Below, piece after piece: positions 1 to 64,000 of a stretch of 64,000 nt of DNA (positions within the stretch are counted from its first letter, which is position 1; every line of letters begins with the position of its first letter). The notes beneath the pieces are model-generated. The model was not told the DNA's origin and made no database searches. It worked only from the letters and a program-made list of their open reading frames with translations. This stretch comes from Terriglobia bacterium (GTDB lineage Bacteria > Acidobacteriota > Terriglobia > Bryobacterales > Bryobacteraceae), in contig JANXYJ010000037.1 of NCBI GenBank assembly GCA_025350105.1, positions 1 to 64,000 of the forward strand, in the 5' to 3' direction. The position numbers and the translations under genes were made by a program.

Positions 1-1
1 C

Positions 2-160
2 AGCGCCCTTACCGAATGGATGACCGGCAAGACCTTGGATGAACTCTCCACGCTGAGTTCGACAATGATCGAAGATGCCATCGGCGGTTTGGAGCCAGCC
101 TCCAAACACGCGGCCGTTTTGTGTGTGGATGCAGCGGCGGAACTGCGCAAGCGGCTTTAA
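2..160 (+). CDS. C-terminal fragment of NifU/IscU-like Fe-S scaffold protein (5' end outside window)
   Basis: Open frame from the window edge: SALTEWMTGKTLDELSTLSSTMIEDAIGGLEPASKHAAVLCVDAAAELRKRL*. The pattern resembles the C-terminus of NifU_N domains. Confidence 0.6.
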   Translation, partial: SALTEWMTGKTLDELSTLSSTMIEDAIGGLEPASKHAAVLCVDAAAELRKRL

Positions 161-161
161 G

Positions 162-755
162 CTACGTTTCCAAGCTCCGCCACAGATACCAACTGGCAAC
201 CGAACAATACGGCCGCCACGGAGCCGCAATTTTCTCCATCTCCGCCGGCTTGGGCAATTCTGGCAACGCGTAAGCCTTCTTTATGGCCACGCGCACGCCC
301 AGGTCTCCGACCGGCAAAATATCAGGCCGCCGCAGGGCGAACATCAGGAACATGTGCGCCGTCCAAACTCCAATGCCCTTCACCTGCGTCAATTGGCGGA
401 TCACCTCGTCGTCGCTCAGGGCCGGCAGGCTTTCGAACTGTACCAACCCATCGCGAGTCGCCCGCGCCAGTTCACGAATATACGTCGTCTTGCCTTGTGA
501 CAAGCCAACGGACCGCATCTTTTGCGGCCGCAATTTCAGGATCGTCTCCGGTGTGACCGACCTGTCGGTGAGCGCGCCTTCCAGGCGAGTAAAGATGCTC
601 AGCGCCGCTTTGCCGTGCAACTGCTGGTACACAATGGATCGCACCAATGCCTGAAACGTGGGTTCCCTGTACTCCATCTTGTAGGCGCCGGTACGCTGCA
701 TAATGGCAGCCAGCGTCGCATCGGCTTGTTTTAGGTGTTGGATGGCCTTTGTCAT
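162..755 (-). CDS. DNA-3-methyladenine glycosylase II-like (HhH-GPD superfamily)
   Basis: ORF with LVRSIVYQQLHGKAA and the HhH-GPD motif LTQVKGIGVWTAHMFLMFALRRPDILPVGDLGV. Confidence 0.9.
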   Translation of the reverse strand: MTKAIQHLKQADATLAAIMQRTGAYKMEYREPTFQALVRSIVYQQLHGKAALSIFTRLEGALTDRSVTPETILKLRPQKMRSVGLSQGKTTYIRELARATRDGLVQFESLPALSDDEVIRQLTQVKGIGVWTAHMFLMFALRRPDILPVGDLGVRVAIKKAYALPELPKPAEMEKIAAPWRPYCSVASWYLWRSLET

Positions 756-820
756 TGGCTAATATTCAGGGGCGTTTAATAGTAACCTGCTTGTTGCCGG
801 GGGCATCTTACACTGTAAGT

Positions 821-1825
821 ATGCAACGGATTGCTGTACTGGTTTCGCTCCTCGCCGGTTCGCTGGTTTTTGCCCAGAGACCAGCGCCTGTTCCAGCGCC
901 CCCACCCGAACCGGCGCAAGACAAGGACACCATCCGGGTCGACGTCAACCTGGTGAACATTCTGTCCAGCGTCCGCACCAAGAACGGTGCGCTGGTCGGC
1001 AATCTCGAAAAAGGCGATTTCAAGATCTTCGAGGACGGTAAGGAACAGACCATCAAGTCCTTCACCCGTGAAACCGATTTGCCGCTTACCATTGGCCTTT
1101 TGGTGGACACCAGCCGCAGCCAGGAACGTTTGATCGACGTGGAGCAGCGTGCCGCCTCGCAATTTTTCTCCAAGGTGCTGCGCCCCAAAGACGAAGCGTT
1201 TCTGATGCAGTTCGGTGCCGAGGCGGAATTATTGCAGGATTCCACCAACTCTGTTCGCCTCCTGCAAAAAGGTTTGAAGGACCTGCGGCTCAGTGCTCCT
1301 ACGGTGGGTTTTCATCCTGGTCCTGTGCCCCAACAGAACCAGGCGGGAACCATTTTGTACGACGCCGTTTACTTGGCCGCCAACGAAAAACTGAAGCCGG
1401 ACGTGGGCCGCAAAGTGATCGTGTTGATTACCGACGGCGACGATCAAGGCAGCAAGACGTCCATTGCCAAATCTATTGAAGCAGCGCAAAAGGCTGACAC
1501 GGTTATCTATAGCATCTATTACGTGGATCGCGGAATGTACAACAACGGAAGCATTATGATCAATGTCGGTGGCGCCGGCGAAGGTCCCCTGCGCCGCATG
1601 TCTTCCGAGACCGGCGGCCGTGTGTTTCAAGTGGACCGCGGCCATTCCCTAGACGAGATTTTCAACGAGATTCAGGACGAAATGCGTTCGCAGTATTCGC
1701 TTATCTATCAGCCGCCGAACCCTCTGCGCGACGGCAGCTTCCACAAGGTGGAAATCAAACTGGCCAACAAAGACCTGCGTGTGCAAGCCCGCAAAGGCTA
1801 CTATGCGATTGAGCCTGAGAACTGA
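821..1825 (+). CDS. VWFA-related (acidobacterial-type) secreted protein
   Basis: Signal peptide MQRIAVLVSLLAGSLVFAQ, then a VWA-like fold with LLVDTSRSQ. Start moved in from ORF start 749. Confidence 0.85.
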   Translation: MQRIAVLVSLLAGSLVFAQRPAPVPAPPPEPAQDKDTIRVDVNLVNILSSVRTKNGALVGNLEKGDFKIFEDGKEQTIKSFTRETDLPLTIGLLVDTSRSQERLIDVEQRAASQFFSKVLRPKDEAFLMQFGAEAELLQDSTNSVRLLQKGLKDLRLSAPTVGFHPGPVPQQNQAGTILYDAVYLAANEKLKPDVGRKVIVLITDGDDQGSKTSIAKSIEAAQKADTVIYSIYYVDRGMYNNGSIMINVGGAGEGPLRRMSSETGGRVFQVDRGHSLDEIFNEIQDEMRSQYSLIYQPPNPLRDGSFHKVEIKLANKDLRVQARKGYYAIEPEN

Positions 1826-1878
1826 AACGCGGTCTGCTCAATACGGCGCTTGCTGACGCTCGCGGGCTGGTGTTTGTA

Positions 1879-3708
1879 TTAGGCATACAGCCAGCCCGGA
1901 TAGCGCTCCCGCATCGGTCCCACTTTTTTAGCGACGGCATAAATCCCTTCACCGCGATGCTCACGGGGAAGCATGTATTTGTCCAACACGTGCTCCACCC
2001 AGGCGTGCTCCGGTTTCATCTTTTCACGAAACGGACCCGTTTCCATGCGCACTACTTCGAAGCCTGAGTTCTCCAGGAGCAGCCGGATTTCGTCCGGCGT
2101 GTACTCGCGCGCATGCCGCGAATCTGCGACAGAAACGGCCGCCGGCTTTATGTAGGCGGGAAACAACATCGGATGATGACCCTGCAACACCGCGGCAACC
2201 GATCGCATCGCTGCAATATTGGGCGTGGTCAACACCAAATGCCCGCCGGGCCGCAGAATGCGATGAATCTGGTCCATCATATGCATCGGATCGTGATTCA
2301 AATGCTCCAGCAACTCGCAACACAACACGGTAAGAAAGTGTGCGCTGGGGTAGGGAAAGAAATCCTTTTCAGCGTCAAAGTGATCGATGCGGCACTCAAA
2401 CGTTCCTCCATCCGGTAGATTGGCCGTGCGGGTTTCGCTCTTTCCAAGAGGACCCAAATAGCTCCCACGCACAACCCCATAACCGAGGCGTGTGTGCAAT
2501 GCCGGAGTGATCTGCATGTACGCGCCGATTTCCAAAATCCAGTCTTTCTCCGTCCCCGGAGGCGTCATCGCCAACGTCATCTCCAACCGCGAACGATGCA
2601 CATCAATGTAATCCTTACTCTCGGTACTCGGCGCGCTAAACCAATCTCCTTTAAAATGTTTCAAGAACTCGACATACCGTTCGGCCACGATGGGCCACGA
2701 ACATTCGCGCTTGGCCCACACCCGCGCGCGTTCACCCATCGCGCGGGCCACCGCTGGCCGCTCCATCAGTAAGCGCATATATTCCAGAAGGTATTCGTCC
2801 TCGTCGGTATCGACGGCCACCTTCAGGCAAATGTCATCCGGCAATTCAAGGAACGACCCAATATCGGAAACAATCGCGGCTTTTCCCATGCCGAAAGCCC
2901 GCAGCAACGTCCCCGAACTTTCACCCACCGTGGGATAACGCAAATTCAAAATCCCGTCGCAGGCCGCCATGTATCCGTTGAAATCGTCCATCGGAGCAAA
3001 GACGATGTGGCGCGCTTCCGGCGGCAACTCCAGCGGCAGTTCCGGATGCCGCTCACCCACCAGAATCAACCGGGCATTGGGATGATCGGGCAACAGCCGC
3101 CGGAAAGCCCGCAGCACTTCCCGAATGCGCTTATACGGTTTCAAATAACCGAAAACGCCGAACAGAAAGTTCTCGCCGGTTAGTCCCAACTTGCCGCGGA
3201 ACTGTGTGCGTAGAGCTTCAACCTGGTGAAGCCACGCCCCATGCGGAATACGCGCAATCGGCGCGCTGAATCCATGCGCACGGACAATTCGCGCCACATA
3301 CTGGCTATGCACAATCGCAGCCCTCGAACGCTGCAGAATCGTATGCAACAGCGGAATACGATAGTCTGGATGCTCCGTCCGCTCCCCGCCATTCAAGGCC
3401 ACTTCGCGCCAATAGGCCTCGGCATCGCCGCGCTGCAAAGTCGAATCCGTAATCAGATAGTGCAGATTGGCCTCATGCAGCACCACCACGCCCGGATGCA
3501 GCAGCGCCATCTGGTAGACAAAATCGTGTTCCGGGTTGTTGCCCAATTGATACACAATCGCATCGAAGGCACCCGGATCAAAGTCATGGGGCCTTTTAGA
3601 AAAAGTGACGACCTCGGCAAGCTCACGCATGGGCGTGAGTAGCGCCGCCGAATAATCGGCGATACCGCTTTTAGCGGGCGGAAGAGGAGAGAAGAACGCG
3701 ATCCGCAT
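1879..3708 (-). CDS. Glycosyltransferase family 4 / class I SAM-dependent methyltransferase fusion
   Basis: N-terminal half: MRIAFFSPLPPAKSGIADYS...FGVFGYLKPYKRI (GT4-like). C-terminal half: CCELLEHLNHDPMHMMDQIHRILRPGGHLVLTTPN (methyltransferase-like). Confidence 0.8.
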   Translation of the reverse strand: MRIAFFSPLPPAKSGIADYSAALLTPMRELAEVVTFSKRPHDFDPGAFDAIVYQLGNNPEHDFVYQMALLHPGVVVLHEANLHYLITDSTLQRGDAEAYWREVALNGGERTEHPDYRIPLLHTILQRSRAAIVHSQYVARIVRAHGFSAPIARIPHGAWLHQVEALRTQFRGKLGLTGENFLFGVFGYLKPYKRIREVLRAFRRLLPDHPNARLILVGERHPELPLELPPEARHIVFAPMDDFNGYMAACDGILNLRYPTVGESSGTLLRAFGMGKAAIVSDIGSFLELPDDICLKVAVDTDEDEYLLEYMRLLMERPAVARAMGERARVWAKRECSWPIVAERYVEFLKHFKGDWFSAPSTESKDYIDVHRSRLEMTLAMTPPGTEKDWILEIGAYMQITPALHTRLGYGVVRGSYLGPLGKSETRTANLPDGGTFECRIDHFDAEKDFFPYPSAHFLTVLCCELLEHLNHDPMHMMDQIHRILRPGGHLVLTTPNIAAMRSVAAVLQGHHPMLFPAYIKPAAVSVADSRHAREYTPDEIRLLLENSGFEVVRMETGPFREKMKPEHAWVEHVLDKYMLPREHRGEGIYAVAKKVGPMRERYPGWLYA

Positions 3709-4855
3709 CCAAATCGTTTCTGAAGCGCAAATCGTTTGCAAAGCGCGCCGCGCCGCCGGCCACTTCGTAATAGACGTTCAGCGTCAGCGCGGCCGACCGT
3801 TGCCAACTGAATTGCCGCGCCCGCGCCAGGCCACGGCGCTCCAAGCTGGTTCGTACGCTGGCGTCGCGCAAAACTTTGGCCATCGCCCGCGCCATCTGGG
3901 GCGGGGAAGCCGGATCGAACAAAACGCCGGCGCCGCCGGCCACTTCAGGCATGGCAGTCGTATTCGAACACGCCACCGCGCGTCCGCATGCCATGGCTTC
4001 CAATAGCGGGAGTCCGAATCCTTCATAGAAAGAAGGAAACACAAATAAATCGCACGCGCTGTAAAACTGAACCAGATCGGCGTCGTCCACAAACCCGGTG
4101 AAGTGAATCCGTTCACGCCAGCGGCTGCGCGCCACGGCTCGCCGCAACCCGGCGCCCGAACCTTTGTCCTTGCCAACGAACACAAGCTGATGCGCCAGCT
4201 GCGGATGCGCCCCCAGCAGCGCCTCAAACGCTGCCAATAATCCCAGATGATTCTTGCGCGGTTGCAGATCGCCCACGGTTAGAATGAGCGGCCCCGCAAT
4301 GCCGTATTTTTCCCGCACCGTGTGCTGCGCATCGGTTCGAACCAGGGGACAGAACGCATCGGAGACCGCATTGGGAATGGTCACGACTTTTTCCGGCGCA
4401 ATCGCATACTGCCGCAGAATCGCCCGCCGCGAAAACTCACTCACCGTTATTACCCTGGCGGCTTTGCGCACCGTCCGCCCCACCGTCTGCTTCAACTGAA
4501 ACGCGCGCAGTGGCGTGAAGAAATCGGGCCGTTCCAAAAAACTCACGTCGTGAACCGTGGCCACAATCGCGGCTTGGGTCCCGGGCGGCGCGGTATATTG
4601 CACATGCAAGAGATCCGGCGCATGCTGACGCAGTTGACGCGGCAAGTCCAGCGCCAGCCGCACAAATGGATTCGCCGAGACCCGGGGTGCCTGAAACGAT
4701 TGGGGCACTTGTTCGGCCGCAGCCTTGCTGGAGACGTAGGCCGTAAAATCATTGTTCCGATCGAGTGCGGCAAACTGTTCCAGCAAATTGCGGATGTAGA
4801 CCTCGTTGCCTGTCTGGCGGAGTCCAATCGCGTGTGCATCAACGGCAAATCGCAT
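3671..4855 (-). CDS. Glycosyltransferase family 4
   Basis: ILTVGDLQPRKNHLGLLAAFE...FVFPSFYEGFGLPLLEAMACGRAVACSNTTAMPEVAGGAG, classic GT4 motifs. Confidence 0.92.
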   Translation of the reverse strand: MRFAVDAHAIGLRQTGNEVYIRNLLEQFAALDRNNDFTAYVSSKAAAEQVPQSFQAPRVSANPFVRLALDLPRQLRQHAPDLLHVQYTAPPGTQAAIVATVHDVSFLERPDFFTPLRAFQLKQTVGRTVRKAARVITVSEFSRRAILRQYAIAPEKVVTIPNAVSDAFCPLVRTDAQHTVREKYGIAGPLILTVGDLQPRKNHLGLLAAFEALLGAHPQLAHQLVFVGKDKGSGAGLRRAVARSRWRERIHFTGFVDDADLVQFYSACDLFVFPSFYEGFGLPLLEAMACGRAVACSNTTAMPEVAGGAGVLFDPASPPQMARAMAKVLRDASVRTSLERRGLARARQFSWQRSAALTLNVYYEVAGGAARFANDLRFRNDLDADRVLLSSSAR

Positions 4856-4873
4856 GGTCAGTTTAGGCTTGCT

Positions 4874-6811
4874 TCAGCGTTTTGCCATCGCAAAATAGAT
4901 CACTACGGCGATCGCCACTACAATTAATCCTACCAGTCCTAAAATCAACGGCAGGTTCGAAGCGCCAGCGCCGGGGCTATTTCCAACCGGCACAATATTT
5001 CCCCCGGGTGCTGCAACGTCAGGGGTGGCCATCTGTGGCGGGGTTACCGTTACAGGCGGAAACGTGTCCATGGGTATTCGAACCGCCTGGGGTATTCGAA
5101 CCGCCTGGGGTATGGGAACCGCCGGCGCCTGCGTGGGTGGAAGCTGAACTTGCGGCATTTGCATCTGCGGAACTTGCACCTCCGGCAGTTGCACGGGCGG
5201 TAGTTGCGTTGGTCCCGCATGGCTCCCGGGCGAGGAGCCTACCGGCGGAACGGAGCTATGAACTGCTCCCCCCGCTTGGCCCAGCGTCAACTCCGCCGGA
5301 GCCGAAAACATTCGCGTATATTCCCCGGGTCCATTTGCAGCGGGCGGCATTGCTGCGGACGGCGTGGTTGCGGAAGGCGTGGTTGACGGCGAGATGGGAG
5401 ACAACGGCTCCGCAGGCGCCAGGGGTGCAGGTGACGCAAACGCTTGCGTCGCGCTGCCGGTACTGATCCCGCCAGTCGGCGCCGGGCCCGGCACTGCCGA
5501 GCTCATCAGGCCTGCCAGATTCGTCCCCGATAGATCCGGGTTTGCCGGACCCGCCTGAATCCCATCGCGCAGGGCAGCCAAGTCTGTTTGTCCAAACATG
5601 CGCGTGAATTCTCCCGCCTTGTCGCCAGGCGGCGCTGGTGGGACTGACGGAAGCGTCACCGGTAGCTCTACGCTTTGGCTCCCATGCTTCTGCATTGCTG
5701 GAGTTTGCCCTGCTGGAGTTTGCCCTGCTGGGGTTTGAAAGAAGCTTGTAAACTCACCCGGACTTGCTGGTGTAGTGGGACCCGCCTGCGGAACGGGCAA
5801 CACGGGCTCAACAGGCGCGCTCGCTTGTGGTGCATTAACCGGTGGGTTTACGGGCGGACTAGCGAGGGGATTTACAGACGATGGCCTCACTGGCTCCGGT
5901 CCGCGCTGAAACATCCGCGTAAACTCGCCCTGGGCCGATGCCAGCTTTGCCGCCGGTGGCGGTGGCGGACTCGACGATTGGAACATGCGGGTAAATTCGC
6001 CTGGCTCGCCTGCTTTTCGGGGCGCTGGGGCTGGGTTACGCGCATTGCGCGGCGATTCCGCAGGTGACGTCGGCGTAACCGATGCCGATTGAAACATTCG
6101 CGTGAACTCGCCCGCTGGTTTCTCAATCGCGGGTTTTGCCGCGGGGATGTTTTGTGGCGGCGCCTGGAACATTTGCGTGAATTCCGAGGGACCCGCGCCT
6201 GACACCGTTTCCGCAACGGCCTTTACAGGTGTTTCGGAAACTGTGTCCGCAATTACTTCGGCAACCGCGGCGTGCAAACCAGTAGGAGCCGGAATCTCGA
6301 CGGTTGCCAGCAGGTGGCTGGCGTCAGCAACCCCAACTTGTCCGGCCTGGACTGGATTACCGTGTACCGGAGTGTCGTGTACCGGAGTAGGATGAACCTG
6401 TGCCGCCGGAATCTTCCATGCGCCCGCCGCGCCTAAGTCCGACGACGCTGGTGCGCTGCCACTTGCTGGTGGTGCTGGCTCCTCCGCTGGCTTTGCTTTG
6501 GTTGCCGAAAGTAGCCAGTCCTGCAGACTTTTGTGATCCAGCAGCCGGTCGGTAACCAGGTATGGCGTGCCTTCGTTGTTGCCCCGGTGCAAAACCCTGC
6601 GGGCTTCTTCCTCCGGTAACCGGTCCACCGCCTTTAACAAAGCGGCCTGAAGCGGCGCCTTCTGTGACACAAACAAGTGCACCCGCACCGGACGTCCCGT
6701 GGCAATCTCCTTTGCCTCGAACGTCTTCACCCCGTCATCTTTCACCAGATCCAGGAGCTCAAACTGCTCGTAAAAATCCACAAACCTATTATTGCGCGTT
6801 TTATGACCCAT
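4874..6811 (-). CDS. Proline-rich multi-repeat protein with seven GEFTRMF-type motifs and C-terminal TM anchor
   Basis: ORF 4874..7141 trimmed to MGHKTRNNRFVDFYEQF. Repeats SEFTQMFQ/GEFTRMFQ/GEFTSFFQ/GEFTRMFG/GEYTRMFS. C-terminus LPLILGLVGLIVVAIAVVIYFAMAKR. Confidence 0.8.
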   Translation of the reverse strand: MGHKTRNNRFVDFYEQFELLDLVKDDGVKTFEAKEIATGRPVRVHLFVSQKAPLQAALLKAVDRLPEEEARRVLHRGNNEGTPYLVTDRLLDHKSLQDWLLSATKAKPAEEPAPPASGSAPASSDLGAAGAWKIPAAQVHPTPVHDTPVHGNPVQAGQVGVADASHLLATVEIPAPTGLHAAVAEVIADTVSETPVKAVAETVSGAGPSEFTQMFQAPPQNIPAAKPAIEKPAGEFTRMFQSASVTPTSPAESPRNARNPAPAPRKAGEPGEFTRMFQSSSPPPPPAAKLASAQGEFTRMFQRGPEPVRPSSVNPLASPPVNPPVNAPQASAPVEPVLPVPQAGPTTPASPGEFTSFFQTPAGQTPAGQTPAMQKHGSQSVELPVTLPSVPPAPPGDKAGEFTRMFGQTDLAALRDGIQAGPANPDLSGTNLAGLMSSAVPGPAPTGGISTGSATQAFASPAPLAPAEPLSPISPSTTPSATTPSAAMPPAANGPGEYTRMFSAPAELTLGQAGGAVHSSVPPVGSSPGSHAGPTQLPPVQLPEVQVPQMQMPQVQLPPTQAPAVPIPQAVRIPQAVRIPMDTFPPVTVTPPQMATPDVAAPGGNIVPVGNSPGAGASNLPLILGLVGLIVVAIAVVIYFAMAKR

Positions 6812-6898
6812 TCCAGAGCCCAATCCCGGCCGCTTGCTCTTGGGCGGGTAGTTGAGGATACTCGAGAGTATTCTTCTTAGAGTTAGCAAAGGAACGCT

Positions 6899-8302
6899 AT
6901 GCTTCAATCTATCGCCATCGGTTTCTTTGGATGCGCAATCGCCTTCGCCGCCGGCACAACGCCGGTCACTTTCAACAAAGACGTTTTGCCCGTCCTGCAA
7001 AAGAACTGCCAGACCTGCCACCGCCCGGGTCAGGTCGCGCCCATGTCGTTTCTCACCTATCAAAGTACCCGCGCGTGGGCCAAAGCCATGAAGGTAGCCG
7101 TAGCTTCTCGAAAGATGCCGCCCTGGAACGCCGATCCTCATTTCGGGCCGTATCTAAATGACCGATCCCTGAAGCAAGCTGAGATTGACATCATCTCCCA
7201 ATGGGCCGATAACGGCGCCCCCGAGGGCGACGCGAAGGACGCCCCGCCGGCCGCCACATTTGCCGAAGGCTGGATGATCCAGCCCGACGTTGTCATCGAC
7301 GGTCCCGTCACCAAAGTCCCGGCGCATCCCAAGAACGACGTGATTGAATGGAGCACCGTCATCATCCCCACGGGCTTCACGAAGGACACTTGGGTTACTT
7401 CCATCCAAATCAAACCAGAGTTTCCAGAGGTCACCCATCACATTTGCACCGGCTATGTTCCGCATCAAGCGGGCGTGAAATACGGTCTGGCGGTTTGGCT
7501 CGATCGTCCTCGCGACGAAGAAGGCTCGGCAATTCCTGAAAAAGGCGCCACGTTTGCCACGTTGCCCCAGGAAGTGAACCGCATGGATGCCGATTCCGCG
7601 GCGGTTATGCGTGAAAGCGGGCTCCCTGGTGGCGGCGCCCAGGATTGCTATCTTCCGGGCAACCTGGCCGCGGACTACCGTCCGCTGAACGCCGCGAAAT
7701 TGATCCGCGCCGGTTCCGACATCGTGTTCGTGGTTCACTACACCCCCAACGGAACCGAGTTCACTGACCACGCCAAGATCGCCTTTACCGTTGCCAAGGA
7801 ACCGCCGCAGCGCCGCTATGTTTCTTTGTTGATTTCTTCACCGCTCGATCCCAAGCAGTTCGCCATTCCGCCCAACGACGCCAATTGGAAAGCGCCGCCT
7901 GCCGAAGCAACCTTCCAGCAGGACGCCGAACTGGTGTACATGATGCCCCATATGCACGTCCGCGGCAAAGATCAAACCTGGACCCTCGAATTCCCCGACG
8001 GCCGCAAGCAAGTTGTCCTTAGCGTTCCTCGTTATGACTTCAACTGGCAACTGGGCTACGAAAGTTCCATTCGCGTCCCCAAAGGGACGAAGCTGCGTGT
8101 CGACGCGCACTTTGACAATTCGCCCAACAATAAATTCAACCCCAATCCTAATAAAACTGTCTACTACGGCCAAATGACCTGGGAAGAAATGATGTCGCCT
8201 TTCTTCGGTATTGTTGTGAAGAATGACCCTTCGCTCAGAACCGAGGCCGACGAACGCAAACTCATCTCCACGCCGATCGTAATCGGTAGGGGCGGAGGTT
8301 AA
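6899..8302 (+). CDS. c-type cytochrome / copper type II ascorbate-dependent (PHM-like) monooxygenase-type secreted protein
   Basis: Signal peptide, haem motif CQTCH in NCQTCHRPGQVAPMSF, His-rich MMPHMHVRGKDQTW. Confidence 0.8.
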   Translation: MLQSIAIGFFGCAIAFAAGTTPVTFNKDVLPVLQKNCQTCHRPGQVAPMSFLTYQSTRAWAKAMKVAVASRKMPPWNADPHFGPYLNDRSLKQAEIDIISQWADNGAPEGDAKDAPPAATFAEGWMIQPDVVIDGPVTKVPAHPKNDVIEWSTVIIPTGFTKDTWVTSIQIKPEFPEVTHHICTGYVPHQAGVKYGLAVWLDRPRDEEGSAIPEKGATFATLPQEVNRMDADSAAVMRESGLPGGGAQDCYLPGNLAADYRPLNAAKLIRAGSDIVFVVHYTPNGTEFTDHAKIAFTVAKEPPQRRYVSLLISSPLDPKQFAIPPNDANWKAPPAEATFQQDAELVYMMPHMHVRGKDQTWTLEFPDGRKQVVLSVPRYDFNWQLGYESSIRVPKGTKLRVDAHFDNSPNNKFNPNPNKTVYYGQMTWEEMMSPFFGIVVKNDPSLRTEADERKLISTPIVIGRGGG

Positions 8303-8338
8303 AGTCGGCTCTGGTGGGCGCGTTGTACCCTTGATCTA

Positions 8339-8851
8339 ATGGAGCCCAACATCCCGGAAGAGCAACCAACGCAAACGCCGAACACCAAGTCCTGTGAAAC
8401 CCGGGTCCGCGTTCGCTACGCCGAAACCGACCAGATGGGCGTGGTCTATTACGCCAACTATCTGGTTTGGATGGAACTCGCGCGCACCGATTATTGCCGC
8501 GCCATGGGGATTCGATATCGCGACATGGAAGTCGACGATGGCATTCTCATTGTCGTCTCCGAAGCGAATTGCCAGTACCGCCGTCCCGCCCGTTATGACG
8601 ACGAAGTCATTGTTACCACTTGGATCTCTGAAGCCAGCACCCGAGGCATGCGCGTGGACTACGACATGCACGAAGCCGTCAGCGGAGGCCGCATCGCCAA
8701 AGGCTATACCAAACACGTCTTCTGCGGCCGCGACGTCAGGCCCATGCGCCTGCCGGAGAAGTATTGGGCGGTGTTTGGGATTGAAGAGAAAACCGCGATA
8801 AAATCAAATTTAGTTTCGGGAGGTGCTTCTGATGGACGGGTTGCAGGCTGA
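8339..8851 (+). CDS. Acyl-CoA thioesterase, YbgC/FadM (4HBT hotdog) family
   Basis: VRVRYAETDQMGVVYYANYLVWMELARTDYCRAMG, the canonical 4HBT motif. Confidence 0.93.
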   Translation: MEPNIPEEQPTQTPNTKSCETRVRVRYAETDQMGVVYYANYLVWMELARTDYCRAMGIRYRDMEVDDGILIVVSEANCQYRRPARYDDEVIVTTWISEASTRGMRVDYDMHEAVSGGRIAKGYTKHVFCGRDVRPMRLPEKYWAVFGIEEKTAIKSNLVSGGASDGRVAG

Positions 8852-9077
8852 ACACATGCTCAAAAAGGCCGGGTATGTGTATAACTATGAACGGGAAATG
8901 TATCTCAATCGGAACGCCAGGAAGGCTTTTAGCATTAATTTCATCGAGGAAAAACCGGAGAACGAAATCGTTCGGGCGTTAAATGAAACCGCTACCAGTG
9001 CTGGTTGGCGGTTTTACTTTACGACGGGAGCGCCGTCACCTTCGATGCAGCAAGAGCTTGAAAAAGTTCTGCGCTAA
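8832..9077 (+). CDS. Small hypothetical protein (81-84 aa), upstream partner of RelA/SpoT-like gene
   Basis: ORF 8823..9077. ATG at 8832 is preceded by GGGAGGT. Stop overlaps the next start as TAATG at 9075-9079. Confidence 0.7.
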   Translation: MDGLQAEHMLKKAGYVYNYEREMYLNRNARKAFSINFIEEKPENEIVRALNETATSAGWRFYFTTGAPSPSMQQELEKVLR

Positions 9078-9712
9078 TGCCTCTCCGCACTGTTGAAGAC
9101 CGGCTGCGCGAACAGTACTTCGATCTGTTGCCCGAAATACGCCGCATCGTTGACGAGATCGATGCTAGGGTTCGTTATGCTCTGCTTCCTATTTCGCAAA
9201 ACCTTTCCGGACATGAACGCCTGGTTGTGAATTCAAGAATTAAATCCTGCGAAAGCTCAATCGACAAACTGCGCCGTCAACAACATGAAGGCGGCACGTT
9301 CGATCCAAGTGCGATCGATGACTATACTCTACTGGCGCTAAAAGATTTGGCAGCCGTTCGCATAATGGCCTTTCCCCGTACACGAATCACCGAGATTGAA
9401 CATGTATTGCGTGGGCAAATTCTCAAATCTTGGGCCCCTGAACCTTTTCGTGAAGGCCCCGCCGTAGGTTTCAAATTCGTCGGAACGTGTTCCCCAAACA
9501 GTGCGGTGCGGGCAGAATACCAAATCGTGCCTCTGCTTACCGGTCTCTTCTGGGAGGTTGAACATGCAGCAATCTATAAGCCAGCAGTTGTGCTGCGCGG
9601 AACAACGACTACCCCGACAATGAAGAGGAAGGCCAATGAAGTATTGCTCGCCCTGCAGGAATTCGAGGCCGCGTTTGTTCACGTACTCAAAGAACGGGAA
9701 GGGCCACCGTAG
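9077..9712 (+). CDS. RelA/SpoT-like nucleotidyltransferase-domain protein (divergent)
   Basis: SRIKSCESSIDKLRRQ, LKDLAAVRIMAF and AEYQIVPLLTGLFWEVEHAAIYKP match the order of RelA_SpoT signatures (RxKxxxSxxxKL, DxAGxRI, ExQI..FWxxxEHxxxYK). Confidence 0.75.
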   Translation: MPLRTVEDRLREQYFDLLPEIRRIVDEIDARVRYALLPISQNLSGHERLVVNSRIKSCESSIDKLRRQQHEGGTFDPSAIDDYTLLALKDLAAVRIMAFPRTRITEIEHVLRGQILKSWAPEPFREGPAVGFKFVGTCSPNSAVRAEYQIVPLLTGLFWEVEHAAIYKPAVVLRGTTTTPTMKRKANEVLLALQEFEAAFVHVLKEREGPP

Positions 9713-9746
9713 CATTAGTACCAATATCTAAAGGCAATAAACAACT

Positions 9747-10913
9747 ATGAGCACTCTTTCCATCCGCGATCTCGACCTGAACGGCAAGCGCGTTTTCATG
9801 CGCGTCGATTTCAATGTGCCGCTGGCCCCTGGCGGCAAAGAAATTACCAGCGACAAGAGAATCAAAGCTTCGCTCCCCAGCATTCAATACGCGCTGGATC
9901 ACGGCGCTGCGCTGATACTCGCCAGCCACCTGGGCCGACCGAAGGGCAAGCCAAATGCCGAAATGAGCTTGGCTCCCGTTGCCGTGCGTCTCGCCGAATT
10001 GCTGAAGAAGCCAGTGGCGATGGCCCCCGATTGCGTTGGCCCACAAGTGCAAGCCCTGCTCCCCAAGCCCGGCGAAGTGCTGCTGCTAGAAAACCTGCGC
10101 TTTCACGCCGAAGAAGAAAAGAACGATCCCGAATTCTCCAAACAACTCGCGGCGCTGTGCGATGTTTATGTGAACGACGCTTTCGGCACAGCCCATCGCG
10201 CCCACGCATCCACGGTAGGAATGATTGCGTACGTCAAACAGGCCGCCGCCGGCCTGCTAATGGACAAAGAGCTCGAATACCTGAACAAAGTCACCAAGAA
10301 TCCCGCGCATCCATGCATCGCGATTCTAGGCGGCGCCAAAGTGTCCGACAAGATCGAGGTCATTCAAAACCTAATGAAAGTGGTGGACCGCCTGTTGATC
10401 GGCGGAGCCATGGCCTACACGTTCCTCCGTGCCCGCGGCGAAAGCACCGGTAAGTCCCTCGTCGAGGAAGATAAGCTTGATCTGGCCCGCGCACTCATGG
10501 CCGCCAGCGGCGACAAACTCATGCTGCCCGTCGATCACGTCGTGGCCGCCGAGTTTAAAGCCGGAGCCGAAAACGAAGTCGTGGACATTGTTCCCGACGG
10601 CAAAATGGGATTGGATATCGGGCCCAAAACGATCGAAAACTTTTCGAAAGTCATTGCCGGCGCCAAAACCATCATCTGGAATGGACCCATGGGGGTTTTC
10701 GAAATGCCTCCCTTCGATAAAGGCACGGTCGCCCTTGCCCACGCCGTTGCGGCATCGGGAGCCGTCAGCCTGGTCGGCGGCGGTGATTCCGAAAAGGCTA
10801 TCAAGAGCGCCGGAGTCGCCGACAAAATCTCCCACATCTCCACCGGAGGCGGCGCCTCGCTGGAGTTTCTGGGCGGAACTGAGTTGCCGGGCGTTCAGGC
10901 GCTGGAGCGGTAA
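9747..10913 (+). CDS. pgk: Phosphoglycerate kinase
   Basis: [55 protein letters not shown]. Confidence 0.98.
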
Positions 10914-10975
10914 TAACGAATCTGGATACCGATCAAGTAAAGCAAACACGGTTGTGAGAAAATGTACCCGCCACC

Positions 10976-12556
10976 ATGCGCAACTTTCTATTTCTGACAC
11001 TTGCCGTTTCTGCTTTTGCCCAGAACAAATCCGATTGGCCGCTGTACAACGGTGACTTCGCCGCCACGCGTTTTTCCGCGCTTACTGAGGTCAACAAGAC
11101 AAACGTTGCAGGCCTTCGCAGACTCTGCACTTACGACACCGGCGAAAATGTGGCGTTTCAAACCGGGCCCATCGTCGTGCAGGGCACGATGTACTTCACA
11201 ACGCAGGCCACCACTTATGCCATCAATACCGCCGACTGCTCGTTGAAATGGAAGCAGACCCGTCCCAACAGTGCCGGTGGTTTAGGAGTGAATCGCGGCA
11301 TTGCATTTGCGGACGGCAAACTGTTCCGCGGCACGGGCGATGCGCACGTCATTGGCATGGACGCGGCCACCGGCGCAACTGTTTGGGACACGCCCATCGG
11401 CGACCGCGACAAAGGCGAATCGGTTCCCCTTGCTCCCATCGCCTGGAAGGGCATGGTGTTCGCGGGCAACGCTGGCGGGGACAACTTCGGCGTCACCGGC
11501 CGCGTGTACGGACTGAATGCGGGCGACGGTAAGGAGGTCTGGCACTTCAATATTGCCGCCGACTCTGGCGCTGCCGGGGCCACCTGGAAGAACATCAGCA
11601 AAGATAACCCGGCAACCGGCGGCGCGACCTGGACCAGCTACAGCCTGGATCCTGACGCCGGCGTCCTGTGGGTTTCCAGCGGCAACGTCGCGCCGGATTT
11701 CTTACTCGCCTTGCATCCGGGCGACAATCTCTACACTACTTCCGTCATTGCTCTCGATGCCAAAACCGGCAAACTGCTGCGTTTCGTCCAGCCGGTAAAA
11801 AAAGACTTTCACGATTGGGACATGACCGCACCGCCCGCGCTGATCCGTACAAAAGCGGGGCGCTCCATTGCGGCGGCCGCCGGCAAAGACGGCATTCTTT
11901 ATGGGATTGATCGCAGTGCGGTAAGCGCGGGCAAATCCAGTGATGCTCAGTTGAAGATCCACTACGCCACGCCCGTAACCACGCGGGAAAACGTCAACGC
12001 ACCGTTCACCACAACTGCGGACACGCATTTTTGTCCCGGCGTGCAAGGTGGCGTCGAATGGAACGGACCGGGCTTCAGTCCGCAGTCCAACCTGTTGTTC
12101 GTCAATGCCGTGGATTGGTGTTTCTCGGTGAAAATTGCTGACGCCGGTACCGTGAAGGGCGCGCCCGGTAAATCCTGGTCTGGTTCCGGTGATGCCGCGC
12201 ACGCTTTCGGAACCCCCGATCCCAAAGAGAAGATGGGCGGATGGCTGACCGCCGTCGATGCCGATAGCGGTAAGGTTCGTTGGAAGTACAAATCAAGCCT
12301 ACCGATGGTGGCCGGGGTGACTCCCACCGCCGGAGGGCTGGTGTTTACAGGTGAACTGAACGGCAATGTTTTGGCGCTGGATGGCGAGAGTGGGAAAGTG
12401 CTGTGGCAGGACGCGACCGGATCTGCCGTGGCCGGCGGCGTGATCACCTTTGAACAAAACGGACATCAACGCATTGGGGTAGCGGCTGGCATGCGTTCTC
12501 CCATATGGCCGGTTCCGCAAACCACCGGCCGCGTGATGGTCTATGGGTTGCCTTGA
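10976..12556 (+). CDS. PQQ-binding-like beta-propeller quinoprotein dehydrogenase
   Basis: Signal peptide; WPLYNGDFAATRFSALTEVNKTNVAGL; repeated PQQ propeller motifs (LDAKTGKLL, AVDADSGKVRWKYK, LDGESGKVLWQ). Confidence 0.85.
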   Translation: MRNFLFLTLAVSAFAQNKSDWPLYNGDFAATRFSALTEVNKTNVAGLRRLCTYDTGENVAFQTGPIVVQGTMYFTTQATTYAINTADCSLKWKQTRPNSAGGLGVNRGIAFADGKLFRGTGDAHVIGMDAATGATVWDTPIGDRDKGESVPLAPIAWKGMVFAGNAGGDNFGVTGRVYGLNAGDGKEVWHFNIAADSGAAGATWKNISKDNPATGGATWTSYSLDPDAGVLWVSSGNVAPDFLLALHPGDNLYTTSVIALDAKTGKLLRFVQPVKKDFHDWDMTAPPALIRTKAGRSIAAAAGKDGILYGIDRSAVSAGKSSDAQLKIHYATPVTTRENVNAPFTTTADTHFCPGVQGGVEWNGPGFSPQSNLLFVNAVDWCFSVKIADAGTVKGAPGKSWSGSGDAAHAFGTPDPKEKMGGWLTAVDADSGKVRWKYKSSLPMVAGVTPTAGGLVFTGELNGNVLALDGESGKVLWQDATGSAVAGGVITFEQNGHQRIGVAAGMRSPIWPVPQTTGRVMVYGLP

Positions 12557-12648
12557 TGGGTTGCCTTGAAGGGTTGCCTTGAACCCGGCAGATTGCGGGT
12601 AAGATAGTGATTCAGCCAACTTCTCAGAAACAGGGGAATCCAATCGTG

Positions 12649-14394
12649 ATGAAATCTTTTCAAACTTGCGCGGTCCTGACGATGCTGCTGCCCGGCACCG
12701 CGGCGTTTGCTCAAACGCCCGCGCCCTTCGTGCCCGTAACCGACCAGATGCTGCAGAATCCTGATCCCAACGATTGGCTAATGTGGCGGCGCACGTTAAA
12801 CAGTTGGGGCTATAGTCCGCTAAAGCAAATCGATAGGAAAAACGTGGGCCGTCTGCGGATGCTGTGGACCCGCGGCTTAGGTCCCGGTGTTCAGGAGGGC
12901 ACTCCACTGGTTCACAACGGCGTGCTTTACATGCCGAATCCCAGTGATTTGCTGCAGGCTCTCGACGGCGCAACCGGCCGCTTGCTCTGGGAATATAAGC
13001 GTCCACTGCCCGAAGACATCGGCAAGCATATTCCGTTCCCGGCCATCAATCGCAACGTGGCGATTTACGGCAGCAATATTATCGACACCAGTGCCGACGA
13101 TTTCGTCACAGCCGTGGATGCCACCACTGGCAAGCCTGCTTGGGAAAACCGCATTCTGGACTATCGCGAACTGGCCGCCCAGGAAACCGCGGGGCCGATC
13201 ATCGCGGACGGCAAAATCATTTCCACGCGCGGTTGTGAGCCGAAATCGGGCCCTGATGCCTGCGTGATCACCGCGCACGATGCCAAGACCGGCAAGGAAC
13301 TGTGGCGCCGCCGCACCATTCCGAAACCGGGCGAGCCGGGCGACGAGAGCTGGGGCGGGGTTGCAGATGACAAGCGCTGGCACGTGGGCGCGTGGATGGT
13401 GCCCAGTTATGATCCGGAACTGAAACTGCTGTTCATCGGGACGTCGGTTACTTCGCCTGCGCCTAAATTCATGTTGGCCGGCAATGACAAGAAGTATCTG
13501 TATCACAACTGCACGTTAGCCATTGATGCGGAGACCGGCAAGATTGTTTGGTATTACCAGCACGTCGTCGATCATTGGGATTTCGATCATCCCTTTGAAC
13601 GCTTATTGGTGGATACGGCCGTCGCGCCCGACGCCAGCCAGGTGACCTGGATCAATCCGCGAATTCGTGCTGGTGAAGTACGCAAAGTGGTAACAGGCAT
13701 TCCTGGCAAGACTGGCATCATCTACACACTGGACCGGAAGACCGGTGAGTTCCTGTGGGCCCGTCCCACTGTTCAGCAGAATGTTGTCAGCAAGATTGAC
13801 GGCGCTACCGGCGAAGTGACGGTGAATCCGGAAACTACTTTCACCGCCGCGCGGCAGACCCGCTTTGTCTGCCCCACGGTAAACGGAGGTAAAGGATTCC
13901 AGGCGGGTGCGTACAGTCCACTCACCAATACGATGTATTACGGGCTGCAGAATACCTGCTCGGACGTGACCTCGATTGCAGACAAACCGCAACTGGGCGT
14001 GCTGTATGCCATCCAGAACAAAAACCGCATCGCGCCGGGTACGGACAAAGTGGGCAGTATTTTCGCGGTCAACGCGGAGACGGGCAAGACGACTTGGAAA
14101 TTCGACACGCGCGCGGGGGCGATGTCTTTGGTGGCCACCGGCGGTGGTCTGATTTTTGGCGGCGATACCAGCGGTATGTTCCGTGCGCTTGATCAGGATA
14201 CCGGCAAGGTTCTGTGGGAAGTGAACCTGGGCTCCGCGGTGACAGGCTATCCCATCACGTTTGCCACGGGCGGAAAACAATACGTCGCCGTCAGCACCGG
14301 AACTTCCTTGGTGACCAACGGCCTGAATACGCTGGTACCGGAGGTGAAGCCCAGCGGAACCAACAACCTGTTTGTGTTCGCGCTTCCGGAATAG
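12649..14394 (+). CDS. PQQ-dependent alcohol dehydrogenase-like quinoprotein
   Basis: WLMWRRTLNSWGYSPLKQIDRKNVGRLRMLWTR, PQQ repeats, VVDHWDFDHPFERLLVD. Start moved in from 12607 to the signal-peptide Met. Confidence 0.88.
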   Translation: MKSFQTCAVLTMLLPGTAAFAQTPAPFVPVTDQMLQNPDPNDWLMWRRTLNSWGYSPLKQIDRKNVGRLRMLWTRGLGPGVQEGTPLVHNGVLYMPNPSDLLQALDGATGRLLWEYKRPLPEDIGKHIPFPAINRNVAIYGSNIIDTSADDFVTAVDATTGKPAWENRILDYRELAAQETAGPIIADGKIISTRGCEPKSGPDACVITAHDAKTGKELWRRRTIPKPGEPGDESWGGVADDKRWHVGAWMVPSYDPELKLLFIGTSVTSPAPKFMLAGNDKKYLYHNCTLAIDAETGKIVWYYQHVVDHWDFDHPFERLLVDTAVAPDASQVTWINPRIRAGEVRKVVTGIPGKTGIIYTLDRKTGEFLWARPTVQQNVVSKIDGATGEVTVNPETTFTAARQTRFVCPTVNGGKGFQAGAYSPLTNTMYYGLQNTCSDVTSIADKPQLGVLYAIQNKNRIAPGTDKVGSIFAVNAETGKTTWKFDTRAGAMSLVATGGGLIFGGDTSGMFRALDQDTGKVLWEVNLGSAVTGYPITFATGGKQYVAVSTGTSLVTNGLNTLVPEVKPSGTNNLFVFALPE

Positions 14395-14548
14395 GAGTTT
14401 CTACATTTGATCCGCACTTGTGGTTCATGGCTGACGAACAAAAGTGCGGGTTTAGCAGGCACGGATTTTAGAACCATAAGGTCTCGCCGGACGGCTATGT
14501 TATCATGGAAATGGCCACAAGAAACTCATAGCCGAACGTTCAATAAAC

Positions 14549-14643
<95 letters not shown>

Positions 14644-14670
14644 ACATTCTAAAATACCCCAAGCCGCCCC

Positions 14671-14950
14671 TGAACGGCACCGTTACAAGGTCGCCGACGC
14701 TCAGCATCTCGACGTCGCCGCCTTTCTCAATGACCTCGCCCGTAATTTCATGACCTAAGATCAATCCCGGCGGAGCGGTCGTACGCCCCCGCACCATGTG
14801 CTGATCCGACCCGCATATATTGGTCGTCACGACCTTCAGAATCACGCCATGTGGCGCGTCTTTGCCACCGAATGGCTCTGACTCGCTCTTCGGCATCCTT
14901 AGCTTCGGGTACGGAATGGACTGAACTTCGACCACACCGGGCTTAATTTA
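14671..14950 (-). pseudogene. Internal fragment of Zn-dependent formaldehyde/alcohol dehydrogenase (truncated both ends)
   Basis: KPGVVEVQSIPYPKL...HGVILKVVTTNICGSDQHMVRGRTTAPPGLILGHEITGEVIEKGGDVEMLSVGDLVTVPF. Homology stops at both ends; an in-frame stop lies upstream and unrelated sequence downstream. Confidence 0.8.
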
Positions 14951-15003
14951 GGCGACTCCGCGATTACTTGCCAGTTGTCTAGCCTTCCTAACTTCCTAAA
15001 TGG

Positions 15004-15399
15004 CTAGAACGCCGCAGCGCCCGCTTCGGCCACAGCGTGATCCTGGTCACCTGAGCCGCCACTGACGCCAATGGCGCCAACCACTTTCCCGCCCTTCTTC
15101 AATGGAATCCCACCGGCAAAAATCATGATCTTGCCGCCGTTTGAGGCATGGATGCCGAAGAACTGCCCGCCAGACTGCGAGTGCGCAGCCAAGTCCTTGG
15201 TTGCGATATCAAAGGCGCGCGAAGTGTATGCCTTTTTCTGCGAGATATCGATACTGCCTAGCCAGGCTCCGTCCATCCGAACGTGCGCGACGATGTTACC
15301 GCCTTCGTCCGCCACGGCAATGTTCATCGGCTGGGCGATCTCCTGCGATTTCTTCTCTGCTGCTGCTATTACTCTACGTGCGTCTGCTAAAGTGACCAC
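15004..15399 (-). CDS. GlcG/HbpS (DUF336) family heme-binding-like protein
   Basis: MVTLADARRVIAAAEKKSQEIAQPMNIAVADEGGNIVAHVRMDGAWLGSIDISQKKAYTSRAF...GAIGVSGGSGDQDHAVAEAG. Confidence 0.9.
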   Translation of the reverse strand: MVTLADARRVIAAAEKKSQEIAQPMNIAVADEGGNIVAHVRMDGAWLGSIDISQKKAYTSRAFDIATKDLAAHSQSGGQFFGIHASNGGKIMIFAGGIPLKKGGKVVGAIGVSGGSGDQDHAVAEAGAAAF

Positions 15400-15448
15400 T
15401 TAATTTCTCTCCCTGTTGTTGAAAATGTGAAATGCTAAATTTCTAAGC

Positions 15449-15652
15449 TCAGTTTGCCACGAACGGAGTCGAGATAATCTTCGTTGGATCTGCATCGCGC
15501 TCGACCACAACACCAAAGAACGGGAACATCATCTCGTCCCACGTCATTATTCCATAGTAGACCGTCTTGTTCGCGTTGGGATTGAATTTGTTGTTAGGGG
15601 GATTATCAAAATGCGCCTCTACGTGAAGCTTGGTTCCTTTCGGAACCTTTAT
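15449..15652 (-). pseudogene. C-terminal remnant of PHM-like/cytochrome c monooxygenase-type gene
   Basis: [51 protein letters not shown]...IISTPFVAN aligns closely to the C-terminus of the 6899..8302 product ([48 protein letters not shown]...LISTPIVIG). Confidence 0.85.
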
Positions 15653-15803
15653 CGAGGGGAGCCCGCCTCCGCTTCGCCAGCCGAGGACCATTGTGGCGAA
15701 AGTAAGGCTGTTTGAGTAGTGAAAAATCATTGAACGGCAAAGGGAGTGGCGCAGCGCAAGGCCAATACAGCCGCGCGGCCGGTGTATAAGCCCCACGATA
15801 AGA

Positions 15804-16020
15804 ATGCCGACCGATGGCGATACGTTGGTCGTGGACGTGACTAATTTCACGGAAGACACTTGGATTGATGGCGATTGTTCCTTCCATACCCAAGACATGC
15901 ACGTGGTGGAGCGCTTCACCCGCAAAGGCAATATACTAGAATACCGGGTGACCATAGAAGATCCCATAGAAGATCCCGCAGAAGATCCCGCGGTGTTTAC
16001 CCCGCACCATCGTTTTTGGC
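15804..16020 (+). pseudogene. Fragment of secreted DGDTLVVDVTNF-type protein with expanded EDP tract
   Basis: MPTDGDTLVVDVTNFTEDTWIDGDCSFHTQDMHVVERFTRKGNILEYRVTIEDPIEDPAEDPAVF. N-terminus and signal peptide absent; the motif is shared with acidobacterial secreted proteins and loosely with the 23595 and 25347 products. Confidence 0.65.
15954..15989 (+). repeat. 12-bp tandem repeat, 3 copies (ATAGAAGATCCC)
   Basis: Direct reading: atagaagatccc atagaagatccc gcagaagatccc. Confidence 0.95.
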
Positions 16021-16116
16021 CGCGCGGAAGAGCACGCGATGGAAGACCTTCCGTGCCGGGAAATGGAAAAGAAACACCTGCTGACCACAGAGAGGCACAA
16101 AGAAAGGTGCAACAAG

Positions 16117-17049
16117 ATGACAAGACTCGGCCTGCTATTGCTGACAACGGCGGTGTTTCTGAGCGCAGCCACACCGGATTGTGATCGTGCGTGTTTGAGA
16201 AATGCGCTGGACCAATATCTGAATGCTGTGATGAAGCACGATCCGTCCGCCGCGGCGCTGATGGCCGGGTTTCGGCAAACGGAAAACGGCGTCGTGGTCA
16301 AGCCTGGCGCGGGGTTGTGGCAATCGGCCAGCGGTTTGGGGAAATCACAACGGCGCTATTTGGATGCTGTCAGTGGGCAGGCGGGATATTTCGGCATGGT
16401 TGAGGAGACAGGTGGGTCCGCCATTGTGACGCTGCGTGTGAAGGTGACCAATCATCGTATTGCTGAGGCAGAGTGGCTGATTGCCCGCAAAGGAGATCCT
16501 GGTCAAAACGGCGTAGGGGCGCCCGGGCAACCCACCGGTAATTTCTTTGACCCGGATAATTTGATTGCCAATCCGCCGCCGGACAAAGTTCTGACCAAGG
16601 CGGAGCGTCTGCCGCGCGAAGCTTTGATCGCCATCGCCAACAGTTACTTCGATGGCCTTGCCGGGCATGACGGTGGCTTAGTAGTAGCGCAGCCTGGTTG
16701 TGCGCGTGTGGAGAATGGTTTCACGGTCACCGGACGCGAGATGAAGGACAAACCAGGGCAGAAAACAGATTGCGCCAGCAACCTGGGCATGTTCAATATT
16801 CAATATGTGGCCGCCCGCCGCTTTCCGCTGATCGATGAAGAAGCGGGAGTGGTGCTGGGCATAGCCGTGTTTATCCGCAGACCCGGGACGCCACAACGCA
16901 GGAACGTGCTCAGCGAATGGTTTGCCATCGATCACGAGAAGATCCACACCATTCACGCAGCCATGTTCTATCCACCGGCGGATATGCCGGTTCCCAATTG
17001 GCCGCCTTACAATGGCAACTGGCCGCTGCCGGCGGGCATGGTGCAATAG
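16117..17049 (+). CDS. Secreted hypothetical protein (resembles DUF8021-type)
   Basis: Signal peptide MTRLGLLLLTTAVFLSA, then DCDRACLRNALDQYLNAVMKHDPSAAAL...ENGVVVKPGAGLW. Confidence 0.75.
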   Translation: MTRLGLLLLTTAVFLSAATPDCDRACLRNALDQYLNAVMKHDPSAAALMAGFRQTENGVVVKPGAGLWQSASGLGKSQRRYLDAVSGQAGYFGMVEETGGSAIVTLRVKVTNHRIAEAEWLIARKGDPGQNGVGAPGQPTGNFFDPDNLIANPPPDKVLTKAERLPREALIAIANSYFDGLAGHDGGLVVAQPGCARVENGFTVTGREMKDKPGQKTDCASNLGMFNIQYVAARRFPLIDEEAGVVLGIAVFIRRPGTPQRRNVLSEWFAIDHEKIHTIHAAMFYPPADMPVPNWPPYNGNWPLPAGMVQ

Positions 17050-17218
17050 GCGGAACGAATAACCATGAGTCTTGCTGAGCGCGCATCCTGGCTGTGCTGG
17101 TGTTGGTGTTGGTCAAGGAAAGCTTGGCCTGAGGTTCCTTCCGTTGAATGGAAGCGCGGGCCGATAAATGCAGATGCAGGACGATGATGGCAGCTTTGGT
17201 CTGCGACAATATTCAGAC

Positions 17219-18292
17219 ATGAAGTGTCCCTCGCCGCTTTTCACCCGCCGTAAGGCCTTGCAGACTTTTGCTTGCGGCTTTGCCCTGCCGGCGGTCTTGT
17301 CCGCGCAATCAGCAGGCTTTCCCAAAGGTGCCGTCATTAGAACCATTCTGCGCGACTACGCGCCAGAGGAACTGGCGGGCGGGCCGACGCTGTTTCATGA
17401 GCACATGCAACTGGCGCCGGATTTCAATGCCAAATTTACCGCGGCTGCCATGGCTGCGCGGGCCGTGAATGGACTGCCGCCGCTGCCGGCGCGAGCCTTA
17501 TCTCCGCCGTCGGGTCCCGACATCATGCATGACGTGGATCTGATGTCAGCGGAAGTGGCGAATACCAAACGCGAAGGCGTGACTTGCATTGTCGACGCCG
17601 GCCATCCTGATATGGGGCGCGATATCAATTTTCTGCGTCAGGTCTCCCTGAAGTCCGGTGTTCCCATCGTTGCGGGAGGCGGCTTTTACGCGCAGCCGTT
17701 TTATCCCAAAGAGATCTCCACGATGAGCGAGGATCAGATTGTGCAAGCGCTGATTAAGCAGGCCGACGACGACGTGCTGGGCGTGTTTGGCGAAATCGGT
17801 TCGTGGGACGAGATTACCTCTGACGAACGCAAAGTGTTTCGCGCGGTGGGCCGCGCGCATGTGGCAACCAACTTGTCCATCATTACTCATACGGGAATTC
17901 CCGGAAAGTCCGCGCTGGAACAGTTGGATCTGCTGGAAGACGCCGGAGCGAAACCGGAACGGGTTGTGATTGGGCACTTGGGCAATCTGGTGGACGCAAA
18001 TGTTTATGTCCACAAGGCCATCTGCCGCCGGGGTGCGTTTGTCGGTTTCGATCGCCAGGGTGGGAACAATGACGCGCAGCAGGTTCCGCTGGTGATGGCA
18101 TTGCTCGAAGCCGGCTTTGCCGATCACTTATTGTTTTCTGCTGACGCGTCCAGCGGCTACGCGAAAACTTTGACGAATTTCCTGCCCAAGCTGAAAGCGG
18201 CTGGCGCCACTGATCAAGTCCTGCATTCGATCATGGTGGATAATTCCCGCCGGTTCCTGGCGTTCGTGCCCAAGCGTCCGCGCAAAAAATAG
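17219..18292 (+). CDS. Phosphotriesterase/amidohydrolase-like protein with Tat-like signal
   Basis: RRKALQTFACGFALPAVLSAQ; GPTLFHEH metal motif; VIGHLGN; LFSADAS. Confidence 0.85.
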   Translation: MKCPSPLFTRRKALQTFACGFALPAVLSAQSAGFPKGAVIRTILRDYAPEELAGGPTLFHEHMQLAPDFNAKFTAAAMAARAVNGLPPLPARALSPPSGPDIMHDVDLMSAEVANTKREGVTCIVDAGHPDMGRDINFLRQVSLKSGVPIVAGGGFYAQPFYPKEISTMSEDQIVQALIKQADDDVLGVFGEIGSWDEITSDERKVFRAVGRAHVATNLSIITHTGIPGKSALEQLDLLEDAGAKPERVVIGHLGNLVDANVYVHKAICRRGAFVGFDRQGGNNDAQQVPLVMALLEAGFADHLLFSADASSGYAKTLTNFLPKLKAAGATDQVLHSIMVDNSRRFLAFVPKRPRKK

Positions 18293-18299
18293 CCAACTG

Positions 18300-18428
18300 C
18301 TAAGAGTCTGGGCGCTCCGGTTCCCAGTCGTAGGTCTGGTCGGCGTCGCCGGGATCTTCGCGGCGCTTCTGTTTTTCTTCTTCCATGCGCTGCTGGAATT
18401 CTTCGCGTTCCTCCCTGCCGTCGCTCAT
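18300..18428 (-). CDS. Small highly charged ORF (42 aa), not in supplied ORF track
   Basis: MSDGREEREEFQQRMEEEKQKRREDPGDADQTYDWEPERPDS*. Complete ATG-to-TAG frame in the gap between the amidohydrolase and GH88 genes. Confidence 0.5.
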   Translation of the reverse strand: MSDGREEREEFQQRMEEEKQKRREDPGDADQTYDWEPERPDS

Positions 18429-18510
18429 GCGAATGCTCCTGATTACAGCTTAGCTGTAGTTAGGAAACCTATGTTTGTGGAACATTTTTGCAGGCTAGCC
18501 ACGTCTATGC

Positions 18511-19713
18511 ATGCATAGCCACGCCTATAATGAAATAACCACAATGATGCAACTCGTTGGCGACCACCGATCCCCTGAAAGCAAAGAACTGTTTGGCCAG
18601 GCGTTTCAGTTTGCCCAGAAGCAGGTGCGAAAACTGATCAAGAAGCACCCGCTACTGTACCCGCTCTATACGCAGGACGGGCGCTGGAAGCATGAGGGCC
18701 AAGTCTGGACTCGCTGGTCGGACGGCTTTCTGCCCGGGATGATGTGGACCTTCCTGAAACATGCCGATCCGGATTCGGTGGACGGAAAGTTTTGGTGGGA
18801 GCAGGCGCAACGATATACCACTCCGCTCGAACCGCGCAAACATGACGCTGATGCGCATGACCTGGGTTTTTTGTTCTATTCCACTTACTATCGTTGGCTC
18901 CGTTTTAAGATGGTGCGCGGCGCGGAAAATGGTGCTGCGAAACGCGAAATTGCCGCCTTGAAGCAAACGATGGTGGAGGCCGGCCACACGCTGGCGATTC
19001 GCTTTCAGGATAACGGTGGGTATTTAAAAAGTTTTGTGGGAGACAATTCGCTATTCCTGGACTCGATCATGAACGTCGGGCTGATCTTTTTCGCGGCGCG
19101 CGAAACCGGTGACCGTAAATTGTATCAATTGGCGCTCACTCACGCTCACACGGTGCGGCGGGTGTTGGTGCGCGGCGATGGATCCACGGCGCAGGAAGGA
19201 ATTTTCGATACCGATACGGGTGAATTCATCCGGCAAGCCACCCACCAGGGTTATCGTGGTGATTCGTGCTGGTCGCGTGGGTTGACCTGGGCCATCTACG
19301 GATTTGCGTCCTGCTACGAGTACACCCACGACGCGCATTTCCTGGACACGGCGATTGCGTGCGCCGATTTCTACATCACACAAACTGCGGCCGATGGCAT
19401 TCCGCCGTGGGACTTCCATGCGCCCCCGGAGAATCGTATTCTGCTGGATACTTCCGCTGCCGCCATTTGCGCGGCGGCTCTGTTGCGCTTGTGCCATCTG
19501 GTGCCGGATGCGATGAAAGCCCATCTGTACCGCTCCTGCGCTATTCGCATCTTGCGGTCGTTATGCGATAAGCATCTCGCCCTGGCAGACCCGAAATGGG
19601 AAGGGATCTTAAAAGGCGGTGTTTACCATATCAAGAAGGGGTTGGGTGTGGATGAAAGTATGATTTGGGGCGAGTACTTTTTCTGCGAAGCTTTAGAACG
19701 AGTGATCTGGTAG
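18511..19713 (+). CDS. Glycoside hydrolase family 88 (unsaturated glucuronyl hydrolase-like)
   Basis: WTRWSDGFLPGMMWTFLKHADP, HDADAHDLGFLFYSTYYRWL, QGYRGDSCWSRGLTWAIYGFA, DTSAAAICAAALLRL. Confidence 0.9.
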   Translation: MHSHAYNEITTMMQLVGDHRSPESKELFGQAFQFAQKQVRKLIKKHPLLYPLYTQDGRWKHEGQVWTRWSDGFLPGMMWTFLKHADPDSVDGKFWWEQAQRYTTPLEPRKHDADAHDLGFLFYSTYYRWLRFKMVRGAENGAAKREIAALKQTMVEAGHTLAIRFQDNGGYLKSFVGDNSLFLDSIMNVGLIFFAARETGDRKLYQLALTHAHTVRRVLVRGDGSTAQEGIFDTDTGEFIRQATHQGYRGDSCWSRGLTWAIYGFASCYEYTHDAHFLDTAIACADFYITQTAADGIPPWDFHAPPENRILLDTSAAAICAAALLRLCHLVPDAMKAHLYRSCAIRILRSLCDKHLALADPKWEGILKGGVYHIKKGLGVDESMIWGEYFFCEALERVIW

Positions 19714-19730
19714 CAAGTGATATGGTAGCT
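19701..19730 (+). repeat. 15-bp tandem duplication spanning GH88 stop codon
   Basis: agtgatctggtagca / agtgatatggtagct; the stop TAG lies in copy 1. Confidence 0.85.
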
Positions 19731-19740
19731 TGAACGATTT

Positions 19741-19876
19741 CTACCAACCGTCCAGCTCTACCAACCATCCAGCTCTACCAACCATCCAGCTCTACCAACC
19801 GTCCAGCTCTACCAACCGTCCAGCTCTACCAACCGTCCAGCTCTACCAACCGTCCAGCTCTACCAACCGTCCAGCT
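19741..19876 (-). repeat. 17-bp tandem repeat, 8 copies (CTACCAACCRTCCAGCT)
   Basis: Direct count. On the minus strand each unit reads AGCTGGACGGTTGGTAG, the 3' end and stop of the TPR gene. Confidence 0.97.
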
Positions 19877-20675
19877 GGCGGCCCTTTTGGAAATCCGCTT
19901 TCGCTCCCGCTGCGTCGCCCAAGGCTGTTTTCGAGCGAGCTCGTGCAAAGTAGACCGGCGGCTGATCCGGAGCCATTTCCACCACGCGGTCCAAGTCGGC
20001 CAGGGCCAATTCGTGCTGGTTCAATTGTTGGTAGGTCGCGGCGCGCTGAAAGTAATTGTCCAGGCTTCCGTCGAATTCCACGGCGCGGGTAAAATCGGCG
20101 AGCGATGCGGCGGCGTCTCCGTTGGCACGGATGGCCGTGGCACGCAAGTTGTAGGCCTGGGCCAGCTGCGGATTCGCCGTCAGCGCACGGGTGGCATCGG
20201 CGATGGTCTTGGCATAGTCTTTCTTGTCCATGTAAATCATGCCGCGTTCCAGCAATGCGCCGGCATCTTTCGGCGCCAGTTTAATCGCGCTGGTAAAATC
20301 CATGATGGCGGCGTCACGATCGCCTTCTCCCAAATGGGCGCGCGCGCGCATGCGGTAGGCTTCCACATTGCGTGAATCCAGGTCGATGGTACGATCGAAA
20401 TTCAGGATGGCCTGCTGATACTTTGTGCCCTTAAAAAGCCTCACACCCGCGTCGTAGGATTGCCGCGCCTGTTGCGGGTCTGCCGTCAGCTTGTAAGCGA
20501 ACCAGACGACCAGCACAACCAATACGGCCACACCAGACCAGCGTAGGATCTGGCGATTGCGGACGCGCGCCATATCTTCTGCCGTTACCGGTACCCACTT
20601 AGCGGCATCCGATGAGGGCGTGATGCTGGGCGCGGCTTCGCTCTTGCGCGGCTGGTTCTTTAGGTGTCCTGGCAT
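19860..20675 (-). CDS. Tetratricopeptide repeat membrane protein
   Basis: TM segment VAVLVVLVVWFAYKL, then TPR motifs (AILNFDRTIDLDSRNVEAYRMRARAHLGEGDRDAAIMDFTSAIKLAP). Confidence 0.88.
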   Translation of the reverse strand: MPGHLKNQPRKSEAAPSITPSSDAAKWVPVTAEDMARVRNRQILRWSGVAVLVVLVVWFAYKLTADPQQARQSYDAGVRLFKGTKYQQAILNFDRTIDLDSRNVEAYRMRARAHLGEGDRDAAIMDFTSAIKLAPKDAGALLERGMIYMDKKDYAKTIADATRALTANPQLAQAYNLRATAIRANGDAAASLADFTRAVEFDGSLDNYFQRAATYQQLNQHELALADLDRVVEMAPDQPPVYFARARSKTALGDAAGAKADFQKGRQLDGW

Positions 20676-20701
20676 TCCGTGCTATCCCTATCATAAGGGA
20701 C

Positions 20702-21136
20702 ATGAAACAAGTGCAACTGATTACCGATGGGGCCTGCCTGGGCAACCCGGGCCCTGGAGGCTGGGCCTACGTTCTCCGTTTCGGCGAACACAAACGGGAG
20801 ATGTCGGGTTTTGTCCCACACACAACCAATAATCGGATGGAATTGATGGCGGCGATAGAGGGATTGAAGGCCCTGAGCGAAGCCTGCGTGATCGAGGTAG
20901 TTACCGATTCCGAGTATTTGAAGAACGGCATTACCACTTGGATTCATTCCTGGAAGAAGAACGGCTGGAAGACCGCCGCCAAAAAGCCGGTGGTGAACCA
21001 AGATCTTTGGACGGAACTGGAAGCGGCCGTGGGACGTCACAAAGTGGCATGGACCTGGACCAAAGGCCATGCGAATCACGAAGATAATAACCGCTGCGAT
21101 GAGTTGGCCACACAAGCCGCTCGCCAGTATAAATAG
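20702..21136 (+). CDS. rnhA: Ribonuclease HI
   Basis: VQLITDGACLGNPGPGGWAYVLRFGEH...NNRMELMAAIEGL...VTDSEYLKNGIT...GHANHEDNNRCDELA. Confidence 0.97.
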   Translation: MKQVQLITDGACLGNPGPGGWAYVLRFGEHKREMSGFVPHTTNNRMELMAAIEGLKALSEACVIEVVTDSEYLKNGITTWIHSWKKNGWKTAAKKPVVNQDLWTELEAAVGRHKVAWTWTKGHANHEDNNRCDELATQAARQYK

Positions 21137-21167
21137 TCAGCAGGCAAATCTTTTTGGGGAGTAGTGA

Positions 21168-21773
21168 ATGCATAAATTGACTCAGACGGTTCTTTCCGGC
21201 ACGCTTTTATTGGCATCGGCGGCGCTTTTGTTGTCCGTTCCCGCCACCGCGCAAGATCAATTGGTTTCTATTGGGTTTAAGGGAGGCATCCCTTTTACCG
21301 ATGCCTTGAGCACACCAACTCAGCCGGGAACCATTTTGCAATACGCCCAGACAACCAATCGCTATGTGATCGGCGCTTCTGTCGAGCTGCATTTGCCCGC
21401 AGGGTTCTCAATTGAACTCGACGCACTGCACAGTAGTTTCCAATATCAGAACGCCACCAATTCGGTCTCACAAAATCCCGGCTCCTGGCAGTTTCCGTTG
21501 ATGGCCAAGTACCGGATTCTACCGGGGGCAGTGCGCCCCTACGTTCTGGGTGGGGTGTCCTTCAACCGTATCACCAACGTATCCGATCTGATTGAGCTGA
21601 AAAACCGCTCCACCAGCGGCATCGTTTTGGGTGGCGGTGTCGAAGTGCACCTGGGCGTGCTGAAACTCTCACCCGAACTCCGTTACAACAATTGGACTGA
21701 TAAGAGCTTCAACATCAGTGCTTTGCAGAGCAATCAGAATCAACTGGCCCTGCTGGTCGGACTGACGTTCTAA
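21168..21773 (+). CDS. Outer-membrane beta-barrel protein
   Basis: Signal peptide; beta-barrel pattern; terminal aromatic residue in LVGLTF*. Confidence 0.75.
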   Translation: MHKLTQTVLSGTLLLASAALLLSVPATAQDQLVSIGFKGGIPFTDALSTPTQPGTILQYAQTTNRYVIGASVELHLPAGFSIELDALHSSFQYQNATNSVSQNPGSWQFPLMAKYRILPGAVRPYVLGGVSFNRITNVSDLIELKNRSTSGIVLGGGVEVHLGVLKLSPELRYNNWTDKSFNISALQSNQNQLALLVGLTF

Positions 21774-21928
21774 GATGGTTTTGGGCAGGACAGCTCTGGT
21801 ACGGCCTATCTTGTCGGGGTCATTCTGACGGGTGAGTCGCAAATTCGGATGGCCCCAATTCATGGAATTGTAAGTTCCGCACGATAGCCTTGATGAAACT
21901 ATTGTTCGCTTGAACATCAAAAAAAGAG

Positions 21929-23578
21929 ATGCATGCCATGACACCTCCTGTTCGCAAAACTACCCTCCGCCGTTCCCTTTTTGCCCTGCTTGCTTTTAGC
22001 TTTTGCGCCTCTCTGCCGGCGCAAATACAGCAGGCACCCGACGCCCGGCCGAAGCTGGTAGTTGGCATTGTCATCGATCAGTTCCGCTACGACTACCTGT
22101 TGCGTTTTCGCCAGGACTACAATTCTGGCCTGGCCCGTATGTTGGACCAGGGTGCTGTGTTTAGCCAGGCGCATTACGCGCATTCCTACACGGTCACCGC
22201 CGTGGGCCATTCCACGTTTATGAGTGGTGCCACGCCGTCGGCCAGCGGCATCATCGGCAACGAATGGTTTGAGCGTGAGGGCAATAAGGGAAGTACGGTA
22301 ACCAGCGTTTCCGACCCTAATACCAAGCTGGTGGGCGGAGTGCCAGGGATGACGGGTTCGTCGCCTCGGCGCTTGCTGGTCAGCACGGTTGGCGACGAAC
22401 TGAAGATGCGTGGCGGTGACTCGCGCGTGATCGGCATCGCGATAAAAGACCGTGCGGCGATTCTGCCATCGGGGCACACCGCCGACGGGGCTTACTGGTA
22501 TGACAACGATTCCAATCATTGGGTGACCAGCTCTTACTATGCTGAGGACTTGCCAGCGTGGGTAAAGGACGTAAACGATCGCAAAAGCTATCAGCGGACG
22601 CTAGGTGCCCAATGGCTGCCACTCGACGCCAAGCCGGACGCCAAACCGTTTTGCACCATGACCAATGGCAGCGAAATCCGATTTTGCGGCACCGTTGAAG
22701 CCACCCCATGGGGCAATGAACTGATCGAAGAGTTCGCCGAGGCCGCGATTGCCGGGGAAAATTTGGGCCAACATTCTTCACCGGATTTGTTGACCGTAAG
22801 TTTCTCCTCCAACGATTATGTGGGGCATCAGTTGGGTCCCGACCACCCGGCCGTGCGCGACATTTCGATCCGTACCGATCGCCTGTTGGGTAAACTGATG
22901 GACTTTATTGACCAGCGGGTCGGCCTGGGTAACACGCTGTTCGTATTAACGGCGGATCATGGCGTGTCGCCAGTGCCCGAGGTCAATCAAAAGCGAAATA
23001 TGCCTGGCGGACGGATTCCGGTTTTGAAGACGTCCAAGACGGTTAACGATGCCTTGGTGAAACGTTGGGGCCCCGGTAACTGGTTAATGCCCGGTGGACT
23101 AAACACGCCTTATTTGAACTACGAGCTAATCCAGAAATATAAGGCGGATCCGGAAGCAGTGGAACGCCTGGCCGCCGACACGTTGCGAAAGACCGCAAAC
23201 ATCGCCCGCGTCTACACACGGCACGAACTGGAACGCGGCATGGTTCAAAAAGACGCCATCGGCGACGCCATCAGCCGCAGCTTCTTCGGTCCACGCTACG
23301 GCGATTTATACGTTCTACAAGAACCCTACTATTTGTTTGAAGACACTGGCACTTCGCACGGCACTCCGTATGATTACGATACCCACGTTCCACTGATTTT
23401 TATGGGGCAGGGGATTCGCGCGGGCAATTATTCCCGCAACGTGCTGATCAACGATGTGGCGCCAACGCTCGCCGCCATGCTGCAGATCAATACTCCCAGC
23501 GGTGCGTCAGGCCAGGTGCTGCCGGAAGTGATGCCGCTGAGTCTGCCTAACGTGCGCGCGATCGCGACACTACGCTAA
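21929..23578 (+). CDS. Alkaline phosphatase/nucleotide pyrophosphatase-phosphodiesterase family (PafA-like)
   Basis: PKLVVGIVIDQFRYDYLLRF...VGHSTFMSGATPSASGIIGNEWF...LTADHGVSPVPE...TSHGTPYDYDTHVPLIFMG. Confidence 0.87.
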   Translation: MHAMTPPVRKTTLRRSLFALLAFSFCASLPAQIQQAPDARPKLVVGIVIDQFRYDYLLRFRQDYNSGLARMLDQGAVFSQAHYAHSYTVTAVGHSTFMSGATPSASGIIGNEWFEREGNKGSTVTSVSDPNTKLVGGVPGMTGSSPRRLLVSTVGDELKMRGGDSRVIGIAIKDRAAILPSGHTADGAYWYDNDSNHWVTSSYYAEDLPAWVKDVNDRKSYQRTLGAQWLPLDAKPDAKPFCTMTNGSEIRFCGTVEATPWGNELIEEFAEAAIAGENLGQHSSPDLLTVSFSSNDYVGHQLGPDHPAVRDISIRTDRLLGKLMDFIDQRVGLGNTLFVLTADHGVSPVPEVNQKRNMPGGRIPVLKTSKTVNDALVKRWGPGNWLMPGGLNTPYLNYELIQKYKADPEAVERLAADTLRKTANIARVYTRHELERGMVQKDAIGDAISRSFFGPRYGDLYVLQEPYYLFEDTGTSHGTPYDYDTHVPLIFMGQGIRAGNYSRNVLINDVAPTLAAMLQINTPSGASGQVLPEVMPLSLPNVRAIATLR

Positions 23579-23594
23579 CAAGACGCGTTAGCGC

Positions 23595-24377
23595 CTAACG
23601 GGCGCTGCAGGGCGTGGGATTCCACTTCGATCCGTCGGCTTCGCGCTTGAAGTGATCGCTGGTAAGAAAGTCGCTGGCCAGAAACTCGGAATCTTCCACG
23701 ATGCTGGTCAGCAGTAACCAGGAATCGCCGTTGGCCTCAGTGGTGCGCGTGAAATATTCCGTCAGCACCGTGTTGCCACTGTAAGGGATGCCATTTTTTC
23801 GCAAATACCCCGGCTTTAGATTCGTGGTGGTCACTTTTAAGGAACCCGGCAGTTTCCCTCCGGCCGGCGGTGGCGGCGCCGCAAATCCCATAAACGTCGG
23901 TTTGCTGATGTCCCATTCCGCGACGGAAAATCCTTGCCAGGAAGGTCCTTGCGCCGTTTTCGCCTGTGCTATCGGTAAATGACCGTCGGTGAAGTGAAAC
24001 AGCCGCGTTTGCGTCCCTTCGTCGGTTTCCACTTTCAGCGTGTTATCGTCCTGCCAACTGATCCGCAAACGCGTCGGCAAACGCATCACTCCAGGCGCGC
24101 CATAGGCCTTGCATTGATTGCCCGCGGCTTCGTCCTTCGCCGCGTCCCAGGCTTCCGCTGTCTTTTTGCCATTAGGATTCAGCGGCAGACTGGTGATGTC
24201 CCCTTTGGCAGGAGTCATCATGCGCCAGCGCCAGTCTTCAGTGACCACAGCTACCCAATTGCCCGTGATATCTTCCGGCGCCCCGGCTTTGGCGGATGGC
24301 GGCGGGCCAGCAGGCGGTTGAGCGAAAACACCAACAGACAAACCGGCGACCAAAGTAATTGTTAGAAGAGTTTTCAT
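23595..24377 (-). CDS. Secreted hypothetical protein
   Basis: Signal peptide MKTLLTITLVAGLSVGVFA; NWVAVVTEDWRWRMMTP...LKVTTTNLKPGYLRKNGIPYSGNTVLTEYF. Confidence 0.8.
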   Translation of the reverse strand: MKTLLTITLVAGLSVGVFAQPPAGPPPSAKAGAPEDITGNWVAVVTEDWRWRMMTPAKGDITSLPLNPNGKKTAEAWDAAKDEAAGNQCKAYGAPGVMRLPTRLRISWQDDNTLKVETDEGTQTRLFHFTDGHLPIAQAKTAQGPSWQGFSVAEWDISKPTFMGFAAPPPPAGGKLPGSLKVTTTNLKPGYLRKNGIPYSGNTVLTEYFTRTTEANGDSWLLLTSIVEDSEFLASDFLTSDHFKREADGSKWNPTPCSAR

Positions 24378-24381
24378 ACGC

Positions 24382-25350
24382 CTATTTCTTCGCGCTCAGG
24401 TTCTTGTAAACGGCTTCGATAAATTGATCCGCGCTCCAAAAGCTGCCGGGCTTGCTGTAAACGCCGTCGTAGTCTAGCGTTGGTTTGGCGGCCTTCACTT
24501 GTTCGAGCGTTTGGCCTTTCTTCACGCCATCCGCAATCCGATCACGAATGATGGTCACCATGTCGCGGTATTCCACCACATCGGCTTGATCGGCCACACG
24601 CCCGTGGCCGGGAATCACATAGGTACCCGCTTCCTGCTTTTCCGCCGGCACCATGATATCGATCATGCGGTTGATGGCGTCCAGAATGCCTTGAATATTG
24701 CCTCCGCGTTGCAGGTCGACGATGGGGTAGCTGGTGGTGACGTACAGATCGCCCGCGCTAATCACATCGGACTTGCGGAAGAAGACCATGCTGTCGCCGT
24801 CAGTGTGCGCGGCAGGCGGATGCATAATCTGCACGGCTTCGCCGTTAAAGAACAACTTCTTTTCTTTGGTGAAATAGGTGTCGTTGGGCCACGCTTTGGG
24901 CGGGAAGGCTGACTCTTTCCCCGTCGGTGCGCTCATGCGGTTCAGCACGCCTTCATGCGCGATGATGGCCGCGCCGGTGCCTGCGTCACCGATATCGCCA
25001 GTGACGTTGCCGCCAGTGATGGTGCTGCCGGCCAGAAATACTTTTTCGTTCCCGCCCACGTGATCGGGATGAACGTGAGTGTTGATCAAATAACGAATCG
25101 TTCCCTTGGACAACTTGCGGACTTCGGCCAGCAGTTTGTCCGCGTTCGGCGTAAGACCGGAATCCACCATCAGCACGCCGTCGTTACCAATCTGCACGCT
25201 GACGTTGCCGCCATCGCCGGCGATCATATAGACGTTGCCTTGCACGTGAAACGTGTGAAGTTCAACCGAGGCGGCGTTCTGTTGAGCGTGCGATTTTACC
25301 AGAGAAAAACCTCCGGCCAATGCTGCGATTACCAGGAACGACTTCTTCAT
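24382..25350 (-). CDS. MBL-fold metallo-hydrolase, secreted
   Basis: LINTHVHPDHVGGNEKVF, HTDGDSMVFFRKSDVISAGDLY. Confidence 0.92.
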   Translation of the reverse strand: MKKSFLVIAALAGGFSLVKSHAQQNAASVELHTFHVQGNVYMIAGDGGNVSVQIGNDGVLMVDSGLTPNADKLLAEVRKLSKGTIRYLINTHVHPDHVGGNEKVFLAGSTITGGNVTGDIGDAGTGAAIIAHEGVLNRMSAPTGKESAFPPKAWPNDTYFTKEKKLFFNGEAVQIMHPPAAHTDGDSMVFFRKSDVISAGDLYVTTSYPIVDLQRGGNIQGILDAINRMIDIMVPAEKQEAGTYVIPGHGRVADQADVVEYRDMVTIIRDRIADGVKKGQTLEQVKAAKPTLDYDGVYSKPGSFWSADQFIEAVYKNLSAKK

Positions 25351-26201
25351 TTGGCCGCCTTGCTAACAGCCGGGAAGGTTTTCATCTTGATGCGATATTC
25401 CGGATACATGGTTTCGGCGCCACCGCGCGCGGCTTGTTCGGGCACCCCGAAGCGTTGCGAGAATTCGGCTAAGAAGGGATTCGTTCCCGGCAGATGATGC
25501 GGGACCACGCCTTGCGGGCGTTCCACTTCAACCACGGCCTCGCAGGGATACGCGGGAATTTGTTGGTCGGGATTGTTAACGAAGTCGGTAGTGCGAATGA
25601 ACGGTTCGGTGAGATACACCGGGTCATTCACAATCGTTGCCACCGTCAGATACTTGCCATGGCGCACCCAATGTTCGATCACCACCGCGTCTTCGCTGCG
25701 CGGCGTACCATTGCGTCGAATCCATCCGGTCTTCAGATGCGTTGTGGTAACAGTTAACACATCTCCCTCCCATTTGCCGGTAGAAAATCCCTGCCAGGTG
25801 TGAGGAACGTAATCGGGTGGATGCGGACGGCCGTCCATCCAAATCACTCGTTCCGGGGCTTGCCAGAAAATATGCGTGTGATAGGCAATCAGCGTTTGTG
25901 CCGCCAGGTCCACTTCTTTCCACACGCGCATTTGTGCCGGTCCGCGAATGCCGTAGTCCGACGGATGCGGCTTGCACTGATGTTCGGGCAGCGTGAGTAG
26001 AGACGCGTCCCAACTATCGGCGTGACGCCGCGCCGCTTCGTTGATAGGCAGCCCCAAATAGTCGCCAATATCGGGTCCTGGAATGCGCTCCAGAAAATCT
26101 TCGTCGAAGCGGTTGTCCCATTCACCGGCGATGTCTTTTTGCGCCAGCGCGGGTAGGCCCAACGCTAAAGCGAGTACGGGAAGGATCAAAAAATGTTTCA
26201 T
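25347..26201 (-). CDS. Secreted hypothetical protein related to 23595 product
   Basis: Signal peptide; WQGFSTGKWEGDVLTVTTTHLKTGWIRRNGTPRSEDAVVIEHW. Overlaps the downstream MBL gene by 4 bp. Confidence 0.8.
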   Translation of the reverse strand: MKHFLILPVLALALGLPALAQKDIAGEWDNRFDEDFLERIPGPDIGDYLGLPINEAARRHADSWDASLLTLPEHQCKPHPSDYGIRGPAQMRVWKEVDLAAQTLIAYHTHIFWQAPERVIWMDGRPHPPDYVPHTWQGFSTGKWEGDVLTVTTTHLKTGWIRRNGTPRSEDAVVIEHWVRHGKYLTVATIVNDPVYLTEPFIRTTDFVNNPDQQIPAYPCEAVVEVERPQGVVPHHLPGTNPFLAEFSQRFGVPEQAARGGAETMYPEYRIKMKTFPAVSKAAK

Positions 26202-26204
26202 GAT

Positions 26205-27536
26205 TTACTGTGCGCCGATCACCGCGGGCACTTGTCCTTGGGCCACCACGGTCTTCGGGTCGATGTCCCGGTCAACGATCACAGCCATGGGTGCGGCCAG
26301 CATTTCCTGCCAGCTTTGGTCGCCCCAGTGAACCGTATCCTTCGGGTCCGGGTTCCACTTATTGTTGACTGAATTGTCCCAATGCGCGGTTAGTTCGAGC
26401 GTGGTTCCTTTGGGGAAGTGCAACGGTTTGTTTTCGTAGTACACAATCTGCCAGTTGAAATCGTAGCGCGGCACGTTCAGCAAGGTTTCTTTTTCGCCGG
26501 TGGGATACACCGCTTCAATGCGCATATCTTTGCCGCGCAAATGCATGTGCGGTTGCATGTAGACGAAGTCCACGGCCTGGCCAAACTTCAGCGTGGCTTT
26601 GGCCGCTGCATTGGCGTCGCCGGGCGAAATGGTCAGGTCGGTCTGTGCGGCTGCAATGGACATGAAGCGCCGCTGCGGCGGAGCCTTCGCCAGTTCCAAA
26701 CCCACCATTGATTGATCTTCCGTATCTTTCCCATTGCTGGTGTAATGTACTTCGAAGACAATGTCCGCGCCCGCCGGAATCAGCTTCGCGGAATGATCGA
26801 TATCGAAGCGCTGCGCTTCCATGCCCGGCACGTAGCCCACCAAAAACTCGTTATCCAGAACTGCTGGGTTGCCCCCGTTGGCCTTCACCAGATCCTCGTT
26901 GCGGGTAGGGCCGGGAGCGTAGGGTGCGGAGCCAAACTGCGACTGCACCATCCACTTCGAACCTTTGGGCCGCACATTCGCCACCACATGATGCACCACG
27001 CTGCGGTTACTGGGCCGGACCTCGCCCGCCACCACCCAGGTGTCTTCTTTAAAGGGGGCTGATACCGTGACATAGGTGTACTCCACCGTTCCCTTCGCGG
27101 GAACTTTCAGCGGTGCTGGCATCTTCAAAATAAGGTCCGGCCGAATGTTCCAACCGCTGGCAAAGGTCACCGGAGCCGGCTTATCTTTGGCATCCCCCTC
27201 TGGCGCGCCGTTGTCGGCCCAGGCGGAAAGCGTGGCGATTTCCTGCTCGGTCAAACGTTTTTCGTTGGCGAAGTGCCCGTACTTCGGATCTGCAAACCAG
27301 GGCGGCATCTTCTTGCTGGCCACTGCGTTTTTGATGGCTTTGGCCCAGGGGCGCGTGGCTTCGTAACTGGTAAACGGCATGGGCCCGATCTCGCCGGGGC
27401 GATGGCACACCAGGCAGTTACGTTGCACAATCGGCAGCACGTCCTTGTTGTAGGTGACGTTTCCGGGTGCGGTGGTCGCGGTGTCGGCGGCCAGGGCCGA
27501 GAGGCTGATGATCAGCGTTGCGAGAAAACGGCGCAT
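26205..27536 (-). CDS. c-type cytochrome / PHM-like monooxygenase-type secreted protein
   Basis: VTYNKDVLPIVQRNCLVCHRPGEIGPMPFTSYEATRPWAKAIKNAVASKKMPPWFADP, YMQPHMHLRGKDM. Paralogue of 6899..8302. Confidence 0.85.
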   Translation of the reverse strand: MRRFLATLIISLSALAADTATTAPGNVTYNKDVLPIVQRNCLVCHRPGEIGPMPFTSYEATRPWAKAIKNAVASKKMPPWFADPKYGHFANEKRLTEQEIATLSAWADNGAPEGDAKDKPAPVTFASGWNIRPDLILKMPAPLKVPAKGTVEYTYVTVSAPFKEDTWVVAGEVRPSNRSVVHHVVANVRPKGSKWMVQSQFGSAPYAPGPTRNEDLVKANGGNPAVLDNEFLVGYVPGMEAQRFDIDHSAKLIPAGADIVFEVHYTSNGKDTEDQSMVGLELAKAPPQRRFMSIAAAQTDLTISPGDANAAAKATLKFGQAVDFVYMQPHMHLRGKDMRIEAVYPTGEKETLLNVPRYDFNWQIVYYENKPLHFPKGTTLELTAHWDNSVNNKWNPDPKDTVHWGDQSWQEMLAAPMAVIVDRDIDPKTVVAQGQVPAVIGAQ

Positions 27537-27681
27537 AGAGAAGCTCCTGGGTTTTCGTTAAGACAGAATTGGTTTGCAACTAAACGATTTTCGCCCTACC
27601 ATCATATACCGTTGAGCCGCCGTGAGCATGTCCGTGCGATCAAGATGGCGTCAAATATGACCCTGCATTTACGATCGAGAC

Positions 27682-29061
27682 CTACGCGCGCGCCAACTGC
27701 TCGGCCGTCGCGTGGTGCCGGCGATAAGGCGCGTACACGGCGTAAAAGCAAACCGCCGTCAATAGACCGGCGATCCCGATGGTGATGGCAATGGAGCTGC
27801 CCACTTTCAGGCCGTCGTGAAAGTAATTGTCATTCAAATAACCGGGCAGTAAGTTGCCAACCGTTTGGCCGCCCAGATTGAAGATGAACAGAAACAGCGC
27901 TGACACCTGGCCGCGTACTTGATTCGGCAGAATCATTTGCATCGCCGCATAAGCCACGCCCATTGGCAAGCCCAGGCAGAACAGCCCCGGCATCAGGAGT
28001 GCCAGCGTAGCGGTTGGGTTGGACAGCGTGAACGCGAATGGGATCAGCAGCATCACCAAAATTCCGCTGATGACTCCGGGGCGCAGGTGCGATTCGCGAA
28101 TGCCGGCCTTCTGCCAACGGTCCGCCATCACCCCGCCGGCGTACATGCCCAGGCAGCCGCAGGTTAAGACAATCAGGCCCAATGCCCGCCCGGTTTGCGC
28201 CGGAGTGTAATGATGCACGCGCTGAAAAAATGCTGGCCCCCAGCCCAACAGCGCGAAGGTGCCCATGGATTGAAAAATCATCGCCACCGAAAGCCCGATC
28301 ACAGATTGCCAGCGCATGCCGATCTGCTTGAACACTTCGCCTACCGACAACCGCGCCGCGCTGCCATCTTGTGCCCGCAGCAGATTCTTGCGCGCCGGTT
28401 CACGGATAGTCCACATCCACAGGCCCACGATCACCCCGGGGAGACCCACAATCAGAAACGTCAAGCGCCACGAAGCCACCGTTCCCAACAGCGGAAGAGC
28501 CACCGCGGGCATGTGCAAAGTTGCTTGCACCACCATGCCGCCCAGAATCAGAGCCAACCCCGCGCCGAAGAAAATCCCCATCGAATAAATGCTCAGCGCG
28601 CGGCCCAGCCGGTTCTTCGGGAAGTAATCGGTGATCAGCGAAAACGCGCCCGGCGAAAGCGTCGCTTCGCCCACGCCCACACCAACGCGAGCCAGGAACA
28701 GCATAAAGAAACTCGCCGCTCCGGCGCACAGCGTGGTCATGGCGCTCCACACAAACACGCCAATGGTGATTAAGCCCGTACGGCTTTTGCTATCGGCAAT
28801 GCGCCCCAGCGGCAGGCCCAGAATCGTGTAGAAAATGGCGAACGCAAATCCGTTCAACAGGCCAAACTGCGTATCGCTAATGTGCAGGTCGCGCTTTATG
28901 GGCCCTACCAGCAGGCCCAAAATCGTGCGGTCAATAAAGGAGAGCGTGTAACAAACCATCAGCGCCAACAGGACATAGTTGGCGTAGCGCAGGTTCGCCG
29001 GCTGCACGGTGGTATCTTTTGCTGTAGCTTCACGAACCTTGGTTTGAATGGGGCTGGCCAT
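27682..29061 (-). CDS. MFS transporter (spinster-like)
   Basis: About 12 hydrophobic segments; YTLSFIDRTILGLLVGPIKRDLHISDTQFGLLNGFAFAIFYTILGLPLGRIADSKSRT. Confidence 0.93.
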   Translation of the reverse strand: MASPIQTKVREATAKDTTVQPANLRYANYVLLALMVCYTLSFIDRTILGLLVGPIKRDLHISDTQFGLLNGFAFAIFYTILGLPLGRIADSKSRTGLITIGVFVWSAMTTLCAGAASFFMLFLARVGVGVGEATLSPGAFSLITDYFPKNRLGRALSIYSMGIFFGAGLALILGGMVVQATLHMPAVALPLLGTVASWRLTFLIVGLPGVIVGLWMWTIREPARKNLLRAQDGSAARLSVGEVFKQIGMRWQSVIGLSVAMIFQSMGTFALLGWGPAFFQRVHHYTPAQTGRALGLIVLTCGCLGMYAGGVMADRWQKAGIRESHLRPGVISGILVMLLIPFAFTLSNPTATLALLMPGLFCLGLPMGVAYAAMQMILPNQVRGQVSALFLFIFNLGGQTVGNLLPGYLNDNYFHDGLKVGSSIAITIGIAGLLTAVCFYAVYAPYRRHHATAEQLARA

Positions 29062-29391
29062 GGTCCTCCTTTTTCACAGGTCCTATTGAATCACATTGCG
29101 AGGAGCGATGGAATTATCCGTATCTCTTATCCATGTCTGTTCAATGTCCAAAACCTCCGGCTGCACAGGCTTCTCTAAAAAACCCGCACGAGTCGAGCGA
29201 AGACTTTGTAAAGACCAAGTTTGAGATTTCCTTCAAAGGACTATACGCCTCTGATCAATCTATTTGGCTGTGCGTTCAGCTTTCTGGTAGGTTCATCATT
29301 TTGCTAGCCTGTGCCAGCGGGTGCCGCGATCGGCTGACCTCACAATAAGTTGGACCAGCGCGTGAAGGACCAAGGCCCTAAGGCCACCAAC

Positions 29392-31128
29392 TCATTTTGG
29401 TGCCGCCGCCGGTTGCGACAACTGCTGAAAAAGCGCCTCCGCGTTCGCATCTTTTTCCGTCGCATGGCCCAAATACAACGCCAGCAAGTTGCGCGCATGA
29501 TTGCGGTCGCCACTGCGATTCCATAAATCCGCCAAGGTCCGCGCGCACAATGGCTGACTGGGCATGCGGTCTATATGCGCCGCACATTCGGCTTCCATCT
29601 GCTGCACCACGCGGATGGCTTTATCCGGGTAGACCTGCGTGCCCGCAGGTGGATTCTTGAAGAAGATGAGCGACTGCGCGTCCGCATACACCAACTGCCA
29701 CTCGCTACTTGCCGGATTGCCCAACGCCAGCGCCAGCGGATACACGGTGCCTGTAACGTATTCCACCGTGTTCATCACCACCGCCTGAATGTTGTAGCGC
29801 TGCAGCAGTTCCACGCGAGCTCCGGTCAACTGGTTGGTGTTGGTCTGATCGTTATACAGCAGCTTCACATAGTCGCGATAGGCCGATTCGCTCAGCGCGC
29901 GGCCGTCGATAAAAACTTTCTCCACAGGGGACACATTTGAAGAAGGTCCCAGTCGCCAAATCAAATAGCCGCCCAATTCGTATGTGTTCAGCAAGTTCCC
30001 CGCACGCGGATGGGCTTGTAAATAATCCGCCGCGCCGCTGGCCGCCTGGTTCGCCACCCGCATCTGAAAAAACTCTCCTCGCGTAAGGCCCCAGCCCAGT
30101 CCCAGCGCCAGCATCGCCGGCGCAGCCCAGGTGTAGATCACCTGAGGAATTGTGATCTTTAGCGCCTCGGGCCAATACCGAGCCATCATCACCGGTGCAA
30201 AAAAGCCAATCAAGATAATGTTGCGAAATGCCGTCAGTGCCGCAGTACCAAAGGCAACGAACAGAATCCAATCCGCAATCCGCACTTTCCGCCAGTTCCA
30301 TAGCATCACCGCCAGCGCCGCGTACAGCAATGCATCAAACGCATATGGTGGGCCCCAGAAATACGGATGTTGCCATTCAATCAACGACGCGGTCAGCGCA
30401 CTTTGGCGATAGCGGAACAGCGTAAACACTACGCTGAAGCCGTTCGGATTCAAGCCGCTCACCAAAATCGCGCAGGCGCTCAGGATCGACAATGTTTTTG
30501 CGTCGTCTTGCTTTGCCAGCCAAGCTTCCGCGCAATACGCGATCAGTACGATCCACCCCAGAAAGAATCCGCCGTGCAAGTTCGCCCACAGCAACATCAG
30601 CGGTATCACGATCCATACATGCCATCGCGTTTCCAAAATCAAACACAAGAGTGCCACCAGGAAAAATGTTGCCAGCGCAGGCCGATCCGCGGTAAAAATC
30701 GTGGCCAACGTCGCACTCGCGAAGGCCGCCGCCAATCCCCAAGGCACACTTCGCACATGAACAAAAACCAAAACGCCCGCGATCCCGCACATCCCCGCCA
30801 GCAGCGTGGCTCGCATCAAAATCACCGCCGGAATTCCACCCACCGAATAGACGCCATACATCAGCACCTGCGCCAGCCATTCGTGCGTCAGATTGAAATG
30901 CTGCACTTGCGCTTCGCCCGCGGTAGGCGCCGGTTGCATCGCCGTGGAGAACGCAAACGGATCCGGTACCGGCAGAGTCTTGTGCTCCCAAACATATTGT
31001 CCGGTCTTCAGATGCCACCAAAAGTCGGTGTCCGTCGCCTCCGTGGAAAATAGGCCAAGCAAACAAAGGGCAGCCAGAACCAGGGTGATGGGGCGTAACA
31101 GTCTCACGCAGTTTTCGTAGCGTAGCAC
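29392..31128 (-). CDS. Polytopic membrane protein, hypothetical (possible GT-C-like)
   Basis: Multiple TM segments; early TDTDFWWHLKTGQY motif; soluble C-terminal domain. Confidence 0.75.
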   Translation of the reverse strand: MLRYENCVRLLRPITLVLAALCLLGLFSTEATDTDFWWHLKTGQYVWEHKTLPVPDPFAFSTAMQPAPTAGEAQVQHFNLTHEWLAQVLMYGVYSVGGIPAVILMRATLLAGMCGIAGVLVFVHVRSVPWGLAAAFASATLATIFTADRPALATFFLVALLCLILETRWHVWIVIPLMLLWANLHGGFFLGWIVLIAYCAEAWLAKQDDAKTLSILSACAILVSGLNPNGFSVVFTLFRYRQSALTASLIEWQHPYFWGPPYAFDALLYAALAVMLWNWRKVRIADWILFVAFGTAALTAFRNIILIGFFAPVMMARYWPEALKITIPQVIYTWAAPAMLALGLGWGLTRGEFFQMRVANQAASGAADYLQAHPRAGNLLNTYELGGYLIWRLGPSSNVSPVEKVFIDGRALSESAYRDYVKLLYNDQTNTNQLTGARVELLQRYNIQAVVMNTVEYVTGTVYPLALALGNPASSEWQLVYADAQSLIFFKNPPAGTQVYPDKAIRVVQQMEAECAAHIDRMPSQPLCARTLADLWNRSGDRNHARNLLALYLGHATEKDANAEALFQQLSQPAAAPK

Positions 31129-31172
31129 ATGACGCCGGCCTAGACCCGGTCCATTTCCTTACCGGCCCGGTC

Positions 31173-31910
31173 TTAAACCCGGTCCATGGCCAAGAACTCT
31201 TTGATGTGCGGATGCTCGGACTGTTCCAGTTCACTCACCGGACCAAAATAGATCGCGTTACCCGCTTGCAGGATGACAACTTTATCGGCCACTTTCCGCA
31301 TCAAATCTAAATCGTGCGTCACCACCACTGAAGTCAACCGCAGTTCGTTCTTCAACCGCAGCATCAAATCGCTGATGTGCTCGCTCATGATCGGATCCAC
31401 CATGGTTGTCGGCTCATCGTAGAGAATGCATTCTGGCTCGGAAGCGATCGCGCGTGCAATCGCCACCGCTCGTTTGTGGCCGGTGGAAAGATCGCCCGGA
31501 TATGAATCGCGGAACTCCAGAAGATCCACCATCGACAGCAATCCGTCTACCACGGCTTCCTTGTTCGCCGCGTTATAGTCCTTGCGCAGTTCCAGCGAGA
31601 ACAAAATATTCTCGCCCACCGTCATCGAATCGAACAGCGCGCCGGACTGAAAAACCATGGTGACCTTCTGCCGTATGGCCCGCAGTTGTGTTTCAGAAAA
31701 ATCCGTAATATCTTGAAATGAAACGATCACCCGTCCTTTATCTGGCTTAAGAAAGCCCATGATGTGGGCTAAGCTAACGGACTTGCCCACTCCGCTCCGT
31801 CCGATGATCGCCAAGGTTTCCCCGGCAGCCACCGAAAAGCTCACGTCAACTAAAACCGGCCAGTCGAACGTCTTATATACATGTTGGAATTCGATGTAGT
31901 TCTCGCTCAT
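31173..31910 (-). CDS. ABC transporter ATP-binding protein, MlaF-like
   Basis: Walker A GRSGVGKS; LSTGHKRAVAIARAIASEPECILYDEPTTMVDPIMSEHI. Confidence 0.92.
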   Translation of the reverse strand: MSENYIEFQHVYKTFDWPVLVDVSFSVAAGETLAIIGRSGVGKSVSLAHIMGFLKPDKGRVIVSFQDITDFSETQLRAIRQKVTMVFQSGALFDSMTVGENILFSLELRKDYNAANKEAVVDGLLSMVDLLEFRDSYPGDLSTGHKRAVAIARAIASEPECILYDEPTTMVDPIMSEHISDLMLRLKNELRLTSVVVTHDLDLMRKVADKVVILQAGNAIYFGPVSELEQSEHPHIKEFLAMDRV

Positions 31911-31926
31911 CGGCTTTCGGTTTCTT

Positions 31927-32559
31927 TCATGTCAGAGGGGCCACTGTCCCGGGGGGCTCCAGGTCAAAGGGGCTATTTACATTCCGTAGCAGCAGGTTAT
32001 CCTCTACAAGCAAATGTTTCGCTCGAAGATTGTCAAGCAACTTATGAAGAGTAAAACACTTATCGGAGATCATGCGTTCCACCACCGGCAGGCACCGGCG
32101 GTGATAAATGGCACACAAGGGATGCAGTTGGCCGCTGGCGTCTTCACTCACCACGCAGTCCATTGTCTGGTTCTCGACGTTATCCATAAGACCGCGAAGG
32201 AGTTCCACCGTTATTCCCGGCATATCACAGGCCACCGCCAGATTCCATTCGGCCTGCGCCAGCCTCAGCAGCGTCAGCAGCCCTCCCAGAGGCCCGATCC
32301 CTGCCACCACGTCGGCGACAACCGGCCAGCCCAAAGATACGTAGCGCTCCGGCGCGCCAATCACCGTGACGTTGCCCACGGCCTGTTGGACCGTTTGGGC
32401 AGCGTGTTCCAGAAGGCTCGGGCCGCCAGATGCAAGCTCGATCAGCGCCTTGTCCCGGCCCATGCGGCGGCTGTTGCCCCCGGCCAGAACAAAACCGGCG
32501 GCGCGCAATCCGCTGCTACCTCCCGGAATGGGATGCCCGTTTATGGGACGCCGGTTCAT
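31927..32559 (-). CDS. mobA: Molybdenum cofactor guanylyltransferase
   Basis: GFVLAGGNSRRMGRDKALIEL...VACDMPGI. Confidence 0.9.
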   Translation of the reverse strand: MNRRPINGHPIPGGSSGLRAAGFVLAGGNSRRMGRDKALIELASGGPSLLEHAAQTVQQAVGNVTVIGAPERYVSLGWPVVADVVAGIGPLGGLLTLLRLAQAEWNLAVACDMPGITVELLRGLMDNVENQTMDCVVSEDASGQLHPLCAIYHRRCLPVVERMISDKCFTLHKLLDNLRAKHLLVEDNLLLRNVNSPFDLEPPGTVAPLT

Positions 32560-32616
32560 GTGATGATGGTAGCAAGCATGAGCCGGAGCTCAAAGACCCG
32601 TTCGCAATCAAACAAA

Positions 32617-33483
32617 ATGGTGTATATTTGTTTTTTAGTGAATTTCGTCTGCGTACTCGCGATGCTATCCTCCCCCATGCACGCGGCTGATGCGGCGATT
32701 GGGGCCGGCAAAATTGTCGACCAGCCCGTCGCGTCCAGCCTGCTGAACACGGTGGGCACAGGGCAGAGTTATGCGCCCGCTTCCATCACCCACACCGTTT
32801 CGGTGGTGCGCGTGGACAGGACCACCGGGAAATTGATTCGCTCTGTTGGACCGTCAACGTCCGCGCCTCGCGTACTTGCCGCTGCTCCCCTGAGGCTGAA
32901 TCAAACGCCTCCGCGGATGCCTCCCCGTTTAATTGACGAACTGGTACAGAAGAGCGCGCGCGCACATGGGGTTGACCCGCTGCTGGTTCACTCTGTCATC
33001 CAAGTGGAAAGCGCCTATAATGCGCACGCGGTTTCTCCGAAGGGCGCCGAAGGCTTGATGCAGTTGATGCCCGGCACCTCCGCCAAACTGGGTGTAGGCA
33101 ATAGTTTTGATCCGGGGCAAAACATTGAGGCCGGCGTGCGCTACTTGAAATCACTGCAGACTTTATACCACGACGATCGCCTGGCGCTGGCCGCCTACAA
33201 TGCCGGTCCGGCTGCGGTGGATAGATACAAAAATGTTCCGCCGTATGCCGAAACCATCAATTATGTTGAGCAAGTGGGTGCCCGCTATCGGGCCTCGCAT
33301 GAGCGGAGTGCCCACGAGCAGGCTGAAAAGACGGCGCCCCTTGCGCACGGCGACAATCCAATTGAACAAAGCACGATTGTCGATGATTTGGAAAACAGTA
33401 CAGATACACAAATAAAGCATCCGAAACTGGAGCAGTACACAGATGACCAAGGACGGTTCTATCTCAAAACTGCGGTGGAATAA
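32617..33483 (+). CDS. Lytic transglycosylase (SLT domain)
   Basis: VDPLLVHSVIQVESAYNAHAVSPKGAEGLMQLMPGTSAKLGV...LALAAYNAGPAAVDRY. Start refined from 32014; the upstream frame is antisense to mobA. Confidence 0.9.
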   Translation: MVYICFLVNFVCVLAMLSSPMHAADAAIGAGKIVDQPVASSLLNTVGTGQSYAPASITHTVSVVRVDRTTGKLIRSVGPSTSAPRVLAAAPLRLNQTPPRMPPRLIDELVQKSARAHGVDPLLVHSVIQVESAYNAHAVSPKGAEGLMQLMPGTSAKLGVGNSFDPGQNIEAGVRYLKSLQTLYHDDRLALAAYNAGPAAVDRYKNVPPYAETINYVEQVGARYRASHERSAHEQAEKTAPLAHGDNPIEQSTIVDDLENSTDTQIKHPKLEQYTDDQGRFYLKTAVE

Positions 33484-35464
33484 AACACGCTGCAGCGCAG
33501 CTTTCTTACTCAGCCTGCTTACCGGCGGGGCAGCGGGAACCGCGCATGCCGGTCAGCGGCCGGTGGCGGCGAAGTCCGCCTGGGCGGCAAGACAGGCCGC
33601 AGCGAAAGCGGCTAAGGCTTCGTCGGCCGTGTCATCCGTAGCAATCGCGCCAACTGCTGCGCCCGCTGCCGTCCTGCAGACTACTGCGCCGTCCAATGCC
33701 GATGCTGGGCGCGTGACTTCGGTCCGTTTCTGGTCTCTTGGCGACACCACCCGTGTGGCCATTGAAGCGTCATCGCAATTTACTTTTACCTATGATCACC
33801 TCTCGAACCCGGAGCGCATGTTCTTCGATATTCGGGGCGCCCGCCCGGAGGTTGCCCGCGGCGCACGGGCGATTGCGGTGGGAGACGCTTTGGTCAGTCA
33901 AATTCGCGTCGCTGAAACCTTACCCAGAGTGACCCGAGTTGTACTGGATCTGGCGCGGCCCGTCACCGTAACCACTTCGCAATTGACGAATCCCAATCGC
34001 TTGATCGTAGAGCTGCATGCCAAGGATCAGGCACCCCATCGGGCACCGAACGCGATTGCCTCGCCGGAGATAAGTAAAGTGGCACCGCCGCAAACTTCTC
34101 CGCCGTTGCCTCCACCGCTAGTTTCCCAACCGGCATTTTCGGAGCCAGCCAAGACGGAACCGGTGACTGCCGCACCCACTCTGTTGCCGTCCATCGCGAT
34201 GTTGAATGCGGGCACTTTGTCGAATGCCGGTACTTCGTCAACCGGTGGCGCTTCGCCCAAAGTTCCGCAGAATTCCGTAGCCGCCGGCCCCATGCCCAAC
34301 GCCGCCGAAATACAAGCCGCTGCGGAGGCTCGTCGTGAAGCCATCATCCGGGAGCTGCTGAAAGAATCTCCGAAAGAACCACCCGCCGCCAAGGCTGAAA
34401 CTGCCAAGCCCGAAACTGCGAAGAAGTTAGGCAAGGCAAGTCCGTCCGAGAAGAATCCGGCGCTGAATAAGACCCGGCCAACCAAGCCAGAGGTTTTGGA
34501 AAAACCGGTTCCCGCCAGTGTAAGCGAATCGAGAAAGCCGGAAATCGAGAGTGTAGAAATCACGAAAGTGGAAACCAGTGCCCAGCCGGAACTGATGGCA
34601 TCAGCGAAGGTGCCGGGCTTTGCCAAGCCGACATTGCCGCATGCGATTGCGCCGGAGCTGCCTCCGGTCACATCTGCTCCCTCGCCGGTTGAACTGGGAG
34701 AGCCTTCGGCGGCACGCAATCTTTCTCCGGGCGATCCGTCGCTGACACGCGTCCTGGGTTTGAAGCTGGGCCGCATTGTATTGGATCCGGGCCATGGCGG
34801 CAACGATGTCGGCACGCATGGGCCTTCCGGGTACTTGGAAAAAGATCTGGTGTTGGATGTCGCGCAACGTTTGGGCGCGCTGCTCGAACAACGAATGGGC
34901 AGCGAAGTGGTTTTCACACGCGGCGACGATACGTATATTCCGCTGGAAGAACGCACCCGGATTGCCAACCAACGTAAGGCGGATTTGTTTCTCTCGATTC
35001 ATGCGAATTCTTCGCCGGTGCGTTCGGTGACGGGCGTGGAAACCTACGTTCTGAATTTCACCCCCACGCATGGGTCCAACGAACTGGCCGCGCGGGAAAA
35101 TGCATCTTCCTCCCGGTCCATGCACGACCTGAAAGAGCTGGTTGAAAAAATCGCGGCTGTGGACAAAGCCAATGAATCGCGGGAATTCGCGTCCCGTTTG
35201 CAGACGTCTTTGTCGTCAATGCCGTCCAGCCATAGTTTAGATCCGGCGCGCAATCGCGGCGTGAAACGCGCCCCGTTTGTGGTGTTGATCGGCGCGTCCA
35301 TGCCCAGCGTTCTGGCGGAAATCGGCTTTCTCACCAATAACGAGGAAGAAGCGCTGCTGCGCAAGCCGGAGCATCGCCAGCAAATCGCGGAAGCCCTTTT
35401 CAAGGGTATTGCCAGCTACGCCGAAACGCTCAGCCGTTTCGACCTGGCTCGAAAAGCCGATTGA
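33443..35464 (+). CDS. N-acetylmuramoyl-L-alanine amidase with AMIN-like N-terminal domain
   Basis: RIVLDPGHGGNDVGTHGPSGYLEKDLVLDVAQRL...FLSIHANSS...VLAEIGFLTNNEEE (Amidase_3). Long Pro/Ala/Lys-rich linker. Confidence 0.93.
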   Translation: MTKDGSISKLRWNKTRCSAAFLLSLLTGGAAGTAHAGQRPVAAKSAWAARQAAAKAAKASSAVSSVAIAPTAAPAAVLQTTAPSNADAGRVTSVRFWSLGDTTRVAIEASSQFTFTYDHLSNPERMFFDIRGARPEVARGARAIAVGDALVSQIRVAETLPRVTRVVLDLARPVTVTTSQLTNPNRLIVELHAKDQAPHRAPNAIASPEISKVAPPQTSPPLPPPLVSQPAFSEPAKTEPVTAAPTLLPSIAMLNAGTLSNAGTSSTGGASPKVPQNSVAAGPMPNAAEIQAAAEARREAIIRELLKESPKEPPAAKAETAKPETAKKLGKASPSEKNPALNKTRPTKPEVLEKPVPASVSESRKPEIESVEITKVETSAQPELMASAKVPGFAKPTLPHAIAPELPPVTSAPSPVELGEPSAARNLSPGDPSLTRVLGLKLGRIVLDPGHGGNDVGTHGPSGYLEKDLVLDVAQRLGALLEQRMGSEVVFTRGDDTYIPLEERTRIANQRKADLFLSIHANSSPVRSVTGVETYVLNFTPTHGSNELAARENASSSRSMHDLKELVEKIAAVDKANESREFASRLQTSLSSMPSSHSLDPARNRGVKRAPFVVLIGASMPSVLAEIGFLTNNEEEALLRKPEHRQQIAEALFKGIASYAETLSRFDLARKAD

Positions 35465-36383
35465 GCGTTTCCAGCCACGCACGCTGTTGGCGCGTGGGCC
35501 TGATGGTCTCTTTCCAGTGTGCGCGAAACTGCTGAATGCGATGTTTCTGTTCGCGCTTCAAATGCTTTGCCAATGCATGGGACGGCGCGTCATCATCACG
35601 CGAATTACGAAGTGAGATGTCGCGCACCAGATGGCGAATCATCCGGCAGTCGTTGGCATGGCCCAGGCAGGCTTGTATGCCGCGCAGTTCTGCGATCATT
35701 TCGCTTAGACATCTGGGATAAAAGGTCTGAAAGAGTTCCAGCGAATAGCGCAGGCGTTTGGCCACTAAGCGAAACCGGTGGAGTTGGCGTGCCGTGCTTC
35801 CCTGAAGTGCGGCTTCGTTTCCGCGCCGCAGATAGTTGTCAGCCAATGTGAGTAAGCGGGCACCAGCATTTCCCTGTGCATCGCAAACCCGGGAAATTGT
35901 TTCCGCTGGTTCCTGGTTGACCAAAAATGTGCCAATCTGGGTGCGAAGTTGCCCGGCGAAAAACTCTCGCTGGGCGGCCAACACTTCCATCAACACTTCC
36001 ATCCATGGCACTGGCGCTCCGGCGTGATCTGCGTCCGCGTGATGGACGCTGCGATGCGGCGCGGATTGAAGCCTGGCGATGGCGATGTCGCGGTCTCGCA
36101 CTTTGCCGGAGCAGGCAAGCATTTCCTCCCAGCAGGATGACGCCGCGCGATTACCTCCGATGGCCATTCGCGTTGCCTGGGTATAGCGGCGAAGCGAAAT
36201 GCGCAGTTGGTGGACCGCGTCCGCATCGGCTTGCTGCCCGGCGGATTCGATCTTGTCGTGCAGCAGATGGGAAAGGCGGCAGGCCTGTTCCGCGGCATGT
36301 GCCGTGAAGTTGTGCACCGAGCCGCGCTGGTTTGCGTTGGTCATGGCCGTGGTTCCGCTCCCGGACCTCCGATTCCTTGCCAA
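35430..36383 (-). CDS. CHAD domain-containing protein
   Basis: VHQLRISLRRYTQATRMAI...LHRFRLVAKRLRYSLELF...IQACLGHANDCRMIRHL. Confidence 0.88.
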   Translation of the reverse strand: MARNRRSGSGTTAMTNANQRGSVHNFTAHAAEQACRLSHLLHDKIESAGQQADADAVHQLRISLRRYTQATRMAIGGNRAASSCWEEMLACSGKVRDRDIAIARLQSAPHRSVHHADADHAGAPVPWMEVLMEVLAAQREFFAGQLRTQIGTFLVNQEPAETISRVCDAQGNAGARLLTLADNYLRRGNEAALQGSTARQLHRFRLVAKRLRYSLELFQTFYPRCLSEMIAELRGIQACLGHANDCRMIRHLVRDISLRNSRDDDAPSHALAKHLKREQKHRIQQFRAHWKETIRPTRQQRAWLETLNRLFEPGRNG

Positions 36384-36635
36384 AGAACAGAGGCAAGTCG
36401 ATGACTCTACTGAAGTCCATTATAGCGATGAGCGCTCGATCAAGATTCGATCGAGACTCGGTCCAAAAAATGTAGAGTACTGGGCCCCTGATTGAATCAT
36501 GTTTGAGTCACGTTTAGTCTTGACTCGGAGTGCGATGCGCGGTACAAATGAAGACTCCCCCGGTGCTACGGGCAATCGTAGTGGCAGTGCAGTAGAAGTT
36601 ACAACAAGCGAGAACGAGAGAGACCCATCACCCCT

Positions 36636-37340
36636 ATGAGCACCGCAACCGGAGTGCGGACCGCACTCGAAAAACCTTTGCCAGCCGGCATGCCGGAGAA
36701 ACTGGTGATGCAAACCTTGGCGCACGAGTTGCGGCAACCGCTGAGCGCGATGGAATCGATCGCCTATTATTTGGATTTGGTGCTGGCCCGCGGCGATCAA
36801 CGCGCGCGCGATCATGCATTGCGCTTGCACGGGTTGGTGGAACAATCGAACTGGATTCTTTCGTGCGCGCTGGAGATGGCGCTGGATGTGTCGACGGTTT
36901 CGCCGCCGGTGCTGGTGGATCTGACGGAGATGATCACGCAGGCGATCGCCGCGCATTTGCTGCCGGGGCAGACGGGCCCTGATTTGCACTTTGCCGAACA
37001 GCTTCCGCTGGTGGCGCTCGATCCAGCGCGCGGGCGGGTGATGATGGCGAATCTGCTGGCGCTGTTTGACCGGCTGGCGGAGCGTCCGCATCGGGCTTGT
37101 GTGACGGTGGCTGCGGATTCTGCTGCGGGTATTGTGGCTTTGGAGATTGTGGCTCCGGTGGATTGCGAGAATCCGCGCGAGCTAACGCCCAAAGAGTTAT
37201 CGTGGGGTGCGGGTGGGACCATGGGCTTGGAGAGTATGCGTCGAGTGGCGCAGGCGCACGGCGGCGATCTGACGTATTCGGCGGATTCAGTGGATGGATA
37301 TCGGGCGCGGATGACGTTGCCGGCACAGGGTGGCGTTTAG
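36636..37340 (+). CDS. Histidine kinase-like protein with degenerate ATPase domain
   Basis: H-box QTLAHELRQPLSAMESIAYYLDL, C-terminal GGTMGLESMRRVAQAHGGDL. Recognisable G1 box (DxGxG) missing. Confidence 0.75.
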   Translation: MSTATGVRTALEKPLPAGMPEKLVMQTLAHELRQPLSAMESIAYYLDLVLARGDQRARDHALRLHGLVEQSNWILSCALEMALDVSTVSPPVLVDLTEMITQAIAAHLLPGQTGPDLHFAEQLPLVALDPARGRVMMANLLALFDRLAERPHRACVTVAADSAAGIVALEIVAPVDCENPRELTPKELSWGAGGTMGLESMRRVAQAHGGDLTYSADSVDGYRARMTLPAQGGV

Positions 37341-37461
37341 CTGGTAGTGAGACCTACTGCGAAATCTTTTGCCTTATATACCGATAACACGAGTTGGCCC
37401 GACTTCGCGACAAGCGTCCGCGCCAAAGGTCATGTTGGCCGGGAAATTTGCAAAAACCGCA

Positions 37462-37797
37462 TCATCCCCCGATCAATGCCAATACTTTCGCTCTTACCTC
37501 AGCTAATTCGACTTTCGAGATCACCGATTTGCGAGTAGCTTTGCGGCTGCGCCAATCGAGGCTTTTGATTTGGTCGGCCAGTACAGCGCTTTGTGGTGAA
37601 GCGGCGATCAGGACTTCGAAGGGGTAGCCTTTGATTTGCGTGGTCATGGGGCAACAGACCATCAGGCCGGTTTTGCTGCTGTAGGCTGCGGGGCTGAGGA
37701 CCAATGCGGGGCGGCGTCCGGCTTGTTCGTGTCCCGCTTGCGGCGTGAAGTTTAACCAAACTACATCACCGGCGTCCGGTACATAGGTTTTCGGCAC
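37462..37797 (-). CDS. MazF/PemK-type endoribonuclease toxin
   Basis: PDAGDVVWLNFTPQAGHEQAGRRPALVLSPAAYSSKTGLMVCCPMTTQIKGYPFEV. Confidence 0.93.
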   Translation of the reverse strand: MPKTYVPDAGDVVWLNFTPQAGHEQAGRRPALVLSPAAYSSKTGLMVCCPMTTQIKGYPFEVLIAASPQSAVLADQIKSLDWRSRKATRKSVISKVELAEVRAKVLALIGG

Positions 37798-37809
37798 TGG
37801 ATTGCAGTG

Positions 37810-38052
37810 TCACCAGACTTCTTTGCCTTCGGGTGCTCCGAAATCAACGGCGGCGTGCTGATTTTTGGGCGTGATGTTTTTCAGGAGATCCGCGATGACG
37901 AAGGTCTTTTGGTGTACGGGTTCGATGACGATGCGGCCGGATTCCTCACGGACGTCGACGGCGGCGTCCAGGTCCAGGTGCATTGCTCGCATGACAACCG
38001 CGGGAATGCGGACGGCGGCGCTGTTGCCCCATTGCTTTACGGTGGTTTTCAT
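37810..38052 (-). CDS. MazE/AbrB-type antitoxin
   Basis: MKTTVKQWGNSAAVRIPAVVMRAMHLDLDAAVDVREESGRIVIEP. Confidence 0.93.
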   Translation of the reverse strand: MKTTVKQWGNSAAVRIPAVVMRAMHLDLDAAVDVREESGRIVIEPVHQKTFVIADLLKNITPKNQHAAVDFGAPEGKEVW

Positions 38053-38098
38053 GGTGATCCTGATGTATATACGAAGTATACACGACGGGGCGCTTTCC

Positions 38099-38130
38099 GT
38101 CGCACACTTACGTGTGGCGGCTTGGTGCCG
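38099..38130. promoter_or_regulatory. Hairpin-forming dispersed repeat upstream of mazEF-like operon
   Basis: gtCGCACACTTACGTGTGGCGgcttggtgccg; stem CACAC/GTGTG; 22 bp identical to 43917-43938. Confidence 0.6.
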
Positions 38131-38332
38131 TTTAGGGGCGGCGGACGGCGCTTGGACCCCGCGTCCGCTGGCGCGACGGCGTCAACAAGATCCGTCAACA
38201 AAACTCGCGCCAGTGTGGTCTCCTCTGGTAAAATAGAGAGTTCAGGCCGCACCTCGATTCCACTCCTTGAGGGCGGCTTTGTTGTAGCTGAGCGCGTCAC
38301 GATTGGCGTGACCGATCACGAGGAGAAACGCA

Positions 38333-40951
38333 TTGGCAGATCCACAAGACCCGACTATACCCGCTACACCACCATCTTCAGCAGGGGCACCGCCGGCGCC
38401 TCCGCAGGATCCTCCCGGGCAAATGCCTTTGGGCGGGGACGGCGGCAACAAGAACAACATCCCCATCAATATCGAAGATGAAATGCGGCGTAGCTACCTG
38501 GATTACGCCATGAGCGTGATTGTGGGGCGGGCGCTGCCGGATGTGCGCGATGGGTTGAAGCCGGTGCATCGGCGCATTCTGTACATGATGCAGGAGATGG
38601 GTCTGCATCATAATCGTCCGACGAAGAAGAGCGCGCGTGTGGTGGGCGATGTGATGGGGAAACTGCACCCGCACGGCGACTCCGCTATTTATGATGCGTT
38701 GGTGCGCATGGCGCAGCCGTTTTCGCTGCGCTATCCGTTGATTGACGGGCAGGGGAATTTTGGCTCGGTGGATGGAGATCCGCCGGCGGCGATGCGCTAC
38801 ACCGAAGCGCGGTTGGCGAAGATTGCCGCGAGTTTGCTGGAAGATATCGACAAGGAAACGGTCGATTTTAAGGCTAACTACGACGATACAGAAGTTGAAC
38901 CGGAAGTATTGCCCACGCGCGTTCCGAATCTGCTGATTAACGGCAGCGAAGGTATTGCGGTGGGTATGGCGAGCAAGATTCCGCCACATAATGTCTCGGA
39001 AATTGTGGAAGCTTGTATTGCGGTAGTGCAGAATCCGGCGATTCAGCTGCCGAAATTGCTCGAGATGGTACAGGGTCCGGATTTTCCGACGGGCGGCATT
39101 ATTCTGGGGCGCGAAGGGATCTACGATTACTTCAAAACCGGGCGCGGTTCGTTAAAGATTCGGGCGAAAGCGGCGACGGAGAAATTAGGTAAAGACCGCG
39201 AGTCCATCATCGTCACGGAATTGCCGTATCAGGTGAATAAGGCGCGGCTGATTGAATACGCGGCAGGCCTGGTGAACGAGAAAAAGCTAGAAGGAATTTC
39301 GGAAATTCGCGATGAGAGCGATCGCGACGGCATGCGCATTGTGTTCGAATTGAAGCGCGGCGAACAAGCGGAAGTGATCCTGAACAATCTGTACAAGCAA
39401 ACACAGATGCAGGTGAGCTTTGGCGTGATTTTGCTGGCGATTGTGAACGGGCAGCCGCGTGAAATGGGGCTTCTCGACGCGATCAAGCGCTTTATTGAAC
39501 ATCGGCTTGACGTGGTGCGCCGGCGCACGGATTATTTGTTGCGCAAGGCTCGCGAGCGTGAACATATTTTGTTGGGATTCCAGCGGGCGCTGAATAACTT
39601 GGATCAGGTGATTGCGCTGATCCGGGCGTCGAAGAATCCGAAGGAAGCGCGCGAGGCGTTGATGGCTTACATCACGCCGGACGAAGCGAAAGAGTACGCC
39701 AAGCTGATTGACGCGGGCGAACGGGGTCCGCGGTTTAGCGAAAGACAAGCCCAGGCCATTATCGAACTGCAACTGCAACGCCTGACGGGCATGGAGCAGC
39801 AGAAAATCATCGATGAATTGGCCGAAATTCAGGTGCTAATCGCTGGTTATTTGGCGATTTTGGGTTCTGAAAAAGTGTTGCGCGAAGTTGTCGTGAAAGA
39901 ATTGAAGGAAGTTCAGAAAGATTACGGCGACGAGCGGCGGACACAAATCGTGGAAGACACCGGCGAGATCAAGCTGGAAGATCTGGTGCAGGTGGAAGAC
40001 GTGGCGGTGACCGTTTCGCGCGGCGGGTACCTGAAGCGTACAGCGGTGGACACTTATCGCCGGCAAACCCGCGGCGGCAAAGGACGCATCGGCATGGGCA
40101 CGCGCGCTGAGGATGTAGTGGAGCATTTGATTATTGCTTCGACGCACGCCTATTTGTTGATCTTCACGAATAAGGGCCGCGTGTATTGGCTGAAGATATA
40201 TAATATTCCCGATGCGGGGACCACAGGTAAGGGTAAACACAGTTCCGGACTGATTAACTTGCAGCCGGATGAAACGGTGACCGCGTTTTTGCCGGTGAAA
40301 GAATTTATAGCTGGTAAATTTATCGTGATGGTGACTAAGAAGGGCGTGATTAAGAAGTGCGAACTGACGGAGTTTGATAATCCGGTGTCGCGCGGAATTA
40401 TTGCGCTGGCGATTGATGAGGACGATGAATTGCTGGCGGCCAGGTTGACCAACGGCGAAAATTACATCTTCCTGGGGTCGCACGAAGGCATGGCGTGCCG
40501 GTTCAAGGAAGCTGACGTGCGTTCGATGGGCCGGCCGGCTCGCGGTGTGCGGGGGATGGAACTCGAAGAAGGCGACTATCTTGTGGGCGTGGAGGTTGTC
40601 GAAAAAGACGGCTTGCTGCTCTCGATTTCCGAGCACGGCTCGGGCAAGCGAACGCCGCTCGAGGATTACCGCTTAACAGCGCGCGGGCGCAAGGGCGTAA
40701 TCAATATGAAGACCACCCCGAGGGTGGGTAAAGTGGTGGCCATTCTTTCGGTGAAGGAAGACAGCGAACTAATGATCATCACCAAGCAAGGGCAGATTAT
40801 CAGAATCGATTCGAAGGAGATCCGGCAGGCCGGGCGGTCGACGCAAGGCGTGAAACTGGTGACCTTGGAGACCGGCGATCAAGTGGCGGCGGCGAGTTTG
40901 ATTCCGGATACGGAAGTGGTCGGTCCGCAGGAAGATTTGCCGTTACAGTAG
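38333..40951 (+). CDS. gyrA: DNA gyrase subunit A
   Basis: [44 protein letters not shown]...[34 protein letters not shown]. Probable TTG start and a Pro-rich N-terminal extension. Confidence 0.98.
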
Positions 40952-41023
40952 AGACAGTTCGGCTGAGGCGTAATGGGGGGTGGGTTGACGTTGGCGTCGA
41001 TCAGCCTCCTTTTCGTTTCGTCT

Positions 41024-41048
41024 CCGGTCTGGCGACCGGGGCTACCAA
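41024..41048. repeat. REP-like palindrome CCGGTCTGGCGACCGG + GGCTACC
   Basis: Perfect 6-bp stem; similar sequence at 48605-48630. Confidence 0.55.
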
Positions 41049-41376
41049 GTTTTTGAACCCGCTCACTTTGGTCGCGGCTCGGAAGCGTGGTATGCCTATT
41101 TTCCTTTCAGGGCCCTTTGCTGCCACTATCAGAAGGCAGCGTCAGAGTGCTGTTACGTCAGCACCAGACGACTCATATCTCCCAATTCCCCTTTGCCAAG
41201 GAGCTTTACGTTTCCTCCGACGTCCGGACGACGAAGAACGCCGTGAGCCGGTACTCAGTGAGCTAACACCCGGACTGCTTGATTGCATTGTGGGAGTGTG
41301 TGCGTCCGGTGGGGTTGTGTGACGGATGGATGTCGTGGGAAGCAAAGCGGAATAGGTGGTTCCGTTCGCAGTTCCG

Positions 41377-42354
41377 TTAATTCGGCCGGCTCCGCGTTTT
41401 CACCCATTCTTGTGCGGACTTTTTGGCTTGGTCGATTTGTTCGGGCGTCACACGCTTGGTCAGGTCTTCGATCAGTTTCTTGGCGGTGGGTTCGCCTTGC
41501 ATGGTCGCGATCATGAACCATTTGTAAGCTTCGACGGGGTCTTTGGGGGCTCCTTCGCCGGTGTCGGACATGAGGCCAAGGGCCGTTAGCGACATGGGGA
41601 AGCCCTGGTCGGCGGCTTTGTGGAGCCAAGTAGCGGCTTCTTTGGAGTCTTTGGGAACTCCTAAGCCGCGGAGGTAAACCACACCAACGTCGTATTGGGC
41701 GGCGGCGAATCCCTTGTCGGCGGCCTGGCGGTAGAGCTTCAGCCCGTCGGTTTCGTTCTTGGGGACTCCGCTGCCGCTCATGTACATGGTGCCGAGGGCT
41801 TCCATGGCTTTGGCGTCATCGTGCTCGGCGGCTTTGCGATACCAGGCGACGGCTTCGACGTCACTCTGTTTGACGCCCAGGCCGTTGTGAAAGAGATCGC
41901 CGAGATAGAATTGGCCGGCGGTGTTGCCTTGGTCGGCGGCTTTGCGAAACCAATTGGCGGCTTCGACGGGATCCTGCTTGATCCCGCGTCCGGCGAGATA
42001 TGCCAGGCCCAGGTTGGCTTGCGCTTCGGGATGGCCTTGATTGGCGGCTTTGATGAACCAGGAGACGGCAAGATCATCGTCAACGGGCACGCCGAGTCCA
42101 CCGCCGTAAAGAGCGCCGAGGGCGGATTCCGCTTGGAGATCACCTTGATCGGCGAGAGGGCGCAGGATGGTGAGGGCTTTGGCGTAGTCACGCTTTTGAA
42201 TGGCCGCGCGGGCGTCGGCGTAGGTGGGCGCGGGGGTGGATGGCGATGCCGATTGGGGTGGCGCCGACTTTGGTGCTGGTGTTGGCGCGGTCGTCTGTGC
42301 GCAAAGGATGGCGGTGGCCAATAACGTCAAAGAAATGTGGACGGCGAATTTCAC
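41377..42354 (-). CDS. SEL1-like repeat secreted protein
   Basis: Repeated AVSWFIKAANQGHPEAQANLGLAYLAGRGI-type SEL1 units. Start refined to GTG at 42354. Confidence 0.88.
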   Translation of the reverse strand: MKFAVHISLTLLATAILCAQTTAPTPAPKSAPPQSASPSTPAPTYADARAAIQKRDYAKALTILRPLADQGDLQAESALGALYGGGLGVPVDDDLAVSWFIKAANQGHPEAQANLGLAYLAGRGIKQDPVEAANWFRKAADQGNTAGQFYLGDLFHNGLGVKQSDVEAVAWYRKAAEHDDAKAMEALGTMYMSGSGVPKNETDGLKLYRQAADKGFAAAQYDVGVVYLRGLGVPKDSKEAATWLHKAADQGFPMSLTALGLMSDTGEGAPKDPVEAYKWFMIATMQGEPTAKKLIEDLTKRVTPEQIDQAKKSAQEWVKTRSRPN

Positions 42355-42418
42355 GTAGATGTCTCCCAAATAGTGCTTACGTTCCACTCTACACGTTTTT
42401 GGCAACTACAATAGGCAT

Positions 42419-43282
42419 ATGGACGCAGTTTTGATGGCGGTCGCCGCAGCGCAAGTAATCGCACAGAAAGAGCAGCAGCTTTTCGCTCATCTGCTGGAGT
42501 TGGGCAGCGTGATTGTGGCGTATTCGGGTGGCGCGGATTCGGCGTATTTGGCATGGGCTGCGAAGCAGGCGTTGGGTGATGGGGCGGTGGCGATTACGGC
42601 GGATTCGGCGTCGTTGCCGGAAACTCATAGAAGAGACGCGGAAGATTTTGCGCGGGAGCATGGCATCCGGCACGAATACATTGCAACGCGGGAGTTTGAT
42701 AACCCCGATTATGTGGCCAACAATCCGGACCGCTGTTTTCATTGCAAGGACGAGTTGTTCGCGCGATTGGCAGAAGTAGCGCGGGAGCGGGGCATTGGGC
42801 ACGTGGTTTACGGCGTGAATGTAGACGATTTGGGAGACTACCGGCCGGGACAAAAAGCGGCGGCCAATCATCAGGTGAAACGTCCTTTGGTGGATGCCGG
42901 TTTGAGCAAAGCCGAGATTCGCGAACTATCGAGGCGCGCAGGATTGGTGACGTGGGACCGGCCGGCTTCGGCGTGTCTGAGTTCGCGGATTCCGTATGGG
43001 ACACCAGTGACGATTCAGAATGTGAGGATCGTGGATCGCGGAGAAGAAGCGATTCGGGCTTTAGGCTTCCGGCAATTCCGCGTGCGCTTTCACGGAGAGG
43101 TGGTGCGGATTGAGATTGCTCCGGGTGAACTGGAACGCGCCATGAATTTAGAAATGGCCGCGAAGTTCACGGCGATTTTCAAGAAGCTGGGTTTTCATTT
43201 TGTGACGCTGGATCTGGAAGGGTATCGGCAAGGGGCGCTGAACGCGGTGCTGCATTCTTCCGCTTTACATCAGGTGGAGTGA
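42419..43282 (+). CDS. larE: ATP-dependent sacrificial sulfur transferase LarE-like
   Basis: VIVAYSGGADSAYLAWAAKQALGDG (PP-loop), NPDRCFHCKDELFARL, RPASACLSSRIPYGTPVT. Confidence 0.92.
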   Translation: MDAVLMAVAAAQVIAQKEQQLFAHLLELGSVIVAYSGGADSAYLAWAAKQALGDGAVAITADSASLPETHRRDAEDFAREHGIRHEYIATREFDNPDYVANNPDRCFHCKDELFARLAEVARERGIGHVVYGVNVDDLGDYRPGQKAAANHQVKRPLVDAGLSKAEIRELSRRAGLVTWDRPASACLSSRIPYGTPVTIQNVRIVDRGEEAIRALGFRQFRVRFHGEVVRIEIAPGELERAMNLEMAAKFTAIFKKLGFHFVTLDLEGYRQGALNAVLHSSALHQVE

Positions 43283-43660
43283 ATATACCTGCAATGGAGT
43301 GAATTTCGCGATCGCCGTGAAGTCGCGGTCGCGATGCCAGATGGGAATGTCGTTCTCAATTGCAATCGCGGCTATTAGGCAATCCGCCGCTGACCGGATC
43401 GTATAACCACGGCGTCTGCCATCCCGATAGATGTGGGCTGCTTTAACGAAGAGATCAGAAGTTAGGGGTTCACTCAGTATGGGGAATGAGAGCAGCCGTT
43501 CTTTGAAGGATTCAAATCGTGCGGGATCGGCGAACCCTTGAAGAACCTCTTGAATAACGGGACTGCAAGTAACGCAGTCATCCACTCGGCTTTCGAGCAC
43601 GGGCAGACGCTTCGGGTCGATGATGAAATCAATCCAGACAGAACTATCGACGAGAATCAT
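43265..43660 (-). CDS. VapC-like PIN-domain toxin
   Basis: MILVDSSVWIDFIIDPKR...SAADCLIAAIAIENDIPIWHRDRDFTAIAKF. Confidence 0.92.
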   Translation of the reverse strand: MILVDSSVWIDFIIDPKRLPVLESRVDDCVTCSPVIQEVLQGFADPARFESFKERLLSFPILSEPLTSDLFVKAAHIYRDGRRRGYTIRSAADCLIAAIAIENDIPIWHRDRDFTAIAKFTPLQVYSLHLM

Positions 43661-43890
43661 GCGCGCGCCTTCTTGCGCTTCTTTCTGGGCGGGGGAGCGT
43701 CTCGGCGCATTTCCAACAGATCGCCCTGCCATAAACCCTTGCCCATGAATTCGATAATGCTTCGAGCCTTATGCTGGCGTACCGCCTCTGCTAATACTTT
43801 GTTGACGGTGTCGGAATAAGTTTTGGTCCCAAAGATGCGGCGGGCGGCCTCCAGCACTTCCCCATCTAACACAAGATTTGCGCGTTTCAT
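43657..43890 (-). CDS. VapB-like antitoxin
   Basis: MKRANLVLDGEVLEAARRIFGTKTYSDTVNKVLAEAVRQ. Overlaps vapC by 4 bp. Confidence 0.9.
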   Translation of the reverse strand: MKRANLVLDGEVLEAARRIFGTKTYSDTVNKVLAEAVRQHKARSIIEFMGKGLWQGDLLEMRRDAPPPRKKRKKARA

Positions 43891-43914
43891 GTGTATAGTA
43901 TACCGCGCATAAAC

Positions 43915-43945
43915 GCCGCACACTTACGTGTGGCGGCTGGGTGCT
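43915..43945. promoter_or_regulatory. Hairpin-forming dispersed repeat upstream of vapBC-like operon
   Basis: gcCGCACACTTACGTGTGGCGGctgggtgct; 22 bp identical to the mazEF upstream element. Confidence 0.6.
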
Positions 43946-45602
43946 AAGTGTTCTGCGGGCTTGGTTGATTTGCAGAAACGGCGTTGATCGCGGCGGCTAC
44001 GGCCAGCACCACCACGCACCCAATAAGGTTGTACCAAAGGTAGGCGATGTTGGTGAAGGCGGCTACGGCGAAGGTGACGGCCTGGCCTGCGAGGACGGCC
44101 CAGAAGGCGGGGGTGCCTCCGATGCGCTTCATGAAAAAGGCGATGACGAAGACGCCGAGCATGCTGCCGTAGAAGAGCGAACCGACCTGATTTACCAGCT
44201 CAATTAATGCGCCATAGCCTTGCGCGAAGTTGGCGAATGCGACGGCGTAGGCTCCCCAGAAGACGGTGGCAATGCGGGAGGCCATCAGGAAATGGCGGTC
44301 GTTGCCCTGGCGATGAAAGTGACGCTGGTAGACGTCAATCATGCTGACCGTGGCGAGGGAATTAATTTCGCCGGAACTGGCGGACATGGCGGCGGTGAAG
44401 ATCACGCCCAGGATCAGGCCGACGATACCGCGGGGAAGATATTTTGTGACGAAGGAAAGAAAGATGTAATTGGTGTCGTTTTCTTTGGTGAGTTTGTTGG
44501 CATCGGCGCGGACGATGTCGAGTTTCTTTTGTGCGGCGCGGAAATCGCGAATGGCAGCGACATCGCCTTGGGCAGATTTGGCGATCACACGCGCGGCGGA
44601 TTGGCGTTCTGAAAATGCCTGATCGAAACGCGATTGCAGAGCAGGGTATTCCGCGCTGGCTTTCACGCGGTCCATCTCAATGGGATGGAACAGGATGGGC
44701 GGCTGCACGAACAGAAAAAACACGAACACCATGGCGCCGATGAAGAGAATCATGAACTGCACGGGCACTTTTGCTATGGCATTGAGGAGCAGGCCGAGGC
44801 GGCTTTGGCCGATCGACTTGCCGGTGAGGTAGCGCTGGACCTGGCTTTGGTCGGTGCCGAAGTATGCCAGCATCAGGAAAGTTCCGCCGATCAGGCCACT
44901 CCACAGGTTGTAGCGACTGTTGGGGTCGAAGTGAGTGTCGACGGCATTGAGGCGTCCGGCGGCGCCGGCGAGTTTCACGGCGTCAAAAAACGTAATGTCG
45001 GCGGGGAGTTTCGAGATGGCGATGACCAACGCAAGAATCAGCGCGGCCATGATAACGGTCATCTGTTGAACATCAGCCCAGGTGACGGCTTTAATGCCGC
45101 CGGTGGTGGTGTAGAGAATCACTAGGCCGCCCATCAGGATCGTCGTCCAGTGAAAAGACCAGCCGAGGACGACGGACATCACGATGGACGGAGCGGCGAT
45201 GGCGATGCCCGCGCCCAGGCCGCGGCCAATCAAAAAAATGATGGTGACCAGCGTGCGGGTTTTGATGTCGAAGCGCTGTTCCAGATATTCATACGCCGTG
45301 TAGACTTTGGCGCGGTGAAAAATAGGCACGGCGGTGGCGCACAGAATCACCATCGCGATGGGCAAACCGAAATAGAACTGCACGAAACGCATGCCGTCGC
45401 TGAAGCCTTGGCCGGTGGTGGAGATAAAGGTGATGGCGCTGGCCTGGGTGGCCATGATGGAAAGGCCCATGGCGTACCAGGGCATGGTTTTTCCGGCCAG
45501 CAGGAATTGATTGACGTTCGATGACCCGCGCCCGCGCCACAGGCCGTAGGAGACCAGAAATACCAGCCAGCCAAACAGGACGATCCAGTCAAGGGTGGTC
45601 AT
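43944..45602 (-). CDS. Sodium:solute symporter (SSS family)
   Basis: MTTLDWIVLFGWLVFLVSYGLWRGRGSSNVNQFLLAGKTMPWYAMGLSIMATQASAITFISTTGQGF; 13+ TM segments. Confidence 0.93.
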   Translation of the reverse strand: MTTLDWIVLFGWLVFLVSYGLWRGRGSSNVNQFLLAGKTMPWYAMGLSIMATQASAITFISTTGQGFSDGMRFVQFYFGLPIAMVILCATAVPIFHRAKVYTAYEYLEQRFDIKTRTLVTIIFLIGRGLGAGIAIAAPSIVMSVVLGWSFHWTTILMGGLVILYTTTGGIKAVTWADVQQMTVIMAALILALVIAISKLPADITFFDAVKLAGAAGRLNAVDTHFDPNSRYNLWSGLIGGTFLMLAYFGTDQSQVQRYLTGKSIGQSRLGLLLNAIAKVPVQFMILFIGAMVFVFFLFVQPPILFHPIEMDRVKASAEYPALQSRFDQAFSERQSAARVIAKSAQGDVAAIRDFRAAQKKLDIVRADANKLTKENDTNYIFLSFVTKYLPRGIVGLILGVIFTAAMSASSGEINSLATVSMIDVYQRHFHRQGNDRHFLMASRIATVFWGAYAVAFANFAQGYGALIELVNQVGSLFYGSMLGVFVIAFFMKRIGGTPAFWAVLAGQAVTFAVAAFTNIAYLWYNLIGCVVVLAVAAAINAVSANQPSPQNT

Positions 45603-45692
45603 GTTTGTACGGTTCGGATTGAAATGGGACGCTGGCTTACGCTCGCGGCTTGGTGCTGGTGGTTGAAGACGCTGGTTCTCATAGACGGCCAC

Positions 45693-45863
45693 TTAGATTT
45701 GGTTGGGTGCGTAGTGCCGGGTGAAGAGCCAGAAGAGAAAAATGACGGCGGCCAGATAGATGAGCACAAAACGATAGACCCTGGGCCATTGGCCGAGGAA
45801 GGGTGGCGGTTCATCCAAAATGGATTTCTCCGGAATTTCTTTTTCGTTTTTTTCCACCGGCAT
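45693..45863 (-). CDS. Small single-TM membrane protein (56 aa), not in supplied ORF track
   Basis: MPVEKNEKEIPEKSILDEPPPFLGQWPRVYRFVLIYLAAVIFLFWLFTRHYAPNQI*. Lies just after the PIG-L gene and just before the SSS gene, same strand. Confidence 0.75.
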   Translation of the reverse strand: MPVEKNEKEIPEKSILDEPPPFLGQWPRVYRFVLIYLAAVIFLFWLFTRHYAPNQI

Positions 45864-45866
45864 TTG

Positions 45867-48437
45867 TTATTGAACTTTCGCCGCGCTCAGTAGATTGGCA
45901 AACAGGCGATAGGCTCCGGGGACTCCGGCGGGCAATTCGCGGAACCAGTCGTAGGAAGTAGAAATGTAGGCGCCTTTGCCATAGCGGGTGTACAGTTCGC
46001 CGCCTAGCTGGGGCTTTTCACCGGGGTCGTGCGATTCCAGAACGCTGATGTAGCGGGGGTCCCATTCGGAAGGCAGGTTCAAACTGCGCTCCTGCACCCA
46101 GCCCTCAAAATCGCGCGGGGTGATCTCGTTAGGGTAGTGCAGCAAAATAACATTTGGGTTGGGAAATGTTACGGGCGCTTCTTCAATGGTCACACGGTCG
46201 CGCCCGGTTTTGATGGGATAGGGACCGATATGGGCGAGCGTGGAGGTTTCGGGAACAGGCGTGCCGGGAGGTCCGCCATCGGGCGTGTTGTATTGGACCA
46301 CGAGAGTGCCACCGTCTTCCGCGTATTTGAAAAGGCGCTGATAATTTACGCGCAGATCGGGACGCGTATTGAAGGCGCGAACGCCGGTGACGATGGCGTC
46401 GAATTTACTGAGGTCGCCGCGGGCCAGATCTTGCGCGGAAAGAAACGTCACTTCGCTGCCCAGTTGACGGAGGGCGTCGGGGACTTCGTCGCCGGCTCCA
46501 TTGATGTAGCCGACGTTGTGCGCGAGGTTCTTGACTTCCGTCCTGACGAGACGTGCTTCGGATGGAGGGAAGAGCGTCTGCGCCGGGATATGCGGATAAT
46601 CGATGACGCGGGTGCTAGTGGCAATATCGGTATTGTTCACCCTGGCCACGGCGCGCAGGGTTCCGTCCGACTCCCCGTTGGGCGGAGTGAGAGTGAAAGC
46701 CAGCACGGTTTGTTCGTCAGTCGCGGTAAGTTCGAAATGGCGGGTGGCGGGCTCAATCTTCCAACCGGTTGGCGCTTCCAGATGTAAATCGCCGGAGGAC
46801 TTACCGAGGTTCGATCGCACGGGAATTTCGACGGAGCGCGACTTGTTGTCGGGGAATACCAAAGCGGTGCCCCCGAAGTCGACACTGACGGGCGGAACGA
46901 TGGCGAGAGGACGGGTGAGCTCTCCGTAGACGCGGTCAACATAACGATGTTCCAAGGGACGCGAGAGAGTGATCTCGGTGCCGGCAACTTTGAAACGGAA
47001 TTCGGCGCTAAGTGTGGCAGGGTTTTCGGCGTTGCCCAGATCGAGGGGACCCTTCACCTGATACATGGCGGCGTCTTTGGGCAGCTGCAGCCAACGGGGC
47101 TGGGAGTAGGGCTGGGTTTGCGGAATCTTTACGTTCACCTGATACTGGCTGGGTTGATTCAGCTTCAGCAGCGCGGACGCAACGGAAACGGGCGGAACAC
47201 CGTCGATACCGGTGAGCGTCGCACCTAAAATCGTCACATCGGTTGGATTGCGGGCGAGTGCGGTAAGCGTCACTTTGATGGTGCCGCCCGGTGTGATGGC
47301 GAATTTATCGGACTGCGCTTCGGCGGCGATGCCTGCGGCCAGCGCGATGGTTTCGTCCAACTCTATCAACTTGCGCGCGGCGATGGGATTGTCCACATTA
47401 CCCGCAGCAAGCGCGGCGATTTGGGGACGGATCTTGGCGAGCGCCGGGACCAGCGCTTCGGGATGTGCGGGCGCGAAGGCTGCGGCCGCGGCAGTCAACT
47501 CGTTGGTGATCTGTCCGCCGCCAGGCAGGCGGGACCAAGTGAGATTGATGTCCTGAAAAATGTCCTTGGTTGCCTTGTCTCCCTTGTCGGTGACAAAGTA
47601 GTTCACCAGCGCGCCTTTGCGTTCGGCGGTGCCCATGGACTGGCTGCGGTGCTGGCTGCGGCTCATGCCGGCGATTTCGTTGTAGGAGAAGCCGAGTTCG
47701 GGATCGTAGGCGCCCAAGTCGATGGCAAGCTTGTCGGGAATGGCTTCGAGTTCTTTTTCGGCGGCTGGATTGAACGCGGCCAGATTGGTCATCAGGCGCT
47801 GCGCCTGCCAGGTTTTCACGTACCTCAATTGTTCTGGAAACTTGCTGGGATCGGCGGCGGCGGTGAAGGCTTCCTTACTTAAGATTGCTGAGGCTTGGTG
47901 TTGGCCGTGACCATCACGCGGAGTGCCGGAGAAGCGCAGAATGATTACGTCGGGACGGAATCGGCGGATGGCCCAAACGACGTCACCCAGAACTTTTTCG
48001 CGCGGCCATTTGGTGCCCAAGGTTTCGCTGGCGGTTTTCGTAAAGCCGAAATCAATGGCGCGGGTGAAATACTGCTCCGCCCCATCAATGCGGCGAGCAG
48101 CGAGAAGTTCCTGGGTGCGAATGATGCCGAGTTCGTCGCCTTGTTCGCTGCCGATGAGATTTTGCCCACCTTCGCCGCGGGTGAGCGAAAGATACGCGGT
48201 GCGCACGTGGCGGCCTTTGGCCAAGTAGGCCAAAAGAGCGGTATTTTCGTCGTCGGGGTGGGCGGCGATCATCATCACGCTACCCAGGTTGTTGAGTTGG
48301 TCCAACATCAACCGTATTTTGGCTTCGCCGGCCACGCTGCGTTGAGCGGGGAGGGGAAGCGTGGCGAGTGCGGCGATAGCCCAAAGGGCGAGGGGCCGGC
48401 GCGAAGAGGTGAACGCAAGTTTAACGGCGGAAGTCAC
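45867..48437 (-). CDS. PIG-L (LmbE-like) family deacetylase, large multidomain secreted protein
   Basis: LGSVMMIAAHPDDENTALLAYLAKGRHVRTAYLSLTRGEGGQNLIGSEQGDELGIIRTQELLAARRIDGAEQYFTRAIDFGFTKT. Confidence 0.92.
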   Translation of the reverse strand: MTSAVKLAFTSSRRPLALWAIAALATLPLPAQRSVAGEAKIRLMLDQLNNLGSVMMIAAHPDDENTALLAYLAKGRHVRTAYLSLTRGEGGQNLIGSEQGDELGIIRTQELLAARRIDGAEQYFTRAIDFGFTKTASETLGTKWPREKVLGDVVWAIRRFRPDVIILRFSGTPRDGHGQHQASAILSKEAFTAAADPSKFPEQLRYVKTWQAQRLMTNLAAFNPAAEKELEAIPDKLAIDLGAYDPELGFSYNEIAGMSRSQHRSQSMGTAERKGALVNYFVTDKGDKATKDIFQDINLTWSRLPGGGQITNELTAAAAAFAPAHPEALVPALAKIRPQIAALAAGNVDNPIAARKLIELDETIALAAGIAAEAQSDKFAITPGGTIKVTLTALARNPTDVTILGATLTGIDGVPPVSVASALLKLNQPSQYQVNVKIPQTQPYSQPRWLQLPKDAAMYQVKGPLDLGNAENPATLSAEFRFKVAGTEITLSRPLEHRYVDRVYGELTRPLAIVPPVSVDFGGTALVFPDNKSRSVEIPVRSNLGKSSGDLHLEAPTGWKIEPATRHFELTATDEQTVLAFTLTPPNGESDGTLRAVARVNNTDIATSTRVIDYPHIPAQTLFPPSEARLVRTEVKNLAHNVGYINGAGDEVPDALRQLGSEVTFLSAQDLARGDLSKFDAIVTGVRAFNTRPDLRVNYQRLFKYAEDGGTLVVQYNTPDGGPPGTPVPETSTLAHIGPYPIKTGRDRVTIEEAPVTFPNPNVILLHYPNEITPRDFEGWVQERSLNLPSEWDPRYISVLESHDPGEKPQLGGELYTRYGKGAYISTSYDWFRELPAGVPGAYRLFANLLSAAKVQ

Positions 48438-48496
48438 AAAAATAGGCCTTTAGAGTGCACGTGCTGGCAAGGTGTCCTCAATAGATGTTATCTTAA

Positions 48497-48596
48497 CCGA
48501 ATTTGATTCACGACAGCCGAATTTGATTCACGACAGCCAAATTTGATTCACGACAGCCGAATTTGATTCACGACAGCCGAATTTGATTTACGACAA
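48497..48596. repeat. 20-bp tandem repeat, 5 copies (CCGAATTTGATTCACGACAG)
   Basis: Direct count; copies 3 and 5 carry 1-2 substitutions. Confidence 0.97.
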
Positions 48597-48604
48597 TGTT
48601 TGGA

Positions 48605-48630
48605 CTCCGGTCTGGCGGCGGGAGCTACCG
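48605..48630. repeat. REP-like element CTCCGGTCTGGCGGCGGGAGCTACCG
   Basis: Similar to 41022-41047. Confidence 0.5.
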
Positions 48631-48657
48631 GTAGGAGTTACCGTTATGGGGGGGAGC

Positions 48658-49317
48658 CTATTTCCCGCCGGCCTTGACGTAATTGCGGATCACCTGATTT
48701 ACGTAGTTCTGAGTTTCCGGATAAGGCGGGATACCTTTGTACCGATCCACAGCTTCGCTGCCGGCGTTGTAGGCCGCCAGGGCTTTGGGAACGTCGCCTT
48801 CATAGCGAATCAGCAGCTCGCGCAACAGGCGGGCCCCAGCCTGGGTGTTTTGCACGGGATCGTTGGGATCGGCGGAAAGTTTCCTAGCGGTTTCCGGCAT
48901 CAACTGCATGATGCCAAGCGCACCTTTGGCAGAAACGGCGTCGCTGCGGAAATTGGATTCAACACGGGCGACGCTTTCGACGAGGGAAGATGGCAAGCCG
49001 GAATCGGCAGCAGCTTGGCGAAGCAGCACGCGAGGATTGGTTTCAGGCGCAGTAGCCACGGCCCTAACGGGAACGGGATTCGTTAAGACGGCCGGTGGAG
49101 CGGGATCGTCAAAGGCTTCAAAGGACGCAATGGCGCTGGTGGGCAGGTCGGTGTAGCCGCGGCCGGCGTGCAGGCGCAGAACACCGTCCACTAATTCATG
49201 GCGGTCAATCTTGATCCGGGAGCCGGTGGTGAGGAGCGCGAATTCACCGGCGAATAAAGACGAAGCGGTAAGAATGATGCCAACAAAAAACGCGAGACTG
49301 AAGCTGCCGAGGGGCAT
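48658..49317 (-). CDS. Lytic transglycosylase (SLT domain)
   Basis: GLPSSLVESVARVESNFRSDAVSAKGALGIMQLMPETARKL...KALAAYNAGSEAVDRYKGIPPYPETQNYV. Confidence 0.92.
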   Translation of the reverse strand: MPLGSFSLAFFVGIILTASSLFAGEFALLTTGSRIKIDRHELVDGVLRLHAGRGYTDLPTSAIASFEAFDDPAPPAVLTNPVPVRAVATAPETNPRVLLRQAAADSGLPSSLVESVARVESNFRSDAVSAKGALGIMQLMPETARKLSADPNDPVQNTQAGARLLRELLIRYEGDVPKALAAYNAGSEAVDRYKGIPPYPETQNYVNQVIRNYVKAGGK

Positions 49318-49351
49318 CTGGTTCCATCGTGCCTGAAAAATCGGCCGGAAA

Positions 49352-50410
49352 TCAAGTCTGTGCGAAGGCGGCCATGCCTATGCTGAGTGCCATCAGTACT
49401 ACCGAGCTGCCAAACAGCATTGAAGTGCGGCCTTCCGCCGCCGCAAACTCATTCCACAGCAGCAATCCGCAGAGACTGGCCAACAGGACGTGCGAGTTGC
49501 TGAGCGCAAAGGTGAGAAGTGGAGTGGGCCGGGCGCCGGTTGGCGCGGCCCATGCCAAAAGAAAAGCTGCGAAGCCGATGGCTGCCACGATCCCACCCAA
49601 AAGACCCAGTACGTGATTGCGCACGCCGCCCTTGAAGTAGTCGCTAAGGTTTAGGGAGCGTCCCAGTACGGGAAAATTCCAAAAGAGCGGACTAAAAAAG
49701 AGCGCGGCGGCCAGCAAACCGGCGCCGAACATCAACGCGGCGCCGTAGGGCGCGACGCCATCATCACCCAAGCGGCCCTGGTCTAGAATGGAGCCAAACA
49801 GGCCCATAAAAATGCCACTGAGAACACCCAGCAGGATGCCGCGGCCCGGAGGAACCGGTGCAGCGGAGCGCAAGCGAGGGTCACGCGGATCTGGACGGAT
49901 GGCTGCATGTTCGGCGGCGTGGCGGGCGGCGTCCGCCCGGGCTGCGTGGGCATAGGCGGCGATCACCACGGCTGCCAGGGAGCAGGCGGCGGCTATGGCT
50001 TGCGGCACCATATTCGCGCGGCTGCCATTCAAGATGGTGAGGCCGATGGTGATGGCCAAGCTAAGGCCCAAAGAAATGGTGAAGCCGACGGCAATTCCGG
50101 CGGTGGCGATGGCGGCAAGCAGCAGATAACTGCCCAAGCCAAACGTGAAGCCGGCCCCCAGACAAAAAGCGATCTTGCGGTATCCAGCGATGGCAAGGTT
50201 GTCCTGGAACGTCAATTCTTTCGCGTTGAAAGAGCCTACAGTGACCGCCGCCAAGCCGGCCAGCAAGGCGAAGCCGACGGCGAAATCGAGCACGTAGAGT
50301 TCATAGCGCCACCGGGTTGCCATCTTGAGCGTATTGGCCCAGAGTCCCCAGCAGCACAGGCCTGCCACCAGGAGCATCAGTGACACTTCATAAGAAGTGG
50401 ACAGTAGCAT
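49352..50410 (-). CDS. RhaT/GRP-like sugar permease-type membrane protein
   Basis: About 10 TM segments; LMLLVAGLCCWGLWANTLKMATRWRYELYVLDFAVGF. Confidence 0.75.
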   Translation of the reverse strand: MLLSTSYEVSLMLLVAGLCCWGLWANTLKMATRWRYELYVLDFAVGFALLAGLAAVTVGSFNAKELTFQDNLAIAGYRKIAFCLGAGFTFGLGSYLLLAAIATAGIAVGFTISLGLSLAITIGLTILNGSRANMVPQAIAAACSLAAVVIAAYAHAARADAARHAAEHAAIRPDPRDPRLRSAAPVPPGRGILLGVLSGIFMGLFGSILDQGRLGDDGVAPYGAALMFGAGLLAAALFFSPLFWNFPVLGRSLNLSDYFKGGVRNHVLGLLGGIVAAIGFAAFLLAWAAPTGARPTPLLTFALSNSHVLLASLCGLLLWNEFAAAEGRTSMLFGSSVVLMALSIGMAAFAQT

Positions 50411-50494
50411 TGTTTGAGATCGCGCCTTCCGGAAATCTGCACAAGTCCAGCGGCCAAAACAATTATACCTGTTTATGGAGTTTATGCTGGGCGG

Positions 50495-51013
50495 TTAATG
50501 TCCGTCGCTTTTGGCGCCTGGTGCGAGGCTGTCAGCGGCTTTTAATGGAAACTGCGCGCCTTGCGGCACAGGCACCAGCATTTGCTCCTTGCGGTAAATC
50601 AAGGTAGACGTATTGTAGCTGGCAATCTCAAATCCGTGGCCGTGGGTGATGGCGTCGGTGGGGCAGGCTTCCACGCAATAGCCGCAGAAAATGCAACGGC
50701 TGTAATCGATGTTATAAGCCTTGGCGTAGCGTTCTCCACCGCTGATGCGCAACTGGTCTGTGTTTTCGGCGGCTTCAATATAGATGCATTGGGCCGGACA
50801 CGCCGCGGCGCACAGAAAGCAGGCTACGCACTTTTCCAGGCCGTTTTCGTCGCGTTGCAACTCATGCACACCGCGAAAACGTTCCTGAAACTTGGCGGGG
50901 GCGTCCGGGTAATCCTCGGTAATGGTGGGATTCAGCATCTCCTTGAAGGTGATGCCCATGCCCTTGGCGATGGCCGCGGCGCCGCCAAACACTTCTGCTA
51001 TTTTCGATGCCAT
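50495..51013 (-). CDS. nuoI: NADH-quinone oxidoreductase subunit I-like (2x[4Fe-4S])
   Basis: CVACFLCAAACPAQCIYIEAAE...YNIDYSRCIFCGYCVEACPTDAITHGHGFEIA. Confidence 0.92.
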   Translation of the reverse strand: MASKIAEVFGGAAAIAKGMGITFKEMLNPTITEDYPDAPAKFQERFRGVHELQRDENGLEKCVACFLCAAACPAQCIYIEAAENTDQLRISGGERYAKAYNIDYSRCIFCGYCVEACPTDAITHGHGFEIASYNTSTLIYRKEQMLVPVPQGAQFPLKAADSLAPGAKSDGH

Positions 51014-51074
51014 GTATTCTCCAGCTTAGCGTATTTTGTCTTGGTTTTTCGCTTTTGCCGCTTCCCGGTCTGCG

Positions 51075-51491
51075 TTACTTGGACCCAGGCTCCTGCGCCT
51101 GCTGCTCGCTCACGAACTTCAAAATATCGAAGTGCTTTACTTCGCGGCCGGGAAAGAAACTGTTCACCGCGTCCTGCTCCTCGGTGAATACTTCGAAAAC
51201 CGTATGCAGTCTGGTTAAGGCCAGCAACTCTACGTTGCGCCGATTCACCTTCAAAAGCTTGAGTGAGCCGCCGGCCTTTTTAAGTTGAGTGTAGGAAATG
51301 ACCATGGCCCCCAGGCCGGTGGAATCGATGTAGTCGGTGGGGCCCAGATCCAGAACCACACGGATCTGTTGCTTGGCCAAGGCTTCGTCCATGGCTTTCC
51401 GAAGAGTACCGGATTCCTGGGCGGTGATGCGCCCGTCGGCTGACAAAATCAGAATCCCTTCGCGTTCGTGCGCTTTGATGTGCAGGCTCAT
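51075..51491 (-). CDS. STAS-domain anti-sigma factor antagonist
   Basis: VVLDLGPTDYIDSTGLGAMVISYTQLKKAGGSLKLLKVN. Confidence 0.92.
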   Translation of the reverse strand: MSLHIKAHEREGILILSADGRITAQESGTLRKAMDEALAKQQIRVVLDLGPTDYIDSTGLGAMVISYTQLKKAGGSLKLLKVNRRNVELLALTRLHTVFEVFTEEQDAVNSFFPGREVKHFDILKFVSEQQAQEPGSK

Positions 51492-51518
51492 GTTGGGTTT
51501 GAGTAACTCTTTGAGAAA

Positions 51519-53156
51519 CTACGCCGGTAGGGAAGCGGCCGTCGGCTGCGCCGCGCTTGGCCTGGCTGGCTCTGGCTTGGCCAGTGGGAAGCGCAAGACG
51601 AAGCGGGTTCCTTCGCCCAGCTTGCTCTCCACTGAAATGGTGCCGTCGTGGGCGGAGACGATCCAGGAGACAAAACTCAAGCCCAGACCCAGGCCTTGGA
51701 TCTTGTTGGTTTGGGGATCGCGAACCCGGTAGAAGCGGTCAAAGATATGCGGCAGATGGTCGGCGCGGATGCCAACGCCCGAATCCGACACGACCACACG
51801 GAGCCAGTCCTGGGGTTCGTCATAATGATTGAAACCATAGCCGGCCTGGACGGGCTTCTCGCCGGTTCTTTTGTCGTCACTGGTTCTGTTATCGGTGGTT
51901 CTGTTTGCGGTGGTTCTGTTGTCGCTGCTCCGGTTATCGTCAAGCTCCGCGCCGGTGCTGATGTCCTTGGCGATGTCCATCTCCACTTTCACCGTGCCGC
52001 CTTGCGGCGTGTATTTCACGGCGTTGGACAGAAGATTGGAAAACAGCCGGTCCATTTGGGTACGGTCGGCATTGGTGAACACGCCCGGCAACAGGCGGGC
52101 GGTCAGCGTCAGATTCTTTTCCTCCGCCGGAATCTGGAATTGATCCACAATGTCGGCTACCACTTCGCTTAAATCAAGCGGTGCTTTTTGCAGGACTAAT
52201 TGTCCGGATTCCGCTTGCGAAAGCAGTAAGAGCGCGCGCACAATGCTGGAAAGTTTTTCCACGTCCTCCAGCGCGTTGACGATGGCATCGCGATATTGTT
52301 CCGGGGTTTGCGCGGTAAACAGTGCAACCTCCAGTTGGCCCCGAATCGCGGTAAGCGGCGTGCGCAACTCATGCGAAACGTCGGTGGAGAACTGGCGGAC
52401 TTGCTCGAAGCTCTGATTCAGCCGAGCCGTCATGCGGTTGAAGCTGTCGATCAGATGATCCAGTTCATCGCCGGCTCCGCGGGTGGGGATTTGCGCGGTG
52501 AGGTTTGAGCTGGTGATCTCCTGCGCTGTTTTCGCCACCGAATCGAGCGGGTCCAACGCGCGCGCCGACAAGGTCCAACCGAGCAGGCTGGCCAAGGCGA
52601 TCACGCCCAATAACAAAAGCGCATAGCGGCGCGTGACGTTGTCGACCGTGCGTTCGTTGCTTTCCATGGAGCGGCCGAGGGCCATGAAATAGACCCGCCC
52701 GCGGGTGCCTAGCATCGCGCCCGCTTTGATCAGATACGGTACGCCGTTGGAATCGCGGCGCATATGAAACTCTGGTTTGGCAAGTTTCAGAATCCGGGCC
52801 ACTTCCTCGGGCGAATCGATTCCGATGGACTGATAGGTTTCCGATCGTTCCAGCACTTTGCCTTTGTTGTCGGACAATAGATAGATGTGGCGCAGACGTT
52901 CGACAATATAGGCCTCTTCAGGGTCAGTCTGATCGGCAATCCAGATGGGAATGCCCTTATCAATGTGGAGATATCCTTTGGCCGCTCCCCATTCTTCTTC
53001 GAGCGTGGCCTGAGTGTCGTCGTAAAGTTCCAGCCGCACGGTCTCGCGGAACAGGAAGCCAACGGCAAACAGCAGAACGGCAAAGAACAGCACGTAGCTG
53101 AACGTTAAGCGAAAGCGCAGTTGCTTAAAGATATTCGGTGGCTTGCGCAGTGCCAT
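51519..53156 (-). CDS. Sensor histidine kinase (HAMP-HisKA-HATPase)
   Basis: FSTDVSHELRTPLTAIRGQLEVAL, LFSNLLSNAVKYTPQGG, VVVSDSGVGIRADHLPHIFDRFYRV, GLGLGLSFVSWIVSAHDG. Confidence 0.95.
   Translation of the reverse strand: MALRKPPNIFKQLRFRLTFSYVLFFAVLLFAVGFLFRETVRLELYDDTQATLEEEWGAAKGYLHIDKGIPIWIADQTDPEEAYIVERLRHIYLLSDNKGKVLERSETYQSIGIDSPEEVARILKLAKPEFHMRRDSNGVPYLIKAGAMLGTRGRVYFMALGRSMESNERTVDNVTRRYALLLLGVIALASLLGWTLSARALDPLDSVAKTAQEITSSNLTAQIPTRGAGDELDHLIDSFNRMTARLNQSFEQVRQFSTDVSHELRTPLTAIRGQLEVALFTAQTPEQYRDAIVNALEDVEKLSSIVRALLLLSQAESGQLVLQKAPLDLSEVVADIVDQFQIPAEEKNLTLTARLLPGVFTNADRTQMDRLFSNLLSNAVKYTPQGGTVKVEMDIAKDISTGAELDDNRSSDNRTTANRTTDNRTSDDKRTGEKPVQAGYGFNHYDEPQDWLRVVVSDSGVGIRADHLPHIFDRFYRVRDPQTNKIQGLGLGLSFVSWIVSAHDGTISVESKLGEGTRFVLRFPLAKPEPARPSAAQPTAASLPA
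51865..51941 (-). repeat. 15-bp tandem repeat inside HATPase domain (codes for xNRTx)
   Basis: ggttctgttatcggt / ggttctgtttgcggt / ggttctgttgtcgct / gctccggttatcgtc encode DNRSSDNRTTANRTTDNRTS. Confidence 0.9.
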
Positions 53157-53174
53157 GGCGAGTTTGGGCCTAGC

Positions 53175-53879
53175 CTACCTTTCCGCCTGCGGCATGACCG
53201 TTGAGCTGCGCTCCGGAATGTCCAGCAGATAGCCGATGCCGCGCACGGTCTGAATCATTTTGTCCGGATACTTTTCGTCGATCTTGCTGCGCAGGTGACG
53301 GATGTAAACGTCCACGATGTTGGTGAGGCCGTCGTAATCCATATCCCAGACGTGTTCGACAATCATCGTCCGGCTAAGCGGGCGGCCGCGATTGCGCATC
53401 AGGTATTCCAGAATGCTGAATTCCTTGGGGGCGAGTTCGATATTTTCACCAGCGCGAGTGACTTTACGGCGAATGCAATCGAGGGTGAGGTCGCCCACCT
53501 GTAAACGCTCCGGCATGGGCTGGCCGCTGCGCAAACGGGCGCGCACGCGGGCCAGGAGTTCGACGAACGCAAACGGCTTCACCAGATAATCGTCGGCTCC
53601 TACCTCGAAACCCTTCACGCGGTCGTCCACGCCGTCGCGGGCGCTCAAAATCAGAACTTGCGGACTCACTTTTCGATTGCGAATTTTCCCCAGCACGGCC
53701 AACCCATCCATGTCCGGCAGACCCAGATCCAGGATGATCAGGTCATATTCAGTGGCGTGGACCAGATTCAACGCCGAAGCGCCGTCGTTGGCCACGTCCA
53801 CTGCATAGCCAGCGCTCTCCAGGCCGCGGGAAAGGAAATCGGCAATCCGCTTCTCGTCCTCTACGACTAGAATTCGCAT
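53175..53879 (-). CDS. OmpR/PhoB-family response regulator
   Basis: MRILVVEDEKRIADFLSRGLE...LILDLGLPDMDG...DDYLVKPFAFVELLARVRARLR...VDVYIRHLRSKID. Confidence 0.96.
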   Translation of the reverse strand: MRILVVEDEKRIADFLSRGLESAGYAVDVANDGASALNLVHATEYDLIILDLGLPDMDGLAVLGKIRNRKVSPQVLILSARDGVDDRVKGFEVGADDYLVKPFAFVELLARVRARLRSGQPMPERLQVGDLTLDCIRRKVTRAGENIELAPKEFSILEYLMRNRGRPLSRTMIVEHVWDMDYDGLTNIVDVYIRHLRSKIDEKYPDKMIQTVRGIGYLLDIPERSSTVMPQAER

Positions 53880-53926
53880 GGGAGGATTCTCATGGAAATA
53901 GTGTACCTGTTTATCGACGGTTGGCG

Positions 53927-54277
53927 TTATTCACCGCCCGTCAAATACAACCCCGCTACGCCAATCACAATCAGTAGCGTGGAGGCTCCGCGCAGTAAAG
54001 TAACGTGTTCTTTGAACCAAATTGCACCAATCACCGCCACCATCAAGGTCCCCACGCCAGACCAAACCGCGTAGGCTGTTCCTACGGGGATGCGAATGAT
54101 CGAAGCCGGTGCTTCCGAGGTGACGACTGACAGTCCATACAGGCTGCACAGATACATCGCAAACATCAGCACCGTGGGCCACAGCCGGGTCATGCCTTCG
54201 GTGAATTTCAAGGTTAGGGTCCCGCCCACTTCAAAGGCGATGGCCAGGAAGAGGATCAGCCAGTTCATGGTCAACAT
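53927..54277 (-). CDS. SMR-family small multidrug resistance transporter
   Basis: MNWLILFLAIAFEVGGTLTLKFTEG...IPVGTAYAVWSGVGTLMVAVIGAIWFKE; four TM segments. Confidence 0.9.
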   Translation of the reverse strand: MLTMNWLILFLAIAFEVGGTLTLKFTEGMTRLWPTVLMFAMYLCSLYGLSVVTSEAPASIIRIPVGTAYAVWSGVGTLMVAVIGAIWFKEHVTLLRGASTLLIVIGVAGLYLTGGE

Positions 54278-54302
54278 ATTCGCATGGCTTCGACCATGCA
54301 GG

Positions 54303-54590
54303 TTACGCCGCGTTGCGCTTTGGAATACGTTGAATGGCTTTACCGCTCAGTTGGCGGGCCAGGTCCAACTCGTACGCGCTCTGCAGGTTCATCCAGAAAT
54401 CAGCCGACATTCCAAAGTACTGGCCCAGGCGCAGGGCCGTGTCTGCCGTAACGTTGCGTTTTCCGGAGAGAACTTGATAGAGGCGGTTGGGTGGTACTTC
54501 GATTGCGCCAGCCAACTTCGCTGCCGAGAGCCCGATCTCATGAAGCTCGTCTGCGAGGACTTCGCCGGGGTGAATGGGTGTGCGTGCCAT
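54303..54590 (-). CDS. HigA-type antitoxin (XRE HTH)
   Basis: MARTPIHPGEVLADELHEIGLSAAKLAGAIEVPPNRLYQVLSGKRNVTADTALRLGQYFGMSADFWMNLQSAYEL. Confidence 0.95.
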   Translation of the reverse strand: MARTPIHPGEVLADELHEIGLSAAKLAGAIEVPPNRLYQVLSGKRNVTADTALRLGQYFGMSADFWMNLQSAYELDLARQLSGKAIQRIPKRNAA

Positions 54591-54607
54591 GGTTACCTCT
54601 TTTCCCG

Positions 54608-54892
54608 TTAGTGATAATCAACAATCTCGACGCTCGAAGGGCCGGGATCATCCTTGGCCCAACTAAAACAGATGCGCCACTGGTCATTAATACGGATGGA
54701 GTATTGCCCCTTTCGGTTGCCCTTCAGGGCCTCCAGCCGGTTGGAGTTGAGCGCGGCAAGATCGCCAACCGAAAACGCGGCGTCTAGAATTCTTAAACGC
54801 TTCTCAGCTTGGCGGCGAAAGGGTTCCCACTGGCGGACTTTTTCGCCGGCGGCAAGACGCTCCGTCGCTTTGTCACGATAGCTCCTTATCAT
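54608..54892 (-). CDS. HigB/RelE-type toxin
   Basis: MIRSYRDKATERLAAGEKVRQW...AALNSNRLEALKGNRKGQYSIRINDQWRICFSW. Confidence 0.93.
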   Translation of the reverse strand: MIRSYRDKATERLAAGEKVRQWEPFRRQAEKRLRILDAAFSVGDLAALNSNRLEALKGNRKGQYSIRINDQWRICFSWAKDDPGPSSVEIVDYH

Positions 54893-55057
54893 CAGTCCCG
54901 ATTCCATTATAGACGAGTGACGTCCAGCGTACAAAACACCTTTGCCGGAACATGCCGGAACACGCCGTTTGACTCGCCGCGCGATATACGATACGCTGCT
55001 CCGTCAAGGGGCATTGTGTTCTTGCGGCCCTTACAGCGGCAGTTTAAGGAGCAAGTT

Positions 55058-56182
55058 ATGCGGAAGTTTTTGAATGAAACCGGTCATTTGGGTGCGGCAG
55101 TGGGCCTGCTGGCGGGCATGCTTTTGATGCCAGCCCCAGCGGCGAGGGCGGCTGAAGTCACACCCGGCGGCGTCGCTGAAATCCCTTTTGACGGCGACGT
55201 GAATTTTTTGCAGTTGCCCAAGGACATGTATCTGGGCGAGCCCTCCGGTGTGGCCGTCAATAGCAAGAAACACATTTTCGTGTTCAATCGAGGCAACACC
55301 ACCGGCCCAGCCTACGGAGCCACCGCCGCCCAGTTGCTGGAGTTTGGTCCCGACGGCAAATACATCCGCGAAATCGGCAAGAACCTGTATGCATGGTCCT
55401 ATGCGCATGACGTCCGCGTGGATAAAGATGACAACATCTGGGCCATCGATAAGGGCTCCGATATGATCATCAAGTTCAATCCCGAAGGCCGCGTGATGAT
55501 GGTGTTCGGACGCAAGAAAGAAGCCTCTGATGAAGCCGGTCCGTGGACCCGCGTATCGCCGCCGCGCCCCGCGGTGGACGGCCAATTCCGCCAACCGACC
55601 GACGTCACTTGGGATCCGCAGGGCAACATCTTTATCAGTGACGGTTACATCAATTCGCGGGTGGCCAAATACGACAAGAACGGCGATTGGGTGAAGCAGT
55701 TTGGCAGTTACGGCAAAGGCGTGGGTGAGCTTGATACGCCGCACGGCATTGCCGCGGACGCACAAGGCAACATTTATGTGGCCGACCGCGCCAACAAACG
55801 CATTCAGGTTTTCGATGGCGATGGCAAAGTGCTGCGCGAAATCCATATGGATGCGCCGGTGCCCGCCGACTCACGCCCTTGGATGGGTGCGATGCCGACG
55901 GCCAGTTCACCGGGCAATTTTCAGCCGGGCTCCCCGTGGACGGTGTGCATTACGCCGGGTCCCACGCAGTATCTTTATACGTCCGACGCCTTCCCTGGCC
56001 GCATTTATAAGATGACCCTGGACGGCAAATTGCTGGGCATTTTGGGCAAAACCGGCCGTCAACCGAAACAATTCGGCTGGATTCACGAAATGGCGTGCCC
56101 TTCGGAAAATGAATTGTACGTGGCCGAGATCTTGAACTGGCGCGTACAGAAACTGACTCTTCATCCGGCCAAAGCGAAGTAA
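55058..56182 (+). CDS. NHL-repeat beta-propeller secreted protein (peptidyl-alpha-hydroxyglycine lyase-like)
   Basis: Repeated DPQGNIFISDGYINSRVAKYDKNGDWVKQFGSYG and DAQGNIYVADRANKRIQVFD units. Start refined from 54809. Confidence 0.88.
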   Translation: MRKFLNETGHLGAAVGLLAGMLLMPAPAARAAEVTPGGVAEIPFDGDVNFLQLPKDMYLGEPSGVAVNSKKHIFVFNRGNTTGPAYGATAAQLLEFGPDGKYIREIGKNLYAWSYAHDVRVDKDDNIWAIDKGSDMIIKFNPEGRVMMVFGRKKEASDEAGPWTRVSPPRPAVDGQFRQPTDVTWDPQGNIFISDGYINSRVAKYDKNGDWVKQFGSYGKGVGELDTPHGIAADAQGNIYVADRANKRIQVFDGDGKVLREIHMDAPVPADSRPWMGAMPTASSPGNFQPGSPWTVCITPGPTQYLYTSDAFPGRIYKMTLDGKLLGILGKTGRQPKQFGWIHEMACPSENELYVAEILNWRVQKLTLHPAKAK

Positions 56183-56449
56183 ATTCGTCATTTGTGAAAG
56201 TTGGAGCCGTCAGCCACAGCATGTGTCTCGAGTGTTATCGGAAGCGGTGGCCTCATGGCAAGGCTTGGGCGCGTCAGATCGCGCCCCGGTTTCGCCAATG
56301 GGAGATTTGTTGCTTCTGTCTGGTGAGGCACAAAAGCGGCATTCATATTCCGAGGGCGCAGAACAACCGGGAGTTAAAATGCACCGCGGCTTCGAAGCAT
56401 TTGGAGTGGCCGCTTTCTGTTGGCGTTCGAGCTAAGGATCAAGATTGAG

Positions 56450-57148
56450 ATGAGCTTTCCCGGTTTTCCCAAAGAGGGCATTGCCTTCTTGCGCAGCCTC
56501 GCACGGAACAACGAACGCGAGTGGTTTCAGCCGCGCAAGGAAATTTTTGACTCGAAGGTAAAAGCTCCGATGATCGAATTAGTGGACGCCTTGAACGTCC
56601 ACCTTCGGGAATTTGCGCCCAGGCATATGGCCGAGCCGGCCAAGGCCATATACCGCATTTATCGTGACACGCGATTCAGCGCGGACAAGACTCCGTACAA
56701 GACACATATTGGTGCGATTTTCCAGCGTAAAGGAGCGGGCGAGACCAAACACGTTTCGGCTGGTTACTACCTTGCGATTTCGCCAAAGGGAGTTGAGATC
56801 GCCGGCGGCATGTACGCGCCGGGTCCACCGGAGTTGATCGCGGTGCGCAGTTGGATCGCGGATAATCATCAGCAATTTAGCAAGGCGATCCAGGGACCCA
56901 GGAAGCTATTAGGCGAATTGAAGGGCGAGTCTCTGCAGCGCGTGCCCAAAGGTTTCGCGGCCGATCATCCCGCGGCGGATTTGTTGAAGATGAAGCAGTG
57001 GTATTTCTTCGAAACCTTGGACGTGGCGCTGGCTACCACGCCGAAGCTTTTGCCCGAGGTGGTCAAACGTTTTCAGGCCATGCAGCCGGTGCTGGATCTG
57101 TTAAACGCGCCGCTGGCGAAGGCCGCGAAGGCGAAGCAGTTTGTCTAG
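56450..57148 (+). CDS. DUF2461/TIGR02453 family protein
   Basis: FLRSLARNNEREWFQPRKEIFDSKVKAPM...RIYRDTRFSADKTPYKTHIGAIF...GYYLAISPKGVEIAGGMY. Confidence 0.92.
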   Translation: MSFPGFPKEGIAFLRSLARNNEREWFQPRKEIFDSKVKAPMIELVDALNVHLREFAPRHMAEPAKAIYRIYRDTRFSADKTPYKTHIGAIFQRKGAGETKHVSAGYYLAISPKGVEIAGGMYAPGPPELIAVRSWIADNHQQFSKAIQGPRKLLGELKGESLQRVPKGFAADHPAADLLKMKQWYFFETLDVALATTPKLLPEVVKRFQAMQPVLDLLNAPLAKAAKAKQFV

Positions 57149-57318
57149 CTGGCGCTCCCTTACGTTCGCGGCTTGCTGCTGGAAGAGTGGGTTGGTTCCA
57201 CCTCCGCATAGAACAGTTCAGTGCCTCATCTGATATGCTCAAAAGTTGGGCGCGCAGGAGCCTTGGCGCAAGGGTGAAACCGCGCCGGATATCATCTTAC
57301 AGAAGACAGAGGTCGTAA

Positions 57319-58065
57319 ATGTCGGGTCACTCCAAATGGGCGACGATTAAGCACAAGAAGGCCGCCACGGACGCGAAGCGCGGGAAGCAGTTCACCAAGA
57401 TTATCAAAGAAATAATGATTGCCGCGCGCAGCGGCGGCGATGTGGATAGCAACCCTCGTCTGCGCACGGCGGTAACGGAAGCCAAGTCTGTCAGCATGCC
57501 GTCCGATAACATCAAGCGCGCCATCATGCGCGGTACCGGCGAGCTCGAAGGCGGCCAGATTGACGAAATCATGTACGAGGGTTACGGTCCCGGAGGCGCC
57601 GCCGTCCTGGTGGACGCGGCCACCGATAATCGCAATCGCACGGTGAGCGAAGTTCGCCACGCGTTTACGAAATTTGGCGGCAACATGGGCGAACAGGGTA
57701 GCGTTGGCTGGATGTTCGAACGCAAGAGCCAGATCATCATCGATGCTGAAAAAGCGCCGAAGGAAGACGAACTGATGACGCTTGTGCTGGACGCCGGCGC
57801 CGAGGATTTGCGCCAGGAGGGCAGCAACTGGGAAGTGATTTCTGCTCCTGAAGCGCACGTGACGGTTTTGGAAACCATTCAGAAGGCCAAGATTCCCACG
57901 GAATCCGCCGGCATTGCGATGATTCCCAAAAACTTGATGAAGTTGGAAGGCAAGAACGCTAGCGGCATGCTGCGGCTGGTGGAATTGCTGGAAGAACACG
58001 ACGATGTGCAGAACGTTTACTCCAACTTCGATATCGATGAGAAGGATTTGGCGTCGCTCGAATAA
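57319..58065 (+). CDS. YebC/PmpR-family transcriptional regulator
   Basis: MSGHSKWATIKHKKAATDAKRGKQFTKIIKEIMIAARSGGDVDSNPRLR. Confidence 0.98.
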   Translation: MSGHSKWATIKHKKAATDAKRGKQFTKIIKEIMIAARSGGDVDSNPRLRTAVTEAKSVSMPSDNIKRAIMRGTGELEGGQIDEIMYEGYGPGGAAVLVDAATDNRNRTVSEVRHAFTKFGGNMGEQGSVGWMFERKSQIIIDAEKAPKEDELMTLVLDAGAEDLRQEGSNWEVISAPEAHVTVLETIQKAKIPTESAGIAMIPKNLMKLEGKNASGMLRLVELLEEHDDVQNVYSNFDIDEKDLASLE

Positions 58066-58099
58066 ACGGTGCATTTTGCCTGGTGGGTAAGAGGTTGCT

Positions 58100-58588
58100 A
58101 TGCGTGTGCTGGGCATCGATTGCGGATCGGAACGGACCGGCTGGGGCGTGATCGAAAGCGATGGCCGCCGGCATAGCGTTTGCGCGCATGGACTGATTTC
58201 GCTTTCCGCTCGCACCCCCTTTGAGCAGCGTCTGGCTACGATCAGCGCCGAAGTGAAGCGCGTGTTGGCCGAGCACCTGCCGGAAGCCGCGGCGGTGGAG
58301 GAAGTGTTCTATTCGCAAAACGTGAAGACGGCGTTGAAGCTGGCGCACGTGCGCGGCGTAGTGCTGGCCGCGATTGCAGAAGCGCGGATTCCGCTGGGCG
58401 AACACTCGCCGCTCTCGGTAAAATCGAATGTAGTCGGCTACGGCCGCGCGGAGAAGAGCCAGGTGCAATTGATGGTACGGACATTAACGGGCGAAACCAT
58501 CGAATCTGAAGATTCGGCCGACGCGTTGGCGGTGGCGATTTGCCATGCCGTGATGGCAGCGACGGCGCTGCGGAGAATCGCACGATGA
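58100..58588 (+). CDS. ruvC: Crossover junction endodeoxyribonuclease RuvC
   Basis: [19 protein letters not shown]...[27 protein letters not shown]...[13 protein letters not shown]. Confidence 0.97.
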
Positions 58589-59211
58589 GAACCCTGCTGC
58601 CGGTTCTGGTCTCGATCGCGGCGTTTGCGGCGGATGTACCCACAAATTCCCAGAAAGTCACATTCTCGAAGTCCTTCCCCGGCTCCGCACCGGCGTTCTT
58701 CTCGGTGACCGTGGACCGCACCGGCGCGGCGACTTATAACGAATCCGAAGACCCCGACAACGTCGAAAAACTTAAACTGGAGCCAGCGCTGGTCAATCGC
58801 ATTTTCGATTTGGCGGAGAAGCTGGATCACTTCAAAAATCCGCTAGAATCAGGCCTCAAAGTGGCTAATATGGGCATGAAGACGGTGCGCTGGGAAAACG
58901 GAGATCAAAAACAGGAAACCAAATTTAACTACTCCACTAGTGAGGACGCGAAAGCGCTGACCGATGTTTTTGAGCGCATTGCGGAAAGCACGCGGATGCT
59001 GGTGGATCTGAATCGCGTGATCCGTCATGACCGGCTGGGTGTGAACGATGCAATTCTGCGCATTGCCATCGCCTGGGATGCCAAGCGTCTGGTGGCCACG
59101 CCGCAGTATCTGCCGGTGCTCGATCAAGTGGCGGCGAACGAAGCGTTCGTCCATATGGCTCGCGAACGGGCGGCGAGGATTGCCGAAGCCATTCGGGCGA
59201 TGCAACCATAG
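58585..59211 (+). CDS. Secreted hypothetical protein
   Basis: Signal peptide [20 protein letters not shown]; overlaps the ruvC stop (ATGA). Confidence 0.75.
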
Positions 59212-59218
59212 ACTTGCC

Positions 59219-60487
59219 ATGAAGACCTGCTGCATTCTCGTTCTCGCATTTTCGCTAGGCCTGCGGGCACAAGAGACGGCTGCGGCTTCCGCTGCTTCCG
59301 ACGCCGAAAAGCGTGAACTGGCGGTGGCGATTCAGGAAGCAAATACCAGCGCCATGGATACCATTGCCGCGCTGGAAACTCACCTGGCCAAGCACCCGGC
59401 CACGCCTTTGCGTTTGGATATCTACAAATATTTAGCCAAAGCCTCGATCGAAGCGAAAGACGATGCGCGCACGGTCCGCTATGGGGTTCCGGTTAACGAT
59501 ATCGATGGTCCGATGGATATCAATCTTTTGGATCGCACGGCGGGGGCGCTGTTGCGCACCGGGGGCAAGGAAAACGCAGGCAAAGCCCTGGCCTACGCCA
59601 AGCGTATTGAAGACTATGTGATTCGCGTTCCGGTGCCCTCCGGCGGGCCTGATGCCGCAAAGAATCAGGAAGATCATGATCGCATTGTGGGGCGCACGCT
59701 GCTGTATCAAGCGCGCGCGCAAAATATTTTAGGTGACTTCGACGATGCTCGCAGAAAAGCGGCGCTGGCTTTTCTGGCCTATCCGGACACGCAATCTTCG
59801 CGGGAGCAATCCGATGCCTGGGAACATATGGGCCGCCATCAGGAAGCGATCGAGCGCTTGGCCGATGCTTTTGCGATTCCCGATCCTCGGGCAACGGTGA
59901 ACGACCGTGCGGCGGATCGCAAGCGACTGGGCGAGTTGTACAAAAAATTGCACGGAGATGAAAAAGGTTTAGGCGATGAGATTTTGGCGGCGTATGACCG
60001 GACCTCGGTGGCCGTCGAAAAAGAACTCAGCCAGTTGCGGGCACTGGATCCGAATATGGGTGTGACCGATCCGATGAAGTTTACGCTGGAGGCCTTGGGC
60101 GGCGGCAAACTGAACCTGGCCGCGTTGCGCGGGAAAGTGGTGATCTTCGATTTCTGGGCCACCTGGTGCGCGCCGTGTATCGCGCAGCACCCGCTTTACG
60201 AAGAAGTGAAGAAACGTTTTAGAGACCGCGACGACGTGTTGTTCTTGTCCGTGGATACCGACGAAGATCATGCGCCGGTGGATCATTTTTTGGCGGATCA
60301 CAAATGGACCGGCACGGTCTACTTCGATAGCGGCATGGTGAATTTGATGGCGATCAACTCCATTCCATCGACGATGATTGCCGACAAAACGGGACGCATG
60401 GTCAGCCGGATGGATGGCTATCTGGAAGATCGTTTTGTAGATCAGCTGACGGCGCGCATCAAAGCGGCGCTCGGCGTAATTCAATAA
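59219..60487 (+). CDS. TlpA/ResA-like thioredoxin-domain secreted protein
   Basis: Signal peptide; LRGKVVIFDFWATWCAPCIAQHPLYEEV. Start refined from 59048. Confidence 0.92.
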   Translation: MKTCCILVLAFSLGLRAQETAAASAASDAEKRELAVAIQEANTSAMDTIAALETHLAKHPATPLRLDIYKYLAKASIEAKDDARTVRYGVPVNDIDGPMDINLLDRTAGALLRTGGKENAGKALAYAKRIEDYVIRVPVPSGGPDAAKNQEDHDRIVGRTLLYQARAQNILGDFDDARRKAALAFLAYPDTQSSREQSDAWEHMGRHQEAIERLADAFAIPDPRATVNDRAADRKRLGELYKKLHGDEKGLGDEILAAYDRTSVAVEKELSQLRALDPNMGVTDPMKFTLEALGGGKLNLAALRGKVVIFDFWATWCAPCIAQHPLYEEVKKRFRDRDDVLFLSVDTDEDHAPVDHFLADHKWTGTVYFDSGMVNLMAINSIPSTMIADKTGRMVSRMDGYLEDRFVDQLTARIKAALGVIQ

Positions 60488-60494
60488 ATAACCT

Positions 60495-61667
60495 ATGATG
60501 TTCAACCGGGTGATCTGGATCGTTCTCGATAGTGTGGGCATTGGCGAAATGCCCGACGCTGATAAATACGGTGACTGCGGTAGCGATACGCTGGGTAACA
60601 TTGCGCGTCAGCGGCGCTTGCATCTGCCGAATCTTTCGCGCCTCGGCTTGGCCAACATCAAGCCCATCACCGGATTGGCGCCGGTGTCTGAACCGGTGGG
60701 CGCTTACGGGCGTTGCGCGCTGGCATCACCAGGCAAAGATACTACCACGGGCCATTGGGAGATGGCGGGCATTCATTTGGAAAAACCGCTGCCCTTGTTT
60801 CCGCAGGGCTTTCCGCCGGAAATCATGCAGCCATTTGAGGCCAGCATCGGACGTTCGACGTTAGGCAACAAAGCTGCGTCGGGCACCGAGATCATCGACG
60901 AATTGGGCGAAGAGCACATGCGAACGGGCTCGCCTATTGTGTACACCTCGGCTGACAGTGTCTTTCAGATCGCTGCGCACGAGGAAATCATTCCTCTGTT
61001 TGAGTTGTACAAGATGTGCGAGACTGCGCGGGCGTTGCTCACCGGGCCGTACGAAGTGGGCCGCGTGATTGCACGGCCATTTGAAGGCGCGCCGGGTTCG
61101 TTTAAGCGCACCTCGAATCGTCATGATTACGCGACGGCGCCGCCCAAGGGAATGCTGCTGGATCAATTGCGCAGTAAGGGCGTGGAGATTTCCAGCGTTG
61201 GCAAAATCTTCGACGTGTTTTTGGGGCGGGGCATTGGCGATCACGAAAAGACCAAGACCAACGCCGACGGCATGGCCAAGACGCTAACCATGATGCAGCA
61301 ACAGGACGGTGGCTTGATCTTCGTCAATCTGGTTGACTTCGATATGCTTTACGGCCATCGTAACGATGTCGAGGGCTATGCGCGTGCGCTGGAAGAAGTG
61401 GACGCATGGCTGCCGACGCTGGAAGCGAAGCTTGCGCCGGGCGATTTGGCGATTCTTACCGCGGATCACGGATGCGATCCCACGACTCCTTCGACCGACC
61501 ATAGCCGCGAGTATGTGCCGGTGTTGGCGTTTGGCAATTACGCGAAACGCGCGGTGAATTTAGGCACGCGGGCCAGCTTGTCCGACATCGGTCAAACAGT
61601 GGCCGAAAACTTCGGCACGCACATCAGCAAAGGCAGCAGTTTTCTGGGCGAAATTACGGTCCCGTGA
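60495..61667 (+). CDS. deoB: Phosphopentomutase
   Basis: [33 protein letters not shown]...[14 protein letters not shown]...[24 protein letters not shown]. Confidence 0.97.
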
Positions 61668-62670
61668 TCACCTTGGTGGGCGCAGGGGCCGCCGTGGCTT
61701 GTGGTGGTGCCACGGCTTTTGGTGAAGTTGGCGCAGTACCACAACTCCCCGTACACACGGTCTGCGAAACGACCACCGGCGCGCCCAAACGATTTGGGTC
61801 CGACGGCGAAACCTGCCTTACGCTGGTGGTTTCGGTCACGCTGCCATCCGCGCCTTTTTTGCGCACAGTGGTCTCCTGTTGCAATAGGGAATTAGCCGCG
61901 TTATCGCTGGAGGAACGGGTGGGCTGCTTGCCGTAGACCGTGACGTCCTGCACCTCGCTGCCATCGGCGGCCTTGGATGTGGTGATTACCTTCTGGCTCT
62001 CCAGCGCCAGCCGTCCGGTGATGTCGGGCTCGAAATGCGCGACTTGCGAAGTGGTTTTGTCGCCGGTCTTGTTTTCGTCCACCGTATTATGCGCGGCCTG
62101 ATAAAATTGGCCGCTGCTGTTCAGGCGGAAAACTTGTTCGTCCTGGTGGCTGCTGGCGTCTTTGGTGATGTCACCGGTGGTGACAACCGAGCGTTTCTCC
62201 ACTGGCTGTAGCCGTCCGTCCGCCGCCGCACGGGAAATCACCTCGTCTGTCGTATTGGTGTTGCCTTGCTTTTTGGTTTCAACGACACTTTTCTGGCTCA
62301 GTTGCATGTTGCCATTGGGATCGCCGCGATAGAGTGTGGAGTTGACCACCGAACTGCCATCCGGCCGCTTCTGTTCGTCGGTCACCGTGCGTTCGGTCAC
62401 CACCACCTGGCCACTGGTGCCGTAACGCTTTACGATGGTCTCCACTACCTTGCCATCCGGTCCTTCGCTGATGACGCGCGACTCGCTTTTCTCCAAAGGC
62501 ACGTCCCGCCCATCAGGACCCTTGGTCATCAGCGTACGGTTGCCATTGGCGTCCAATGCCGTGGAGGAATTGGCGGTGCGGTTCCCGTTAATGTCGGTTC
62601 GATATTCGGTTGATCTCGACTGTGCCAAAACCATTTCAGCGGAGAGGACTGCGAAAAGCCAAAGTTTCAC
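61654..62670 (-). CDS. Secreted repeat-rich hypothetical protein (DxNGNRT-like strands)
   Basis: Signal peptide [17 protein letters not shown], then Thr/Val-rich degenerate repeats. Confidence 0.75.
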
Positions 62671-62741
62671 GTCTCCAGGCTAAGGCGGAGGAGCCGGGAA
62701 TGCAATCGGGCGAAGGCCTTAGAAGAAGCTTCTTGAAGAAT

Positions 62742-63134
62742 CTAAAACGGCAGCCGGTGAGCCCGGTGCAGCACCCAAACGGCAATCCCGGCGCAAAGGG
62801 TGAATCCGCCGAAGATGGTCACCCAGACCAGTGCAAGATTGGGGAGCTCTCCGCCCACTGCGGGTTTCAGGGTGCGGCTGGGGAGCATACGTTGGTTCGC
62901 TCGAATGAAGCGCGCATCGCAGGTGAGGCAGCGCTGAATCTCGCTGCCCATGATGAACGCAAAGCTTTCGCGTCCGCCGCGCGCGTTGGCGCGAACCAAC
63001 ATCGATTTCTTATTGAGCCCCCGGCATGTCGGACAAAAGCCTTCGGGCCGCGATGGAGCTCGACTCGATTCGAATGAAGTGGCCGTAGTCGGGTTCACGC
63101 TAGAAATATCGGCGCGCGAAGTGAGTACCTCCAT
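62742..63134 (-). CDS. Hypothetical zinc-ribbon-like protein with C-terminal TM helix
   Basis: CPTC...CLTC pairs; LALVWVTIFGGFTLCAGIAVWVL. Confidence 0.6.
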   Translation of the reverse strand: MEVLTSRADISSVNPTTATSFESSRAPSRPEGFCPTCRGLNKKSMLVRANARGGRESFAFIMGSEIQRCLTCDARFIRANQRMLPSRTLKPAVGGELPNLALVWVTIFGGFTLCAGIAVWVLHRAHRLPF

Positions 63135-63254
63135 AGAACTTGACGGTGGCAGCGTACCGTTTTGTGTTCGTTAAAACTAAGGTTGGTCAAACTAAGGCCC
63201 AGCGCATCTAAATGGGGCCCACGGTGGTGCAGACCTCCACTAGAATAGATACAG

Positions 63255-64000
63255 GTGAAAACTTTCTACATCGAAACCTTCGGTTGCCAGATGAACGCGC
63301 ATGACTCCGAAAAGGTCATCGGGACGCTGCTAAGCGAAGGCTATCAGCAGGTGCCCACGCCGGCAGAAGCGGAGCTGGTGTTCTACAACACCTGCAGCAT
63401 CCGCGATAAAGCCGAGCAGAAAGTGTTTCACCGCCTGGACACATTTAAGAAAGAAAATAAGGGCAAGACCTTCGCCGTGCTGGGCTGCGTGGCGCAACAA
63501 GAGGGTGAAAAGATCTTCGAGAAAGCCCCGCATGTGAGCATGGTTTGCGGCTCCGCCAGCTACAATCAGTTGCCGCAAATGCTGGTTCAATTGGAATCCG
63601 GCAACAAGCGCGTGACCGGCCTTAGCCTGGAAACCGATCTGACGTTTGAGACGCCGCTTACCCGCCGCGACAATCCGTATCGCGCTTATCTCACCATCAT
63701 TGAGGGCTGCGACAAATCTTGTGCCTATTGTGTGGTCCCGTTCACCCGTGGGCCGGAGCGCAGCCGCACCAGCCAATCCGTCACCAAAGAAGCGCGCGAG
63801 CTGGCGCAAATGGGCTACAGCGAAATTCAACTGCTGGGCCAAACGGTGAATAGTTACGTCGATCCTTCGCCAGCGGGTTGGGACTTCGCTACACTGCTGG
63901 ATCAAGTAGGCCGCATTCCCGGTATTCGCCGCGTGCGTTTCATGACCTCGCACCCGCGGGACTTCACGCAAGCGATTGTGGACAAGATCGACGCCAATCC
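63255..64000 (+). CDS. miaB: tRNA-2-methylthio-N6-dimethylallyladenosine synthase (partial, runs off window)
   Basis: GTG start; MKTFYIETFGCQMNAHDSEKVIGTLL...NTCSIRDKAEQKV...IIEGCDKSCAYCVVPFTRGPERSR. Confidence 0.96.
   Translation, partial: MKTFYIETFGCQMNAHDSEKVIGTLLSEGYQQVPTPAEAELVFYNTCSIRDKAEQKVFHRLDTFKKENKGKTFAVLGCVAQQEGEKIFEKAPHVSMVCGSASYNQLPQMLVQLESGNKRVTGLSLETDLTFETPLTRRDNPYRAYLTIIEGCDKSCAYCVVPFTRGPERSRTSQSVTKEARELAQMGYSEIQLLGQTVNSYVDPSPAGWDFATLLDQVGRIPGIRRVRFMTSHPRDFTQAIVDKIDAN

Follow-up and report, generated by a model that had tools for sequence, protein, structure and literature searches.

Two overlapping genes in a 64,000-nucleotide stretch of an Acidobacteriota contig (JANXYJ010000037.1, positions 1 to 64,000; hereafter, the window) probably constitute a small, horizontally moving operon of the toxin-antitoxin type that belongs to a toxSAS-like family. 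Computation recovered the fold of the second gene product, ORF2, together with its intact donor site and altered loop, and established its obligate pairing with the first product, ORF1, the purifying selection on both, and the insertion of the pair.

Among toxSAS enzymes, a single fold can produce alarmones, deplete ATP, or disable tRNA, and the acceptor site and antitoxin determine which. A family whose donor site is intact but whose loop is rebuilt and whose partner is unrelated offers a direct test of what determines acceptor choice. In addition, ORF1 contributes a candidate antitoxin fold, and the loci represent small toxin-antitoxin-like cassettes between adjoining Acidobacteriota housekeeping genes, with no visible transposase.

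Organization, distribution, and insertion site of the pair

ORF1 (8832..9077, forward strand) encodes a candidate antitoxin or partner of 81 aa with conserved residues L10, Y17, Y24, N26, S34, and W59, and ORF2 (9077..9712, forward strand) encodes a 211-aa divergent RelA/SpoT synthetase-domain protein, the candidate toxin. In the sequence TAATG, the TAA stop codon of ORF1 and the ATG of ORF2 at 9077 share one base. This overlap, the gene coordinates, and the motifs were as claimed in an earlier sequence-only reading, which had allowed ORF1 81 to 84 aa. The ATG at 8832 lies 8 nt past a Shine-Dalgarno sequence, GGAGG (8819..8823, forward strand), and the alternative GTG at 8823, which would give 84 aa, overlaps it; the 81-aa version starting at the ATG is the most likely and the GTG start less so. 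Upstream, at the insertion's left boundary, there is a promoter-like site, TTGGGA-18-TAAAAT (8775..8804, forward strand), a single match against a shuffle mean of 1.1 and weak evidence alone. An exact TATAAT was found <60 bp upstream of ORF1 at 6 of 17 loci (shuffled mean, 0.3; maximum, 3), the window copy having only TAAAAT, and this enrichment makes it probable that a promoter travels with the cassette.

When 396 Acidobacteriota genomes were searched with ORF2, matches came from four genomes besides that of the window, and one of these was spurious; locus L005, a chance match beside a NUDIX gene, was rejected. A profile scan of GTDB species genomes gave 14 loci, mostly in Acidobacteriota metagenome-assembled genomes (MAGs), with L009 labelled Deltaproteobacteria and L010 Armatimonadetes, and a scan of the window's own order gave 11 of 257 genomes after one weak, unrelated match was left out. 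In total, the pair was present in 22 genomes with duplicates removed, most of them Acidobacteriota. ORF1 lay directly upstream of ORF2 at 20 of the 22 loci; the two exceptions were L010, whose contig holds only the tail of ORF1, and L018, where a short upstream stretch was unrecognisable. Many intact loci had a TAATG or TGATG overlap between the two genes. An independent search of the order with ORF1 returned the identical 11 of 257 genomes, always with the two genes adjacent, which indicates that the pairing is non-random, and no ORF1 without ORF2 was found among the 396 genomes of the phylum. The conserved small partner that the sequence-only reading had proposed to look for is thus present in relatives.

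Both ORFs are real genes under purifying selection, with dN/dS values of about 0.11 for ORF1 and about 0.12 for ORF2 between the close relatives L063 and L064. Their distances correlated over 14 loci (r = 0.62; 0 of 5,000 permutations as high). ORF2 of L009, the "Deltaproteobacteria" MAG, was 67% identical to that of L007, an Acidobacteriaceae MAG, which implies either inter-phylum transfer or a binning error. ORF2 was broken at about 8 of the 22 loci and ORF1 at one or two, these being MAG contigs with some possible assembly errors and ORF2 being the longer gene. At L068 (1306-1731), ORF2 is broken by about 30 extra codons and then truncated, and the adjacent ORF1 is intact.

Sequence comparison shows that the pair was inserted into clusters of housekeeping genes in soil bacteria. 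Upstream in the window is a gene for a YbgC-like thioesterase (8339..8851, forward strand) whose usual stop is gone and whose frame now enters ORF1; several relatives terminate just after ...FGI. Downstream is pgk (9747..10913, forward strand), which directly follows ybgC in pair-less relatives. In eight same-genus genomes, ybgC and pgk are adjacent, at most some tens of bp apart, and the pair was missing from all other same-genus genomes listed, so that the earlier suggestion of an insertion between these genes is now backed by empty sites. At L017, the pair splits an operon of MTAP and a PfkB-type kinase gene, leaving 982 bp between them, compared with a gap of 14 to 270 bp in 28 of the 29 relatives for which loci were obtained. 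At L013, the pair also lies behind MTAP, with an ORF2 53% identical to that of L017, reflecting either shared ancestry or a preferred site. The GC content was 0.47 to 0.53 inside the insert versus about 0.57 to 0.60 around it. Both cassettes with mapped empty sites are co-directional within rows of housekeeping genes, and the other neighbourhoods, judged by eye, were mostly different and mostly housekeeping.

No transposase, defence gene, or defence island adjoining the pair was recognised by eye at the copies examined, and searches for ORF2 in plasmids, phages, and IMG/VR viral contigs gave nothing significant. A Limnohabitans plasmid protein (26% identity; E = 0.1) was rejected as a relative, being a different and longer protein; this 480-aa, weakly ORF2-like product of plasmid pTEGF4 (L057, 2857-4296) has HigB, PemK/MazF, and VbhA-Fic toxin-antitoxin genes around it. 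Elsewhere in the window, a 755-aa frame (4874-7141, reverse strand) contains many GEFTRMFQ-like repeats in a Pro/Ala-rich stretch, and two adjacent proteins past pgk (10976-14394; 526 and 595 aa) resemble PQQ-dependent dehydrogenases by eye.

Donor site, acceptor loop, and small partner

ORF2 is, by profile and predicted fold, a divergent RelA/SpoT synthetase. The window protein alone scored 17.9 bits against the Pfam RelA_SpoT profile (E = 0.004), under the cut-off of 27, and neither window protein was recognised by NCBIfam or PADLOC. PF04607 (RelA_SpoT), however, was matched by 13 of 14 family members (best E, 9.5e-6), and the family profile retrieved RelP/YwaC and RelQ/YjbM chains from the PDB. 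Two members matched the YjbM model (best, 6e-5), and 10 gave weak matches to the CapRel-type PDC-S33 (best, 2e-4). The structural check proposed earlier for the 211-aa protein agreed: the AlphaFold model (pLDDT, 88) found its best Foldseek match in Bacillus subtilis SAS1/RelQ (5dec/5f2v; E = 1.3e-6 to about 1e-5; TM up to 0.65/0.74). The genome that carries the window pair also encodes a long Rel of its own, so ORF2 should be dispensable for basic alarmone metabolism.

FaRel2 contacts ATP through R64, K66, S70, K74, R77, D90, R95, E145, and Q147 (PMC11782079), and in alignment these residues map at equal spacing onto ORF2 R54, K56, S60, K64, R67, D90, R95, E147, and Q149. The corresponding stretches, all on the forward strand, are the ATP-donor motif R54-x-K56-xxx-S60-xxx-K64-xx-R67 (9236..9277), the catalytic D90 and adenine-contact R95 within DLAAVR (9344..9361), and the motifs E147-x-Q149 and FWEVEHxAIYK (9515..9583). 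R54, K56, S60, D90, R95, E147, and Q149 were invariant in the 14-member alignment, R67 was nearly so, and K64 was often replaced by Ala. The retention of these FaRel2-equivalent residues indicates that the donor half-site is intact.

The acceptor side is altered. Neither the canonical G-loop YxxxH nor the guanine-binding GYRSxH was found in the ORF2 family, which has KYxG in its place; the family consensus is LAxKYxG, and the window copy reads VGFKFVG (9464..9484, forward strand). From KYxG to the catalytic Glu there are 13 to 14 residues, compared with 17 in PhRel2 of phage Lily, 25 in CapRel (Y155 to E180), and 23 in RelQ. Position 134 was Tyr in 13 of the 14 aligned members, and Phe occurred only in the window copy (Phe134, in KFVG) and in L066, a frameshifted copy. 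With MAFFT and hhalign, Tyr134 aligns with the G-loop Tyr, and counting back from the Glu along the hairpin leads instead to the His. The earlier claim of an altered G-loop thus stands in that YxxxH is replaced and VGFKFVG is present, but its Tyr component does not extend to the family: across the whole family it is the His and the canonical spacing that are missing, and the loss of Tyr is peculiar to this copy. Because the substitution Y128F impairs FaRel2 (PMC11782079), the window copy is possibly attenuated; by this analogy its ORF2 may be weakened or dead, and a Tyr-bearing family member is the better test protein.

ORF1 has a predicted structure (pLDDT, 87) composed of a helix, three strands, two helices, a strand, and a helix. 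No credible match was obtained in Pfam, NCBIfam, PHROGs, the PDB, or viral structures; phrog_6744 was rejected, as it was matched by a single member (6e-4) and not repeated in others. Neither the ATphRel2 antitoxin nor CapRel was matched by hhalign. Among the known toxSAS antitoxin types, namely, pZFD with YXXY, PanA/PAD1, Tis1-like, and SAH, none matched ORF1, with Tis1 and SAH covered through the Pfam and PDB searches. The YXXY-type pZFD in particular was discarded in view of a strand order unlike that of ATfaRel2 and the lack of a Foldseek match. With ORF1 unclassified and dissimilar to known toxSAS antitoxins, the label "antitoxin" derives from operon logic.

Proposed mechanism and alternatives

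We infer the catalysis and toxicity of ORF2, its neutralisation by ORF1, and the trigger as follows. ORF2 would be a pyrophosphokinase with a single RelA/SpoT-fold domain: ATP would occupy the standard donor site, pyrophosphate would pass to an acceptor held by the shortened KYxG-type loop, and this activity, if unchecked, would arrest growth. ORF1, which is translated first from the shared transcript and is translationally coupled to ORF2, would form a complex with ORF2 and block its activity until a trigger such as phage infection set it free. As for the acceptor, the sequences make us lean slightly toward a free nucleotide over tRNA. FaRel2 has a basic N terminus with the tRNA-binding residues K28/R29, whereas that of the ORF2 family is acidic overall: the first 40 residues were net negative in 14 of 14 members, as charge summed over the whole stretch. 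The pZFD antitoxins are linked to tRNA-modifying toxSASs, and by the rule given in the same paper an antitoxin that plugs the donor site points to a tRNA-type enzyme and one that plugs the acceptor site to an alarmone-type enzyme (PMC11782079). The acidic N terminus and a partner that is not a pZFD and is unrelated to the antitoxins of those tRNA-modifying toxSASs with which it was compared are mild evidence against the earlier guess of tRNA-CCA.

The obligate coupled pair, the single RSH synthetase domain with its donor residues, the patchy spread, and the frequent broken copies all fit a toxin-antitoxin operon. Against it stand the dissimilarity of ORF1 to known toxSAS antitoxins, the absence of YxxxH, Phe134 in the window copy, the lack of plasmid, phage, or viral copies and of a defence island, and the fact that the closest solved relatives, RelQ and RelP, are non-toxic. 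These two top fold and profile matches, the resemblance of FW-x-VEH-x-A-x-YK to the SAS motif, and the co-directional position of the two mapped cassettes in housekeeping rows would also suit a mobile stress-response cassette in which ORF2, in the manner of RelP and RelQ, would synthesise a nucleotide resembling (p)ppGpp, with ORF1 acting as a sensor or regulatory subunit. However, we consider such a non-toxic alarmone synthetase module unlikely, given that the family lacks the GYRSxH guanine loop, its hairpin has 13 to 14 residues versus 23 in RelQ, and the pair is patchy, mobile, often broken, and tied to an obligate small partner.

The family-wide loss of the YxxxH His, along with Phe134 in the window copy, could instead mean that ORF2 has kept its ATP site, lost pyrophosphate transfer, and become a regulator in a nucleotide-sensing complex with ORF1; D90 and E147, however, were invariant in 14 of 14 aligned members, which would be odd for a dead enzyme and makes this proposal improbable. 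Less probable still is an abortive-infection defence unit with ORF1 as phage sensor or activator rather than antitoxin: the distant relative CapRel is a phage-triggered toxSAS (PMC9712102) and PDC-S33 was weakly matched, yet no defence genes were recognised beside the copies examined and no phage linkage was found. Within the favoured reading of a toxSAS-like toxin-antitoxin operon, we put forward only tentatively the more specific possibility of a RelA/SpoT-fold toxin subfamily that, through its compact KYxG loop, pyrophosphorylates an acceptor outside those known for toxSASs, is neutralised by an undescribed antitoxin fold, and enters housekeeping clusters as a cassette of about 0.95 kb with no accompanying genes.

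Comparison with known systems

Like the 12 SAS subgroups of Atkinson et al. 2011 (PMC3153485), ORF2 is a synthetase-only RSH protein; in the accessible part of that survey, none of the subgroups is described with an ORF1-like partner, and the portion of its table concerned gives only Rel for Solibacteres and divRel for Koribacter. A literature search found no paper tying SASs, toxins, and Acidobacteria together, although the main 2020 toxSAS survey may have listed the family earlier. The nearest relative found outside the family is a 374-aa single-gene RelA/SpoT-like protein of Acidobacteriota (L070, 973-2097, reverse strand; hhalign E = 4e-8); with a YRATH loop and no ORF1, it was excluded as a member.

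RelQ/SAS1 (YjbM) and RelP (YwaC), the best structural and profile matches, share with ORF2 the FWxxxEHxxxYK motif and the C-terminal helices, but ORF2 differs in lacking GYRSxH and in its much shorter hairpin, obligate small partner, and mobility. CapRel of Salmonella phage SJ46 (PADLOC PDC-S33) weakly resembles the donor half of ORF2 in profile comparisons, and its GYSG loop aligns with the KYxG of the family. CapRel, however, is one fused 373-aa protein with YxxxH (Y155) and a pZFD, whereas here there are two proteins and no recognised pZFD. The toxins of FaRel2/ATfaRel2 and PhRel2/ATphRel2 are, like ORF2, RelA/SpoT synthetases with one domain and about 200 aa. The acceptor loop of ORF2 is shorter than those of FaRel2 and PhRel2 and lacks YxxxH, and ORF1 has no sequence relationship to ATphRel2, retrieved no PDB chain by fold search, and differs in strand/helix order from the ATfaRel2 pZFD. 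Nevertheless, a partner gene, complete ATP-donor residues, and sporadic spread are common to these toxSAS operons and the present pair, and the conserved adjacent partner supports the original suggestion of a two-gene module of the toxSAS toxin-antitoxin kind.
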